This document shows, piece after piece, positions 1 through 49,646 of a stretch of DNA of 49,646 nt. The translations under genes and the position numbers were made by a program. The stretch covers positions 1 through 49,646 of IMG/VR virus record IMGVR_UViG_3300025889_000181, one strand, 5' to 3'. The notes beneath the pieces are model-generated. The model was given only the letters and a program-made list of their open reading frames with translations, searched no databases and had not been told where the DNA came from. How positions within the stretch are numbered: the stretch's first letter is position 1; every line of letters begins with the position of its first letter. The stretch comes from a virus.

Positions 1-228
1 TGGTTCTCAAAGCTAGATAGCGTGCGTCAAGAAGCCTTAATAGACCTGTCATTTAATATTGGTCAGACCAAGTTACGCAAGTTTGTTAAAGCCTTGGGCC
101 ACATGGCTGACGGTAATTACACAAAGGCTGGCGATGAGTTCTACGACAGCAAATGGGCTACCCAAGTTGGAGACAGAGCCCTAGAGATATGCCAGATGAT
201 TAAGTCTGGTGAGTATCAGGAGAGATAG
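1..228 (+). CDS. T4-type lysozyme (endolysin), C-terminal part
   Basis: The reading frame is open to the left edge, so the start and the catalytic N-terminus lie outside the window. The visible 75 residues carry the family signature of the C-terminal lobe of glycoside hydrolase 24 (T4-lysozyme type): a D-S-V-R-Q-E-A-L-I-D-L-S-F-N-I-G stretch followed by a W-A-T-Q-V-G-D-R-A helix. The family cleaves peptidoglycan late in infection to release virions. The stop codon directly abuts the next start codon, with a GGAGAG ribosome site inside this gene. The family call is firm; whether the full protein has a signal-anchor cannot be seen. Confidence 0.85.
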   Translation, partial: WFSKLDSVRQEALIDLSFNIGQTKLRKFVKALGHMADGNYTKAGDEFYDSKWATQVGDRALEICQMIKSGEYQER

Positions 229-1458
229 ATGTCACAGTTTCCCACCGGTGAAATAACCCTAACCCCGTTTGGCGTTCCGTATGGCGGAAGAAGCAATTAC
301 AGAGATCGTTTTCAACCAACGAATAGCGTATCGCAATATCGGGGTCGAACTTCTAGCGGGAATAATCTGCGACCAAGCTTTAAAGTAGCAGACCTGTTCA
401 AAGAGCTTGGGGGTGGGAACCTTCAAAGAAGTGACGGTGGATTTGGCGGCGGTCTTCAAGATCTTTTTGGTCGCATAGGTCAACAAACTGGGCAAATGCG
501 AGATCAAGGCCCTCCTAATATATACGAAACTAATCAAGGCCCTGAAAGGTTTGAAAGGCGCGGGAATAATCCGCCTCAGATGCCGCAGGATCAAAAGTCT
601 GGATTTGAAGGCCTTGACCAAGCTTATATAAATCGAAGTATGCAACAACAAATGCGGATAGGGAATAATCCGCCTCAAATGCAGCAAAGAGGGCAATTGC
701 CACAAGAGCAGATCGGTTATTCACCGTATCCCATGCCTTCTCCAATGCCGTTTCCTTCCCCCGGAAGAAAGGGTCAAAGGAACATTCCTCAGCCCGGAGG
801 TTACTACCCTCAGCCGCCTAGCTCTCCAAGTTATCCGGGAGGAGGTTTCCCCAGTCCCGGAAGAAAAGGAAACAGGTATGGCTATCAACGGCCAAGCTAT
901 CAACAACCAAGAATGCCATATGGTTATGGGCAGATGCAAAATAACTCATATCGATTTGGGAACTCTGGTATTCCTCAGAATATATATGGCTTTCAAAATC
1001 CTCATTACCAACCTTATCAGCCTCCTTCGTACTCCCCTACTCCTTACGACCCCGGCGGTCAACCCGGAGGCCCATCAGACGATGGTCGAGTGGATGACGG
1101 ATATTATCAAAACCCACCTATGACTGGCGGGGGAGGAATGATTCGGACAAATGATTTCCAAGACAGTAATGGAAATGGTATAGACGACAGAGATGAAGGA
1201 GGCTTTGGGGGCGGAACGACTACCAACCCCGGCGGAAAGGGCGGTTCTATGAATAACTCAATACCCTTTGTCCCTCCCTATGTGACGGACAATGATTTCA
1301 ACGAACAGCCGCTAGGTGGTGGGTATGCGGGAGGCTTCAATCAGCGACAACCAGTTATGGGCGGAGGCTTTGGAGGAGGCGGAGGAAAAGGCATGAACGG
1401 CGGAGGTCGAACTGCTTTCCCTCGCAGCGATGTACTTTCATCTTATATGAATCGATGA
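229..1458 (+). CDS. Pro/Gly/Gln-rich low-complexity protein with a calcium-loop motif
   Basis: 409 residues, unrecognised as a family. It is dominated by Pro, Gly, Gln, Tyr and Asn, with short internal repeats such as GNNPPQM (twice) and FPSPGRKG (twice), and Gly-rich tracts near the C-terminus. At residues 312-323 it reads D-S-N-G-N-G-I-D-D-R-D-E, matching the DxNxNGxxD calcium loop seen in thrombospondin type-3 and dockerin repeats. It has no membrane segment or signal peptide. It lies between lysozyme and the tail gene in the late unit, so it is probably a virion component or a disordered surface or linker protein. That role is inferred from position only. Confidence 0.7.
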   Translation: MSQFPTGEITLTPFGVPYGGRSNYRDRFQPTNSVSQYRGRTSSGNNLRPSFKVADLFKELGGGNLQRSDGGFGGGLQDLFGRIGQQTGQMRDQGPPNIYETNQGPERFERRGNNPPQMPQDQKSGFEGLDQAYINRSMQQQMRIGNNPPQMQQRGQLPQEQIGYSPYPMPSPMPFPSPGRKGQRNIPQPGGYYPQPPSSPSYPGGGFPSPGRKGNRYGYQRPSYQQPRMPYGYGQMQNNSYRFGNSGIPQNIYGFQNPHYQPYQPPSYSPTPYDPGGQPGGPSDDGRVDDGYYQNPPMTGGGGMIRTNDFQDSNGNGIDDRDEGGFGGGTTTNPGGKGGSMNNSIPFVPPYVTDNDFNEQPLGGGYAGGFNQRQPVMGGGFGGGGGKGMNGGGRTAFPRSDVLSSYMNR

Positions 1459-1467
1459 GAATAAAAG

Positions 1468-3318
1468 ATGGCGCTAACCAAAATACAGTTTGCTCCGGGT
1501 ATTAATAAGGAAGGAACTGAATATACAGCAGATTCTGGCTGGTTTGACTCTGACAAAGTTAGGTTTAGGAAAGGTCGGCCAGAAAAAATAGGAGGCTGGC
1601 GTAAGTTTACCGAGGATTTTTTCTTGGGAGTTTGTCGGTCAATACATGACTGGGCTTCTTTGGAGTCAATCAAGTACATAGGGCTCGGTACAAACCTTAA
1701 GTTCTATGTTGCAGAGGGGAGTGGATTTAACGACATTACCCCTATCAGAGAGACTACTTCGGCTGGCGATGTAACCTTTGCAGCGGTCGATGGGTCTTCT
1801 ACTTTGACTGTTACAGACACGGCACACGGAGCCGTGGTTAATGATTTTGTAACATACTCAGACGCTGCAACATTAGGCGGCAACATAACAGCGCCAGTAT
1901 TGAATCAAGAGTACCAAGTTGTCTCGGTGCCAACGACAAGCACTTACACAATAGTCGCTAAAGATTCTGACGGTAACGAAGTAACTGCAAACTCTAGTGA
2001 TACTGGAAACGGCGGATCAAGCACAATTGGTGCTTACCAAATAAATACAGGCCTAAACACCTTTGTCAGCGGCACTGGCTGGGGCGCTAGCACTTGGGGA
2101 TCTGGTACTTGGGGAAGCTCTAGCGCAGTATCTTCTGCTGGACAGCTTCGATTGTGGAGCCAAGATAACTTCGGTGAAGATTTATTGTTCAATATTAGAG
2201 GCGGTGGCATTTATTATTGGGACGAATCTAGTGGTACTGGAGCAAGAGGCGTAAATATAACCAGTCTTGGCGGGGCTTCTAACGCTCCAACAGTTGCTTT
2301 ACAAATAATGGTATCTGATACAGACCAGCATGTAATAGCTTTTGGCACAAACCCTATCGGTTCATCTAATATAGATCCTTTGTTTGTAAGGTTTTCTGAT
2401 CAAGAAAATGTTGCAGACTGGACTCCCACAGCAATTAACTCTGCTGGCGGTGTAAGAATTAACTCTGGATCGTTAATTGTTGGGGCTGTTCAAACAAGAC
2501 AGGAAATACTTATATGGACTGATGTAAGTCTTCACTCCATGAGATTTATTGGCGCTCCGTTTATTTTTGAGTTTACTAGACTTAGTTCTGATGTATCGAT
2601 GATATCCCCTAATGCGGCTGTGAATGCAAGAGGGTCTGTTTACTTCATGGACAGAAGAAACTTTTATGTTTACAACGGGGCTGTTCAGCCGCTGCCTTGC
2701 TCCGTTAAAGACTTTGTTTTTTCAAACCTAAATCAAGACCAATCTTATAAGATTTTTGCTGCTGAAAATAATGATTACAACGAAGTCACATGGTTTTATC
2801 CAGTAGGTAGTGCTGATACGGAAATAACGAATTACGTCACATATAATTATGAAGAAAATTTGTGGTCAGTTGGAACGCTATCAAGAGGAGCTTGGGTAGG
2901 AGGAACAACTAGGCAGTATCCATTAGCAACAACTGCAATTGAAGGGGGTAATAATTACCTTTACGAGCAAGAAGTTGGGTATGATGGAGACGGTGAGGCC
3001 ATAACGGCATACATAGAGTCTGGGGATTTGGAAATGTCCGAAGGCGAATACTTTATGTTTATGAGCAGAATAATTCCTGACTTTACATTTAATGGTAATC
3101 AGTCAGATGCTGAAGCAAACATTATAATAAAAGGCAGTGACTTTCCTTTAGAGACGGCAACGACGTTGTCAACATCAGTTGTTACACCAACAAGCACTCA
3201 GTCTTTTGTTCGTAACAGAGCTAGACATTCTGTGGTTAGGGTTGAAAGTAACGGGTCTGGTTATGGATGGAGGCTTGGAGACTTAAGATTTGATCTGCAA
3301 CCGGACGGTAGAAGATAA
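1468..3318 (+). CDS. Tail protein, possibly P22 gp10-type stabilisation/hub protein
   Basis: 616 residues, beta-rich. The N-terminus (F-A-P-G-I-N-K-E-G-T, then W-F-D-S-D-K-V-R-F-R-K-G-R-P-E-K-I-G-G-W) is a recurrent opening in podovirus tail proteins. The centre (S-D-T-D-Q-H-V-I-A-F-G-T-N-P, then V-R-F-S-D-Q-E-N-V-A-D-W-T-P) and the layout up to the C-terminal G-W-R-L-G-D-L-R-F-D-L resemble the P22 gp10 packaged-DNA-stabilisation family, which closes the portal below the adaptor ring. An inserted domain around residues 105-170 has the T-V-T-D-T-x-H-G pattern also seen in the 178-aa protein at 43343. The stop overlaps the next start (TAATG). A structural role is likely; the exact gp10 equivalence is inferred. 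Confidence 0.65.
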   Translation: MALTKIQFAPGINKEGTEYTADSGWFDSDKVRFRKGRPEKIGGWRKFTEDFFLGVCRSIHDWASLESIKYIGLGTNLKFYVAEGSGFNDITPIRETTSAGDVTFAAVDGSSTLTVTDTAHGAVVNDFVTYSDAATLGGNITAPVLNQEYQVVSVPTTSTYTIVAKDSDGNEVTANSSDTGNGGSSTIGAYQINTGLNTFVSGTGWGASTWGSGTWGSSSAVSSAGQLRLWSQDNFGEDLLFNIRGGGIYYWDESSGTGARGVNITSLGGASNAPTVALQIMVSDTDQHVIAFGTNPIGSSNIDPLFVRFSDQENVADWTPTAINSAGGVRINSGSLIVGAVQTRQEILIWTDVSLHSMRFIGAPFIFEFTRLSSDVSMISPNAAVNARGSVYFMDRRNFYVYNGAVQPLPCSVKDFVFSNLNQDQSYKIFAAENNDYNEVTWFYPVGSADTEITNYVTYNYEENLWSVGTLSRGAWVGGTTRQYPLATTAIEGGNNYLYEQEVGYDGDGEAITAYIESGDLEMSEGEYFMFMSRIIPDFTFNGNQSDAEANIIIKGSDFPLETATTLSTSVVTPTSTQSFVRNRARHSVVRVESNGSGYGWRLGDLRFDLQPDGRR

Positions 3319-3515
3319 TGGCATCTAGAAGAACGATACCACTACCAGTCCCTGCTTCTGAATATACTCAAGAAAACGAAGCTACCACAAGAAGAACGAT
3401 TGAGTTTGCTTTTCAAACGCTGGAAAATGATATAGATCTTGCAAAGACTCAAGGCGATAAGACTGGATCTTTGGCAATGCGTCGGTTTCAGTTTTTGTTA
3501 ATGGGTGCCTCATGA
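3318..3515 (+). CDS. Small conserved-type late protein, function unknown
   Basis: 65 residues, not recognised. It starts by TAATG overlap with the tail gene upstream and overlaps the next start by 4 bases, so it is translationally coupled on both sides, which supports it being real. It is charged, with P-V-P-A-S-E-Y-T-Q-E-N-E-A-T-T-R-R-T-I-E in the first half and a predicted helix in the second. It lacks cysteines and membrane segments. A minor virion or assembly role is possible from position. Confidence 0.6.
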   Translation: MASRRTIPLPVPASEYTQENEATTRRTIEFAFQTLENDIDLAKTQGDKTGSLAMRRFQFLLMGAS

Positions 3516-3841
3516 CCGATATCATTAAGGTATTAGGTCAGGTTGCGCCAAGCGCAACAACAACGACCGACTTATATACAGCCCCAGACCTAACTCAAAC
3601 CACGGTTAGCTCTCTGGTTGTTTGCAATCGCGGAGGATCTACTGGCACGTTTCGAGTGAGCGTGCATGTTGCGGATGCGTCGGCAGACAACAAGCAATTT
3701 TTATTTTACGACGAAGATCTAGCGGCAACCACGACTAGAACGGTGGTGATTGGTATGTGCCTAAACCAGACAGATGTAATAAAAGTTTATGCGAGTTCGG
3801 GAGACTTCGCGTTTAACCTCTTCGGAGTGGAGACTAGTTAA
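3512..3841 (+). CDS. Small beta-sandwich virion protein (hypothetical)
   Basis: 109 residues made almost entirely of alternating beta-strand-like sequence (T-V-S-S-L-V-V-C-N-R-G-G-S-T-G-T-F-R-V-S-V-H-V-A). This pattern is common in small phage surface or fibre-associated proteins of marine phages. It starts inside the end of the preceding gene (ATGA overlap) and is followed one base later by the 815-aa gene. No catalytic motif is visible. A role as a small tail or fibre-attachment protein is inferred. Confidence 0.6.
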   Translation: MTDIIKVLGQVAPSATTTTDLYTAPDLTQTTVSSLVVCNRGGSTGTFRVSVHVADASADNKQFLFYDEDLAATTTRTVVIGMCLNQTDVIKVYASSGDFAFNLFGVETS

Positions 3842-3842
3842 T

Positions 3843-6290
3843 ATGTATCAGAATCAACCGCCTTTACAAAACATGGCTAACAACATGGCGACATATGGTC
3901 GCTATGGTGACAGCATGCTTGTCCATATGAATCCTGCAGAAGTGCAAGGTATAGCTGCGTTGTCTCCGACCGGAAGCTTGACCACCAACCCAGTGACAGG
4001 TCAGCCTGAAGCATTCTTACCGTTCTTGGCCCCATTGTTAGGGAGTATGTTTGGCTCTTCCTTGCTTGCTGGATCAACATTGGGAGGCCTTATAGGCGGA
4101 GCAGGCTTAAGCTCTGCTGCGGCAGGGGCCATTGGTTCCGGATTGGCTACAACTCTAGCTACTGGCGATCTTAAGAAAGGATTGTTATCTGGGATTACAG
4201 GATTTGGATTAGGAAAAGCCTTAGGGGCTGCGGGTGATGCATTAAACCCAGAAATCGCCAATACCACAGCAGCCTTAGGAGATGCGTCAACGGCTGCTTC
4301 AGAGGCTGGAAAAAACCTAGCATTAACGGCAGCAGAAACTGCAGATCCAATAGCTAAAGCAATAGAGATGGGGGCAGCACCAGCAACAAATCCTGTGACC
4401 GGAGAGTTGGTAAACCAAGGATTTTCTCCAGCAGCAGTGACAGATCTCACTGGAGCTACCATGAATCCAGTCTTAAATCCATCGCAAATGGCTTTAGCAG
4501 ATCCAATGCAAAAGCTGCTTGGCGCAGAAGGCGTTAGAAATGCGGCAAATGCAAACGTAGCAAACCTATCAGAACAATTAAGTTCTTTAAGGGGCGCTCA
4601 AACTGCAGGAGATAGACTTCTTGCACCATTCAAGCAGCCCGGAGCTTTTGGAAAAGCCTTAATTCAGCCCGCTAACTTAGCGGCAATTGGGACAGGCGAA
4701 GGCAAAATAGCCGAAATAGATGCTAGAGAGTTAGCAGAAAGAAACAACAGAAGGTTTGAAGAAGAAAAGCAAGCAGAATACGACAGAGCTGTTAGCAACA
4801 TAGAGGGAGCCTTTGACCAACTAGAACAAGATTACAGCGGCTATACAATACCAAGGATGGGTGGAGGCGGAGTCACTTCAATAAATCCTCAGCATTACGC
4901 AGATAATATTAGAGGCTTGCAAGAGCTGGCAGGAGCCCCTGTGCAAATGTTCCCCGGCGGAGAAATTCCTATAGGCGGTCAAGGCGGCAGTGGTAACTAC
5001 AACTTTGCTCCCACAGGACGAGCTGGATCAGGAGCAAGACAGTCCGGAATTAGAGGTACAGAGGTCATTAGTGCCGAAGAACTTCAAGGAACTAGACCCG
5101 GATTTCAGCCAGAAATAACTTATTTTAGGGCACCACAACCTGCTGGAGATGCCGGCTCTGGAACCGGAACAGGGACAGGGACAGGGTCTGGAACAGGAAG
5201 TCAATTCCCAATATATAATGTTGACTTGTCAGGAATAGATCTTTCCAACCTAGATCTTTCTGGAGCTGCTGGGATTGGTGGATTTAATATCCAAGATTAT
5301 TTATCAACGCCAGAAGGAGACGCAACCGTAGGAACTATTGATGAAGTTCTTAACGTTCCAGAGGACACTAATACAGGCGGCGGTAGAGGATTTGGCCCTA
5401 GATCAGATCCTTCTGACCCTGTAATTAGCTCTCCTGATATCACATACGAAGACATTGTTGCTGAAACAACAAGAAGTACAGGCCCAATAGGCGGAAGAAG
5501 CTTTGATCCAGAAATTGGAAGTCCTTTTGGGCAAATGCCTCCTGAGCTTCAGGCTCCTTATGTGCCAATGCCTTCAACACCTCCTTTTGCAAGCAGCCCT
5601 GCAGTAGGAGCTGGCGGGATAATGAACGTTGGCAGAAGCTTTGAACCAGAGATTAGAGAGATGCCTATAGGCATGCAACTACCTCCAGCTTTAGAGGTTC
5701 CTCAATCTATTCAGCCACCACTAACACCTATAATGCAAACTGCTCCTAATCAGAGGATTTCTGATCCGCCCATGTCTGCTCCAGCACCCCAGCGCAAAGG
5801 GCCGAAGGGAAGAGGCGGCAGGAGAAGGATGAACTTAGGCGGGGAAACCGCTATGGACGAAACTTTAGAATCTAACGGACAATTGCTTATTGAGCGAGCA
5901 GTGCAAGCAATATCTGGTCAGTTAGATGAAGAGCAAGCAAGCGCAATTGTTGCAAGCTTTATTGATGAGTTTGGCCCAGAAGCTTTTCAGATGCTTAGAG
6001 AAAAAGTCCTAGAAGAAATTGTTCCGGGCTCTCAAAAAGAAGGAGAGATTAGGGGTGTAGGTGGCGGTATGGATGACATGATCCCCGGAATGATAGGGGA
6101 CAGTCAGCCAGTGGCGGTTAGTCCCGGAGAATATATTGTTCCCGCTGATGTTGTTTCAGGCTTAGGTGACGGCAGCACAGATGCCGGTGTTGTTGAGCTT
6201 GATCAAATGCTTGATAGAGTTCGTCAAGAAAGAACAGGAACATTAAGACAACCAGCACCCATGAGGGTAGGAGGAGTATTGCCGGCATGA
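3843..6290 (+). CDS. Probable internal virion / DNA-ejection protein
   Basis: 815 residues from the ATG at 3843, one base after the upstream stop. An in-frame upstream start at 3789 lies inside the previous gene and is less likely. Residues about 55-130 are a Gly/Ala-rich hydrophobic stretch (M-F-G-S-S-L-L-A-G-S-T-L-G-G-L-I-G-G-A-G), typical of phage proteins that insert into or cross the host envelope. The middle is low-complexity Pro/Gly/Thr, including repeated G-T dipeptides near residue 440. The C-terminus has V-S-P-G-E-Y-I-V-P-A-D-V-V-S-G-L-G-D-G-S, a motif recurrent in marine phage structural proteins. Ejection function is inferred from composition and neighbours. Confidence 0.6.
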   Translation: MYQNQPPLQNMANNMATYGRYGDSMLVHMNPAEVQGIAALSPTGSLTTNPVTGQPEAFLPFLAPLLGSMFGSSLLAGSTLGGLIGGAGLSSAAAGAIGSGLATTLATGDLKKGLLSGITGFGLGKALGAAGDALNPEIANTTAALGDASTAASEAGKNLALTAAETADPIAKAIEMGAAPATNPVTGELVNQGFSPAAVTDLTGATMNPVLNPSQMALADPMQKLLGAEGVRNAANANVANLSEQLSSLRGAQTAGDRLLAPFKQPGAFGKALIQPANLAAIGTGEGKIAEIDARELAERNNRRFEEEKQAEYDRAVSNIEGAFDQLEQDYSGYTIPRMGGGGVTSINPQHYADNIRGLQELAGAPVQMFPGGEIPIGGQGGSGNYNFAPTGRAGSGARQSGIRGTEVISAEELQGTRPGFQPEITYFRAPQPAGDAGSGTGTGTGTGSGTGSQFPIYNVDLSGIDLSNLDLSGAAGIGGFNIQDYLSTPEGDATVGTIDEVLNVPEDTNTGGGRGFGPRSDPSDPVISSPDITYEDIVAETTRSTGPIGGRSFDPEIGSPFGQMPPELQAPYVPMPSTPPFASSPAVGAGGIMNVGRSFEPEIREMPIGMQLPPALEVPQSIQPPLTPIMQTAPNQRISDPPMSAPAPQRKGPKGRGGRRRMNLGGETAMDETLESNGQLLIERAVQAISGQLDEEQASAIVASFIDEFGPEAFQMLREKVLEEIVPGSQKEGEIRGVGGGMDDMIPGMIGDSQPVAVSPGEYIVPADVVSGLGDGSTDAGVVELDQMLDRVRQERTGTLRQPAPMRVGGVLPA

Positions 6291-6802
6291 TAAAGCCTAT
6301 AGAGTTTTCGGGAGTAAAAAACATTAGAGATCTAGCTAGGGAACCTAAGGTAAAACCGAGAACAGAAAGAGGGGAGGCGAATCATACGATTGCACTTGTT
6401 CCGACTACTTATTTAGCCACCTTGTGGCCTGATGTAAGTGAGCAGTTGGGAAAAGCTATCGCCAGATCTAAAGGAAGATGGAGCATGGAGATGTTGTTTG
6501 CTTCAATATTAAATGGGCATCAACATCTTTGGGTTGCTTTTGATGAAAACAAAGAGATTAGCGGGGTAGGCACTACCGAGTTGGTGGATTATCCAAACAA
6601 AAGGATGTTAGCCATACAGTTTTTAGGCGGCGATAGATTTAATGAATGGGTCTGGGACATGCTTGATAGATTTCATGACTGGGCCAGAGATAATCAATGT
6701 GCGGGGATTGAAGCTACAGCAAGGATGGGATTTTGGCAGTGGCTAAAGCAGGATGGGTTTGATAGATCCTATGTTGTTTACGAAAAGAGGTTTGAAGAAT
6801 GA
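6287..6802 (+). CDS. GNAT-fold protein, T7 gp13-like internal virion protein candidate
   Basis: 171 residues overlapping both neighbours by 4 bases (ATGA). The central W-V-A-F-D-E-N-K-E-I-S-G-V-G-T-T-E-L-V-D-Y-P strand pair, followed by a helix (W-V-W-D-M-L-D-R-F-H-D-W-A) and a closing W-L-K-Q-D-G-F-D-R-S-Y-V-V-Y-E-K, is the GNAT acetyltransferase layout in degenerate form. T7 gp13 and its relatives are GNAT-like proteins encoded just before the large ejection proteins, as here. The canonical acetyl-CoA Q/RxxGxG/A loop is not clear, so catalysis is doubtful. An assembly role is inferred. Confidence 0.55.
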   Translation: MIKPIEFSGVKNIRDLAREPKVKPRTERGEANHTIALVPTTYLATLWPDVSEQLGKAIARSKGRWSMEMLFASILNGHQHLWVAFDENKEISGVGTTELVDYPNKRMLAIQFLGGDRFNEWVWDMLDRFHDWARDNQCAGIEATARMGFWQWLKQDGFDRSYVVYEKRFEE

Positions 6803-9408
6803 GCAAAGGTAGCAAGGCTCCAAGCGGGCCGCAAGAAGTTGTTCAAACAACAAGTAACCTGCCGGAATATGCGCGTCCGTATTTTGAGGAGATGCTTGGC
6901 CGTACTATGTACGAGACTACTCGTCCATATGAAGCTTACCCCGGACAGAGAATTGCTGATTTTACTCCGTATGAGCAAATGGGCATGCGGGGCATGTACG
7001 ATATGGCTGCGGCAGGTACTCCTCAGCAGTTAAATCAAGCGTCAGATATTGCATCTCAAATAGGTTATCAAGACTCAAACATGGGCTTAAATATTGCCCA
7101 AGGCTTTGACCCTCAACAAGTAACGTCTGACTATCAAGCAGGAACTTTTGACCCCGGATACGCTGCAGGAAGGCTTGGTCAAGGATATCGAGCTGGCCAA
7201 AGAAGCACAGGGTACAACCCGTCTGATTTTAGCTCTGGTTATGATGCGGGAACTCTCAACCAAGAATATTCTCCGGGTACTTTAAATAGTGGCCTTACAG
7301 CTACTGAAGTAACATCTGGCTATACAGGCACTTCTAGAACTCCGGGCACAATAACGATGCCCGGTCAAAATCAATACACCGGAACTACTTTTGATCCGGG
7401 ATATGCGCCCGGAAGTTATACCTCAGGTGTTCTTAGTGATGTGGGACAGTCTCAGTATACTGCTGGGGATTTTGACCCCGGATATGAAGCTGGAGATATT
7501 AAGCAAGGTTATAAAGCAAGGGATCTAGAATCTGGATATCAAGCAGGAACCTTTGACCCCGGATATGTAGCCAGAGACTTAGGTCAAGACTACACTGCAA
7601 AAGAGCTTCAAAGCCAATATGCGGGAGATTTAAATACTGGCCCAGCTTTTGAAGCGGGCACGGTAGCTGACGCAGCTACGTTAGAAAAGTATATGAATCC
7701 GTATCAACAACTAGTTACGGATATTGAAAAGAGAGAAGCTCAAAAGCAATCTAACATTGCGGGCTCTCAAATATCTCAGCAAGCAGCAGCATCAGGCGGT
7801 CTTGGCGGTTATAGAGAAGCTATAATGCAGTCTGAAAGGGAAAAAAACCTCGGGCAACAGTTAGCAGACATTCAATCAAAAGGCGGTCAGGCTGCTTATC
7901 AACAAGCATTGCAAGCGTTTGAGGCGGATAGAGCTGCTAGGCTGCAAGAATCCGAGCTTGGTTTAACTACGGGTCAGGCTCAGCAACAAGCCAAGCAAGA
8001 AGCAGAAAGGCTTAGACAAAGCGCCTTTCAAACCTCTGAACAAGCTAGGCAAGAGCAGCAGAATATGGCAATTCGGTCTTTTGAGGCTGGAGAAACTGCT
8101 CGTCAAAGAGCTGCTGACTTAGGACTAAATGCTCAACAGCAAGAAGAAGCAGCTAAAAGGGCTCAAGAAGAGCTTATTCAATCAGCTTTTCAACAAACAG
8201 AATCTGGAAGAATCAGGCAGCAAGAGCTAGACGCTCAAGTGTATCAGACGGGTGAAGCTGCAAGACAAGAAGCTGCAAGGCTTGGTCTTTCTGCACAGGA
8301 GCAGGAAGAAGCTGCACGAAGAGCCCAAGAAGAGTTCAGACAATCTTCTGCAGGGCAGAGATTGCAACAAGAAAGTCAACAAGAAGACATAAATCTACGA
8401 GCATTCCAAGCTGGAGAGCAAGCGAAACAAGAAGCAGCTAGACTTGGTCTTTCTGCACAAGAACAAGAAGACGCTTCTAAAAGAGCCGTTGAGCAGTTTA
8501 GACAAAGCGCAGATTCTCAACGTTTAGAAGCTGAAGTTCAGCAAGAAAGAATAAATCAAGCAGCTTTTGATGCTGGCGAGCAAGCCAAGCAAGAGGCTGC
8601 TAGACTTGGTCTTACTGCAGCACAACAAAATCAAGCTGCCAAAGAGGCAGAAGAACGATACAAGCAATCTGCTTTTCAACAAACAGAACAGGCCAAGCAA
8701 CAGCTTCAACAATTTAAAAATCAATCGTTTGAAATTCAAGAACGTGCAAGGCAAGAAGCAGCCCGGCTTGGTCTTAGCGCACAAGAGCAAACTGAAGCAG
8801 CTAAACGAGCCAAAGAAGAGTTCGAGCAAAATCAATTTAATCAAAATGAACAGCTTAGAATTGCTCAGCAGCAGGAAGAAAGAGCTGTTTATCAGGCTAG
8901 AGAATCTGCTAGGCAAGAGGCGGCCCGCCTTGGGCTTAACGCTCAGCAACAAGAAGATGCTGCTAGGCAGGCTGAAAATCAAATGCGAATGGAGGCTGAA
9001 AGATTTAACGTTGGATCTGCAGAGACTCAAGCTCGCTTAGGTTTAGCTGGATATGGCGCAGATCAAGCTACTAGAGATCAACAACTAGAAGCAGCCAGAA
9101 TGCTTGGAGGATTTGGCCAGCAAGAGCAGCAAATGGCATACGAAAGATTGAGAAATCTACAAGCAGCCGGCCAGATACAAAGGGATATGTCTCAGAGAGG
9201 CATGGATATGGGTTATCAAGACTTCCTCAGGCAACAAGCATTCCCAAGAGAGCAGCTCAGCATGTTTAGCAACATACTTAGAGGCTTGCCAATGACCCCC
9301 GGATCGACACAATCTATATATGGGTCGGCACCTAGTCCTTATGGAGAGGCCTTAGGCGCAGGAATTGGCGGCGTAGGATTGTATAGAGCCTTGGCAGGGG
9401 GCGGTTAA
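6799..9408 (+). CDS. Repeat-rich internal virion protein (9-aa and 54-aa repeats)
   Basis: 869 residues with two repeat regions. Residues 111-281 are about eighteen units of a nonapeptide, consensus G-Y-x-A-G-x-F-D-P. Residues 385 to about 753 hold six full units and one partial unit of exactly 54 residues, each beginning A-R-L-G-L-S-A-Q-E-Q-E-E-A-A and continuing as Gln/Glu/Ala/Arg-rich helix. The helical part should form a very long rod or coiled coil. It lies in a row of probable ejection proteins and overlaps both neighbours (ATGA/TAATG style). The family is not recognised. A core or ejection-tube role is inferred from context, length and helicity. Confidence 0.6.
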   Translation: MSKGSKAPSGPQEVVQTTSNLPEYARPYFEEMLGRTMYETTRPYEAYPGQRIADFTPYEQMGMRGMYDMAAAGTPQQLNQASDIASQIGYQDSNMGLNIAQGFDPQQVTSDYQAGTFDPGYAAGRLGQGYRAGQRSTGYNPSDFSSGYDAGTLNQEYSPGTLNSGLTATEVTSGYTGTSRTPGTITMPGQNQYTGTTFDPGYAPGSYTSGVLSDVGQSQYTAGDFDPGYEAGDIKQGYKARDLESGYQAGTFDPGYVARDLGQDYTAKELQSQYAGDLNTGPAFEAGTVADAATLEKYMNPYQQLVTDIEKREAQKQSNIAGSQISQQAAASGGLGGYREAIMQSEREKNLGQQLADIQSKGGQAAYQQALQAFEADRAARLQESELGLTTGQAQQQAKQEAERLRQSAFQTSEQARQEQQNMAIRSFEAGETARQRAADLGLNAQQQEEAAKRAQEELIQSAFQQTESGRIRQQELDAQVYQTGEAARQEAARLGLSAQEQEEAARRAQEEFRQSSAGQRLQQESQQEDINLRAFQAGEQAKQEAARLGLSAQEQEDASKRAVEQFRQSADSQRLEAEVQQERINQAAFDAGEQAKQEAARLGLTAAQQNQAAKEAEERYKQSAFQQTEQAKQQLQQFKNQSFEIQERARQEAARLGLSAQEQTEAAKRAKEEFEQNQFNQNEQLRIAQQQEERAVYQARESARQEAARLGLNAQQQEDAARQAENQMRMEAERFNVGSAETQARLGLAGYGADQATRDQQLEAARMLGGFGQQEQQMAYERLRNLQAAGQIQRDMSQRGMDMGYQDFLRQQAFPREQLSMFSNILRGLPMTPGSTQSIYGSAPSPYGEALGAGIGGVGLYRALAGGG
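7129..7641 (+). repeat. Nonapeptide-coding repeat region
   Basis: About eighteen units of 27 bp encode nine-residue repeats such as D-Y-Q-A-G-T-F-D-P, G-Y-A-A-G-R-L-G-Q, G-Y-D-A-G-T-L-N-Q, G-Y-E-A-G-D-I-K-Q and G-Y-Q-A-G-T-F-D-P. The Tyr at position 2 and Ala-Gly at 4-5 are the most constant. Phase breaks occur near residues 184-194 and 213. The DNA is diverged between units, so this is selected protein periodicity and not recent slippage. Confidence 0.8.
7951..9057 (+). repeat. Seven tandem 162-bp (54-aa) helical repeats
   Basis: Units begin at 7951, 8113, 8275, 8437, 8599, 8761 and 8923, each spacing exactly 162 bp; the seventh is shortened. Each unit opens with x-x-L-G-L-x-x-x-Q and ends with A-G-E-x-A-R/K-Q-E-A or a close variant. 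Indel-free spacing over six copies with diverged DNA suggests selection on length. Confidence 0.85.
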
Positions 9409-11453
9409 TGAACATATTTGAACAAGAAGATTTAATCAAAGGATTACCAGACCAAGCTTTGATGCAAGAAGCCCAACGTCCGAGCGGACAGTTGCCGCAG
9501 TACCTCGTTGTTTCTGAAATACAAAGAAGACAAGACATGAGGAAAAGGTTTTCCAAACTGGAAGATCAACCTGCACAAGGCACTGTAAAAGAGCAGATAC
9601 TTAGGGGTGGAATTGCAGACATAGGTCAGCAGCTTTCCGGTCAACCGCCTCAGCAGGGGCCGGGAATGCCTCCTCCTCAGGGAGGAATGCCTCCTCAAGG
9701 GCCGATGCCGCAACAGATGGGGATGCCTCCTCAGTCTCCAATGGGGATGCCACAACAACCTCCGATGCCTATGCCTCAGCAAATGCCTATGCCTCCTCAA
9801 CCTCCGATGGGAATGCCTCCTCAAGGGATGGCGGCTGGCGGGGTTATTCGTATGTATGCTGGTCAACAGACATCTCCTACTGTTGGGGATTTAGAGCTTA
9901 CGGCCAATCAATTAGAAAATCTTGCGGCCCCAATCTCAACAGCCGAGCTAGCAAGAAGCCATCCTTTGTATGGTAACTCTGCAATTACACAGGCTTTATA
10001 TCCAGAGCAAGAAGAAAGTTCTGGAATGACTATGGCCGAGATATCTGCTGCTAACGCTGCTGGAAAACCGCACCCAATATACGGGGACTCAGCGATTTCT
10101 CAACTCTTTAACAAGGCTGGCCAAGCAGCCACAGTTTTCCCCACAACAGAAGACTTGCTGGCTATGGCCGAAGAACAATCTGGGGAAAACAAAGCTCAAC
10201 AAGAGTATTTTGCCGGGCAAGAGGCGCTGGAACTTGATCGTTCTCCTTTGCCTTTTAAGTCTGGTCTTCTTCTTGACAGGGATGCTATTTTTGCTAACAG
10301 AGATCAGCAAAGAGAAGGTCTATTGAAATTGGCAACTCCTAATAATAACCAAGCAATAGTAACTGATGCTGGGAAAGCAGGTAGCAGTACGGAAGCAACG
10401 GAATTAGATGAAGAACTTATTAAGGCGGGTGTAAGTGAAAGAGGCGCTAATCAAAAAGTTGATGAAGATTTAGGCAAAGGTAAAAGCGATTCTCTTGTAA
10501 ATTATGAATCTTTGATTAAACAACTTAGCGGTCAAGATGTTATTGGCGCGGTTAATTTGCCTGATTACAGCGGAGCTTTAAAGACTTTAGGTGAATCAAA
10601 AGGAGTATCTGATGCGCTTAAAACAAATACGTCCGGGTTTGCAGATTTAATTAAACAGTTTGAAAAACCTTCGACGGACTTTACTTCACTAAAGCCTGAC
10701 TACTCAAGGCTTATAACTGAAGCAGAACGTCGAGCTGCCAAAATAAAAGAAGATGCGAAGAGAGATGCTGGCGCTTATGCTTTGATGGAGCTAGGAGCAG
10801 GACTTGCAGAAGGTAGTGTTTCTTCAGGATTAAGAGGAGCTAGCAGAGTCAGTTCTGAGATAATGAAACAAGCAAGATCTGAAGCTTCTGCTGAAAGTCA
10901 ATTGGCTAGAAGAATGGAAATGGCTGGTAAAGAAGCTCAAATGAATTTAGCTTTGAAAGGACAAGAAGTTGCTTTAGCTGATTATGACAGGAAGGTTGGC
11001 TTGGCAGCTAGGGACTACGGAGATCAAAGAGCAAGAGAGTTCCAAGCCGCAGGTATGGATGCTGATGCTGCCGTAGCTAAAGCCGGTATTGAAATGAAGG
11101 CGGCTGATGCTTTGTATGCCAAGGATAAAGACCGAAGAGATTCGGCAATGGATGCAATCGTTAAGCAAGCTACTATTTTGAGATATCAGGATTTAGAAAA
11201 ACAAAGTGGTCGAGCTTTAGATAGGCAAATAATTCAAATGGTTCAAGAGCCTATTCGAACAGCCATTGATAACTGGAAATTTGATCATCCAAACGCAACA
11301 CCTCAGCAAATAGGAGAAGCGGTTCAAGCTATTGCGGGAAGATTTTTGACTCTTGACGTTGCGGGAGGGCAAGAGCTTCTTACAGGTTCAATGCCGGGTC
11401 AAGCTGGTTTAGGCGCAGTATCATTTGATAGTCTAGTAAATGGAACTCGTTAA
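9408..11453 (+). CDS. Large internal virion protein with Pro/Met/Gln-rich linker
   Basis: 681 residues; the ATG overlaps the upstream stop (TAATG). Residues about 77-145 are a low-complexity tract of Pro, Met, Gln and Gly. Then comes A-G-G-V-I-R-M-Y-A-G-Q, a motif frequent in marine phage virion proteins. Two related short motifs follow, H-P-L-Y-G-N-S-A-I and H-P-I-Y-G-D-S-A-I (about residues 184 and 222). The C-terminal 260 residues are Ala/Glu/Arg-rich helix. It sits between the repeat protein and the giant polyvalent protein. No enzymatic motif is visible; an ejection or core role is inferred. Confidence 0.6.
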   Translation: MNIFEQEDLIKGLPDQALMQEAQRPSGQLPQYLVVSEIQRRQDMRKRFSKLEDQPAQGTVKEQILRGGIADIGQQLSGQPPQQGPGMPPPQGGMPPQGPMPQQMGMPPQSPMGMPQQPPMPMPQQMPMPPQPPMGMPPQGMAAGGVIRMYAGQQTSPTVGDLELTANQLENLAAPISTAELARSHPLYGNSAITQALYPEQEESSGMTMAEISAANAAGKPHPIYGDSAISQLFNKAGQAATVFPTTEDLLAMAEEQSGENKAQQEYFAGQEALELDRSPLPFKSGLLLDRDAIFANRDQQREGLLKLATPNNNQAIVTDAGKAGSSTEATELDEELIKAGVSERGANQKVDEDLGKGKSDSLVNYESLIKQLSGQDVIGAVNLPDYSGALKTLGESKGVSDALKTNTSGFADLIKQFEKPSTDFTSLKPDYSRLITEAERRAAKIKEDAKRDAGAYALMELGAGLAEGSVSSGLRGASRVSSEIMKQARSEASAESQLARRMEMAGKEAQMNLALKGQEVALADYDRKVGLAARDYGDQRAREFQAAGMDADAAVAKAGIEMKAADALYAKDKDRRDSAMDAIVKQATILRYQDLEKQSGRALDRQIIQMVQEPIRTAIDNWKFDHPNATPQQIGEAVQAIAGRFLTLDVAGGQELLTGSMPGQAGLGAVSFDSLVNGTR

Positions 11454-11456
11454 TCA

Positions 11457-14400
11457 ATGGATGTAATTCTCCCAAATGGCCGTTTGATCACAGGCGTTCC
11501 TGACAACGTAACTCAAAAAGAACTAGCCGAGATAGCCATAAATGGGAACATAGCTAGCTTTGAGGACTTTGGGGATCTTTTTGCTGATCAAACTGACCAA
11601 CCTGAAGGCGTTGACTATTACGCAGGCGTTCCTTTAGAGGTAGGTAAAGGTGTTGTCAGGGGCTTTGGATCTGGCTTGCTATCTGCCGGCGCTGGTTTAG
11701 CAGAGCTTGCCGATGTGGGCACGGATTTCATAGGCCTCGAAGACTTAATAGATAGCGGCAACGAGAACGAAATAATTCGTCTGGCCAACGAAGGCAAGCA
11801 AGCTATTAATGAAAGTCTTGGTGTTGGTGACGCATACAAAGATAACTACCTAGTAAAACTTGGCGAAGGCCTTGGATCTATTGGCTCATTCTTTGTTCCC
11901 GGTGGAGCCTTTGGCTTGGGAGCTAAAGCTCTTGGCGGAGCAGCAAGGGCTCAAAGGATAGCGACCACTGCCGGTGCCACTACTGCCGGTGTAGGCACGG
12001 GTGCTTCTGAGCAAGCTGATAGGATAGCCGCTGCCAGAGCTAGAGGAAAGGACGTATCCGCTGATCAAGAAGATCTGGCCATAGCTCTTGGAGGATTGGT
12101 TGGTGCAACGGAAGCTGTTGCTCCTCTTGAAGTTTTAAAAAAAATTAGAAGATTTAGAAACCCCCAGAAGAATGAACAAGCATTCAATGCTGTGGCTAGC
12201 GCATTGAGAACTGGGGTTATAGAAGGAACCCAAGAGGTGGCTGCTAGTTTGATGCAGAATGCCATCGAGGACGGAGTCTATTCTGACAACGTTAACTATA
12301 CTGAATCTTTGTGGGATGACTTTACTGTAGGCGCAGGTGCAGGTGCGCTATTAGATGCTATGACTAACGGCGTTAACCGCCGTAGATCAAGAGCTGTTCT
12401 TGAAGCTGAAAGAGAACGAGAGCAAGTCTTTCGAGACGAAGAAGCCGCTGCTTCTCAAGAGCTTTATGACAGGGCCGAACAAGCTAAACGGCTAGCAGAA
12501 GAAGACGCTGCAAAAGCATCCACTCCGCTAATGAGCGGCATGGAAACGTTTGATCAAGATCAAGTTCAATTCGATTCTACACAGCCTTACTCGGGCAGAA
12601 AAACAAACATGGTTAATAGGGCTGCAGATTATGCTAGCCAGTTAGCAAGAGCCGCTATTCAAAAAAGTGGAGTTTTTCCTGAGTCAGGTAAGTTTAATAT
12701 TGTTGAAGAGAAACTTCCTGACGGCTCAGTATTTAAGGTTGTTCATTCCGAAACAGGTCAACAGTTTGGTCAGCCAGAACAAGAAAGAGAATCTGCTATT
12801 CATTTGATGGCAAATCTTAATCAAGAGCTGATTAATAGAAAGGTTAACGGAGCCGTAATAGACTCTTTAGATCTTGCCCCGCAGGCGTATACACCTGAGC
12901 AAGCAGAAAGCTTGTATGTTATTGGTCAAAGATTAAATAGACCCAAGCGTTTTACTATTACTTCTGGAGTGCTTAACGAAGCAGCCGGGACAACTCAGTC
13001 TCCAAAGGCTCCGTATCAAGAAGATAAGACAATAGATCAGCTCCATGTTCTTCAGTATGGAGTCCCGCCATACACAGACAGAGGTAAAAAACTTTACCGA
13101 GACCTGTCGAATCTGACTGCAGCTCAAGAATTAAACCTTGAAAGAAGAAAGCAAGGCCTTCCCGAAGTCCAAGAGTTTACCTTAGAAGAAGCCAAACAAG
13201 TATTGGGCGACAAATATTCAAAAGTTTTTGATGTTCTTGTAGGTGTCAACTCTCCTGTATCAGATACCACTCCTCCGGTAGGTTCAAGGGTAATAGTTAA
13301 AGAAACTATAACGGATGGCGACAAAACCAAGGGAGTTCAAAAAGTTATTGGAGTAGAGGAAAGGTATGCCGTAGTAAAAGAAAGAGAAGTACGCGGTAAA
13401 AAAATGACTTACCTAGAGTACGAAGCCACGGGCGCTTATACCAAAGAACCGATAACTATTCTTTCCATAGATGGTAAGGATGTAAAGCAAGGATCTATAG
13501 AGCTTGAATCAGTAGATCAAACTACAGAGAACTTTGGTTCTGTTGGGGCTCGGCTAGCTAAAAGCAGGCAAGAGTATCAGGATCAGAAGAGGACGCTTGA
13601 AGAAGTCTCTGCTGTCTTGAAGGAAAAGAATATAACTTCGGATGTTGATAGCCCCGAGGTTAAGTACTTGTTTGAGAAGATTGTAAACGAAACCGATGTT
13701 GGCAGCATGAGTCCTTCTCAAAGAATGCACCTTGTGCAAGAGGTAAGGAAGCTTCCTATTGTCTCTGAGCCTGCATTGCTTCCTGACTTCAGGCCAAAAA
13801 CTTATACGAGCAATCAATACAATGCAGCTGTTCAGTACGTTACTGAGACTGGTGATGGCACTGTTGAAAACATTGAAAGCCAGCTTGGCGACATTGGTTC
13901 AACTAAGCGTGTGAGAAAAGTTGCTTCTGATTTACAAAAGGCAATGAAGAACGCTGGCTTGATCAATGACAAAGACGAAGTTGCTACTCGCACAGCATTG
14001 CCACCTCCAGAACAATACCAGCCAGAGATTAAGCCATACAAGGAAACAGTCTCAGAGGATGCTGCTCAATTAGAAAAGCTTCTCAATGAAGACTTAAGGG
14101 GCATGGGCTTAGATGACATCCGAGTTAGGGTTCTTGACGAGTTAAAAATCGGCCCTGTTACTAGAGAAGGCGAGGTAATCCTTACCGGAAAACCAGAAGA
14201 AAGAGCTGATCCAAATGTTGAAGGCTACTATAAGCCAAGGGCAAACACTGTTTTTCTTGCTCTCGATAGAATTAAACAAACAGCTAGAGATCAAACGCCA
14301 GAGTCCAGAAGAGAAGCATTAGCTGACATCTTAAACCATGAGGTTGTTCATGGCGTTAGGAACTTAGACTTGTGGACAGATAAAGAATGGCGCTTGCTAG

Positions 14401-17400
14401 AAAATTTAGCAAGAAAAAAAGCTGTTCCGGGAACTGGAAACGTTACGTTCTTCAATGATGTTCAATCAAGATATGAAAACTTATCTGCTGTTGGTCAGAT
14501 GGAAGAAGCTGTTGCTGAACTTATTAGGTATGCGCGAAAAGATAAGAAGTTTGTTACTGGGAAGCCTAAGACTTTAGTCGATAGGATGTATAACTTCTTT
14601 GAGAAAACAGGTAACGCTCTTAACGGAACCGGATTCCAAAGCTTCGATGATGTTTTGTCTAGGCTTGAGAAGGGGGAAGTTGGTTCAAGAGAAAGAGATC
14701 AAATAAGAACGCTTAAGTCTACAGAGAAAAAGTTAGGCGCTGTTCCCGAAAGGGGTATAGGCCTGTACCGCGATGTTAGAAATCTTACTCCGCAAACTGG
14801 AGAGGAAGAGATAGCTGCTTCAAGGCAAAGAGATAGAGCAGCAGAGCAAGGCTTTGACACTGAGACTCCTTATTATCATGGCACTGTAGCAGGGAATATT
14901 AAAAAATTCAGAAGCGACCTTTCCAACGTCGCCGCTAGCATGGGAGGCACTAATAATTTAATAGCTGGTCATTTTACTCCAAACGTAGATTTTGCAAATC
15001 GATTTTCAAGGAGCGATGAATACGGGAGTACGTTTCTAAAATCAGATGAAAGTCCCGCTGTCTATCCCGTTTACCTGAGGAAAGGAAAATCTTTTGACGC
15101 AGGAAAAATTTCTAGAGAACGAGACCCCGAAGACGAGCTTCAGGTTTTGCAAGATGAGATAGACAATCTCTCCAATCCTTATTACGAGGAATATGCAAGC
15201 AACCAAATGGCTAAAATGTCTTATGATCCTGATGATGTTGCTGTTAAAAAATCTATCATGGAAGCTAGAAGAGATCAGCTTTCATCTATAGTAGAAGATA
15301 TTTTTGCAAACCCAAGAGAAGTTGCTTTTGCAGAGCTAGAACAGTTGGCTCCATTTATTCGCAGCGCAGGATACGATTCCTACGTTGACTATGAATACGG
15401 ACTAAACGAAGAATTTTCCAACGAGTCTGCTGATGGTGACACTCTTGGGCCTCTTGGTTCTACTGGAATTGCAGTCTTTAAACCCTCAGATATTAAGGGT
15501 GTCTACGCTCAGTATGATCCATCAGGAGTTCCTCAAGGTTACGAATACGAAGACGACATCTTATTCTCAAAGAAGAAAGATACTAAGAGAACTAAGACTG
15601 GACGGTATGTTGGCGCACCCAAAGAACTTAATACGCCCCAAAAGTTAGGAGCCCTCAGAAGATCTATAAAAGGCTTGGCAGAAGAGGGAGAAGGTGGCCG
15701 GTTCTGGTATGAGCAAAGTGGAAAAGCTTTGCTAAACATCACAGGTGGAGACAGGAAAGAGGCAGAAAAGCTTGCTCTAGCCATAGCAATTACATCTCCA
15801 CAAACCCCTGTACCAAGCAACTTTAATTATGCCGTTCAAGCTTATTATCAGTATCGTGCAGGTCAGCCGATCAAGACGGGCATGTATCCCGGTTGGATGA
15901 GCAAGGCGTTAGAGAATGTATTTGCTGGCGGGGAATGGGAAGGTAGGAAGACAAACAACTTCTACAAAAACGTCATGCGAGAGATTGATGCCAGTATCGA
16001 TCAAGGCGTAACTACAGATATATGGATGATGAGAGCCTTTGGTTATATGGGCGACTCACCAACAGATGCTCAATATACCTTCGTTGAGAATGAAGTAAAA
16101 AGGCTGGCTAATGAATTGGGCTGGGAACCTCAACAGGTTCAGGCTGCAGTATGGGTTGCTATGAAAGCGCGTACTGAAAACAAGATGGTCAAGGCCAAGA
16201 CGGAAAAGATATCTCAACGAAAGGGGTACATGAAGTATGAGGTAGATCCAAAGACCAAGAAGAAAACAAGGGTTCTTTTAGATCCAGAAAAGCATAGACA
16301 GACATGGCTCAACGAGGCCATGAAGTATGATCCGACAGGCGCAGAAAAGGATCAAGCTAAGTTTGATTACAGCGATGCTGCTAGGAATAACCTTGCACAG
16401 GTAAGCTGGGAAAGCATTCCGGGAGCTACATCTGGCCACCTAAGGGAGATGTTTGATGCCCAATATCCAGAGCTACAAGAATATCATGTGCAAATATCGA
16501 AGGCATTCCTTAATGAAGACGGCAATGATATTGCTGCTCTTGAGCTTGGGGTTCTTTCTCCGGGAGATTTTGAAGCTCCGGGATATTTTGAGGACAGGGT
16601 TTCTCCGGGTACTCAAACGCAAGTAGTCTCTCCTAAAAAATATAAAGTTAATGCGCCTGCTTTTGAGATAGAACCTTCGTCAGAAGACTTAATAAAAGCT
16701 TACGCTGCGGTTCGTGGCGTGCTTATGAAACAGGATGGCGTTGGATATCATCGACCATTTTACGATAAAGGTTTAAGGAAAGGTGATCTTAACGGTATTG
16801 AGATAGATATTGGCAGGCCGTTTACTGAAGAAGAGACTGCAAATCTTGCTGAGATAATGAAAGAATATTCTGGTCACGGAGAGTACAACCCCATAGGGTC
16901 AGACTCAGGAGCTAGGCTAATAAACTTTGATTACTTAGAAGTCGATAACAATGACTTTAACAACATGGTTATCAAAGCATTAACCAACATGGAGTTTGCT
17001 AACGGAGAGTCAGCCACAGCGGGAAGGTTCGCCGCTCAAGCTGGATACTTAGGTAACGATTGGAAGGTAAATAAAAATGGCGAAAGTTATATCGAAAGTC
17101 TTGGAGAAATCTCACCCGATTTACAGCGAAGGGTTGAAGATATCATCCGTAGGTTACAGCCCAGAATTGATGCAGTCGATAAAGACTTTTCAGAAAGGTA
17201 CGGCTGGACAGAAAACCAAGAGATCAATGAAAGATACAAGCCAAAAGAAAACGCAGTAAAGCCAGATGAGAGTATGCAGCAGGATGAGGTTGTTGAATCT
17301 CGTCGTCGTACAGCATCTGAAGTTGCTGCTGCCTTCGGAGAAAGAAGCCCTCCGGGAACTATTATGCACTCTGTGGATAACTCTCCAGAGGTGCAAGAAG

Positions 17401-20318
17401 CACTTATTGACCAAGAAATACTTGGCGAACCTTTTAGTCTTCAAACAAAAGGCTACTCTTTCGGTGACAAATTTATCTATCAGGTTGCTGACAAGCTCGT
17501 TGGGCTTAAAGATGCCGAAGCAAAGATAAACAAATACAGACAGAGCTTAGGTTTGAAACCTCTTAGTGCAAAAGAGTCTGCATATATCGGAGAAGAATCT
17601 ATTGCCGGCATTCTTGGAAACAAGATGCGTAATTTTCAAGAAGAAAAAAAGAAACCTTTAGCAAAGAAAATTGCTGACTCAGGATACAGTCTGGATGAAG
17701 TTGATGAGTTTCTTATTCTTCGCCATGCCATAGAGCGCAATCAAAAAATTGCAGCCCGTGACAATCAAAGAGATGTCGAGATCAATCCCGGATCTGGAAA
17801 GCTTAAGACAGGTCAAACCCTTACTAACAGTTTTGTTAAACGCAAAATGAAAGAGCGTTATGACATGGACTGGGATGATGCTACTGGAACTTGGACTGGA
17901 GGTAACGCTAGAGCTAAACGCCTTATGGATGTTGCGGCAGATGTCGATGCCATAGTGAATGACACAATAGGATTCACAGTCGAAGGAGGCTTGTTAGATA
18001 AAGATTCTGCTGAAGCAATCAGAACGGCTTACAAATATTATGCCCCCTTGAGAGGCAAAGACATTGAAGATGATTACGCTGAAACTGCAATTATAGGAAG
18101 CAGTATAAGCACTAAGGGCAAAGAATTTCTCAGGGCGATGGGGAGAGAGTCAGCGGCTCAATCCCCCTTGGGACATGTCTTATTAAATGCTGAACGCGCA
18201 ATGGCTAGAGGAGTAAAGAATAAGCAGTTTGGTGAGCGCCTAGTCGATTTGATACGCAACAATCCTGACGAAGATTTTTGGAGGGTTATCTCTCCAGAAG
18301 ACCCAAGGTACATGCGAGCCTTTGAAAAGAAATTTACTTATGTTGGCAATGATAGAGACTTACAAGGTCAGGCATTCAACGAAATACCAAAGGGCGCAGA
18401 CAAGAAAGATTACATACAAAAGATTGTGCTTAAGCGAGACAACCTTGGCCCCGGATTTGATCAAGATCTTATTGGCATTAAGCTAGATGGTAAGCAAGTT
18501 TACGTCGAGCTTGCAGATAAAAGATTAAGAGATGCCATACTTGGTATGGATGGCGGGACTGCAGACAATATTATCCGCAAGTTTGGTGTTGTTAATCGAT
18601 TCCTTTCTATGGTTAACACCTCGCTCAACCCTGAATTTGTTATTGGCAACTTCTCCCGCGATGTTCAGACAGCAGTGTTCAATATCCTTGGCGAGCAAGA
18701 CATGTCAATGGGTAAGGCTAAAGATCAAAAGCTTGTAGCTAAAGTTTTGAAAGATGTGATCCCGTCTATGGGTACTTTTTACAAAGGATCAAGAAGGTAC
18801 TCCACCAAAGACGGCACGTTTAAAGGTAATCTTTTTGGGATGAGTCCTAAAGATCAGGCTGACTTCAAAGAGTTTATGGAAGCTGGTGCTAAGGCAGATT
18901 GGTTTCACTCTAGAAGTCCAGAGGATCAATTCAAAACAGTTCAGTCAATGATTGAAATGGCTAACGGAACGTTTAAAGGAAACTTCCAAAGAAGATTTCA
19001 AAATGTAATGCAGTTTGTTGAAGACTCTAATGCTGCTGTTGAGAATGCTGTTCGACTGTCTACGTTTAAAGCCTCAAGAGATGAGCTGCTTAACGCAGGA
19101 GTTCCTAGATCTGAGGCTGTTGCTCAGGCAGCTTCTCTTGCTAAGAACTTAACGATTAACTTTAACCGGAAAGGTAACGCTGGAGACTTGGTCAACGCTA
19201 TATATTTATTCTTCAATGCTAGCGTTCAAGGCACTGCAAATTTTGCAAGAGGGTTGTTCGGGCCTAATATGAATCCGTTTAGTCCTGAGGCTAGCCGAGT
19301 TAAACAAGGTGCTGTTACATCCTTGATTATGTTTGGTGCTCTGTCTGCATTAAGAGCAGAAGAAGAAAGCGAAGAGAACCCAGAGACCGGAAGGTCTTAT
19401 TACTCAGAGATTCCAAACTATATCAAAGAAAGAAACATCGTTGTTATGGCCGAAGATGGCAAGGATTATTACACTATACCGCTGCCGTATGGGTACAACG
19501 TTTTCCATGTTCTTGGGCAGAATGTTTTCGAGATGAGCAACGGTCACATGTCACCAATGAAGGCAACGTCAAATATAACCAGCGCCTTCTTGGGTTCATT
19601 TTCTCCGGTAGAATTTTCATCTCCTGCGCCAACAATTACGCAGCCATTTGTAGAAATAGCTAAGAATGAAAACTTCTTTGGCTCTCCTATATATCGAGAA
19701 AATTTTCCGACAGGGACTCAGATTCCAGAATCCCAACTGTCTATGTCATCAACAAAACCGGTGTTTAAATGGATGGCTAAATTTGCAAACTCGTTAATAG
19801 ACGGCAATGAACAAGAGTCTGGGACGTTAGATATTTCTCCTGATGTACTAGAGCATCTGGCTGAGTTTATGTTTGGCGGCGCTGGAAAGTTTGGCATGAG
19901 AAGCTTTGACGCTATAGAAAAATGGCAGAAAGGAGAGGACTTAAAAGTTAGAGAGATACCTTTCCTTCGCAGAATCAAAGGCGAGACTGACGGTAACATA
20001 AGCATGGCAGATTTCTACGAGAGAAAGGTTAGGCTTGAACAAAAAGAAGCTAGACTTGAGGCGTTAAGAGGATCAGAAAGATTAGCGTACAGAAGGAGCA
20101 ACGCTGATTACTTGAGGACGCTAAGAGATCTTGAGATCGCAGAAAAACAATTAAGATCTTTAAGGCAACAACGTAATAAACTAAAAGAATTGGCAGCTAG
20201 ATCTCCAGCAAACGCACTAAAGTATGGCAAGGCTGAAGAAGAAATTTACGATAAGATGAACTCGATATACAACAGGTTTAACAAAGCTTATGACTACAAG
20301 GTGGGCAGGACTAAGTAA
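11457..20318 (+). CDS. Large polyvalent protein with zincin, ART-like and LPD38-like domains
   Basis: 2953 residues. Order seen: Gly/Ala-rich hydrophobic N-terminus (about 60-290); a zincin domain with H961-E-V-V-H965 and a downstream E-E-A-V-A-E-L (E1016/E1017) as candidate third ligand; an ADP-ribosyltransferase-like domain starting Y-Y-H1141-G-T and closing near residue 1345 with I-A-V-F-K-P-S-D-I-K-G-V; an unrecognised region with G-G-R-F-W-Y-E-Q-S-G-K-A-L (about 1400-1600); a long C-terminal part with P-E-F-V-I-G-N-F-S-R-D near 2393 and N-A-I-Y-L-F-F-N-A-S near 2570, resembling large polyvalent protein domain 38; then a terminal coiled coil. Such polyvalent proteins of phages and conjugative elements are thought to be co-delivered with DNA and to act on host targets. 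The catalytic state of each domain is unproven. Confidence 0.75.
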   Translation: MDVILPNGRLITGVPDNVTQKELAEIAINGNIASFEDFGDLFADQTDQPEGVDYYAGVPLEVGKGVVRGFGSGLLSAGAGLAELADVGTDFIGLEDLIDSGNENEIIRLANEGKQAINESLGVGDAYKDNYLVKLGEGLGSIGSFFVPGGAFGLGAKALGGAARAQRIATTAGATTAGVGTGASEQADRIAAARARGKDVSADQEDLAIALGGLVGATEAVAPLEVLKKIRRFRNPQKNEQAFNAVASALRTGVIEGTQEVAASLMQNAIEDGVYSDNVNYTESLWDDFTVGAGAGALLDAMTNGVNRRRSRAVLEAEREREQVFRDEEAAASQELYDRAEQAKRLAEEDAAKASTPLMSGMETFDQDQVQFDSTQPYSGRKTNMVNRAADYASQLARAAIQKSGVFPESGKFNIVEEKLPDGSVFKVVHSETGQQFGQPEQERESAIHLMANLNQELINRKVNGAVIDSLDLAPQAYTPEQAESLYVIGQRLNRPKRFTITSGVLNEAAGTTQSPKAPYQEDKTIDQLHVLQYGVPPYTDRGKKLYRDLSNLTAAQELNLERRKQGLPEVQEFTLEEAKQVLGDKYSKVFDVLVGVNSPVSDTTPPVGSRVIVKETITDGDKTKGVQKVIGVEERYAVVKEREVRGKKMTYLEYEATGAYTKEPITILSIDGKDVKQGSIELESVDQTTENFGSVGARLAKSRQEYQDQKRTLEEVSAVLKEKNITSDVDSPEVKYLFEKIVNETDVGSMSPSQRMHLVQEVRKLPIVSEPALLPDFRPKTYTSNQYNAAVQYVTETGDGTVENIESQLGDIGSTKRVRKVASDLQKAMKNAGLINDKDEVATRTALPPPEQYQPEIKPYKETVSEDAAQLEKLLNEDLRGMGLDDIRVRVLDELKIGPVTREGEVILTGKPEERADPNVEGYYKPRANTVFLALDRIKQTARDQTPESRREALADILNHEVVHGVRNLDLWTDKEWRLLENLARKKAVPGTGNVTFFNDVQSRYENLSAVGQMEEAVAELIRYARKDKKFVTGKPKTLVDRMYNFFEKTGNALNGTGFQSFDDVLSRLEKGEVGSRERDQIRTLKSTEKKLGAVPERGIGLYRDVRNLTPQTGEEEIAASRQRDRAAEQGFDTETPYYHGTVAGNIKKFRSDLSNVAASMGGTNNLIAGHFTPNVDFANRFSRSDEYGSTFLKSDESPAVYPVYLRKGKSFDAGKISRERDPEDELQVLQDEIDNLSNPYYEEYASNQMAKMSYDPDDVAVKKSIMEARRDQLSSIVEDIFANPREVAFAELEQLAPFIRSAGYDSYVDYEYGLNEEFSNESADGDTLGPLGSTGIAVFKPSDIKGVYAQYDPSGVPQGYEYEDDILFSKKKDTKRTKTGRYVGAPKELNTPQKLGALRRSIKGLAEEGEGGRFWYEQSGKALLNITGGDRKEAEKLALAIAITSPQTPVPSNFNYAVQAYYQYRAGQPIKTGMYPGWMSKALENVFAGGEWEGRKTNNFYKNVMREIDASIDQGVTTDIWMMRAFGYMGDSPTDAQYTFVENEVKRLANELGWEPQQVQAAVWVAMKARTENKMVKAKTEKISQRKGYMKYEVDPKTKKKTRVLLDPEKHRQTWLNEAMKYDPTGAEKDQAKFDYSDAARNNLAQVSWESIPGATSGHLREMFDAQYPELQEYHVQISKAFLNEDGNDIAALELGVLSPGDFEAPGYFEDRVSPGTQTQVVSPKKYKVNAPAFEIEPSSEDLIKAYAAVRGVLMKQDGVGYHRPFYDKGLRKGDLNGIEIDIGRPFTEEETANLAEIMKEYSGHGEYNPIGSDSGARLINFDYLEVDNNDFNNMVIKALTNMEFANGESATAGRFAAQAGYLGNDWKVNKNGESYIESLGEISPDLQRRVEDIIRRLQPRIDAVDKDFSERYGWTENQEINERYKPKENAVKPDESMQQDEVVESRRRTASEVAAAFGERSPPGTIMHSVDNSPEVQEALIDQEILGEPFSLQTKGYSFGDKFIYQVADKLVGLKDAEAKINKYRQSLGLKPLSAKESAYIGEESIAGILGNKMRNFQEEKKKPLAKKIADSGYSLDEVDEFLILRHAIERNQKIAARDNQRDVEINPGSGKLKTGQTLTNSFVKRKMKERYDMDWDDATGTWTGGNARAKRLMDVAADVDAIVNDTIGFTVEGGLLDKDSAEAIRTAYKYYAPLRGKDIEDDYAETAIIGSSISTKGKEFLRAMGRESAAQSPLGHVLLNAERAMARGVKNKQFGERLVDLIRNNPDEDFWRVISPEDPRYMRAFEKKFTYVGNDRDLQGQAFNEIPKGADKKDYIQKIVLKRDNLGPGFDQDLIGIKLDGKQVYVELADKRLRDAILGMDGGTADNIIRKFGVVNRFLSMVNTSLNPEFVIGNFSRDVQTAVFNILGEQDMSMGKAKDQKLVAKVLKDVIPSMGTFYKGSRRYSTKDGTFKGNLFGMSPKDQADFKEFMEAGAKADWFHSRSPEDQFKTVQSMIEMANGTFKGNFQRRFQNVMQFVEDSNAAVENAVRLSTFKASRDELLNAGVPRSEAVAQAASLAKNLTINFNRKGNAGDLVNAIYLFFNASVQGTANFARGLFGPNMNPFSPEASRVKQGAVTSLIMFGALSALRAEEESEENPETGRSYYSEIPNYIKERNIVVMAEDGKDYYTIPLPYGYNVFHVLGQNVFEMSNGHMSPMKATSNITSAFLGSFSPVEFSSPAPTITQPFVEIAKNENFFGSPIYRENFPTGTQIPESQLSMSSTKPVFKWMAKFANSLIDGNEQESGTLDISPDVLEHLAEFMFGGAGKFGMRSFDAIEKWQKGEDLKVREIPFLRRIKGETDGNISMADFYERKVRLEQKEARLEALRGSERLAYRRSNADYLRTLRDLEIAEKQLRSLRQQRNKLKELAARSPANALKYGKAEEEIYDKMNSIYNRFNKAYDYKVGRTK

Positions 20319-20332
20319 TAGTTATTAGTCCT
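20307..20332. terminator. Hairpin over convergent stop codons
   Basis: Arms AGGACTAA (20307-20314) and TTAGTCCT (20325-20332) pair perfectly. Three further inner pairs form if one G is bulged, leaving a three-base loop. It lies over the stops of the giant plus-strand gene and the minus-strand HNH gene, which overlap by 8 bp. There is no U-tract on either side, so it is at best a weak bidirectional terminator or 3'-end protecting structure. Confidence 0.4.
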
Positions 20333-20613
20333 TCAGTAATCAATTGTCCCCACGTTCTTTCTAAGCCCCTCATCTGACAGCGAAGTAGCTCTTCTTTGTT
20401 TATGTTTGTTACATGCATCCTGCCATCGATAAGATCATGACAACTTGAGCAAGCATACACTGCAAGATAATCTGGCGACTTAATGGACATTCCTTTTGCC
20501 ATGCTTGGCAAGTGAGCTAAGACAGTAGTCTCTGTGTTGTTGTTGCAGTAAGGGTAAATCTGCAGGCTACACATCTTGCCTCGCGCTGATTTCCTTATCT
20601 TTGAAGTCTTCAA
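20311..20613 (-). CDS. YbcO-type HNH nuclease (DUF1364)
   Basis: 100 residues. The opening K-I-R-K-S-A-R-G-K-M-C-S-L-Q, the T-T-V-L-A-H-L box and the Y-A-C-S-S-C-H-D-L-I-D-G box match the DUF1364/YbcO family of small prophage HNH nucleases. The C-x2-C-H and upstream C-x-C-type positions would bind zinc. The start is TTG at 20613, which overlaps the stop of the upstream 49-aa gene in TTGA, with CGAGGT as ribosome site. It is the last gene of the minus-strand recombination operon. In lambdoid phages the family sits with nin-type recombination genes, consistent with the NinB-like and RusA genes here. Confidence 0.85.
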   Translation of the reverse strand: MKTSKIRKSARGKMCSLQIYPYCNNNTETTVLAHLPSMAKGMSIKSPDYLAVYACSSCHDLIDGRMHVTNINKEELLRCQMRGLERTWGQLITEGLITIT

Positions 20614-20759
20614 TCTTTACCTCGCTCTTCCTCTACCATATCAACAATCTTGGCAAAGCTCTCGTTGATACCTCTAAGCTCAGTGTAGATCCGGTCAAGC
20701 ATGTTGATTGCTTCATCCACTTCATATTGGTCAATAATGACCATTGTCTTCTTGTCCAT
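20610..20759 (-). CDS. Small acidic protein, function unknown
   Basis: 49 residues, beginning M-D-K-K-T-M-V-I-I-D-Q-Y-E-V-D-E and continuing as an amphipathic helix (I-N-M-L-D-R-I-Y-T-E-L-R-G). A good AAGGA ribosome site precedes the ATG. It ends in a TTGA overlap with the HNH nuclease and begins 29 bases inside the preceding membrane-protein gene. No family is recognised. Coupling on both sides supports it being a real gene. Confidence 0.6.
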   Translation of the reverse strand: MDKKTMVIIDQYEVDEAINMLDRIYTELRGINESFAKIVDMVEEERGKD

Positions 20760-20889
20760 CAATCATCCTTTTCCGCAAGAATATTACACAGCAAATACTA
20801 AACACATAGCAAGCTACTGCGTATTCAACTCCAAAAGTTTTAGCTACCCACCACGCTGTTCCAAACAATACGAACCCTGCTGTGTCCAT
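20731..20889 (-). CDS. Small membrane protein
   Basis: 52 residues. Residues about 5-38 are strongly hydrophobic and aromatic (G-F-V-L-F-G-T-A-W-W-V-A, then Y-A-V-A-C-Y-V-F-S-I-C-C-V-I-F-L), giving one or two membrane passes followed by a charged tail R-K-R-M-I-D-G-Q-E-D. It starts five bases after the upstream stop; the ribosome site is weak (a GGG near the stop). Unknown function; an inner-membrane role such as superinfection exclusion or holin-like action is only speculation. Confidence 0.45.
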   Translation of the reverse strand: MDTAGFVLFGTAWWVAKTFGVEYAVACYVFSICCVIFLRKRMIDGQEDNGHY

Positions 20890-20894
20890 GTCGT

Positions 20895-21254
20895 TTACCC
20901 ATTAGCAGTTCGATACTCATAATCTTTAGGCGTTAATTCTGGGAGATTAGTTGCTGATCTATCCTCGGATGGTTGCTGCCTTGTCCTAAAGAATCCATTG
21001 TACTCTGGATACATGTTCATAAATCTTCTGGAATAAAAAGCTCTGTAGTTATTGTTAAGCTTGAAGCTGTTCGTTCCGTCTCCACCTGAGTCAATCTCCC
21101 ACCGTATCCTTTCAAACACAGCATTGACTGAATAATTCTTGTACCCTCTATGAATCATTTCAAATGTAAACCCACAAAACAAGCGCCAGACTTCAGGATG
21201 CTGCCTATGAAAAGCAGCAACCTGATCCCGCATCTCCTCTTTTCTGGTTTCCAT
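20895..21254 (-). CDS. Conserved phage hypothetical protein
   Basis: 119 residues from the ATG at 21254, which overlaps the stop of the 30-aa membrane protein (TAATG). An earlier in-frame start exists at 21320 but runs through that gene. The core F-H-R-Q-H-P-E-V-W-R-L-F-C-G-F-T-F-E-M-I, Y-S-V-N-A-V-F-E-R-I-R-W-E-I and N-N-N-Y-R-A-F-Y-S-R-R-F-M is a sequence type that recurs in phages of diverse proteobacteria without known function. Highly aromatic and basic, it may bind nucleic acid; that is inference. It is placed in the recombination operon. Confidence 0.75.
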   Translation of the reverse strand: METRKEEMRDQVAAFHRQHPEVWRLFCGFTFEMIHRGYKNYSVNAVFERIRWEIDSGGDGTNSFKLNNNYRAFYSRRFMNMYPEYNGFFRTRQQPSEDRSATNLPELTPKDYEYRTANG

Positions 21255-21346
21255 TACGCTATTATTGCGCCGAAAATTAAACCTAAACAGAATGCAGCAA
21301 CCATTGCCCATCCTGTCCACTCTACTTTGTTTAGTTTATCTTTCAT
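21254..21346 (-). CDS. 30-aa single-pass membrane micropeptide
   Basis: Sequence begins M-K-D-K-L-N-K-V-E-W-T-G-W and ends in a hydrophobic helix (A-M-V-A-A-F-C-L-G-L-I-F-G-A-I-I-A). It has a strong AAGGGG ribosome site six bases before the ATG, overlaps the end of the upstream gene by 11 bases and the start of the next by TAATG. It is too short for automatic callers, but the spacing makes it credible. Function unknown. Confidence 0.55.
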   Translation of the reverse strand: MKDKLNKVEWTGWAMVAAFCLGLIFGAIIA

Positions 21347-21770
21347 CGTCATCCCCTTTTGGTTCTGGAACTGCAAACCCTAGTTCTGCAGCCGTGATAA
21401 TTAATGTGTCGATAAGCTCTGCGTACTTGGCTCTATTAGCTTGGCTAGATCTTTTCAACGGTCTGCGTTTGAATCCAAACCTAGTGTTTACTTCTTCTGA
21501 ACCGTAGGCTCGGCATAACATTTCTTCATGCATCTCGTCGTGAGTCATGCCACAGAACTTACCAAACTCAGTGACCCACTTGTGGTAATAGTTTTCCTGC
21601 TGACGAGTGCGCTTCTTCTTAGTCTTATCGACAATAATTTTCACGCCCAGATCAGCATTCTTTACCAAATGCGTAACCTCATCCATCCTTGTGTCATCGA
21701 TCTTTGCCAGCAATCTCATAAGATCCATGACTTCATCGTGACTTAGAGGATGTATGTGGTACTCAATCAT
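21336..21770 (-). CDS. NinB-like recombination protein
   Basis: 144 residues. The region K-K-K-R-T-R-Q-Q-E-N-Y-Y-H-K-W-V, then S-S-Q-A-N-R-A-K-Y-A-E-L-I-D-T-L-I-I-T-A-A-E-L-G-F-A-V-P, follows the pattern of NinB/Orf-family proteins. In lambda these bind single-stranded DNA and assist recombination in place of RecFOR. Its start overlaps the SSB-like gene stop (ATGA), and it lies with Sak3-type annealing protein, exonuclease and RusA homologues, which supports the assignment. The N-terminal 45 residues are an extra helical part. Similarity is partial, so confidence is moderate. Confidence 0.6.
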   Translation of the reverse strand: MIEYHIHPLSHDEVMDLMRLLAKIDDTRMDEVTHLVKNADLGVKIIVDKTKKKRTRQQENYYHKWVTEFGKFCGMTHDEMHEEMLCRAYGSEEVNTRFGFKRRPLKRSSQANRAKYAELIDTLIITAAELGFAVPEPKGDDDER

Positions 21771-22090
21771 AACCAGTCGTCATCCGATGTAGCGGGACGA
21801 GGTGTTGATCTCTGAGAAGGGTCTTTTCGTGGCCCAGAATAAACCTCATGCTTGCAGTATAGATAAGGTGTTCCATCGTTTTTGCTTTTACCTTTCCACC
21901 CGCTAACATCGACTTGTAAAATGGGTTGTCGATTTTGCTCGCGAGCCTGTTCGTGAATAGTGATCAAGGCTTGCAACTGATCTTGAGTGATCATCAACTT
22001 GCCGACAAAGTCTGGATGATTGTCTGCATTCTTCCGTGAGTTGTTGTTCAGGTAGAATGCTTCGCCCTTCGCTACGTTACTATTGCTCAT
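21767..22090 (-). CDS. Candidate single-stranded DNA-binding protein
   Basis: 107 residues. The body D-F-V-G-K-L-M-I-T-Q-D-Q-L-Q-A-L and L-Q-V-D-V-S-G-W-K-G-K-S, then G-T-P-Y-L-Y-C-K-H-E-V-Y, looks like a compact beta-rich fold. The last part is a flexible Ser/Pro/Arg stretch ending in S-D-D-D-W-L. An acidic C-terminal tail with a terminal bulky residue is the hallmark by which SSB and T7 gp2.5 recruit partners. It is encoded immediately after the annealing protein (ATGA overlap). The SSB role is inferred from tail and context; no OB-fold motif could be confirmed by eye. Confidence 0.5.
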   Translation of the reverse strand: MSNSNVAKGEAFYLNNNSRKNADNHPDFVGKLMITQDQLQALITIHEQAREQNRQPILQVDVSGWKGKSKNDGTPYLYCKHEVYSGPRKDPSQRSTPRPATSDDDWL

Positions 22091-22791
22091 TTTCCTTCCT
22101 CTGTTGTTTGAACTTCTGATCGTCGCGCTTTGAACTTCGCAACATAATCTTCGTAGATCTCTGGATGAGATGCCTTGATACCGTCCAAGACCTTTTTGTT
22201 TTCGGTGTGCAAAGACTTGAGTCCTGCAACGGTTCTAGTTTCATTGGCAAAACCAATCGTGAGATTGATGTATTCCTGAGCATCCTTCTCAGACATAGCC
22301 CCTTCCATAGCTTGCTCAACAGCTTCATCAAGCGTCTCAGTCTTGACGTTCTTAGCCTGATCTATGGCTTCCTTCATAGCCTTACTCTTGGCTGGATCGG
22401 GATCTGCGTTGCTGTCTGGCGGCAAGTCTTCTCCTGCGTAGATGTAATGACCAAGCCCAAACATTGCCATGCACTTCACTAGGCACCTCATCTTTGAGTC
22501 ACCAATGTCTCTTGCGCTAGGATTTGAGACCGCCGCATTCTTGAACCCAGACATGACAGGCAACCACATCGTTCTCTCTAGCTCACCAATACTTATTGTG
22601 CAGTGAACAGTTACGGTGCCATCTCCGTGTATCTCGTTGTCTAGAAAGCGATAGGTAGCCTCTGGATATTCCTCCATGATGGCAGACCATGCCCAAGTCC
22701 AGCTCAGATAGCTAAGCCCATTCTTTTTTTGAATGTTGCTGGAACAGTTGACTGCTCTCAAATTCTCCCAGACTTCTTTATAAGTCGGCAT
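22087..22791 (-). CDS. Single-strand annealing protein, Sak3 type (DUF1071)
   Basis: 234 residues with AAGGGG ribosome site. The N-terminal 130 residues carry the family landmarks: G-L-S-Y-L-S-W-T-W-A-W, P-E-A-T-Y-R-F, G-T-V-T-V-H-C-T-I-S-I, L-P-V-M-S-G-F-K-N-A and D-I-G-D-S-K-M-R-C-L-V-K-C-M-A-M-F-G-L-G-H-Y-I-Y-A-G-E-D-L. This is the DUF1071/Sak3 group of phage recombinases, which anneal complementary single strands during recombination-dependent replication. The C-terminal 100 residues are charged helix. It is encoded with a RecB-like exonuclease and SSB-like protein, the usual partners. Confidence 0.85.
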   Translation of the reverse strand: MPTYKEVWENLRAVNCSSNIQKKNGLSYLSWTWAWSAIMEEYPEATYRFLDNEIHGDGTVTVHCTISIGELERTMWLPVMSGFKNAAVSNPSARDIGDSKMRCLVKCMAMFGLGHYIYAGEDLPPDSNADPDPAKSKAMKEAIDQAKNVKTETLDEAVEQAMEGAMSEKDAQEYINLTIGFANETRTVAGLKSLHTENKKVLDGIKASHPEIYEDYVAKFKARRSEVQTTEEGK

Positions 22792-22800
22792 AAATACCCC

Positions 22801-23082
22801 TTAGGTTAATGGGTTTTTTGAAAAGCCACGGAAATCATTGCGCCATTGCTTGGCATAAATACCATGCCGTTCGTATATAGCGTTCTCAACAATTTCCATC
22901 AGCTCTACAGGTTCTAGTTTTGCAAACATGCTCACTGGGAGAGAGACCGTTGGTCTTTCAGCGAACCCATGTTGCCATGTAAATCCTATTTGATCTCCAG
23001 CGATAGATGCTTTCAGCATAGGTATCTTTGTTAGCTGCCAAAGACCTATCATCTTCCTGTAAAAATCGTCATCAGTTATCAT
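22801..23082 (-). CDS. Hypothetical protein of recombination operon
   Basis: 93 residues, not recognised. It starts with an ATGA overlap with the gene upstream and GAGGA as ribosome site. It contains W-Q-L-T-K-I-P-M-L-K-A and an alternating beta region (T-V-S-L-P-V-S-M-F-A), then a helix with V-E-L-M-E-I-V-E-N-A-I-Y-E-R-H-G. Small and soluble. Its position between exonuclease and annealing protein suggests an accessory role in DNA metabolism. Confidence 0.65.
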   Translation of the reverse strand: MITDDDFYRKMIGLWQLTKIPMLKASIAGDQIGFTWQHGFAERPTVSLPVSMFAKLEPVELMEIVENAIYERHGIYAKQWRNDFRGFSKNPLT

Positions 23083-23462
23083 GCAATCCTCTTCACTACA
23101 ACGAAGGTATCTTTGTGAGTTGGCTTAGGCATCTTCAATGTATCAAGCTTCATGATTGCATTAACCACAACAGGGATTCCTGCAGTCTTCGTAATAAACT
23201 TCATCCGAGGATATTGACTTTTCCATTTGTAAAATACGGGCCTGTCGCTGCCGCGAATTAACATCATGTGATTGACCTGTAGTTTGCCTAGACCTTTGAG
23301 TAGCCTTTGTCTCTGACTCTCTAGCTCCTTGGTATATACTCCTTCAATCTCTTCTTTCGGCTCGTACAATTGCTCTTCAAGCTGCATCCTTCCAAGCTCA
23401 CGATGAGCATCGACATCCTCTTGAGTTGAGATTGAGCCTTTACTTTTGATTTGCTTTTTCAC
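23079..23462 (-). CDS. Hypothetical protein of recombination operon
   Basis: 127 residues from a GTG start with GGAAGG upstream; it begins 23 bases inside the exonuclease gene. The N-terminal half is charged helix (E-L-G-R-M-Q-L-E-E-Q-L-Y-E-P-K-E-E-I-E-G); the C-terminal half mixes strands (F-I-T-K-T-A-G-I-P-V-V-V). No family recognised. Tight coupling with the exonuclease suggests co-expression and perhaps interaction. Confidence 0.65.
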   Translation of the reverse strand: MKKQIKSKGSISTQEDVDAHRELGRMQLEEQLYEPKEEIEGVYTKELESQRQRLLKGLGKLQVNHMMLIRGSDRPVFYKWKSQYPRMKFITKTAGIPVVVNAIMKLDTLKMPKPTHKDTFVVVKRIA

Positions 23463-24330
23463 GTTTACTTTCCTTCCATTGTTCGCACCACTCGTTCACT
23501 CGACACCAGTTTTGCAAACAGCGGGTGCTTTCGCCGGTTCGCTTATCAACAAAGTGCCCAGTACCAAGGGATTCTGCATGAGCAACTGCATCGTCTTCGA
23601 CGGTGTGCAGCTTGATTGCTCTGACTCTCCCTTTCTTTTGAACCGCGAAGACTGTTGGCTTATCCCACCGCTCATGAGCGTCACACTTGGGAAGTTCGCC
23701 TCCTGTTGCGAATTCAAAATCTGCTTCTTGATGCAGGGCAACTCGCTCTTGAACGTAATTGTCCTGATCTGATTCTGACCACATGGGTATCGTGATCATT
23801 TGGATTGGTGAGTCTGGATAGTTTCCACCCTCTTGAGCTTTGCGCCGAGACCAATCACGAAGGATTGCAATAATCCTTAACTGTTTGACAGGTAATTGTT
23901 TAGCGTGACGTACCATCCAAGCGTAACAGTTTAACTGCTTGTGCCACTCCTGTTTGTCGTTGATCACTGACCAAACGCTTGTGACTTTGTAATCGCTAAC
24001 GATTACTCCATCGTGCGTCAGGTGTTGCAGATCAATCGCCCCGCTAATCTTCCAGCCGTTTACTTCTGCGAATAACCTTTCTTCCGAGATACAGTCTGCG
24101 CCATGCACAGCGGCCTCGAACATTTGATGAACTGAGGTGCCGAATCGTGACCAAAGAAAGTCAACAGCATCCTGCTCAATCTCATCGTCATGTTGACGTT
24201 GTAACTGGCTTACTCTTGGGCTGTCAATTAGCTGAGTGACTGACAGCAAACTGTCTCCCTTAGTGTAGTCACTAAAGGTCAGAGCGTTAAAGACAACCTC
24301 TGGCAGATTATGCTGGTTCGTTATTTTCAT
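23440..24330 (-). CDS. PD-(D/E)XK exonuclease, RecB/Cas4-like
   Basis: 296 residues. Motifs in order: F-G-T-S-V-H-Q-M-F-E (helix with the family His), W-K-I-S-G-A-I-D-L (motif with catalytic Asp), V-S-D-Y-K-V-T-S (D-x-K core) and K-Q-L-N-C-Y-A-W-M (Gln/Tyr helix). The C-terminus has Cys residues in C-L-Q-N-W-C-R-V-N-E-W-C and an upstream C-D-A-H-E-R-W, recalling the Cys clusters of Cas4/AddB-type nucleases that may hold an iron-sulfur site. The family degrades DNA ends to give single strands for annealing proteins, matching the Sak3-type gene nearby. The nuclease call is strong; an Fe-S cluster is inference. Confidence 0.85.
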   Translation of the reverse strand: MKITNQHNLPEVVFNALTFSDYTKGDSLLSVTQLIDSPRVSQLQRQHDDEIEQDAVDFLWSRFGTSVHQMFEAAVHGADCISEERLFAEVNGWKISGAIDLQHLTHDGVIVSDYKVTSVWSVINDKQEWHKQLNCYAWMVRHAKQLPVKQLRIIAILRDWSRRKAQEGGNYPDSPIQMITIPMWSESDQDNYVQERVALHQEADFEFATGGELPKCDAHERWDKPTVFAVQKKGRVRAIKLHTVEDDAVAHAESLGTGHFVDKRTGESTRCLQNWCRVNEWCEQWKESKREKANQK

Positions 24331-24613
24331 TTGGCAACCTGTAAATTCTTATCCCATTACCCTTATCGGCTTCTCTTCTTTTCCTGACCGTGAATCTCTT
24401 ATCCGGATTATCTAACTGGACTCGATGCACCCTTTGCCTGAGCGTGCTAATCTTTCGGATGAGATGATCCTCATCATCGGTCTTAATGAAAAAGCTTTCT
24501 TCAGGTTCTAGATTCATGATTGCGTCTAAAATTTTTGGCTCTAACTTCTCGCTCTTGCGAACCTCTGGCAACGGTACTCGCTCGATCAATATATCTTCGC
24601 TGTCTTTCGTCAT
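24308..24613 (-). CDS. Hypothetical protein, first large gene of the recombination operon
   Basis: 101 residues from the ATG at 24613 with AAAGGA upstream; a longer TTG-initiated form to 24643 is possible but less likely. Its end overlaps the exonuclease start. The centre E-E-S-F-F-I-K-T-D-D-E-D-H-L-I-R-K-I-S-T, then L-R-Q-R-V-H-R and K-R-F-T-V-R-K-R-R-E-A, ends with G-I-R-I-Y-R-L. This helix-plus-basic-strand layout is seen in small phage proteins of unknown function; DNA binding is plausible from charge. Confidence 0.65.
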   Translation of the reverse strand: MTKDSEDILIERVPLPEVRKSEKLEPKILDAIMNLEPEESFFIKTDDEDHLIRKISTLRQRVHRVQLDNPDKRFTVRKRREADKGNGIRIYRLPNENNEPA

Positions 24614-24671
24614 AATAACTAATTCCTTTCTCTTCTTTGTCAATCAACCATTGACTTATTTTGCTCATCAT
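24501..24671 (-). CDS. Possible short leader gene overlapping the next frame
   Basis: 56 residues, starting M-M-S-K-I-S-Q-W-L-I-D-K-E-E-K-G-I-S-Y-Y. An AGGA ribosome site lies six bases before the ATG, well placed. It overlaps the 101-aa gene by more than 110 bases in another frame, which argues against it. Sequence is charged with no recognised family. It is kept as a possibility because of the ribosome site and the 5' position just after the operator-like inverted repeat. Confidence 0.3.
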   Translation of the reverse strand: MMSKISQWLIDKEEKGISYYDERQRRYIDRASTVARGSQEREVRAKNFRRNHESRT

Positions 24672-24673
24672 GT

Positions 24674-24697
24674 ATTGTCCTGTCACTCAAGGACAAT
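24674..24697. promoter_or_regulatory. Operator-like inverted repeat between divergent operons
   Basis: Arms ATTGTCCT and AGGACAAT are perfect inverted copies separated by 8 bp. They lie between the minus-strand recombination operon and the plus-strand RusA/primase operon, the expected place for a repressor that controls both. No repressor gene is recognisable in the window. Confidence 0.5.
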
Positions 24698-24700
24698 CGA

Positions 24701-24720
24701 ATATAAGGTATTTTCTGTAG
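24701..24720 (+). promoter_or_regulatory. Promoter-like element shared with 32931-32945
   Basis: The string ATATAAGGTATTTTCTGTAG is nearly repeated before TerS (ATATAAGGTATCTTCTCTGTAG). TATAAG could be a -10 box; if so the RusA transcript would be almost leaderless, as its ATG starts at 24722. No clear -35 hexamer at 16-18 bp is seen. Confidence 0.35.
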
Positions 24721-24721
24721 T

Positions 24722-25096
24722 ATGACAAGTATTTTTTTTATCATCAATGGAGAGCCGGCGAGCAAAGCAAACAGTCGCAGACTAGTAACCATCAAGGGCA
24801 GGCCGGCCTTTATAAAGAGTGCAAAGGCGTTGGCTTATGTGAAAAGTTTTGAAGAACAATGCCCACAGATGGGCAACTCAATGTTAGAGGGTGACCTTGA
24901 GGCAACAATTAAAATTTATTACTCCTCGCGGAGACCAGATCTTGACGAGAGCGTCATTTTGGATTGCATGCAAGGGTTTATTTACAAGAACGACAGACAG
25001 GTTAGACGGAAGGTGATCGAATGGGGATTGGACAAAGAGAATCCAAGGGCAGAAATACTCGTTACTTCAATCGATCAATCGAGGGACGAATCTTGA
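24722..25096 (+). CDS. rusA: RusA-type Holliday junction resolvase
   Basis: 124 residues. The opening F-I-I-N-G-E-P-A-S-K-A-N-S-R-R and the core S-R-R-P-D-L-D-E-S-V-I-L-D-C-M-Q-G-F-I-Y-K-N-D-R-Q-V are the RusA signatures, including the paired acidic residues (D-L-D and the later Asp of K-N-D) that bind magnesium and cut four-way junctions. Phage RusA proteins resolve recombination intermediates before packaging. First gene of the plus-strand early unit, divergent from the annealing/exonuclease operon; its stop overlaps the next start as TTGA. The ribosome site is poor. Confidence 0.85.
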   Translation: MTSIFFIINGEPASKANSRRLVTIKGRPAFIKSAKALAYVKSFEEQCPQMGNSMLEGDLEATIKIYYSSRRPDLDESVILDCMQGFIYKNDRQVRRKVIEWGLDKENPRAEILVTSIDQSRDES

Positions 25097-25308
25097 ACCG
25101 AGCGATACTAGATTTGTTTGCCAGAGATGAAGACAAGCGTATAGATGCGGTAGAGTTTTTTGCCAACGAAAATCATAACGAGTTGGTAGAGAAGTTCGGG
25201 ATAGATGCTGATGAGATTAAGCGAATGGTATTCTCAGCAATCAAGCATGAAGGGATTAGGAGGGAGAAGATGGCAAGAAATATTATCAGACACTTAGTAG
25301 GTTACTAA
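25093..25308 (+). CDS. Small helical protein, possible DNA-binding
   Basis: 71 residues from a TTG at 25093 that overlaps the RusA stop (TTGA) and has GAGGGA upstream; an ATG 72 bases earlier lies inside rusA and is less likely. It reads D-E-D-K-R-I-D-A-V-E-F-F-A-N-E-N-H-N-E-L-V-E-K-F-G-I-D-A-D-E-I, then a basic helix. The layout recalls a group of small phage proteins with a helix-turn-helix-like pattern. The 18-bp repeats described at 25293-25370 begin inside its last codons. Function not known; a repeat-binding regulator is a testable guess. Confidence 0.6.
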   Translation: MNRAILDLFARDEDKRIDAVEFFANENHNELVEKFGIDADEIKRMVFSAIKHEGIRREKMARNIIRHLVGY

Positions 25309-25370
25309 GACTAAGTAGTCTACTTATTTTTTTAAGTTAGTAGGTTTCTTAGCTAAGTAGCCTACTAAGT
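25293..25370. repeat. 18-bp AAGTAG repeats, locus 1 (before primase-helicase)
   Basis: Four units related to CTAAGTAGNCTACTAAGA: 25293-25310 (two mismatches), 25311-25328, a degenerate one at 25336-25352, and a perfect core at 25353-25369. The outer ends form a perfect inverted pair, ACTTAGTAGG and CCTACTAAGT. The same unit recurs only at 33953-34092. Iteron, operator and recombination-site roles are all open. Confidence 0.75.
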
Positions 25371-25419
25371 GTGTGGCCCCTTCGGGGATTTTAAGAAGCT
25401 AACATGGGAAGGTAAGTGT

Positions 25420-27210
25420 ATGCAACAAGAAGTTTTAGATAATTTTTTAAAGACAATAACCCAAGAGGGCAGATATATTTGCCCCGTCTGCACACCAAGC
25501 AGGAAAAAATCTAACCAGAGCGAGAGAACTCTCAGCGTGTCATTCAAGGATGATGGCGTGGTGTTTCTCTGCCATCACTGCGAGATATCTGGTAAGCGGG
25601 GGGAATCTAAACCAATGTACATTGATCGGCCAAAAAAGGTGACGGCCATCAGTGTACCTAAAGAAAGTGATGACGGTATCATCGGTCAGTATCTAGGAGG
25701 AAGAGGTATTGATTACGAAAAAATTAAGGACAGGTTTAAGATCGTCACAGGTAAGCGTTATTTCAATGCTAAGGGCGAGTTGGATGCAGGGGAAGTACCC
25801 GCCATAGGGTTTGTTTATGGCGAGCGAGAGGCTGTTAAATGGAGGCCTCTGAACGACAAGAGGTTTACTCAAGATGGAGCGGCAAGAACTTTCTGGGGCG
25901 TAGAGTTAGCCAAGAAGTTGGAGCCTAAAACGGTGGTTGTTTGTGAAGGCGAGATAGACTGTTTATCTGTGGCTTCCTCTGTTATTGACGAGCAAATAGG
26001 TATACTAAGCGTACCGAATGGTGCTCCGCAGCGGGTCGCCAATCGAAGAATCGATCCCACGGAAGACAATAAATTTAATTACGTCTGGGAAGCTAAGTCA
26101 GTCATGAAGTCTGCCGACAAGATTATATTGGCAACTGATAATGATGAGGCGGGAGAAGCGTTAAAAGAGGAGTTGGCAAGAAGAATAGGTAGGGCAAAGT
26201 GTTATCAGGTTACTTACCCCGAGGGCTCGAAGGACATGAACGATGTCCTCCAAAAGCATGGGTCGGAAAAAATCGTAGAGATTGTCCTCGACGCAGAGCC
26301 CATGCCACTGGAAGGGGTATATACCGTCGATGATTACAAGAGCGAGGTCAATCATCTGTATACGAACGGTGTCATTGGCGGGCTATCAACAGGAATACCT
26401 ATCGTGGATGAGTTGTTCACGGTGGTACAGGGTCAACTGTCTGTGATTACTGGGGTTCCGGGGTCAGGTAAGTCAGAGTTTATTGACCAGATAATGGTTA
26501 ACTTAGCTAGACAATATGATTGGAAGTTTGCAGTTGCCAGCTTTGAAAATCCACCGCCTTTGCACATAGCTAAGCTTGCAGAAAAGATTATTGGCAAACC
26601 TTTTTTTGATGGGCCAAACGGTCGGATGAGCAAGGAGGAAGCTGACAATGCCTTACAGTACATACACAACCACTGGATGTTTCTTGAGCAGAGGTCAGGT
26701 GATTTAGTTACTATTGACTCAGTCTTGGATCGAGCACAACAAGCCGTCATGAGAATGGGCGTGAGAGGATTGGTCATTGACCCGTACAATTACATCGCAC
26801 AGCAGACATCCTCAGACAATGAGCACCAAAGTATTAATGATCTGCTAACAAGATTGGTAGCCTTCGCCAGAGCAAACGATGTTCATATCTGGTTCATCGC
26901 TCACCCCAGCAAGATGCCAACGGATTCTTCAGGATCAACTGCTGTGCCAAAGGGAATGAATATCTCTGGTAGCGCCAGCTTCTTTGCCAAGGCTGACCTC
27001 GGTATCACGGTTCATCAGAACAAGGATCGGGACGTTGAAATTCATTGTTGGAAGGTAAGGTTCAAATGGATAGGTAAGGTTGGCAAGGTCAAGCTGGCAT
27101 ATGATGTGCCAACAGGCAGGTACTCCGAGCCAGTTTATCAACCATTGTCTATACCGGCATCGTTACAGCCATCAAAAAGCTGGCATGAAAAAGATGACGA
27201 CTGGATCTGA
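25420..27210 (+). CDS. Primase-helicase, T7 gp4/Twinkle type
   Basis: 596 residues from the ATG at 25420 (AAGGT upstream); an upstream GTG at 25369 would add 17 residues but overlaps the repeats. Domains: zinc finger C21-P-V-C24 with C51-H-H-C54; TOPRIM with C-E176-G-E-I-D and T-D240-N-D242-E-A-G; RecA-type helicase with Walker A G345-V-P-G-S-G-K351-S and the A-H-P-S-K box. It makes primers and unwinds DNA at the fork. The C-terminus ends K-D-D-D-W-I, an acidic tail like that by which T7 gp4 contacts its polymerase, and close to the D-D-D-W-L end of the SSB-like protein. No DNA polymerase is in the window. Confidence 0.92.
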   Translation: MQQEVLDNFLKTITQEGRYICPVCTPSRKKSNQSERTLSVSFKDDGVVFLCHHCEISGKRGESKPMYIDRPKKVTAISVPKESDDGIIGQYLGGRGIDYEKIKDRFKIVTGKRYFNAKGELDAGEVPAIGFVYGEREAVKWRPLNDKRFTQDGAARTFWGVELAKKLEPKTVVVCEGEIDCLSVASSVIDEQIGILSVPNGAPQRVANRRIDPTEDNKFNYVWEAKSVMKSADKIILATDNDEAGEALKEELARRIGRAKCYQVTYPEGSKDMNDVLQKHGSEKIVEIVLDAEPMPLEGVYTVDDYKSEVNHLYTNGVIGGLSTGIPIVDELFTVVQGQLSVITGVPGSGKSEFIDQIMVNLARQYDWKFAVASFENPPPLHIAKLAEKIIGKPFFDGPNGRMSKEEADNALQYIHNHWMFLEQRSGDLVTIDSVLDRAQQAVMRMGVRGLVIDPYNYIAQQTSSDNEHQSINDLLTRLVAFARANDVHIWFIAHPSKMPTDSSGSTAVPKGMNISGSASFFAKADLGITVHQNKDRDVEIHCWKVRFKWIGKVGKVKLAYDVPTGRYSEPVYQPLSIPASLQPSKSWHEKDDDWI

Positions 27211-27628
27211 TTTAAAAATAAACGATATCGGTAGCCCGCTCCTTCACAAGCATCACAAGGTGGACGTAGAGGATGCGGGCAACGGTTTCGCTAGGTCGAA
27301 AGTAAGGGATCAATTATTTATTGACCACTTATTAATTAAAGATTTGATTAATGTTGACGAGCATCTTGAAGCTGAAAGAGTTATTGGCTTGGCGGTGGGG
27401 GCTCAAGTCTATTTAAAAAGTCCTTCCATGAATCAAAGCAGCTTCGGCAGTGGGAAGCCTGACATGATGTCGAGCGGCCTAATGCGCTACTCTCGCTACA
27501 TGAGATGGGTAATTGATAATTGGGGACTAGAAGGCGAGCAAGTAATAACCCTTCATGTAATCGATGACGTTCACACCAACGACTTCGCCCAGATCAGCCT
27601 GTTAAGAAAAGTTTTAAGCAGAAATTAA
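27185..27628 (+). CDS. Hypothetical protein, possible late regulator
   Basis: 147 residues from the ATG at 27185, inside the end of the helicase gene. Contains H-L-E-A-E-R-V-I-G-L-A-V-G-A-Q-V-Y-L, S-G-L-M-R-Y-S-R-Y-M-R-W-V-I-D and a C-terminal helix pair ending L-L-R-K-V-L-S-R-N. This helical plan with a final helix-turn-helix-like part is reminiscent of phage regulators such as DUF6456-type or antiterminator proteins, but I cannot assign a family. Last gene of the plus-strand early unit, a usual place for a late activator. Confidence 0.6.
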   Translation: MKKMTTGSDLKINDIGSPLLHKHHKVDVEDAGNGFARSKVRDQLFIDHLLIKDLINVDEHLEAERVIGLAVGAQVYLKSPSMNQSSFGSGKPDMMSSGLMRYSRYMRWVIDNWGLEGEQVITLHVIDDVHTNDFAQISLLRKVLSRN

Positions 27629-28162
27629 TTTACCCAACTGCTGTGTTTTTCTGCCCAGAAAAATGAACCCCTAAAAAAACCCCTCAGCCCTTTGTTAATA
27701 AGGGTTAAATACAAAAACCATTTAAGTCTAGCAAAACCTCCGCCTACTGCTGTGTTTTGTGCGCCTGTTGTAACGTTGTTACCAGCCTCGCTACCAATAG
27801 CAACGTTATGTTCTCCTGCGGTAACACAAATTCTGATTAAAATCTAGACCCTTAAATACAGGGTTTTAAGGAACAAAAATATGACCCCTAATTTCCTTGG
27901 GAAAGTTAGCTATTGAGCAGGCAATAAAAAACCCCTACTCCTTTCGAAGCAGGGGTTCTTTGGTGCGGGAAGGTAAGAGTGTGTGGTCTCTTGATTCAGA
28001 ATATCTCATAGTCTGAGTCAACATGCAAGAGTGCGGCTGTGCCTGACCGTTGGTCATGAAGGGTGCCAGCTAACAGTCAGGCTTTCCAGTGCGCCGCCCA
28101 CCGGCTAGGAGTGCTGGCCCTTATAACTTAACACAAGCCGGCTTAAGAGATGTTTAAAGTGC
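27629..28162. other. Gene-free convergence region
   Basis: No convincing gene. It holds two copies of ACTGCTGTGTTTT (27637, 27746), an 11-bp inverted repeat around TAACGTTG/CAACGTTA (27769-27807), a weak plus-strand hairpin with T-run (about 27848-27866), the strong bidirectional terminator at 27930-27960, and a paired segment GCCTGAC/GTCAGGC at about 28047-28085. No tRNA cloverleaf was found. Confidence 0.6.
27930..27960. terminator. Bidirectional rho-independent terminator
   Basis: Arms AACCCCT and AGGGGTT enclose an inner CTT/AAG pairing. On the plus strand the stem is followed by CTTT; on the minus strand by TTTTTTATT. It sits where the plus early unit and the minus AAA+/VWA unit meet, so it would stop both. 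Confidence 0.85.
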
Positions 28163-28351
28163 TCATTGTTTATCTTCGCAGTTTGGATTGGTTTGCCAAT
28201 AGTCTGGCCAGTGACCCGCGCATACCATCTCTCGATACTCTTTCTCCATTGCCAGCTCATGCTGGTAATCTTGCTCAGACACCCAGAGAAATACGGCGAT
28301 CACCGCAACAATTACAAAGCCAGTTAAAACTTTACGTTCCTCTTCGAACAT
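28163..28351 (-). CDS. Small membrane protein
   Basis: 62 residues. One N-terminal membrane helix (L-T-G-F-V-I-V-A-V-I-A-V-F-L-W-V) followed by a soluble part E-L-A-M-E-K-E-Y-R-E-M-V-C-A-G-H-W-P-D-Y-W. The Y-x-x-M-V-C-x-G-x-W-P-D-Y pattern recurs in small phage membrane proteins of unknown function. Strong AGGGGG ribosome site. Last gene of the minus unit. Spanin-like topology is possible, but there is no lipoprotein partner nearby. Confidence 0.7.
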   Translation of the reverse strand: MFEEERKVLTGFVIVAVIAVFLWVSEQDYQHELAMEKEYREMVCAGHWPDYWQTNPNCEDKQ

Positions 28352-28360
28352 ACATCCCCC

Positions 28361-28672
28361 TTATGTTTTTATCCTGATACCGATATCGATAAGCATAAGC
28401 TCTGCTTCTTTTTCGTGCGTATCATCCGCATACCGATATCCATATGTTACGTCTCGTTCTCTGAGAATCTTAGCCAGTTCTTCTGTCATGTTGATAAACG
28501 TCACGCTTCTGAAATATGTCTCTGCTAAATTCTCGGGCGTGAGACCTTCTCTGGCAGCATAGACCTCGTCCCATGAGACAGAGGTTCCATCCTTATCGTT
28601 ATGAACCTCGGATAATTCCGTTGTTCTCTCGACTGTATCTATTAGGCAGTCAATAATCTTTAACAAACTCAT
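28361..28672 (-). CDS. Hypothetical protein downstream of VWA gene
   Basis: 103 residues from the ATG at 28672 with AGGAG upstream; a longer frame to 28702 lacks a ribosome site. Acidic and helical (I-I-D-C-L-I-D-T-V-E-R-T-T-E-L, E-E-L-A-K-I-L-R-E-R-D-V). No family recognised. Separated from the VWA gene by a very stable C(UUCG)G hairpin, which may set its expression apart. Confidence 0.65.
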   Translation of the reverse strand: MSLLKIIDCLIDTVERTTELSEVHNDKDGTSVSWDEVYAAREGLTPENLAETYFRSVTFINMTEELAKILRERDVTYGYRYADDTHEKEAELMLIDIGIRIKT

Positions 28673-28684
28673 TTCATTCTCCTC

Positions 28685-28700
28685 GGGGGCCGAAGCCCCC
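28685..28700 (-). terminator. C(UUCG)G tetraloop hairpin between VWA and downstream gene
   Basis: In RNA of the minus strand the stem GGGGGC pairs with GCCCCC around a UUCG loop. It lies right after the VWA stop and directly before the ribosome site of the next gene, with no U-tract. More likely an mRNA processing or stability element, or partial attenuator, than a full terminator. Confidence 0.45.
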
Positions 28701-28707
28701 ACTTAAT

Positions 28708-29976
28708 TTAGATCTTAATGATCTCGCCAAACTGCTCGCAACCATCAAACTGCGGATCAGTGAAATTAGTCAACCAGAATACTGGGTAGTCTGGGACTGA
28801 AAACTTCTCACCGTAGTGGGCGTTAGGCCCAACGTCAGCCAGTCCATCAGTGAAGTAGACCAGAGCATTGGGGTTCACATCGTTGTATTCACACCAGTTG
28901 AATGGTGGATTGAACGCAGTGCCGCCGCCGCCGTGCATCTTTAGGACGATGTCATCGCCCCGTTCGAACTCGTCAACGTGGTTGATTGTGAAGTCGCAAT
29001 AGATCACATACACCTTAGTCGGCTTGATGTCAGCCACGATGTCATCGATGTGATGACTGATGACCGATAGATCGTGATCATCCAGTGAGCAAGAGGTGTC
29101 AACTGCGACAACCAGTTCGCCCGTTGGCTCGGTTATATTCGACGGCAACCTCAGCCCCCGAGACAGTAGCCTCCGGTTAGGTTTGGCGTAGGTCTGATCA
29201 ATGACCACGCTATCGCGCAGAGCATCTCTCAGAATCTCATTCCAAGGTTGAGAGTCGCCCTTCAGCGAATCGATCATGTCCCGAGCTTGACCAAGTGAAC
29301 CCTGACCAGCTTTGCGCTCAGCCTGAGCGGCTTGATTGACTGCTGCCGCAACAGACCGTTGCTCCTCAGCTTTGCCAGACTCGTCGAGCAGCTCGCCATC
29401 GTCATCAACCCCGTCCCTAACCTCACCCCAAGGCACGCCAGAGTCAGATTGTGAGGGTGCTCCAGAGTCAGATTGTGAGCTGTCGTCATTACCATCTTGG
29501 CCAGATGAAGAGTCAGATGAAGAGTCAGATGAAGGGTCAGCCCCGTCAGCACCCTTACCACCCTCTCCGTCCTCCTCCTGCTGAGGCTTGCTGATGTCAG
29601 AGTAGATCCGCTCAGCTGCCCAGTCTCGATATTTAGGATTGAACAGTCCGTCATCTGGAAGGGTGAACCCAGCCTTGATCAGACCCTCATTAATGGCGTA
29701 GTCACAGGCTTGATTCCACAGCTTGTGATCACGACCATCTTTCCTCAAATGGTGCCCGTATCCAATGTGAGCGCATTCATGAGCGAGCACACCGGCAACC
29801 TCAGGCACGGTCAGGCTATCTACCCAAACAGGGTTGAAGAAAATACTCTTTCCATCAGTGGCCATAGTCGGCGTGTTGGCAGCATCCTCGACAAGCTGCA
29901 ATCGATAGAGTAAGCAGGCGTAGAAGGGGTGATCTGCAATCATGCGCTGTCGCGCCTTAGCTATTTGCACGTTCAT
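28708..29976 (-). CDS. Metallopeptidase-like plus VWA domain protein (DUF2201)
   Basis: 422 residues. The N-terminal domain has H66-E-C-A-H70 and the following W-N-Q-A-C-D-Y-A-I-N helix, as in the putative metallopeptidase half of DUF2201 proteins. A linker (about 131-185) is Asp/Ser/Gln-rich with short repeats. The C-terminal VWA-like domain has V-V-A-V-D293-T-S295-C-S297 (metal-ion-dependent adhesion site) and Y-F-T-D-G-L-A-D-V. Such proteins pair with MoxR/CobS-type AAA+ ATPases as chaperone or chelatase-like machines; that ATPase is encoded two genes upstream. Target in infection unknown. Confidence 0.85.
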   Translation of the reverse strand: MNVQIAKARQRMIADHPFYACLLYRLQLVEDAANTPTMATDGKSIFFNPVWVDSLTVPEVAGVLAHECAHIGYGHHLRKDGRDHKLWNQACDYAINEGLIKAGFTLPDDGLFNPKYRDWAAERIYSDISKPQQEEDGEGGKGADGADPSSDSSSDSSSGQDGNDDSSQSDSGAPSQSDSGVPWGEVRDGVDDDGELLDESGKAEEQRSVAAAVNQAAQAERKAGQGSLGQARDMIDSLKGDSQPWNEILRDALRDSVVIDQTYAKPNRRLLSRGLRLPSNITEPTGELVVAVDTSCSLDDHDLSVISHHIDDIVADIKPTKVYVIYCDFTINHVDEFERGDDIVLKMHGGGGTAFNPPFNWCEYNDVNPNALVYFTDGLADVGPNAHYGEKFSVPDYPVFWLTNFTDPQFDGCEQFGEIIKI

Positions 29977-29985
29977 AGATATCTC

Positions 29986-30861
29986 CTAGTCAAAAAATCC
30001 AGTCAGTTTGGAAGCGATGTCACGGGCAGTGTCTGCCGCATTTTTGCGTTCAGCAGGGTCATCGCGCAGCTTCTGGGGATCAAGGTCTCTGAGTCTTAAG
30101 ATCAGATCATTCGATACCGCCGTCAATGCGGGGTCACCTGTCAGGTTGATGTTGGGCAGAGTCTCGGCCAACTCCTCAATAGCAGTGACAGTTGAGTCGC
30201 TGAACTTGGAGGCTCGTTGTTGACCCTCACCCTTGGTGCCGTGTCGATCAAGCCCATCGATAAAGCTGTTGAGCACCTTACTCACACGCTCATGGACAGA
30301 CTTCATGCCGGCCTCGATGCGGTCGTTGACATCACGCTCAATCTCAGCGCGTATGGCCTTGACCCGATCATTGGGTAGGTTGACGCGAATGTCATCACCG
30401 CTGGGTAGCTGGCGTAGCAAGTAGTTGATTGAGTACTTGCCGACAATCGCCTCGACCTCAGGGTAATCAGAGGCGTTGAACGCAGACCCGAGCCTGAGCT
30501 GGTCATCTTTGACAATGTCCGGCCATTCTCGTCGCAGTTCAATCTTCAGCTCGTCAAGCTTGTCAGCCTTGGCGCGAAGGTCACGCTCGAAATTGTCGAG
30601 ATTGTCGACAGTGATCAGGTGGACGCCATCCTCCCAAGGCACACACCATTTGCGGATGATCGAGTTGCCGACTTGGCCGATTAGCTTATTGAGTTCCTTA
30701 ACCACGGCAACCTTGGCGAGCCGCTTGCTGACGCGGATGAATCCATCGTCAGCATTCTTATCTACAGTGACCTCGTCGCTGATACGCTTATCGGTGACTG
30801 TGTTATTCCACTTAGTGCAAGTAACCTTGACCAGTAACGCGTTGTTTTGAATCTTATCCAT
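29986..30861 (-). CDS. Partner protein of the AAA+/VWA module (DUF3150-like)
   Basis: 291 residues from the ATG at 30861 with AGGAG nine bases upstream; a longer frame to 30897 runs into the ATPase end. Largely helical, with V-S-K-R-L-A-K-V-A-V-V-K-E-L-N-K-L-I-G and long charged helices; ends in I-A-S-K-L-T-G-F-F-D. Position between ATPase and VWA protein is that of DUF3150 proteins in other phages, but the match is by context more than motif. Probably an adaptor or substrate of the complex. Confidence 0.55.
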   Translation of the reverse strand: MDKIQNNALLVKVTCTKWNNTVTDKRISDEVTVDKNADDGFIRVSKRLAKVAVVKELNKLIGQVGNSIIRKWCVPWEDGVHLITVDNLDNFERDLRAKADKLDELKIELRREWPDIVKDDQLRLGSAFNASDYPEVEAIVGKYSINYLLRQLPSGDDIRVNLPNDRVKAIRAEIERDVNDRIEAGMKSVHERVSKVLNSFIDGLDRHGTKGEGQQRASKFSDSTVTAIEELAETLPNINLTGDPALTAVSNDLILRLRDLDPQKLRDDPAERKNAADTARDIASKLTGFFD

Positions 30862-30871
30862 GTTGGCTCTC

Positions 30872-31969
30872 CTAGATTGCGACACGTTGAGTGTCAATTT
30901 TGAATTGAACGTAGGCCTCTGAGGCCTTCAGGTCTTTGTCACGATTGGTGGCGATGAGGAAAAACACCGCGAGCAGCTCCTCATCAATGCGCCTCAAATA
31001 GCTGACAGCGTTATCGATGTTTCGATTGTCGCAACGCTGAGCCAGTATCGTGGCGATGGCGTACTTCGTCGCCAGCTCTCGGTCATCAGGCACACTGACT
31101 GAATGAGGATCTCGCAGGATATGGCCGGCATCTGGAAGGTTGCGGACAATCTGCAAGAATCCAACAAACTCAGCGGCAGCGCCTTTACCCACTGCACCTT
31201 CAATGGCTGCGTGTTCTAAGGACTTAGGCAGTCCGGCTTGCAGAACGGCAGAGACAGACTCCCAACCGCGAGGTGTAGCAGCGGCAGTAAAACCCTTGGG
31301 TATGCCGCCCTCTGGGTATTCATGGAGCAGTCCAGCCTGATCGATTGAACCGTCACCCTTGAGTACTGGCTTGCCACGATTAGCGATGAAGGCGATCACC
31401 TCAGGCGCGTACCCAGCCGATCCTGCAAAGTTGACCCACTCGTCAACGTCAGGCACCACGTTGAGCTGCACACTGAATCGGGTCATGAGAGCAGCGTCCT
31501 GTCGGCCATGAACGCCGGCACCATCGCATGATCGATTAGACGCGGCGATGATTCTCCAACCCTCGGGCAAGACGTAGTCGCCAAGCTGCCTGTCATTGAT
31601 TAGCTGGTATAAGGATGATTGTACTGACACAGACCCAAGCAGCAGCTCGTCAGTAAACAGGATGCCGTGCTCTCCGTCACGGTCAACACGCGGCAACCAG
31701 TCGGGCAAAGCAAACGCAGTGCGCCCATCGACAAGGTCAGGGATGCCTCTGGTATCGACGGCATCAAGCTGGGACGCTCGAACATCGATGAGACCCCACT
31801 GCTTGCCAGTCTGCTCAGAGAGGGACGCGACGATTGATTGCACAATGGATGATTTGCCCACACCGAATGCACCCCAGAGAAAAACGGGGCGTACCTTGTG
31901 AGGAATAAGCGACTCCACGATAGTGGCCGCTTGGTTGAGTGACACTGTCGCAATGTTTGAATATTGCAT
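30872..31969 (-). CDS. MoxR/CobS-type AAA+ ATPase
   Basis: 365 residues. Walker A at 33-40 (G-A-F-G-V-G-K-S), Walker B G-I-L-F-T-D-E, sensor-1 region I-I-A-A-S-N-R and arginine-rich second region with A-L-M-T-R-F. This is the MoxR branch of AAA+ proteins, which work with VWA-domain partners to remodel proteins or insert metals. First large gene of the minus unit, followed by the partner and VWA genes. The same fold includes CobS, carried by some marine phages, but CobS function is not shown here. Confidence 0.85.
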   Translation of the reverse strand: MQYSNIATVSLNQAATIVESLIPHKVRPVFLWGAFGVGKSSIVQSIVASLSEQTGKQWGLIDVRASQLDAVDTRGIPDLVDGRTAFALPDWLPRVDRDGEHGILFTDELLLGSVSVQSSLYQLINDRQLGDYVLPEGWRIIAASNRSCDGAGVHGRQDAALMTRFSVQLNVVPDVDEWVNFAGSAGYAPEVIAFIANRGKPVLKGDGSIDQAGLLHEYPEGGIPKGFTAAATPRGWESVSAVLQAGLPKSLEHAAIEGAVGKGAAAEFVGFLQIVRNLPDAGHILRDPHSVSVPDDRELATKYAIATILAQRCDNRNIDNAVSYLRRIDEELLAVFFLIATNRDKDLKASEAYVQFKIDTQRVAI

Positions 31970-32045
31970 GGTTTATTACTCCTAGTAATTGTGGCGGATT
32001 CCACAGACCCCGAAGGGTTTCGGCTGATATCCAATCAGCAGCTCG

Positions 32046-32240
32046 TCAGTGTGGGCGATGCTCTCGGCGCTTTAGTTCAGAGAAGCAATAAAGGATTTCA
32101 TCCTGATACTGTCCGGCCTTGGGGTTATCAGGCATTGCAGCTAGAGCCTGACGGCAGTCTTCGATGACGTACCGTAATGAATGAGTGCTGCGCTTCTTGC
32201 AGTCTCTGATGTAGTCGCTGTGCCAGTTGCTATAGTCCAT
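32046..32240 (-). CDS. Conserved small phage protein
   Basis: 64 residues from the ATG at 32240 with GAGGAG upstream. S-L-R-Y-V-I-E-D-C-R-Q-A-L-A-A-M-P-D-N-P-K-A-G followed by Y-Q-D-E-I-L-Y-C is a pattern that recurs in phages without known function. A longer frame to 32312 has no ribosome site. Just upstream of the ATPase. Confidence 0.75.
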   Translation of the reverse strand: MDYSNWHSDYIRDCKKRSTHSLRYVIEDCRQALAAMPDNPKAGQYQDEILYCFSELKRREHRPH

Positions 32241-32251
32241 CTTGATTCTCC

Positions 32252-32407
32252 TCAGTGTAGATTTTTGATTAGGTATTGGATGCGGCGGGCTTCTTGCCAG
32301 AGTAACGCGCACTCATTGGATGTGTAGCGGGTTTGACCCGATAACTCTAACGCGACAATCTTCGGCGTTATTTCGTTTAGTTGATGGTTAAGTTCTGTCT
32401 TGTTCAT
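32252..32407 (-). CDS. Small hypothetical protein, first of the AAA+/VWA unit
   Basis: 51 residues, beginning M-N-K-T-E-L-N-H-Q-L-N-E-I and including C-A-L-L-W-Q-E-A-R-R-I-Q-Y-L-I. A strong AAGGAG ribosome site precedes the ATG, and its stop TGA leads straight into the GGAG of the next gene. Soluble and helical. Function unknown. Confidence 0.65.
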   Translation of the reverse strand: MNKTELNHQLNEITPKIVALELSGQTRYTSNECALLWQEARRIQYLIKNLH

Positions 32408-32811
32408 GGTGTTACTCCTTTATGTTTCGGCCTGCTGGGCCTCGTCAGTGCATCAGCATCAGATGCAGACATAAATGAGCATTGAGTGACCGCCGCCCCG
32501 CCGACATTATCCTGTGCCGTTCAGTTCCCCTCAGCTCCGGTCTTACCGTCGACCACCTGCAGTACAGTGGCTCACTTCACTGGGGTAGGGCTCTCGCCCC
32601 GCAGGATTTAGCGGTATCGCTGGGCTCCTCGTCGCCGGTGTCGCTGTTCGATTCTGGATACAACTGAAACGAAACTGAACAATAAACTAATGACAAGTGA
32701 CATGCAACACCTATTGAATGATTAATGACAACTAGCCACGAATATATTGAGGAGCAGGGATTTATTAGGGGTGGGGGGTAGGCTGCCAATAGCAGTGTTA
32801 TTAAAACCAGT

Positions 32812-32831
32812 GGTACACAGAACACAGCAGT
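32812..32831 (-). repeat. Inverted copy of the ACTGCTGTGTT repeat
   Basis: On the minus strand this reads ACTGCTGTGTTCTGTGTACC, matching ACTGCTGTGTTTTGTGCGCC at 27746-27765 at 17 of 20 positions. The two copies face each other across the minus-strand AAA+/VWA block. Confidence 0.6.
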
Positions 32832-32930
32832 CGGGGGCATTATCCGGATTTAGCCCCAGCCACTTGAGTTGTTTTTTTTGCATAAGTAGAAGCAAGACTT
32901 TAGGTGTGTCATAAGTCATTGATATATAAG

Positions 32931-32952
32931 GTATCTTCTCTGTAGGACGTTT
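32931..32952 (+). promoter_or_regulatory. Promoter-like element shared with 24701-24720
   Basis: ATATAAGGTATCTTCTCTGTAG here and ATATAAGGTATTTTCTGTAG before RusA differ by one base and a 2-bp insertion. It is upstream of TerS by about 215 bp. It may be a common phage promoter or regulator site. Confidence 0.35.
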
Positions 32953-33078
32953 TCTGTCATTACTTGACCAATGGCTAGGGGTAATCCTAAAACGCCTCAG
33001 AGGGGCTCAGAATGCGTCTAATCGCTGTCAAGTATTTTGTGATAAATATTTAAATCGCAAGGCACAAAGCATGTCGAA

Positions 33079-33092
33079 TGTCAACGTTGACA
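33079..33092. promoter_or_regulatory. 14-bp perfect palindrome before TerS
   Basis: TGTCAACGTTGACA is a perfect palindrome 74 bp before the TerS start. It could be an operator. No second copy was seen. Confidence 0.4.
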
Positions 33093-33165
33093 GGTCATAG
33101 CTTTGTGTGCAGGGGGTTTGCCGTTCGATAGAATCCGGCAATCAATCACTGAAGGATGAATAGAC

Positions 33166-33642
33166 ATGGCCGCTAAAGACATGACTCCCAAACAACTGCA
33201 TTTCTGTCGATGCGTAGCGTCAGGTATGACCCAAGCAGACGCATACAGGGAGGCATACGAGCCCAGTGACTCAACTACGGCTGCGAGCATCCACACGCTA
33301 GCGTCAAGGCTAATGGGTCAGGTTGAGATTAGGTCAAGGGTGGATACGCTAATCGCTGCTAGAGAGCGTGCTGTTGCAGCTTCTGCCCTCTCTGACAGAG
33401 AGAAGGTTCTAAGCAAGCTGCGCGGCTGGATGGATTCCGCAGAGCCGACTGACTCAACCAAGCTGAGAGCGGCTGAGCTGCTCGGTAAAGCTGCTGGCCT
33501 GTTCACTACCGAGGTCAACGTGACCACCAAAGAGCGGGATGCATCGGAGGTGGCTGCTGAGTTGGAGCAGAGACTGGCAGGCCTGAGCTGGGAGGGTGTC
33601 GATGCTACTCATGGGCCCGATGCCGGCGACGACATCCACTGA
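33166..33642 (+). CDS. terS: Terminase small subunit
   Basis: 158 residues with AAGGATG ribosome site. M-T-P-K-Q-L-H-F-C-R-C-V-A-S-G-M-T-Q-A-D-A-Y-R-E-A-Y is the N-terminal DNA-binding helix-turn-helix of the Terminase_2 small-subunit group. The centre is helical, and the C-terminus D-A-S-E-V-A-A-E-L-E-Q-R-L is a helix likely to contact the large subunit. It recognises phage DNA for packaging. Base composition is GC-rich like the minus-strand block on its left and unlike TerL on its right, with a 457-bp gap between the two subunits. Confidence 0.88.
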   Translation: MAAKDMTPKQLHFCRCVASGMTQADAYREAYEPSDSTTAASIHTLASRLMGQVEIRSRVDTLIAARERAVAASALSDREKVLSKLRGWMDSAEPTDSTKLRAAELLGKAAGLFTTEVNVTTKERDASEVAAELEQRLAGLSWEGVDATHGPDAGDDIH

Positions 33643-33925
33643 GCCCACGCACTCGCATTGCGTTGACGCATGCATAGGCGCATTTGCCCACGCACGCACC
33701 TTCCCCGCCATGACCCCCAACCCCCCCTGAGCGCACGGCGTGCATACACATACATATACATAGTAATACGCTCAAATAATTACCCTTTTTTCTGTCAGAA
33801 AACATGTCACATGTAATTTGTCACCCCTTTTGTTTTCAACTTTTGCATTGGGAGTCCCATGCCCTAAAAAAATTTTGCAAATTTTTGGCTTACTTATTTG
33901 ACTTATCTGTCAAGGGGGGGCAATA

Positions 33926-33934
33926 TGCTATAAT
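33926..33934 (+). promoter_or_regulatory. Extended -10 sigma70-type promoter for late genes
   Basis: TGCTATAAT is a perfect extended -10 box. Upstream the best -35 match is weak (CTGTCA at 33907), which extended -10 promoters tolerate. Transcription would start near 33941, ten bases before the first AAGTAG repeat, placing the repeats in the early transcribed region of the TerL unit. Confidence 0.65.
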
Positions 33935-33952
33935 CAAAGTGACAACTGCGTA

Positions 33953-34092
33953 CTAAGTAGTCTACTAAGTCAAAGTAGGCTATGTCGTTTCCCTTGAAGG
34001 GAACGACAGTAAGTAGGCAATATCTTAGAAGTCTGCTTTTAAGTAGCCTGCTAAGACTAAGTAGACTACTAAGACTAAGTAGAGGGCTAAGT
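33953..34092. repeat. 18-bp AAGTAG repeats, locus 2 (before TerL)
   Basis: Units at 33953 (perfect core), 33971 (half), 34009 (half) and a gapless tandem trio at 34039, 34057 and 34075 with exact 18-bp period. Consensus CTAAGTAGNCTACTAAGA, with AGTAGNCTACT a palindrome. TerL starts at 34100. The family also occurs at 25293-25370 and nowhere else I could find. Confidence 0.85.
33984..34007 (+). other. Bulged hairpin within the repeat array
   Basis: GTCGTT plus CCCT pair with AGGG plus AACGAC around a TGA loop, with a single T bulged. It interrupts the array between half-units. There is no T-tract, so it is not a standard terminator; it could be a packaging, origin or attenuator structure. Confidence 0.5.
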
Positions 34093-34099
34093 TTTAAGT

Positions 34100-35611
34100 A
34101 TGGCTATAGAAGATCGAATAGATCCTAATCTTTTAAAAAACATTGATAAGCTACCAGTTAAGGATCAAGAAGAAATTCTTATTCTTTTGGAAGAGCTAGA
34201 AGATGCTGAAAAAAAAGAAAAGGCTAGGAATACCTTCATAGGGTTTGTCAATAAGGTTTGGCCGGCTTTTATTGAAGGGCGGCATCATAAGATCATGGCC
34301 AATGCTTTTGAACGTGTTGCCAAAGGAGAACTTAAAAGACTTATTGTTAATATGCCGCCAAGGCATACCAAGTCTGAGTTTGCATCGTTCTTATTGCCCG
34401 CATGGTTTTTGGGCAACTATCCTGAAAAGAAAATAATTCAAACCGCTCACACCGCAGAATTATCTGTTGGTTTTGGGCGTAAAGTTAGAAACCTTGTAGA
34501 CAGTGATGACTATAAGTCTATATTTCCGAATGTGCTGTTGAGGTCTGACTCCAAGGCCGCTGGTCGATGGAGTACCAACAAAGGTGGCGAATACTTCGCT
34601 ATTGGTGTTGGAGGTGCAGTTACAGGTAAAGGCGCGGATCTTCTTGTTATCGACGACCCTCATAGTGAGCAAGAAGGTCAAAGCTCTGACCCTTCCGTCT
34701 TTGACCGTGTATATGACTGGTATACCTCTGGGCCTCGACAGCGCCTCCAACCCGGAGGATCGATAATTGTTGTTATGACTCGTTGGCATAAACGGGACTT
34801 AACAGGACAAATACTAAAATCATCCTTGCAAAGAGCAGGATCAGATGAATGGGAGCTTATAGAGTTTCCTGCTTTAATGCCGTCAGATGAGCCGCTTTGG
34901 CCTGAGTTCTGGCCTAAAGACGAACTAGAGGCTTTAAGAAACGAGCTACCTGCTCCAAAATGGAACGCCCAGTACCAACAAAACCCAACCTCAGAAGAGG
35001 GCGCGTTAGTTAAAAGAGACTGGTGGAGGACTTGGGAAAAAGACAATCCTCCGATGTGCGAGTTTATTATCCAATCTTGGGATACAGCATTTCTTAAAAC
35101 ACAAAGATCTGACTTTTCGGCATGTACAACGTGGGGAGTTTTTTATCACTCAGACAGCTCAGGTATTGAACAGCCAAATATTATTCTTCTGGATGCACAT
35201 AAAGAAAGGCTAGAGTTTCCAGAGCTTAAGAAAAAAGCTTATGAAATGTGGGTTGATTGGCAACCCGATGCCTTTATCGTAGAAGCCAAAGCAGCAGGAA
35301 CGCCCCTAATATTTGAATTAAGATCAATGGGCATTCCGGTTTCTGAGTATACTCCGTCCAGAGGCAACGATAAGATTTCTAGGGTAAACGCTGTATCAGA
35401 TCTTTTTGCGTCCGGTATTGTTTGGGCACCTGAGTTAAGGTTCGCAGAAGAAGTTATTGAAGAGTTTGCTGCATTTCCAGCAGGGGAACATGATGACCTT
35501 GTTGACTCCTCTACGCAGGCATTGCTTAGGTTTAGACAGGGCGGATTCCTGAAGCTAAACAGCGATGAGGAAGACGAACCGTTTTATCCCAAAAAGGCTA
35601 TCTACTACTAA
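34100..35611 (+). CDS. terL: Terminase large subunit
   Basis: 503 residues. ATPase: Walker A-like M-P-P-R-H89-T-K91-S-E, Walker B D-L-L-V-I-D185-D-P. Nuclease (RNase H fold): S-W-D328-T-A-F, V-E395-A-K-A-A-G, and H464-D-D466-L-V-D-S. It drives DNA into the head and cuts concatemers. The ribosome site is weak (TTTTAAGT), and the 18-bp repeats come to within 8 bases of the start, so translation may be affected by whatever binds there. Stop overlaps next start (TAATG). Confidence 0.95.
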   Translation: MAIEDRIDPNLLKNIDKLPVKDQEEILILLEELEDAEKKEKARNTFIGFVNKVWPAFIEGRHHKIMANAFERVAKGELKRLIVNMPPRHTKSEFASFLLPAWFLGNYPEKKIIQTAHTAELSVGFGRKVRNLVDSDDYKSIFPNVLLRSDSKAAGRWSTNKGGEYFAIGVGGAVTGKGADLLVIDDPHSEQEGQSSDPSVFDRVYDWYTSGPRQRLQPGGSIIVVMTRWHKRDLTGQILKSSLQRAGSDEWELIEFPALMPSDEPLWPEFWPKDELEALRNELPAPKWNAQYQQNPTSEEGALVKRDWWRTWEKDNPPMCEFIIQSWDTAFLKTQRSDFSACTTWGVFYHSDSSGIEQPNIILLDAHKERLEFPELKKKAYEMWVDWQPDAFIVEAKAAGTPLIFELRSMGIPVSEYTPSRGNDKISRVNAVSDLFASGIVWAPELRFAEEVIEEFAAFPAGEHDDLVDSSTQALLRFRQGGFLKLNSDEEDEPFYPKKAIYY

Positions 35612-36288
35612 TGGCGTTCTTGCAGAGCAATATTCCCTACTTTAAATGTTGGGTTAGACGAGAGTACACCCATAACAACCAGAAGTATCATGGCGAGTTT
35701 TTGCATGCAATGGCTGTAGCTGTTACAACAATGCCAAAGAGATGCTTAAGTTTTCAGGTTATTTTTACTGGCGCTGAAACTTACGATGATGAAGAACAAC
35801 AAAATGTTCATGGCGGAGCGATGTGGGCTAGAATGCCTATTACCGCTTTGGTGGGCGACACTCCTTTTGAAGAGTGGCCCAATGAATTACCCGTATGGGC
35901 GGCACAACCTTGGGATTGTATGTCGCATACTCATGCAGTTTATCAGATAGAAAGAGCAAGCCCAGCGCCTTGGTTTGCTAAAGTAGATGGAGAGTTTTAC
36001 CCAGCAAAGTATTACTTTACTGTAGACTACACAGATAATGAGGTGGCGGATGATCCAGCTCAGCATAAACAAAGCCATGTGCTAGAGTTGCTTAATGCTG
36101 GCGAGTACACGGGAAATATTGTTGCCCTGCCTAATAATAGAGTAAGGGTGACGCATCCAGCTTGGTTTGAAACTGGAGTTGGCGCTCCAGACTTTAGGCC
36201 TAATCAACGAACCTACAACTCAAAAGATGATGTAGAGTATATTCATGACACAAAGCGGGTTTTTGACAACCTGTACAGTGAGGATTAA
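35611..36288 (+). CDS. Hypothetical protein between TerL and portal
   Basis: 225 residues, not recognised. Rich in Trp, Tyr and Phe; contains F-L-H-A-M-A-V-A-V-T-T-M-P-K-R-C-L-S-F-Q-V-I-F, G-G-A-M-W-A-R-M-P-I-T-A-L-V and W-D-C-M-S-H-T-H-A-V. This late-gene position is often held by conserved marine-phage proteins of unknown role. Beta-rich, no membrane segment. A packaging or head-assembly function is inferred from neighbours. Confidence 0.7.
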   Translation: MAFLQSNIPYFKCWVRREYTHNNQKYHGEFLHAMAVAVTTMPKRCLSFQVIFTGAETYDDEEQQNVHGGAMWARMPITALVGDTPFEEWPNELPVWAAQPWDCMSHTHAVYQIERASPAPWFAKVDGEFYPAKYYFTVDYTDNEVADDPAQHKQSHVLELLNAGEYTGNIVALPNNRVRVTHPAWFETGVGAPDFRPNQRTYNSKDDVEYIHDTKRVFDNLYSED

Positions 36289-36567
36289 ATGAAAAAAACT
36301 AAAGGTTACATGCTAGGTGGCAAGACTAAAGGAATGTCTAATGGCGGTAAATTAAAAATGACCACCAATAAGCAGGGCAAAGAGGTTCCTTTCTTTGCTG
36401 CTGATGGCGTTGGCAAAATGAGTTCTGGGCGAAAAGTCCCAACGACTAAAGGTTATTTTATGGGCGGTAAGACTAAGGGCATGGCCAAAGGCGGTAAGAC
36501 CGGAGGTAAAACAATAGCTCGCGGATCTGGCGCAGCAAGACCTCAAGAATTTGGAAAGAATGGCTAA
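36289..36567 (+). CDS. Lys/Gly-rich repeat protein
   Basis: 92 residues with a strong positive charge. Two copies of T-K-G-Y-x-x-G-G-K-T-K-G-M-x-x-G-G-K (starting near residues 4 and 53) flank a short middle part. Begins right after the upstream stop and its own stop overlaps the portal start (TAATG). Similar G-K-T-K-G endings occur in the protein at 44663. Likely nucleic-acid-binding and perhaps packed in the head; inferred from charge. Confidence 0.65.
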   Translation: MKKTKGYMLGGKTKGMSNGGKLKMTTNKQGKEVPFFAADGVGKMSSGRKVPTTKGYFMGGKTKGMAKGGKTGGKTIARGSGAARPQEFGKNG

Positions 36568-39038
36568 TGGCTATCGATAGAACTCTTCGCTCCAATCCAC
36601 TGGTTGGAGAAGGAGGCGACATTGAGATTGAAATAGAAAACCCTGAGGCTGTTTCTATTGAGACAGAAGATGGCGGGGTTATTTTAGATTTTGATCCTGA
36701 TGCAAGCACGCTAGCATCGCTAGGAATGCTTCCCCATGATGCTAACTTAGCAGACGTTGTCGATGATGCAGAGTTAAGTGTAATAGCATCTGAGCTTGTT
36801 GGGCAGTTTAAGTCTGACAAAGAAAGTCGTGCAGATTGGGAAAGAGCCTATGTTGATGGCCTAGATTTGCTTGGTCTTAAGAATGAAGACAGAACCACAC
36901 CGTGGGACGGTGCTTGCGGGGTCTTTCATCCATTGCTTTCTGAGTCTGTAATCAAGTTCCAGTCTCAATCCATACAAGAGCTATTCCCAGCAAGCGGGCC
37001 TGTAAAAACTTCAGTTGTTGGCGCAATAACTGATGATAAAGAAAAGCAAGCTTATAGGGTTCAGAATTATTTAAACTACCTGCTTACAGAAAAAATGACA
37101 GAGTATCGCTCGGAAACCGAGAAGATGTTGTTTTCTTTGCCGTTAGCGGGCAGTGCTTTTAGAAAGATCTACTATGATCCCAGCATGGGCAGACCGTGCA
37201 GCATGTTTGTTCCAGCAGAAGACTTTGTTGTTAGCTATGGAGCGTCAGATCTAACAACCTGTGAAAGAGCTACTCACATCATGAAGCGGACTTCTAATGA
37301 GATCCGTAAGCTTCAGGTGTCTGGCTTTTATAAAGACATAGAGCTTGGGGCTCCTTCTAATGATGTCGATAGGGTTGAGGAAAAATATAATAGGCTGACT
37401 GGAGACAGCGCCAGTTACGATCTGGACTCAAGGCACACTATCTTGGAGATGCAAGTAAATTTAGACCTTGTAGGCTTTGAAGACAAAGAGGGCGGAGAGC
37501 CTACAGGCATTGCGCTGCCTTATGTTGTGTCAATAGACCTTGGCTCTAGAGAAATATTATCTATACGGCGCAATTGGTATGAGGGCGATAACCTAAAAAC
37601 AAAGCGTGAGCACTTCGTTCATTACCAATATATACCCGGATTAGGATTCTATGGGTTTGGATTGATCCACATGATAGGTGGACTAGCCAAATCGGCTACA
37701 TCATTACTCCGTCAACTAGTAGACGCGGGTACTTTATCTAATCTTCCGGGCGGACTTAAGTCTAGAGGACTAAGAATTAAGGGTGATGACACCCCAATCA
37801 TGCCCGGAGAGTTCCGAGACGTAGATGTTCCGGGTGGAGCGATCAAAGACAACATCAGCTTCATGCCATATAAAGAGCCAAGCAACGTTTTGTATCAGTT
37901 GATGGGCGATATTGTAGAAGAAGGTAGGCGATTTGCCTCCGCAGGAGACGTTAAAGCTGCAGATATGAACGCAGAAGCCCCTGTTGGCACAACATTGGCC
38001 ATACTTGAGCGGTCAATGAAGGTAATGAGCGCCATTCAGGCCCGATTACACGCCTCTATGCGCGTAGAATTAAGGATATTAAGTGGCCTTGTAAGGGATT
38101 TTGGGCCCGAAAAGTACCCATATCTGCCTGATACCGACGATTTAGTCTCTGAAGACTTCGATGATCGCGTAGATATCATTCCTGTCAGCGATCCTAACGC
38201 TGGAACAATGGCTCAAAGAATAATGCAGTACCAAGCAGCTCTGCAATTAGCGGCTCAAGCCCCAGAAATGTACGATATGCCGTTATTGCATCGTAAAATG
38301 CTAGATATATTGGGCATTCAGGACGCAGAAAAGATTGTTCCTACAGATAAGGACATGAAACCCACTGATCCTGTTAGTGAAAACATGAATATCATTAATG
38401 GTAAGCCTGTCAAAGCGTTTATCTACCAAGATCACGAAGCTCACATCCAGACTCACATGAGTTTGACGCAAAATCCGCAGGTTATGGAGATAATGGGCAA
38501 AAGCCCCAACGCAAACAAAGCTATAGCGGAGATGTCGGCGCATGTACAAGAGCACTTGGCGTTCAAGTACAGGCAAGAAATAGAAAAAGAACTTGGAGTA
38601 GAGCTTCCAACCCCAGAAGAGTCGCTGCCTGAAGATATTGAGTACAGAATATCCAGACTGGTAGCTCCTGCTGCGGCCCAAGTTACAGGTAAAGCGGCAA
38701 GAGAGCAGCAAGCGCAGCAAGCTCAACAAAAAGCTCAAGACCCTATAGTGCAAATGCAACAACAAGAGCTTCAGATTAAACAACAAGAAGTTCAGCAACG
38801 TGCTCAAGCTGAAATGGCTAAGATACAGCTAGATATGCAGAAACTTATGATGAAATCAGAGCTGGATAGAGAGCGATTAGACCAGCAAGAAAGATTAGAG
38901 ACCGCAAAAATTGGAGCAAAGATAGCTGAGACTAATTCTAGGGAAGAATTAGAAGCTTCTAGGATAGCATCTCAAAATGAACTAGATGGAGCAAAGCTTG
39001 GTGTCCAAGTTGCTAAAGATATTATGGGAAATAAATGA
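36567..39038 (+). CDS. Portal protein, P22-type
   Basis: 823 residues. R-A-D-W-E-R-A-Y-V-D-G-L-D-L-L-G-L, T-P-W-D-G-A-C-G-V-F-H-P-L-L, E-K-M-L-F-S-L-P-L-A-G-S-A-F-R-K-I-Y-Y-D and P-G-L-G-F-Y-G-F-G-L-I-H are characteristic of large podovirus portals of the P22-like group. The last 130 residues are Gln/Glu-rich helix (barrel-type C-terminus). The portal forms the DNA channel and joins head to tail adaptors. Position after TerL and before scaffold fits. Confidence 0.9.
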   Translation: MAIDRTLRSNPLVGEGGDIEIEIENPEAVSIETEDGGVILDFDPDASTLASLGMLPHDANLADVVDDAELSVIASELVGQFKSDKESRADWERAYVDGLDLLGLKNEDRTTPWDGACGVFHPLLSESVIKFQSQSIQELFPASGPVKTSVVGAITDDKEKQAYRVQNYLNYLLTEKMTEYRSETEKMLFSLPLAGSAFRKIYYDPSMGRPCSMFVPAEDFVVSYGASDLTTCERATHIMKRTSNEIRKLQVSGFYKDIELGAPSNDVDRVEEKYNRLTGDSASYDLDSRHTILEMQVNLDLVGFEDKEGGEPTGIALPYVVSIDLGSREILSIRRNWYEGDNLKTKREHFVHYQYIPGLGFYGFGLIHMIGGLAKSATSLLRQLVDAGTLSNLPGGLKSRGLRIKGDDTPIMPGEFRDVDVPGGAIKDNISFMPYKEPSNVLYQLMGDIVEEGRRFASAGDVKAADMNAEAPVGTTLAILERSMKVMSAIQARLHASMRVELRILSGLVRDFGPEKYPYLPDTDDLVSEDFDDRVDIIPVSDPNAGTMAQRIMQYQAALQLAAQAPEMYDMPLLHRKMLDILGIQDAEKIVPTDKDMKPTDPVSENMNIINGKPVKAFIYQDHEAHIQTHMSLTQNPQVMEIMGKSPNANKAIAEMSAHVQEHLAFKYRQEIEKELGVELPTPEESLPEDIEYRISRLVAPAAAQVTGKAAREQQAQQAQQKAQDPIVQMQQQELQIKQQEVQQRAQAEMAKIQLDMQKLMMKSELDRERLDQQERLETAKIGAKIAETNSREELEASRIASQNELDGAKLGVQVAKDIMGNK

Positions 39039-39232
39039 CAAAAGAAGTAGACATATTTGATTATTTGAGGTCAAATGTTAGAGATCGAATGAATGACATA
39101 AGTGATCACATTAGTGGTGGCGGATGTGAAGATTTTGCAGAGTACAAAAAATGCTGCGGAATTATTCATGGTTTAGCACAAGCTGAACGAGAGATACTAG
39201 ACGCTAAGTCTCGATACGAGAACGCGCAATAA
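39035..39232 (+). CDS. Small conserved-type protein after portal
   Basis: 65 residues overlapping the portal stop (ATGA). V-D-I-F-D-Y-L-R-S-N-V-R-D-R-M-N-D-I, then C-C-G-I-I-H-G-L-A-Q-A-E-R-E-I-L-D. Three Cys in the middle. Helical. This pattern recurs downstream of portals in related phages, with no assigned role. Confidence 0.7.
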   Translation: MTKEVDIFDYLRSNVRDRMNDISDHISGGGCEDFAEYKKCCGIIHGLAQAEREILDAKSRYENAQ

Positions 39233-39286
39233 CGACTCTAGGCGTTTTCCTAGTGCAAGCGACTTCGGGCGTTTTCCCGATGCAAA
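39233..39286 (+). ncRNA. Two tandem 27-nt hairpins in the leader of the GroES-like gene
   Basis: Two 27-nt units (39233-39259, 39260-39286) share CGACT, the loop CGTTTT and TGCAA. Stems differ but remain paired: CTAGG/CCTAG (39238-39253) and TCGGG/CCCGA (39265-39280), so stem changes are compensated. They occupy the whole gap between two late genes and end at the AAGGAG ribosome site of the GroES-like gene. Probably a structured RNA or protein-binding leader. Confidence 0.65.
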
Positions 39287-39295
39287 GGAGAGTAT

Positions 39296-39673
39296 ATGAG
39301 CGAAACTGCTCAGCAACTAGAGACCAAAGAGTCTCGAAACGCAAACCAACTTCCTGAGCCTAAAGGCTATAAGATTTTGATTGCGCTACCAGATCCCGAT
39401 TCAGAATATGATGGCGGGATAATTAAATCCAAGAAAACTCTTCAGGAAGAAGAGCTTGGTTCTATCTGCGGGATGGTTCTTAAAATGGGGCCAGATTGCT
39501 ACAAAGATGCGAATAGATTCCCTTCTGGTTCTTTTTGTGAAGAGGGCGATTGGATCATTATGAGGTCTTACTCAGGTACTCGATTCAAAGTTCACGGCAA
39601 AGAGTTCCGGTTAATAAACGATGACAGCGTTGAAGCTGTAGTTGAAGACCCAAGGGGGATCGTAAAAGCATGA
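39296..39673 (+). CDS. GroES-like co-chaperonin
   Basis: 125 residues with AAGGAG ribosome site. L-P-E-P-K-G-Y-K-I-L-I-A-L-P, G-G-I-I-K-S, G-M-V-L-K-M-G-P-D, F-C-E-E-G-D-W-I-I-M-R-S-Y-S-G-T and K-E-F-R-L-I-N-D-D-S follow the Cpn10 beta-barrel plan (start strand, mobile loop, G-D-x-V box). Phage GroES proteins such as T4 gp31 help host GroEL fold the capsid protein. Position between portal and scaffold fits that. Its leader carries two tandem hairpins that may tune expression. Overlaps the scaffold start (ATGA). Confidence 0.8.
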   Translation: MSETAQQLETKESRNANQLPEPKGYKILIALPDPDSEYDGGIIKSKKTLQEEELGSICGMVLKMGPDCYKDANRFPSGSFCEEGDWIIMRSYSGTRFKVHGKEFRLINDDSVEAVVEDPRGIVKA

Positions 39674-40725
39674 GTGAAGCAATAGAAGATCAAGTTCCTG
39701 AGGAACAAGATAGCTCTCATAGCGCAGAAGAAAAATTTTTCGGCATAAAAACTACGCACGAAAAAAAGAAACAAGCCGAAACGGGCTCTGAGTCTAGCGA
39801 GTACGAGTTTGAAATTATTGATGACCGTCCTCAAAAAGACAGGAGACCCGCTAAAGCTTCGCAAAGTTCTAGTGATGACGACGAAGAGCTTGGCCAGTAT
39901 TCTGATAAAGTTCAGAAAAGGCTTAATAAACTTAAGTTTGATTATCATGAAGAGCGCCGTCAGCGAGAATCCGCAGAAAGAATGCGAGAAGAAGCTGTCA
40001 GGGTTGCTCAGCAATATGCAAATAAAGCTCAAGAGCAAGAGTCTCTAATAAGTAGAGGCGAAGCAGCATTAGTTGAGCAGATTAGAGAAAGAGCCCACTT
40101 AAGATTAGAGCAAGCAAAAGAAGGCTACCGTAAAGCTTATGAAGAAGGCGATACGGATGGAGTAGTAAATACTCAAGAGCAAATGCTTAAAGCTCAAACA
40201 GAGTTATCTGAGATTGAAAGGTATAGAAACAACCTAAGCAATCAAGCTCAGAACGCTCAGGCTGCTCAACAACAAGCGTATCAGCAAGATATTGCAAGAA
40301 GAGCTGCTCAAAACGTAGCTGCTCAACAACAAGTTCGGCCACAAGTTACACCAGAAGCAGAGCAATGGGCTCAAAAAAATAACTGGTTTATGGCTGAAGG
40401 TTATGAAGATATGACTGCGTTAGCCTATGGGGCACATACGCAAGCTGTTCGATCAGGCATTGATGTAAGATCAAGAGAGTATTTTGATTACATAGATAAC
40501 AAAGTAAGATCAGCATTTCCAGATTACGATTGGTCGGATTCAAGCGATACAAATGGCCGTAGCGCGACCGTGACGACTAATCGACCCTCGACGGTGGTGG
40601 CACCTTCCGCAAGGAATAATGGTGCTAAACCGCGCAAAGTACGGTTAACGGCCACTCAAGTAGCCCTCGCCAAGCGACTTGGGTTAACAAATGAACAGTA
40701 TGCCCGACACGCCGAGATGCTCTAA
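39670..40725 (+). CDS. Scaffolding protein
   Basis: 351 residues. Acidic, disordered N-terminus (about 1-85), then long coiled helices (Y-H-E-E-R-R-Q-R-E-S-A-E-R-M-R-E-E-A) and a Gln/Ala-rich stretch, with a basic C-terminus (K-P-R-K-V-R-L-T-A-T-Q-V-A-L-A-K-R-L-G-L). This is the usual scaffold layout, with a basic helix that docks on the capsid protein. Encoded between the co-chaperonin and the decoration/capsid genes. A moderate match to known scaffolds of marine podoviruses by layout. Confidence 0.75.
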   Translation: MSEAIEDQVPEEQDSSHSAEEKFFGIKTTHEKKKQAETGSESSEYEFEIIDDRPQKDRRPAKASQSSSDDDEELGQYSDKVQKRLNKLKFDYHEERRQRESAERMREEAVRVAQQYANKAQEQESLISRGEAALVEQIRERAHLRLEQAKEGYRKAYEEGDTDGVVNTQEQMLKAQTELSEIERYRNNLSNQAQNAQAAQQQAYQQDIARRAAQNVAAQQQVRPQVTPEAEQWAQKNNWFMAEGYEDMTALAYGAHTQAVRSGIDVRSREYFDYIDNKVRSAFPDYDWSDSSDTNGRSATVTTNRPSTVVAPSARNNGAKPRKVRLTATQVALAKRLGLTNEQYARHAEML

Positions 40726-40738
40726 AAGGAGAATGGTA

Positions 40739-41194
40739 ATGGCAACAGAGCGCACCCCTAGAGAAAGCGACACGCGAAAAGAAGAACAGTATCGACCAGA
40801 TGATAGTTGGTCACCGGCATCTATTTTGCCTGAACCCACGCCTCAAGATGGTTGGACGTTCCGTTGGATTCGGACTAGTATTCTGGGTCAAGCTGACAAT
40901 ACAAATGTTTCTAGGTCAATGAGAGAAGGTTGGATTCCTGTAAAGGCAGAAGATCATCCAGAGCTAGAAATTCAGTCAGACTTGAACTCAAGATTTGTAG
41001 GCAATGTTGAAGTTGGCGGTTTATTGCTTTGTAAAGCTCCTTCGGAGAAGATCAATGCACGAACCAGACACTTCGAAAAGGTCGCATCAAATCAGATGGA
41101 GTCTGTTGATAACAACTTCTTGCGTGAAAATGACCCTCGTATGCCGCTTATGAAACCTGAGCGAAATACGAGAACAACATTCGGCAGAAGTTAA
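40739..41194 (+). CDS. Virion-associated protein, function unknown
   Basis: 151 residues from the ATG at 40739, placed seven bases after AAGGAG; the ATG at 40733 is too close and one at 40691 lies inside the scaffold. D-G-W-T-F-R-W-I-R-T-S-I-L-G-Q-A-D-N-T-N-V then G-W-I-P-V-K-A-E-D-H-P is a recurring motif in marine phage proteins located between scaffold and capsid. Charged, no membrane segment. Structural role inferred. Confidence 0.65.
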   Translation: MATERTPRESDTRKEEQYRPDDSWSPASILPEPTPQDGWTFRWIRTSILGQADNTNVSRSMREGWIPVKAEDHPELEIQSDLNSRFVGNVEVGGLLLCKAPSEKINARTRHFEKVASNQMESVDNNFLRENDPRMPLMKPERNTRTTFGRS

Positions 41195-41233
41195 ACTCGA
41201 AAGAGAGGCTTCTAATTAGTAAGGAGGCCAAAA

Positions 41234-41821
41234 ATGGCTACTACTGCAACCCCAATGGGTGCAGAACCTACTGATACTCTTAGTGCTAGCGGCTCTTTTA
41301 CAGGAAAAGTTCGGCATATTAAGATTGCAAGTGGTTACGGCACCGCTATATTTTACGGCGATTTTGTAAAACTCGTAGCAGCAGGAACTGTAGAAAAAGA
41401 AACTACCACTGACGCAGCAGGAACCCCTGCCTTTGTCGGTGTTTTTGTAGGTTGTTCTTACACAGATCCCAACACCAATCAACTAACGTTCTCTCAGTAT
41501 TTCCCAGCGTCTACTGCCGCTTCGGATATCATGGCGTATGTTGTAGACGATCCCAATGTATTGTTCCGCATGCAAGCGGACGGCTCTTTAGCCCAAACAA
41601 ATCTTGGGAATAACATTGACGTAGCCTACACGGCTGGCTCAACTAGCATTGGACGTAGCAGAAATGCTGCTGACCAAAGCACCGCAGGAACAACTGCAAC
41701 ATTGCCTTTCCGCATTGTTGACTTTGTTGACGGGCCAGACAGTGCTATAGGCGATGCTTACACGGACATCATTATGAAGTTCAACGTAGGTCATCAGTAC
41801 GACAATACAACTGGCATTTAA
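41234..41821 (+). CDS. Capsid decoration-type protein
   Basis: 195 residues, strong AAGGAGG ribosome site. Almost all beta strand and Gly/Ala/Thr-rich (V-R-H-I-K-I-A-S-G-Y-G-T-A-I-F-Y-G-D-F-V-K-L, A-F-V-G-V-F-V-G-C-S-Y). Immediately before the capsid gene and with a similarly strong translation signal, as expected for an abundant decoration or cement protein. No family assigned with certainty. Confidence 0.65.
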   Translation: MATTATPMGAEPTDTLSASGSFTGKVRHIKIASGYGTAIFYGDFVKLVAAGTVEKETTTDAAGTPAFVGVFVGCSYTDPNTNQLTFSQYFPASTAASDIMAYVVDDPNVLFRMQADGSLAQTNLGNNIDVAYTAGSTSIGRSRNAADQSTAGTTATLPFRIVDFVDGPDSAIGDAYTDIIMKFNVGHQYDNTTGI

Positions 41822-41834
41822 GGAGAATTAAGTA

Positions 41835-42773
41835 ATGGCTATTTCAAGAGCGCAAATGCTTAAAGAACTCCTGCCGGGGCTTAATGCTCTTTTTGGCTTG
41901 GAGTACGAAAAATACGAAGATGAACACACTCTCATTTATGAGACTGAAAGTTCTGATCGTTCTTTTGAAGAAGAAGTAAAGCTGTCTGGATTCGCTGCTG
42001 CACCAGTCAAAGCTGAAGGCGCTGCCATCAGTTATGATTCTGCACAAGAATCTTTCACGGCTCGCTACAATCATGAAACAATTGCTATGGGCTTTAGTAT
42101 TACCGAAGAAGCTATGGAAGATAACTTGTATGACTCATTGTCTGCTCGTTATACCAAGGCTCTTGCCCGCGCTATGGCATACACTAAGCAAGTTAAGTCG
42201 GTATTCCCTCTTAACAATGGCTTCTCTAATAGTTATCAGTCTGGGGACGGTGTAAACCTGTTCACTGCTTCTGGTGACGGAGTTACCGGTGGCGATGGTC
42301 ACCCATTGGTTAGTGGCGGCAAAAACAACAACCGTCCTGTGACGGCTGCTGACCTCAATGAAACGTCTTTGGAAAATGCAATTATTGACATTGCTGCCTT
42401 CACTGACGAAAGAGGCTTGTTAATTGCTGCGCGTCCTCGTCGCTTGATTGTACCACCCGCTTTGATGTTTACAGCAGATCGTCTGTTGGAATCTACTCAG
42501 CGAGTTGGCACGGCGGACAACGACATTAACGCTATTCGTAACATGGGCGCAATCCCAGAAGGTTACAGCGTTAACCACTATCTGACCGATAGCAATGCTT
42601 TCTTTATCATTACGGATATTCCTAATGGTATGAAGCACTTTGAACGGACTCCACTCGAAACTTCTATGGATGGTGACTTCGATACAGGTAACGTGCGCTA
42701 TAAGGCGCGTGAACGTTACTCCTTCGGGGTTTCTGATCCACTTGGAATTTACGGGTCTCCCGGTTCAAGTTAA
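41835..42773 (+). CDS. Major capsid protein (HK97 fold expected)
   Basis: 312 residues. F-E-E-E-V-K-L-S-G-F-A-A-A-P, then Y-D-S-A-Q-E-S-F-T-A-R-Y-N-H-E-T-I-A-M-G-F-S-I-T-E-E-A-M-E-D, P-R-R-L-I-V-P-P-A-L-M-F-T-A and a C-terminal V-R-Y-K-A-R-E-R-Y-S-F-G follow the E-loop, spine helix and P-domain order of capsid proteins. Length is typical. Codon choice is richer in preferred codons than the neighbours (for example CGT/CGC for Arg), and a terminator follows, both fitting very high expression. Confidence 0.88.
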   Translation: MAISRAQMLKELLPGLNALFGLEYEKYEDEHTLIYETESSDRSFEEEVKLSGFAAAPVKAEGAAISYDSAQESFTARYNHETIAMGFSITEEAMEDNLYDSLSARYTKALARAMAYTKQVKSVFPLNNGFSNSYQSGDGVNLFTASGDGVTGGDGHPLVSGGKNNNRPVTAADLNETSLENAIIDIAAFTDERGLLIAARPRRLIVPPALMFTADRLLESTQRVGTADNDINAIRNMGAIPEGYSVNHYLTDSNAFFIITDIPNGMKHFERTPLETSMDGDFDTGNVRYKARERYSFGVSDPLGIYGSPGSS

Positions 42774-42778
42774 ACTTA

Positions 42779-42801
42779 AGGGGGGCATTAGCCCCCTTTT
42801 T
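42779..42801 (+). terminator. Rho-independent terminator after the capsid gene
   Basis: GGGGGC (42781-42786) pairs with GCCCCC (42791-42796) around ATTA, followed by TTTTTG. It likely limits transcription beyond the capsid gene so that capsid mRNA is most abundant. Confidence 0.85.
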
Positions 42802-42822
42802 GTTATATTCTTTCCTGACAGA

Positions 42823-42838
42823 TGTTTCATGTGAAACA
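42823..42838. promoter_or_regulatory. parS-like 16-bp palindromic site
   Basis: TGTTTCATGTGAAACA differs from the bacterial chromosomal parS consensus TGTTTCACGTGAAACA by one central base, and is flanked by CTGACA on both sides. It lies between the capsid terminator and the next gene. Bacterial ParB proteins bind parS. A regulatory palindrome of another kind is the alternative. No parB gene is seen here. Confidence 0.45.
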
Positions 42839-42866
42839 CTGACAATCCCAAGACAGGAGAAATCAC

Positions 42867-43331
42867 ATGGGAACTACTACTTTTTCAGGCCCTATCAAGG
42901 CTGGAACTATTAAGGAAACTACTGGCACGACAGTAGGTGAAGACAAGGCTAACGTTGGTTTTGTGCTTATGGCGCAAAGCGCAAACGTGGTTTTTGGCGA
43001 TGACGGCACTACAACTGTTGTTGCAACACTTCCCGCAAACAGCCAGATTTTTCAAATCACAGTCGATGTGACCACCGCATTCGATGCTGGAACCACCAAC
43101 ACATTTGACCTTGGTGACGGCTCTACTGCAAACAAGTATGCAGACGCGCTGGACGTTAGTGCGCAGGCTCGTGTATTAGCGACATCTGACGTTTCGCAAA
43201 TTGGAAACTTGGTCGACATCGGCACCTCTGACGTAGATGTGACGGTTACATACAACCAGACTGGCACTGCGGCTACCGCAGGTGCGGCCACTGTTACTGT
43301 CCTGTACGCGCAAAACCGTAACCTCTCATAA
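42867..43331 (+). CDS. Beta-rich head protein, decoration-type
   Basis: 154 residues with AGGAG ribosome site. Opens M-G-T-T-T-F-S-G-P-I-K-A-G-T-I-K-E-T-T-G, a widespread opening of small capsid-associated proteins, followed by alternating strands. The region A-N-V-V-F-G-D-D-G-T-T-T-V-V-A-T-L-P resembles decoration proteins. Codons are rich in C/G third positions compared with tail genes, suggesting high expression. Confidence 0.7.
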   Translation: MGTTTFSGPIKAGTIKETTGTTVGEDKANVGFVLMAQSANVVFGDDGTTTVVATLPANSQIFQITVDVTTAFDAGTTNTFDLGDGSTANKYADALDVSAQARVLATSDVSQIGNLVDIGTSDVDVTVTYNQTGTAATAGAATVTVLYAQNRNLS

Positions 43332-43342
43332 GGAGGTAACCC

Positions 43343-43879
43343 GTGGATAGTTTATCTCAAGTATTTCAGGGGCATCGGCATGAGAGCGGCTTCGTCGCTT
43401 TCGGTCGGCATCGCCTGAAGGAGTTTAGCGTCATAGGTACGGCCTCTGCGGGAACTTTCGTAGTGTTCGATACCGACACGGCTCCAGAAACAGGGACTTA
43501 TGCTCAGTCTGGGGCGACAGTCACGGTCACTGATACAGGCCACGGCTTGTCTACGGGTGATGTTGTTGGGATCAATTTTGCTGTAGGGACAGGCGGCACC
43601 GCACAACCGGGTAATTATCCGATTACTGTGACAACCGCTAATGCATTTACGGTAGAGATGTTGAACTCAGACACCATTACAGGCACCCCAGCTTGTCAAT
43701 ATGTTGCGAATAGCGGCTCAACCCAGAAAGCACCAAAACGCTGGATTATGTCCAAACATACGTCTGCGGCAGACACTTTTGCCAATGTGTTTCAGGTGCC
43801 CAACAGTGGATTTATTGTCAGAAACGGAATTTATTTTTTGATGACAAACCTCACTGAAGCAGACGTTTTCTACGAGTAA
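43343..43879 (+). CDS. Beta-rich structural protein
   Basis: 178 residues from a GTG start preceded by GGAGG. The middle holds A-T-V-T-V-T-D-T-G-H-G-L-S-T-G-D-V-V-G-I-N-F and Y-P-I-T-V-T-T-A-N-A-F-T-V-E-M, a beta domain pattern found in many virion proteins and in shortened form in the 616-aa tail protein here. N-terminus G-H-R-H-E-S-G-F-V-A-F-G-R-H-R-L-K-E is unusual. Probably a head or head-tail component. Confidence 0.65.
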   Translation: MDSLSQVFQGHRHESGFVAFGRHRLKEFSVIGTASAGTFVVFDTDTAPETGTYAQSGATVTVTDTGHGLSTGDVVGINFAVGTGGTAQPGNYPITVTTANAFTVEMLNSDTITGTPACQYVANSGSTQKAPKRWIMSKHTSAADTFANVFQVPNSGFIVRNGIYFLMTNLTEADVFYE

Positions 43880-43882
43880 GTT

Positions 43883-44080
43883 GTGGCCGCCAAGAAACCA
43901 GCTAAGAAAAAGTCAACAGTCAATAAGGCAGGCAACTACACGAAGCCCGCTCTGCGTAAGCGACTGTTTAACCAGATCAAGGCTGGCGGTAAGGGCGGCA
44001 AACCCGGTCAGTGGTCTGCGCGTAAAGCGCAGATGCTGGCCAAAAAGTACAAAGAGTCTGGTGGAGGCTACAGGGACTAA
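43883..44080 (+). CDS. Lys-rich small virion-associated protein
   Basis: 65 residues from a GTG start. Basic N-terminus A-K-K-P-A-K-K-K-S, then N-Y-T-K-P-A-L-R-K-R-L-F-N-Q-I-K-A-G, and K-G-G-K-P-G-Q-W-S-A-R-K-A-Q-M-L-A-K-K-Y. This is a recurrent small protein in marine phages. First of four consecutive very basic small genes, which suggests DNA-binding or head-interior proteins. Function not established. Confidence 0.7.
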   Translation: MAAKKPAKKKSTVNKAGNYTKPALRKRLFNQIKAGGKGGKPGQWSARKAQMLAKKYKESGGGYRD

Positions 44081-44334
44081 TGGCCCTGAAGAAGTCTCAG
44101 AAGTCCCTTAAGAAGTGGACAAAGGAAGAATGGGGGACTAAGTCTGGAAAGCCCTCAACTCAAGGGAAGAAAGCCACAGGTGAACGATATCTTCCAAAAA
44201 AAGCTAGGAAAGCTTTGACTGATAAAGAGTATGCGGCTACTTCTAAAAAGAAAAGAGCCGATACAAAAAAAGGCAAGCAGCATTCTAAGCAACCAAAGAA
44301 GATAGCTAAAAAAACTGCGAGGCATCGTGAATGA
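44080..44334 (+). CDS. DUF5872-like basic protein
   Basis: 84 residues, TAATG-coupled. L-K-K-W-T-K-E-E-W-G-T-K-S-G-K-P-S, G-E-R-Y-L-P-K-K-A-R-K-A-L and G-K-Q-H-S-K-Q-P-K-K match the general DUF5872 pattern found in phages and in some aquatic bacteria. Extremely Lys-rich. Role unknown; genome condensation in the capsid is a possibility only. Confidence 0.7.
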   Translation: MALKKSQKSLKKWTKEEWGTKSGKPSTQGKKATGERYLPKKARKALTDKEYAATSKKKRADTKKGKQHSKQPKKIAKKTARHRE

Positions 44335-44663
44335 GTTTGACTGATGCAGAAAAAAATCGTTTAAAAAAAGCAGGTGTTTCTGGTTTAAATAAGCCAAAAA
44401 GAACTCCCAGCCATCCAACAAAAAAGGGTGTTGTAGCAATAAGAGATGATGGCAAAGTTCGAATTATTAGATTTGGTGACCAAAAAATGGGTCACAATTA
44501 TTCTGCAGAAGCTAGAAAATCATTCAAAGCAAGGCATGCCAAAAATATAAAGAAAGGCAAGACTAGCGCAGCTTACTGGGCGAATAAACTTTTTTGGTCA
44601 GGAAAAGGCGGCAGCAAAAAAAGCCCGCCGAAAAATCAAAAACAAAAATTTGGAGGCAAATAA
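44331..44663 (+). CDS. Basic phage protein
   Basis: 110 residues overlapping its neighbours by 4 bases and by TAATG. T-P-S-H-P-T-K-K-G-V-V-A-I-R-D-D-G-K, I-I-R-F-G-D-Q-K-M-G and A-R-H-A-K-N-I-K-K-G-K-T-S-A-A-Y-W-A-N-K form a recognisable pattern in marine phage genomes. Strongly basic with a small strand-rich core. May be a DNA-binding virion protein; not proven. Confidence 0.7.
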   Translation: MSLTDAEKNRLKKAGVSGLNKPKRTPSHPTKKGVVAIRDDGKVRIIRFGDQKMGHNYSAEARKSFKARHAKNIKKGKTSAAYWANKLFWSGKGGSKKSPPKNQKQKFGGK

Positions 44664-44941
44664 TGGGTTTAAAATTATCAGATGTTTCTCCGGTAGCGTC
44701 CCTAATCAAAGGGGAAGGGTTAATAGAGCATGCAGGAATTATTCCATCGTTGCTTACTAGAAGGCAAGATGATAAGCGAGAGGCTAGAGAAAAACTTGCA
44801 AAAGAAACTGAGGCTGCAGAAAAATTAAAACTAAAATCAGCTATAGATGGGGCTGCAAAAATGCGTTCTGGAGGGCGAACCAGATCAAAACCCATTGATG
44901 GCGTAGCTATTCGCGGAAAGACTAAAGGTCGATTTGTGTAA
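44663..44941 (+). CDS. Small basic protein with G-K-T-K-G-R tail
   Basis: 92 residues from the ATG at 44663 (GGAGG upstream). Mid part is charged helix (R-R-Q-D-D-K-R-E-A-R-E-K-L-A-K-E-T-E); the end K-P-I-D-G-V-A-I-R-G-K-T-K-G-R-F-V is a motif shared in spirit with the 92-aa protein at 36289. Last of the basic gene cluster. Function unknown. Confidence 0.65.
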   Translation: MGLKLSDVSPVASLIKGEGLIEHAGIIPSLLTRRQDDKREAREKLAKETEAAEKLKLKSAIDGAAKMRSGGRTRSKPIDGVAIRGKTKGRFV

Positions 44942-45633
44942 TGGCTACCAGCGGCACATTTGCATTTAATCTAGATCTTGGAGAGGCTATTGAAGAAGCC
45001 TTTGAAAGAGCTGGGTTAGAGCTTCGCAGCGGGTATGATTATAAAACCGCTAGAAGAAGCATTGATTTGCTTATGCTTGAATGGCAAAACCGTGGGCTAA
45101 ATCTTTGGACTGTCAAGTTTAATACTTTAGTTTTAACCCCCGGAACTAACTCTTACACTTTAGATGGAAAAATATTTGATATTGTTGAGGCTTTTCTTAG
45201 AACAGATGCTGGGGACACTCAAAGCCAGTTTGATCAAAGCATGTCTAGGATTTCAATAAGCCAGTATTCTCACTTGTCAAATAAGCTTACTCAATCTAAA
45301 CCTCTTGAGTATTACGTTCAAAGAACGCCAACAGGAATTACTGTAAACCTTTGGCCAACGCCTGATAGCCAAGAAACATATACATTTGGCTACTACTACA
45401 TGGAGCGGATTGAAGATTCTGGCAAACCTGCAAGTAATAATATGGACATTCCTGCTCGATACCTTCCTTGTTTTGTTGCAGGACTAGCTTATAATTTATC
45501 TGTTAAGTATCCAGAGGTTGCTGACAGAGCGGCTCTTCTTAAGGGAGAGTATCAAGAGCAGTGGGATATAGCTTCTGATGCAGCCAGAGAAAAAGCTTCT
45601 CTGTTTATTGCACCCGGAGGGTATAAGTTTTGA
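44941..45633 (+). CDS. Head-to-tail adaptor, P22 gp4-like
   Basis: 230 residues. I-E-E-A-F-E-R-A-G-L-E-L-R-S-G-Y-D-Y-K-T-A-R-R-S-I-D-L-L, L-E-W-Q-N-R-G-L-N-L-W-T-V and P-R-Y-L-P-C-F-V-A-G-L-A-Y-N-L-S-V-K-Y match the tail accessory factor gp4 group (helical ring protein under the portal). Position after head genes and before other tail genes fits. gp4 of P22 also has lysozyme activity; no such motif is evident here. Confidence 0.75.
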   Translation: MATSGTFAFNLDLGEAIEEAFERAGLELRSGYDYKTARRSIDLLMLEWQNRGLNLWTVKFNTLVLTPGTNSYTLDGKIFDIVEAFLRTDAGDTQSQFDQSMSRISISQYSHLSNKLTQSKPLEYYVQRTPTGITVNLWPTPDSQETYTFGYYYMERIEDSGKPASNNMDIPARYLPCFVAGLAYNLSVKYPEVADRAALLKGEYQEQWDIASDAAREKASLFIAPGGYKF

Positions 45634-45968
45634 GCTATGCTAGCGGAAAATACGCTTTTGGTTATTGCGACAGGACAGGGTTTAGATACCCTAAAAAAGA
45701 TCTTGTAGAGCAAATTGTTAACCAAAGACCAACTGGGCTGCTTGTTGGTAAAGATGTTGTTGACGAAGATCAACCACAACTTCAGTTAGGCAGGGTTCGT
45801 GTTGACGATCCTCAAGCATTAAGAAACCCAAGACCTGATCAATCTTTGCAAGAAAGCAGAAAGTTTTTTGCGTGGAATCCAGTTGGCGGCGGCGTTACTG
45901 CACTTGGAAGCCGTACTGTTGGATTAGATATTACAGGTCAAATAGGCAATGTAACGGTGGTGACGTAA
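45630..45968 (+). CDS. Conserved small neck/tail protein
   Basis: 112 residues from a TTG that overlaps the gp4-like stop (TTGA), with GGAGG upstream. C-D-R-T-G-F-R-Y-P-K-K-D-L, P-Q-L-Q-L-G-R-V-R-V-D-D-P-Q-A-L-R-N-P-R-P-D is a pattern recurrent in phage neck regions. In many relatives the first part carries a zinc-type C-x2-C pair; here only one Cys (residue 13) remains, so metal binding may be lost. Structural role inferred. Confidence 0.7.
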   Translation: MSYASGKYAFGYCDRTGFRYPKKDLVEQIVNQRPTGLLVGKDVVDEDQPQLQLGRVRVDDPQALRNPRPDQSLQESRKFFAWNPVGGGVTALGSRTVGLDITGQIGNVTVVT

Positions 45969-46606
45969 TGGCGTGGACATTTACAACACTTAAGCAAGCT
46001 ATTCAAGATTATACGCAAAACAGTGAAACAACCTTTGTTAACAACTTATCAGTAATTATTACTCAAGCTGAAGACAGGATTCTTAAATCTGTGCAATTAC
46101 CGGATTTTAGGAAAAACTCTTTAGGAACAACAACTTCTGCCATTTCTTATTTAGCAACCCCTGATGATTTTTTAGCTCCATACTCCTTGGCTATTGATAA
46201 TAGTGGCTATGAGTTTTTGTTATTTAAAGACGTAAACTTTATCAGAGAAGCATATCCAGACTCTTCAACTCAAGGAGTTCCAAAGTATTATGGTTTGTTT
46301 TCTGATGCCAACTTTATTATTGGGCCCACGCCACAAAGCAATTATGTTGTAGAGCTTCATTATTTTTATAAGCCTGAGTCTATAACAACCTCTGCAGATG
46401 GTACTAGTTGGTTAGGGACTAACGCAGAGAGCAGTCTCCTTTATGGTTCTCTCTTAGAGGCGTATACCTTTATGAAAGGAAACCCAGAGCTTATGCAGGT
46501 TTATAACACTAGGTATATGGAGGCTCTTGAAAACCTCAAATCCCTTGGAGAAGGCTACAGCACTACGGATAGTTACAGGTCTGGATCTGTGAGGGCGGCT
46601 AGATAA
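45968..46606 (+). CDS. Tail adaptor protein, SU10-type
   Basis: 212 residues from the ATG at 45968 (TAATG overlap). L-K-Q-A-I-Q-D-Y-T-Q-N-S-E-T-T-F, I-I-T-Q-A-E-D-R-I-L-K-S, L-A-T-P-D-D-F-L-A-P and P-K-Y-Y-G-L-F-S-D-A-N-F-I-I-G-P-T-P follow the SU10-type phage adaptor pattern that forms a ring between portal and tail. Together with the gp4-like gene it gives a podovirus neck. Confidence 0.75.
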   Translation: MAWTFTTLKQAIQDYTQNSETTFVNNLSVIITQAEDRILKSVQLPDFRKNSLGTTTSAISYLATPDDFLAPYSLAIDNSGYEFLLFKDVNFIREAYPDSSTQGVPKYYGLFSDANFIIGPTPQSNYVVELHYFYKPESITTSADGTSWLGTNAESSLLYGSLLEAYTFMKGNPELMQVYNTRYMEALENLKSLGEGYSTTDSYRSGSVRAAR

Positions 46607-46893
46607 TGTTTGATATTTCTGTTGGGAGCGTTGGTTCTGTTAGAGTTTTAACAACAAATAACAAAGGTCTTTCTGTAGAGCATTGGGCCGATAGAGCTAC
46701 AAGCACTATAATATCTGTAGGCGACAAAAGTCATCCGCTTATTTCTGAGCAAGCTGAAGTCTTTAAGGGCCAAATAAAAGAAGTTATTTCTTTTTATATG
46801 AAAGAAGCAATCAATAGCAACAAAACAACAATGATTGCTGAACTAGAATCTAAAGGCTATTCGGAAATAGCAGAAATAATAAGGAGTTTATAA
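46606..46893 (+). CDS. Conserved small late protein
   Basis: 95 residues, TAATG-coupled both ends. V-E-H-W-A-D-R-A-T-S-T-I-I-S-V-G followed by I-S-E-Q-A-E-V-F-K-G-Q-I-K-E-V-I-S-F-Y-M recurs in phage tail regions as a small helical protein of unknown function. Probably a tail chaperone or minor structural protein. Confidence 0.7.
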   Translation: MFDISVGSVGSVRVLTTNNKGLSVEHWADRATSTIISVGDKSHPLISEQAEVFKGQIKEVISFYMKEAINSNKTTMIAELESKGYSEIAEIIRSL

Positions 46894-47321
46894 TGGCCAT
46901 TTCTCAGGCAATGTGTACGTCATTTAAAAAAGAACTGTTAGAAGCAAAGCACAATTTTACTGCAGCAAGCAATGTGTTTAAGTTGGCTTTGTATACAAGT
47001 TCTGCATCTTTGGACGCAGCAACAACTGCTTACACACCTTCCGGAGAATCAAGTGGAAGCGGTTACACTGCAAAAGGAGAGTTTCTAACAAGTGTAACGC
47101 CAACAAGTTCCGGGACTACTGGATTTACAGATTTTAACGATCTCACGTTCAGTTCGGTTTCTGTGACGGCAAGAGGCGCAATGATTTTTAATGAGGCAGC
47201 ATCTGGCGATCCCAGTGTCTGTATATTAGATTTTGGTGCAGATAAGACATCTACTGCTGGAGATTTTACAATTACTTTTCCTACGGCAGATGCATCTAAC
47301 GCCATTATAAGAATTGCGTAG
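46893..47321 (+). CDS. Conserved virion protein of tail region
   Basis: 142 residues. I-S-Q-A-M-C-T-S-F-K-K-E-L-L-E-A-K-H-N-F, F-K-L-A-L-Y-T-S-S-A-S-L, S-G-S-G-Y-T-A-K-G and R-G-A-M-I-F-N-E-A-A-S-G form a pattern found widely in phages of proteobacteria. Beta-rich after the first helix. A fibre-proximal structural role is inferred from position. Confidence 0.75.
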   Translation: MAISQAMCTSFKKELLEAKHNFTAASNVFKLALYTSSASLDAATTAYTPSGESSGSGYTAKGEFLTSVTPTSSGTTGFTDFNDLTFSSVSVTARGAMIFNEAASGDPSVCILDFGADKTSTAGDFTITFPTADASNAIIRIA

Positions 47322-47329
47322 AATATTAA

Positions 47330-47998
47330 GTGGCTGATGTCACCGTTGTATTCCAAGGGTGGAACAGCTCTAATCAAGGCTGGGGTGATGGCGGCTGGGG
47401 TGAAGATGTCCCTCTTGCTCAAGGAACCTCTGCTCTTGGTTCGGTCACTGTTACAGCGGATGCAAACGTATCTGTTACCGGATTGGTCGGCACATCTGGC
47501 CTTGGATCGGTCACGGTTTCTGCTGAGGCAAACGTTTCTCCGTCCGGAGTTTCTGCAACAGGATCGATTGGATCAGTCTCTGTTGCGGCAGATGCAAACG
47601 CATCCGCTTCAGGAGTATCCGGTACAGGCGCGATTGAAAGTGTTACGGTCGCCGCGAGCGCAGAAGTTTCTGTCACGGGAGTTTCTGCAACTGGAGCTGT
47701 TGGCAGCGTTACGATTACAGCAGATGCAAATGTATCCCCGACAGGTGTGGAGGGTACTGGATCAATCGGCACGGTTTCTGTTTCAGCAGATTCGAACCTT
47801 AGCGTTACGGGAGTTTCTGCGTCAGCTTCAGTTGGTACTGTTACTACTTCTGCTAACGCTGATGTTTCGGTTTCTGGAGTTTCTTGTCAAGCACAAGTCG
47901 GAACCGTTTTAATTTGGAGCGAAATAAACCCAAATCAAGATGCAAACTGGACTTCCATATCAATAAATCAAACACCAAATTGGCAAGAGGTAGCTTAA
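47330..47998 (+). CDS. 22-residue repeat structural protein
   Basis: 222 residues from a GTG start. Residues 37-190 are seven units of exactly 22 residues, consensus G-S-V-T-V-x-A-D-A-N-V-S-V-T-G-V-x-A-T-G-x-I. The C-terminus reads I-W-S-E-I-N-P-N-Q-D-A-N-W-T-S-I, ending W-Q-E-V-A, a module seen at the end of phage repeat proteins. Likely an extended beta-solenoid or beta-strand stack near the fibre. Repeat number may vary among related phages. Confidence 0.7.
   Translation: MADVTVVFQGWNSSNQGWGDGGWGEDVPLAQGTSALGSVTVTADANVSVTGLVGTSGLGSVTVSAEANVSPSGVSATGSIGSVSVAADANASASGVSGTGAIESVTVAASAEVSVTGVSATGAVGSVTITADANVSPTGVEGTGSIGTVSVSADSNLSVTGVSASASVGTVTTSANADVSVSGVSCQAQVGTVLIWSEINPNQDANWTSISINQTPNWQEVA
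47438..47899 (+). repeat. Seven tandem 66-bp (22-aa) repeats
   Basis: Units start at 47438 and follow every 66 bp without indels, encoding G-S/T-V-x-V-x-A-x-A-N/E-V-S-x-x-G-V-x-x-T-G-x-V/I. DNA differs among units, so the length is under selection, though some stretches such as GGAGTTTCTGC recur exactly and could recombine. Confidence 0.85.
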
Positions 47999-49646
47999 AT
48001 GGCAACTTATGTAAATGATCTTCGCTTAAAAGAGATTGCGACTGGAGATGAAGCAGGAACATGGGGAACTTCCACCAATACTAACCTCGAATTGATTGGT
48101 GAAGCGTTAGGATATGGTACTCAGCAAGTATTTAGTTCTGACGCAGACGCAACAACTACCATTGCGGATGGCGCATCAGATCCTGCTCGAGCAATGTATT
48201 TTAAGATAACTTCTGCAGTAAGTTTAACTGCGACGAGAACCTGTACGATTGCACCTAATACTGTAAGCCGCGTGATGTTCATCGAGAACGCAACCTCTGG
48301 TTCTCAGTCGATTGCAATCTCTCAAGGATCTGGAGCGAATGTCACGATTGCGACAGGCAAGACCGCCGTGGTTTATCTGGATGGTGCTGGCAGCGGAGCT
48401 GCGGTAGTTGACGCGATGGCTGGGGTTGATCCCGGTGTTACGGATACGTTGGCTGAGGTGTTGGTTGCGGGGAATACCTCGGGCGGCACTGGCCTCACCA
48501 TGTCTTCAGGCGATGACCTAACCCTGACCGGCGCAAGCTACAACGTAGTGTGGGACTCTTCAGCCGACTCTTTGACTTTTGCCGACAACGCTAAGGCAGT
48601 CTTCGGTGCTGGAGATGACCTACAGATAGGGCATGATGGCTCTGTTTCATTTATTACCGACTCAGGAACGGGTGACTTATACATTCAAGGAAGCTCTGCA
48701 ATTAGGCTGACTAATCCAGCAGGCAATGAAACTTTCGCAGTGTTTAACGATAACGGCGCTGCCTCATTGTATTACGACAATGGTGTCTCTTTATCCACCA
48801 CCGCCACAGGCGTAGACATCACGGGTACTCTGGTCAGCGACGGTCTGACTGTTGATGGTGAAGTTTTTGTCAATAACACAGCCGGAACAACTACGGCAGG
48901 TTATTTATATAGCGAATTAGATAATTTTGTAATCCGAAGCTACACGTCAGATAAAGACATTATTTTCAAAGGCAACGATGGTGGTTCTCTCATTGAAGCC
49001 ATGCGGATTGACATGTCTGCTGGCGGCAGCGTCGGGATTGGGACGAGTAGTCCTTCTAGTTTTAATGCTGCTGGTACTGGAATAGTTACTGTTTCTGGAA
49101 CTGGGACTGGTGCATCTACTCTTGCCTTGTATAGCGGAACTACATCTAGTGGCTTCTTGTATTTTTCCGATGGAACTACTGGGGATGATAGATATCAAGG
49201 ATATATTGAGTATTCGCATACTAATAATGATATGCGTATAGGGACAGCAGCCTCAGAAGCCATGCGCATCACAAGCGCAGGCAACGTCGGGATTGGACAG
49301 TCAAATCCCACATCTCCAAATGGCGCAACTGACTTCATACATATAGGCAATGCAATCAACCAAGATACAAGTATTGTTCTACAGGATGCGGTTGAAATTT
49401 GGGAAATTTACCAGAACGATGATTTGTCCTTTTTGTTCGATACTACCAATGTAATGACTTTACAGCGTCTCACAGGCAATGTGGGTATAGGTACTTTAAA
49501 TCCAGACACTACCCTGCATCTGCAAACACCTAGCGGCACAAAAACAGAATTAAACCTAGCGCAAACAGCGGTTACGAATTACAGACTAAGCATCCCTGCA
49601 TCTACTGATGCTTTAACATTTGTTTATGGCGCAAGCACAGAACGCA
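47999..49646 (+). CDS. Tail fibre protein, N-terminal part (runs off the window)
   Basis: 549 residues are visible with no stop before the right edge. The ATG at 47999 follows the upstream stop directly. The opening Y-V-N-D-L-R-L-K-E-I-A-T-G-D-E-A-G-T-W-G-T-S-T-N-T-N-L is a widespread N-terminal particle-binding domain of marine phage fibres. The body is beta-rich and holds V-G-I-G-T-S-S-P, V-G-I-G-Q-S-N-P and V-G-I-G-T-L-N-P motifs, typical of fibres that end in a self-cleaving chaperone (peptidase S74 type), which would lie beyond the edge. It recognises the host surface. Confidence 0.85.
   Translation, partial: MATYVNDLRLKEIATGDEAGTWGTSTNTNLELIGEALGYGTQQVFSSDADATTTIADGASDPARAMYFKITSAVSLTATRTCTIAPNTVSRVMFIENATSGSQSIAISQGSGANVTIATGKTAVVYLDGAGSGAAVVDAMAGVDPGVTDTLAEVLVAGNTSGGTGLTMSSGDDLTLTGASYNVVWDSSADSLTFADNAKAVFGAGDDLQIGHDGSVSFITDSGTGDLYIQGSSAIRLTNPAGNETFAVFNDNGAASLYYDNGVSLSTTATGVDITGTLVSDGLTVDGEVFVNNTAGTTTAGYLYSELDNFVIRSYTSDKDIIFKGNDGGSLIEAMRIDMSAGGSVGIGTSSPSSFNAAGTGIVTVSGTGTGASTLALYSGTTSSGFLYFSDGTTGDDRYQGYIEYSHTNNDMRIGTAASEAMRITSAGNVGIGQSNPTSPNGATDFIHIGNAINQDTSIVLQDAVEIWEIYQNDDLSFLFDTTNVMTLQRLTGNVGIGTLNPDTTLHLQTPSGTKTELNLAQTAVTNYRLSIPASTDALTFVYGASTER

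What the first reader, a model, noticed from the sequence alone, without database searches (positions are those of the whole stretch)
28163..32407. AAA+ / partner / metallopeptidase-VWA module in a short-tailed phage
A MoxR-type ATPase, a helical partner and a DUF2201-type protein with intact HECAH and DTSCS motifs form one minus-strand unit, between a terminator and a control region. Such machines remodel proteins or insert metals, but their purpose in phages is not known. Intact catalytic motifs suggest a working device against a host target or defence.
Basis: partly seen in the sequence, partly recalled or inferred. Interest (0 to 1): 0.6.

Follow-up and report, generated by a model that had tools for sequence, protein, structure and literature searches.

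The report
Three-part phage protein-remodelling protease machine
This phage carries an intact ATP-driven protein-remodelling machine with a metal-dependent protease-like part and a third, previously unlinked partner (DUF3150); the same kind of trio sits beside DNA-recombination genes on conjugative plasmids, which points to a job in handling DNA rather than in fighting bacterial defences.

Summary
In detail: on the minus strand, 28708-31969 encodes a MoxR/midasin-like AAA+ ATPase, a helical protein, and a DUF2201 metallopeptidase+VWA protein, ending at a strong terminator. The two-gene core is not new. It occurs in 518 of 50,697 phage records, includes N4 core genes gp24/gp25, and was described in jumbo phages in 2021 (proposed role: virion assembly). 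What I add: (1) the 'helical partner' is a divergent DUF3150 protein and a recurrent third component, absent from N4 and several other phages; (2) HExxHxxxxH (48/48) and all ATPase signature residues are invariant, as is the MIDAS in every homologue covering it, and all three genes are under purifying selection; (3) the same AAA-DUF3150-HExxH/VWA architecture lies in Bet/RecT-exonuclease-SSB operons of IncC-type and other elements, while the phage copies often lie near primase-helicase, polymerase, exonuclease or annealing genes. Best explanation: an ATP-powered remodelling/cleavage machine serving replication-recombination nucleoprotein complexes. Machine type is well supported; the DNA role is inferred from gene neighbourhood only. 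The cobaltochelatase reading is disfavoured; an anti-defence role has no specific support.

The parts
30872..31969 (-). MoxR/midasin-type AAA+ ATPase (365 aa)
   Evidence: phrog_1297 E 1.2e-64, AAA_5 at Pfam cut-off; midasin best solved relative, E 7e-12; GK[ST], N145, R164, R234 invariant in 46/46 non-redundant homologues
31850..31873 (-). Walker A (GAFGVGKS)
   Evidence: sequence; invariant GK[ST] in 46/46 homologues
29986..30861 (-). Third component: divergent DUF3150-superfamily protein, helical with a small beta head (291 aa)
   Evidence: hhalign to PF11348 members P 97.6, E 4.7e-12, reversed controls E 0.18 and 0.26; Foldseek BFVD top hit a phage DUF3150 protein, E 1.4e-17, TM 0.79; tblastn E 2e-16 to annotated DUF3150 of phage MinM2
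28708..29976 (-). DUF2201 protein: metallopeptidase-like domain + acidic/Ser linker + VWA domain (422 aa)
   Evidence: PF13203 E 4.8e-48, PF09967 E 1.4e-14; phrog_1314 E 1.5e-89; model pLDDT 78.9, linker 133-179 low confidence
29752..29781 (-). Zinc-site motif HECAHIGYGH (HExxHxxxxH)
   Evidence: H66, E67, H70, H75 invariant in 48/48 homologues and in alignment A5
29086..29100 (-). MIDAS motif DTSCS (plus T353 and D377 of the protein)
   Evidence: D293, S295, S297 in 48/48; T353 and D377 in 47/47 that cover them
28361..28672 (-). Small downstream gene of unknown function (103 aa from ATG; open frame to GTG 28702)
   Evidence: conserved only in the closest relatives L002-L005 and same-contig copies
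28163..28351 (-). Small downstream gene (62 aa) with a hydrophobic N-terminal stretch, phrog_6168
   Evidence: E 2.2e-9; conserved in near relatives, weak match in L006
32046..32312 (-). Small upstream gene (likely start ATG near 32240)
   Evidence: conserved in near relatives only
27924..27963 (-). Intrinsic terminator closing the minus-strand unit
   Evidence: MFE -27.9 kcal/mol, z -5.4, followed by U-run

Best explanation
The unit encodes a three-component ATP-driven machine: a MoxR-type AAA+ ring, a VWA cochaperone that carries its own zinc-metallopeptidase-like domain, and a DUF3150 helical adaptor. By analogy with NorQD, RavA-ViaA and midasin, the VWA protein docks on the ring through its MIDAS and presents a bound substrate; ATP hydrolysis remodels the substrate, and the HExxH domain can cut it. 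From gene neighbourhood I infer that its substrates are proteins in replication/recombination nucleoprotein complexes of the phage (for example annealing protein, SSB, primase-helicase or DNA-end-binding proteins). Shown here by computation: the fold and family assignments, intact active sites, purifying selection, the conserved trio and its neighbourhood. Inferred: complex formation, proteolysis, the substrate and the DNA role.
For: Machine: families and motifs; VWA model matches include NorD and midasin-MIDAS among Foldseek hits, and selecase for the peptidase half, all weak; purifying selection. Trio: DUF3150 partner between or beside AAA and VWA in diverse viral contigs and in Acidobacteria/Burkholderiales and in phage MinM2. 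DNA role: on an IncC plasmid the order is AAA-hyp-ssb-bet-exo-DUF3150-VWA, on a Vibrio plasmid nearly the same cluster, on a Pseudomonas plasmid ssb-RecT-exo-AAA-DUF3150-VWA; RecT-YqaJ directly before DUF3150 in L119 and YqaJ in L114; the plasmid VWA proteins also carry an invariant HExxH and MIDAS in 10/10. In phages the module lies near primase-helicase, exo and Sak genes in L025, L026, L029, L042, L044 and near primase-helicase in L006, L038, L121; primase/helicase families are the commonest among 96 neighbouring ORFs; DNA polymerase is near in CRP-7 and RHph_TM27A. Published: in SXT, deletions of bet, exo, s067, s068 and s070, which have IncA/C orthologues, had only mild (up to 10-fold) effects on transfer (PMC2791158), compatible with an accessory role.
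Against: No biochemical or genetic evidence for any phage copy. Phage early/middle genes cluster together anyway, so neighbourhood to primase is weak evidence. Terminase or portal genes also lie within 8 kb in some loci (L025, L032, L037, L053, L046). The plasmid trio's HExxH domain is CobT-like and aligned to the phage protein only over the VWA part, so the metallopeptidase halves may not be homologous. Many phages carry AAA+VWA alone.
Confidence: 0.42

Rival explanations
1. Virion assembly/maturation chaperone-protease, as proposed for MoxR-vWA with N-terminal metallopeptidase in group 2.2 jumbo phages and by analogy with the Acidianus two-tailed virus.
For: Published proposal (PMC7824862). 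In some phages terminase or portal genes are close.
Against: The trio is also on plasmids, which make no virions. Neighbours are more often replication genes. N4 gp24/25 are middle genes (PMC4193335).
Confidence: 0.22
2. Counter-defence or host-takeover protease that degrades a host or defence protein.
For: Intact active sites and strong selection; patchy distribution over unrelated phages and plasmids, both of which face host defences.
Against: No convincing PADLOC match; no defence or anti-defence neighbours identified; core gene in N4-like phages irrespective of host (PMC4193335).
Confidence: 0.2
3. CobST-type cobaltochelatase subunits that borrow host CobN to boost cobalamin synthesis.
For: Published proposal for the pair in archaeal and bacterial tailed viruses (PMC8651126); the IncC AAA scores 105 bits to TIGR01650 CobS.
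Against: That score is far below the 558-bit cut-off, and the window ATPase and DUF2201 protein match no NCBIfam model at all; no CobT/CobT_C Pfam match for the window or N4 protein; CobN is not detected in 9 of 14 bacterial genomes that carry the module, nor in the E. coli control.
Confidence: 0.05
4. Ordinary accessory chaperone with a still different client (for example a metalloenzyme needing cofactor insertion).
For: MoxR-VWA pairs such as NorQD insert metals (PMC13036017 abstract); N4 gp25 lies beside dCTP deaminase.
Against: No metalloenzyme is a constant neighbour.
Confidence: 0.11

Closest known systems
N4 gp24/gp25 (Schitoviridae core genes, PHROG 1297/1314)
   Same: Same AAA+ and DUF2201 metallopeptidase-VWA pair, all motifs shared
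   Different: About 24-28% identical; no DUF3150 found anywhere in the N4 genome by profile search
MoxR + metallopeptidase-vWA pair of group 2.2 jumbo phages (PMC7824862)
   Same: Same described architecture: MoxR AAA+ with vWA cochaperone fused to an N-terminal metallopeptidase
   Different: That passage describes a pair; a third DUF3150 partner is not mentioned in it; the sequences were not compared here
Synechococcus phage MinM2 MoxR-DUF3150-VWA genes
   Same: All three components in the same order, DUF3150 annotated by the depositors
   Different: Small extra genes between the components; 23% identity in the DUF3150 part
IncC-type AAA-ssb-bet-exo-DUF3150-VWA cluster
   Same: AAA, DUF3150 and an HExxH + MIDAS VWA protein
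   Different: VWA protein is CobT-like, not DUF2201; interleaved with recombination genes
NorQD / RavA-ViaA / CbbQO MoxR-VWA chaperones
   Same: AAA+ with VWA cochaperone; mechanism model
   Different: No zinc-peptidase domain and no DUF3150 known to me in these systems (own knowledge)

Membership tests
MoxR AAA+ / VWA chaperone pairs | AAA_5/midasin-type ATPase with intact P-loop, sensor 1 and arginine finger | tested here: met
MoxR AAA+ / VWA chaperone pairs | Linked VWA protein with intact MIDAS | tested here: met
   DxSxS, T, D invariant; linkage
MoxR AAA+ / VWA chaperone pairs | Physical AAA-VWA complex and ATP-dependent remodelling | not testable with these tools
   needs purified proteins
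DUF2201 metallopeptidase-VWA (PF13203 + PF09967) | Both Pfam domains over their cut-offs, HExxH present | tested here: met
   HExxHxxxxH 48/48
DUF2201 metallopeptidase-VWA (PF13203 + PF09967) | Actual zinc binding and peptidase activity | not testable with these tools
   needs purified protein
DUF3150 (PF11348) | Match to the Pfam model over its cut-off | tested here: not met
   window protein does not match; nearest family member L072 only E 0.068
DUF3150 superfamily | Profile-profile homology and shared fold | tested here: met
   hhalign E 4.7e-12 with clean reversed controls; fold match to DUF3150 phage protein E 1.4e-17
Cobaltochelatase CobST | CobS / CobT family models | tested here: not met
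   no CobT/CobT_C match; no NCBIfam match
Cobaltochelatase CobST | CobN available in the carrier cell | tested here: inconclusive
   9 of 14 carrier bacterial genomes lack a detectable CobN, some are drafts or MAGs; host of this phage unknown
Known anti-phage defence proteins (PADLOC) | Significant match to a defence model | tested here: not met
   best E 0.007, ATPase part only

The most novel reading that the evidence does not exclude
AAA+/DUF3150/metallopeptidase-VWA is an ATP-powered protease that strips or cleaves proteins stuck on DNA during phage and plasmid recombination, a mobile-element counterpart of Spartan/Wss1-type DNA-protein-crosslink repair.
Probability: 0.1. Interest if true: 0.82.

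Novelty: new variant of a known kind. Interest (0 to 1): 0.5.

Why it matters
A widespread, strictly conserved phage machine has had only guesses for a function, and its name in databases ('HNH endonuclease') is misleading. Identifying the third partner as DUF3150 ties the phage genes to the ssb-bet-exo region of IncC and related conjugative elements, gives a concrete, testable DNA-metabolism hypothesis, and offers a laboratory model (N4 gp24/gp25 in E. coli K-12).

Tried and rejected
Nucleotide search against phages: no match. PADLOC: nothing convincing. Pfam/PHROGs for the partner gene: no direct hit in the window protein; only relatives, profile-profile and fold comparison worked. A first DUF3150 alignment mixed in the neighbouring VWA gene and was discarded; redone correctly. 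Searched for a hidden partner gene in N4, CRP-7, RHph_TM27A, phiFa, phage G, EduardKellenberger and 7 viral contigs: none. N-terminal extensions of Lachnospiraceae and Kineococcus DUF2201 proteins are not detectably DUF3150. PDB fold search for the partner gave only generic helical matches. The PF06418 search used a wrong accession and says nothing. No functional data on N4 gp24/gp25 were seen in the passages read of the CRISPRi-ART paper. Tree of the VWA protein: partner presence needs 7 changes (shuffled mean 15.7), backbone unresolved, one origin not ruled out.

Full report
OBSERVATION. The minus strand carries AAA+ (30872-31969), a partner (29986-30861) and a DUF2201 protein (28708-29976), about 10 nt apart. 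Families: phrog_1297 ATPase E 1e-64 and AAA_5; DUF2201_N E 5e-48 plus DUF2201 E 1e-14; phrog_1314 E 1e-89. The unit ends at a strong intrinsic terminator.

INTACT AND SELECTED. In 48 non-redundant homologues of the DUF2201 protein, H66, E67, H70, H75 (HExxHxxxxH) are invariant. The MIDAS residues D293, S295, S297 are present in 48/48, and T353 and D377 in the 47 rows that cover them. In 46 ATPases the P-loop GK[ST], N145, R164 and R234 are invariant. Caveat: the homologues were fetched with peptide patterns, mainly WN.ACD, just beyond the HExxH motif, so conservation of W87-D92 is partly by selection, but HExxH and MIDAS were not search terms. Against a relative with 95% protein identity (L004), dN/dS is about 0.03 (AAA), 0.05 (partner) and 0.11 (DUF2201).

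NOT A NEW PAIR. The DUF2201 protein has relatives in 518 of 50,697 phage records. N4 gp24/gp25 are the same pair, both listed as core genes of N4-like phages (PMC4193335). A 2021 survey described MoxR plus metallopeptidase-vWA in jumbo phages and proposed virion assembly (PMC7824862). Another paper reads such pairs as CobST (PMC8651126).

THE THIRD PARTNER. The partner gene has no Pfam or PHROG match of its own, but is recognisable beside AAA and VWA in many viral contigs, in two Acidobacteria and in Cupriavidus. Its profile aligns to genuine PF11348 (DUF3150) proteins over 226 columns at E 4.7e-12; reversed profiles give 0.18 and 0.26. Its model (pLDDT 88.8) matches a phage DUF3150 protein at E 1.4e-17, TM 0.79. 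Phage MinM2 has the annotated order MoxR - DUF3150 - VWA. The window protein does not itself reach the Pfam cut-off, so I call it a divergent member of the DUF3150 superfamily. Whole-record profile searches do not find it in N4, CRP-7, RHph_TM27A, phiFa, phage G or EduardKellenberger, so two- and three-part forms exist.

PLASMIDS. DUF3150 proteins occur on 1,098 of 72,556 plasmid records, mostly conjugative. On an IncC plasmid the gene order is AAA, unknown, ssb, bet, exonuclease, DUF3150, VWA; a Vibrio plasmid repeats it without an annotated ssb; a Pseudomonas plasmid has ssb, RecT, exonuclease, AAA, two small genes, DUF3150, VWA. In the Burkholderiales loci L114 and L119 annealing-protein (Bet/RecT) and YqaJ exonuclease genes precede DUF3150. 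The VWA proteins there are CobT-like, with HExxH and MIDAS invariant in 10/10, although only the VWA part aligns to the phage family. Cupriavidus plasmids carry the phage-like trio near a PRTRC cassette.

PHAGE NEIGHBOURHOOD. In the window clade and in more distant contigs the module sits beside primase-helicase, exonuclease and Sak-type annealing genes. Among 96 neighbouring ORFs of 18 trio loci, primase/helicase families are the most frequent. These loci are partly related, so the counts are not independent. Terminase or portal genes are near in some loci.

MECHANISM. I propose an AAA+ ring with a VWA-metallopeptidase cochaperone and a DUF3150 adaptor that remodels and can cut proteins in replication/recombination complexes (confidence 0.42). 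Shown: families, folds, intact sites, selection, synteny. Inferred: complex, proteolysis, DNA role. In SXT, deletion of bet, exo, s067, s068 or s070 reduced transfer at most 10-fold (PMC2791158); by synteny with IncC some of these are probably the DUF3150 and VWA genes, which I did not verify.

RIVALS. Virion assembly: weakened by plasmid copies. Cobaltochelatase: no CobT/CobS family match in the window, and CobN is undetected in 9 of 14 carrier genomes and in E. coli. Counter-defence: not excluded, no specific support. Other chaperone clients remain possible.

VERDICT. A real, intact and probably important machine; the pair is known, the DUF3150 link and the shared recombination setting are the new part.

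Noticed in passing
phrog_1314; N4 gp25 (L022:3165-4307): The database name 'HNH endonuclease' for this family looks wrong: the domains are metallopeptidase and VWA (E 3e-87 and 1e-46). HNH-type ORFs do interrupt the neighbouring AAA gene in some relatives, a possible source of the name.
   Followed up: partly
L057:5747-7924 and L068:5977-7897: The AAA gene of two relatives is split by inserts carrying homing-endonuclease-like ORFs; a group I intron is detected just upstream in L057 (Rfam RF00028, 101 bits; ORFs).
   Followed up: partly
L084:5332-7188: Lachnospiraceae DUF2201 protein has two metallopeptidase copies, the first degenerate (HCLLH), the second intact.
   Followed up: no
OQ594354.1, OL906435.1, PP438419.1: Three phage records named for different cyanobacterial hosts have identical length (65,014) and the same match, so probably one phage under three names.
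   Followed up: no
window 35611-36288: Gene beside the terminase matches PHROG 3704 'ferredoxin' (E 2e-30), an odd companion for packaging genes.
   Followed up: no
window 11457-20318: Single 2,953-codon open reading frame, very large for a 50-kb phage.
   Followed up: no
window 33080-33091: Perfect 12-bp palindrome GTCAACGTTGAC just upstream of the terminase small subunit, operator-like.
   Followed up: no
L122, L128: On Cupriavidus plasmids the trio lies a few kilobases from a PRTRC cassette.
   Followed up: no
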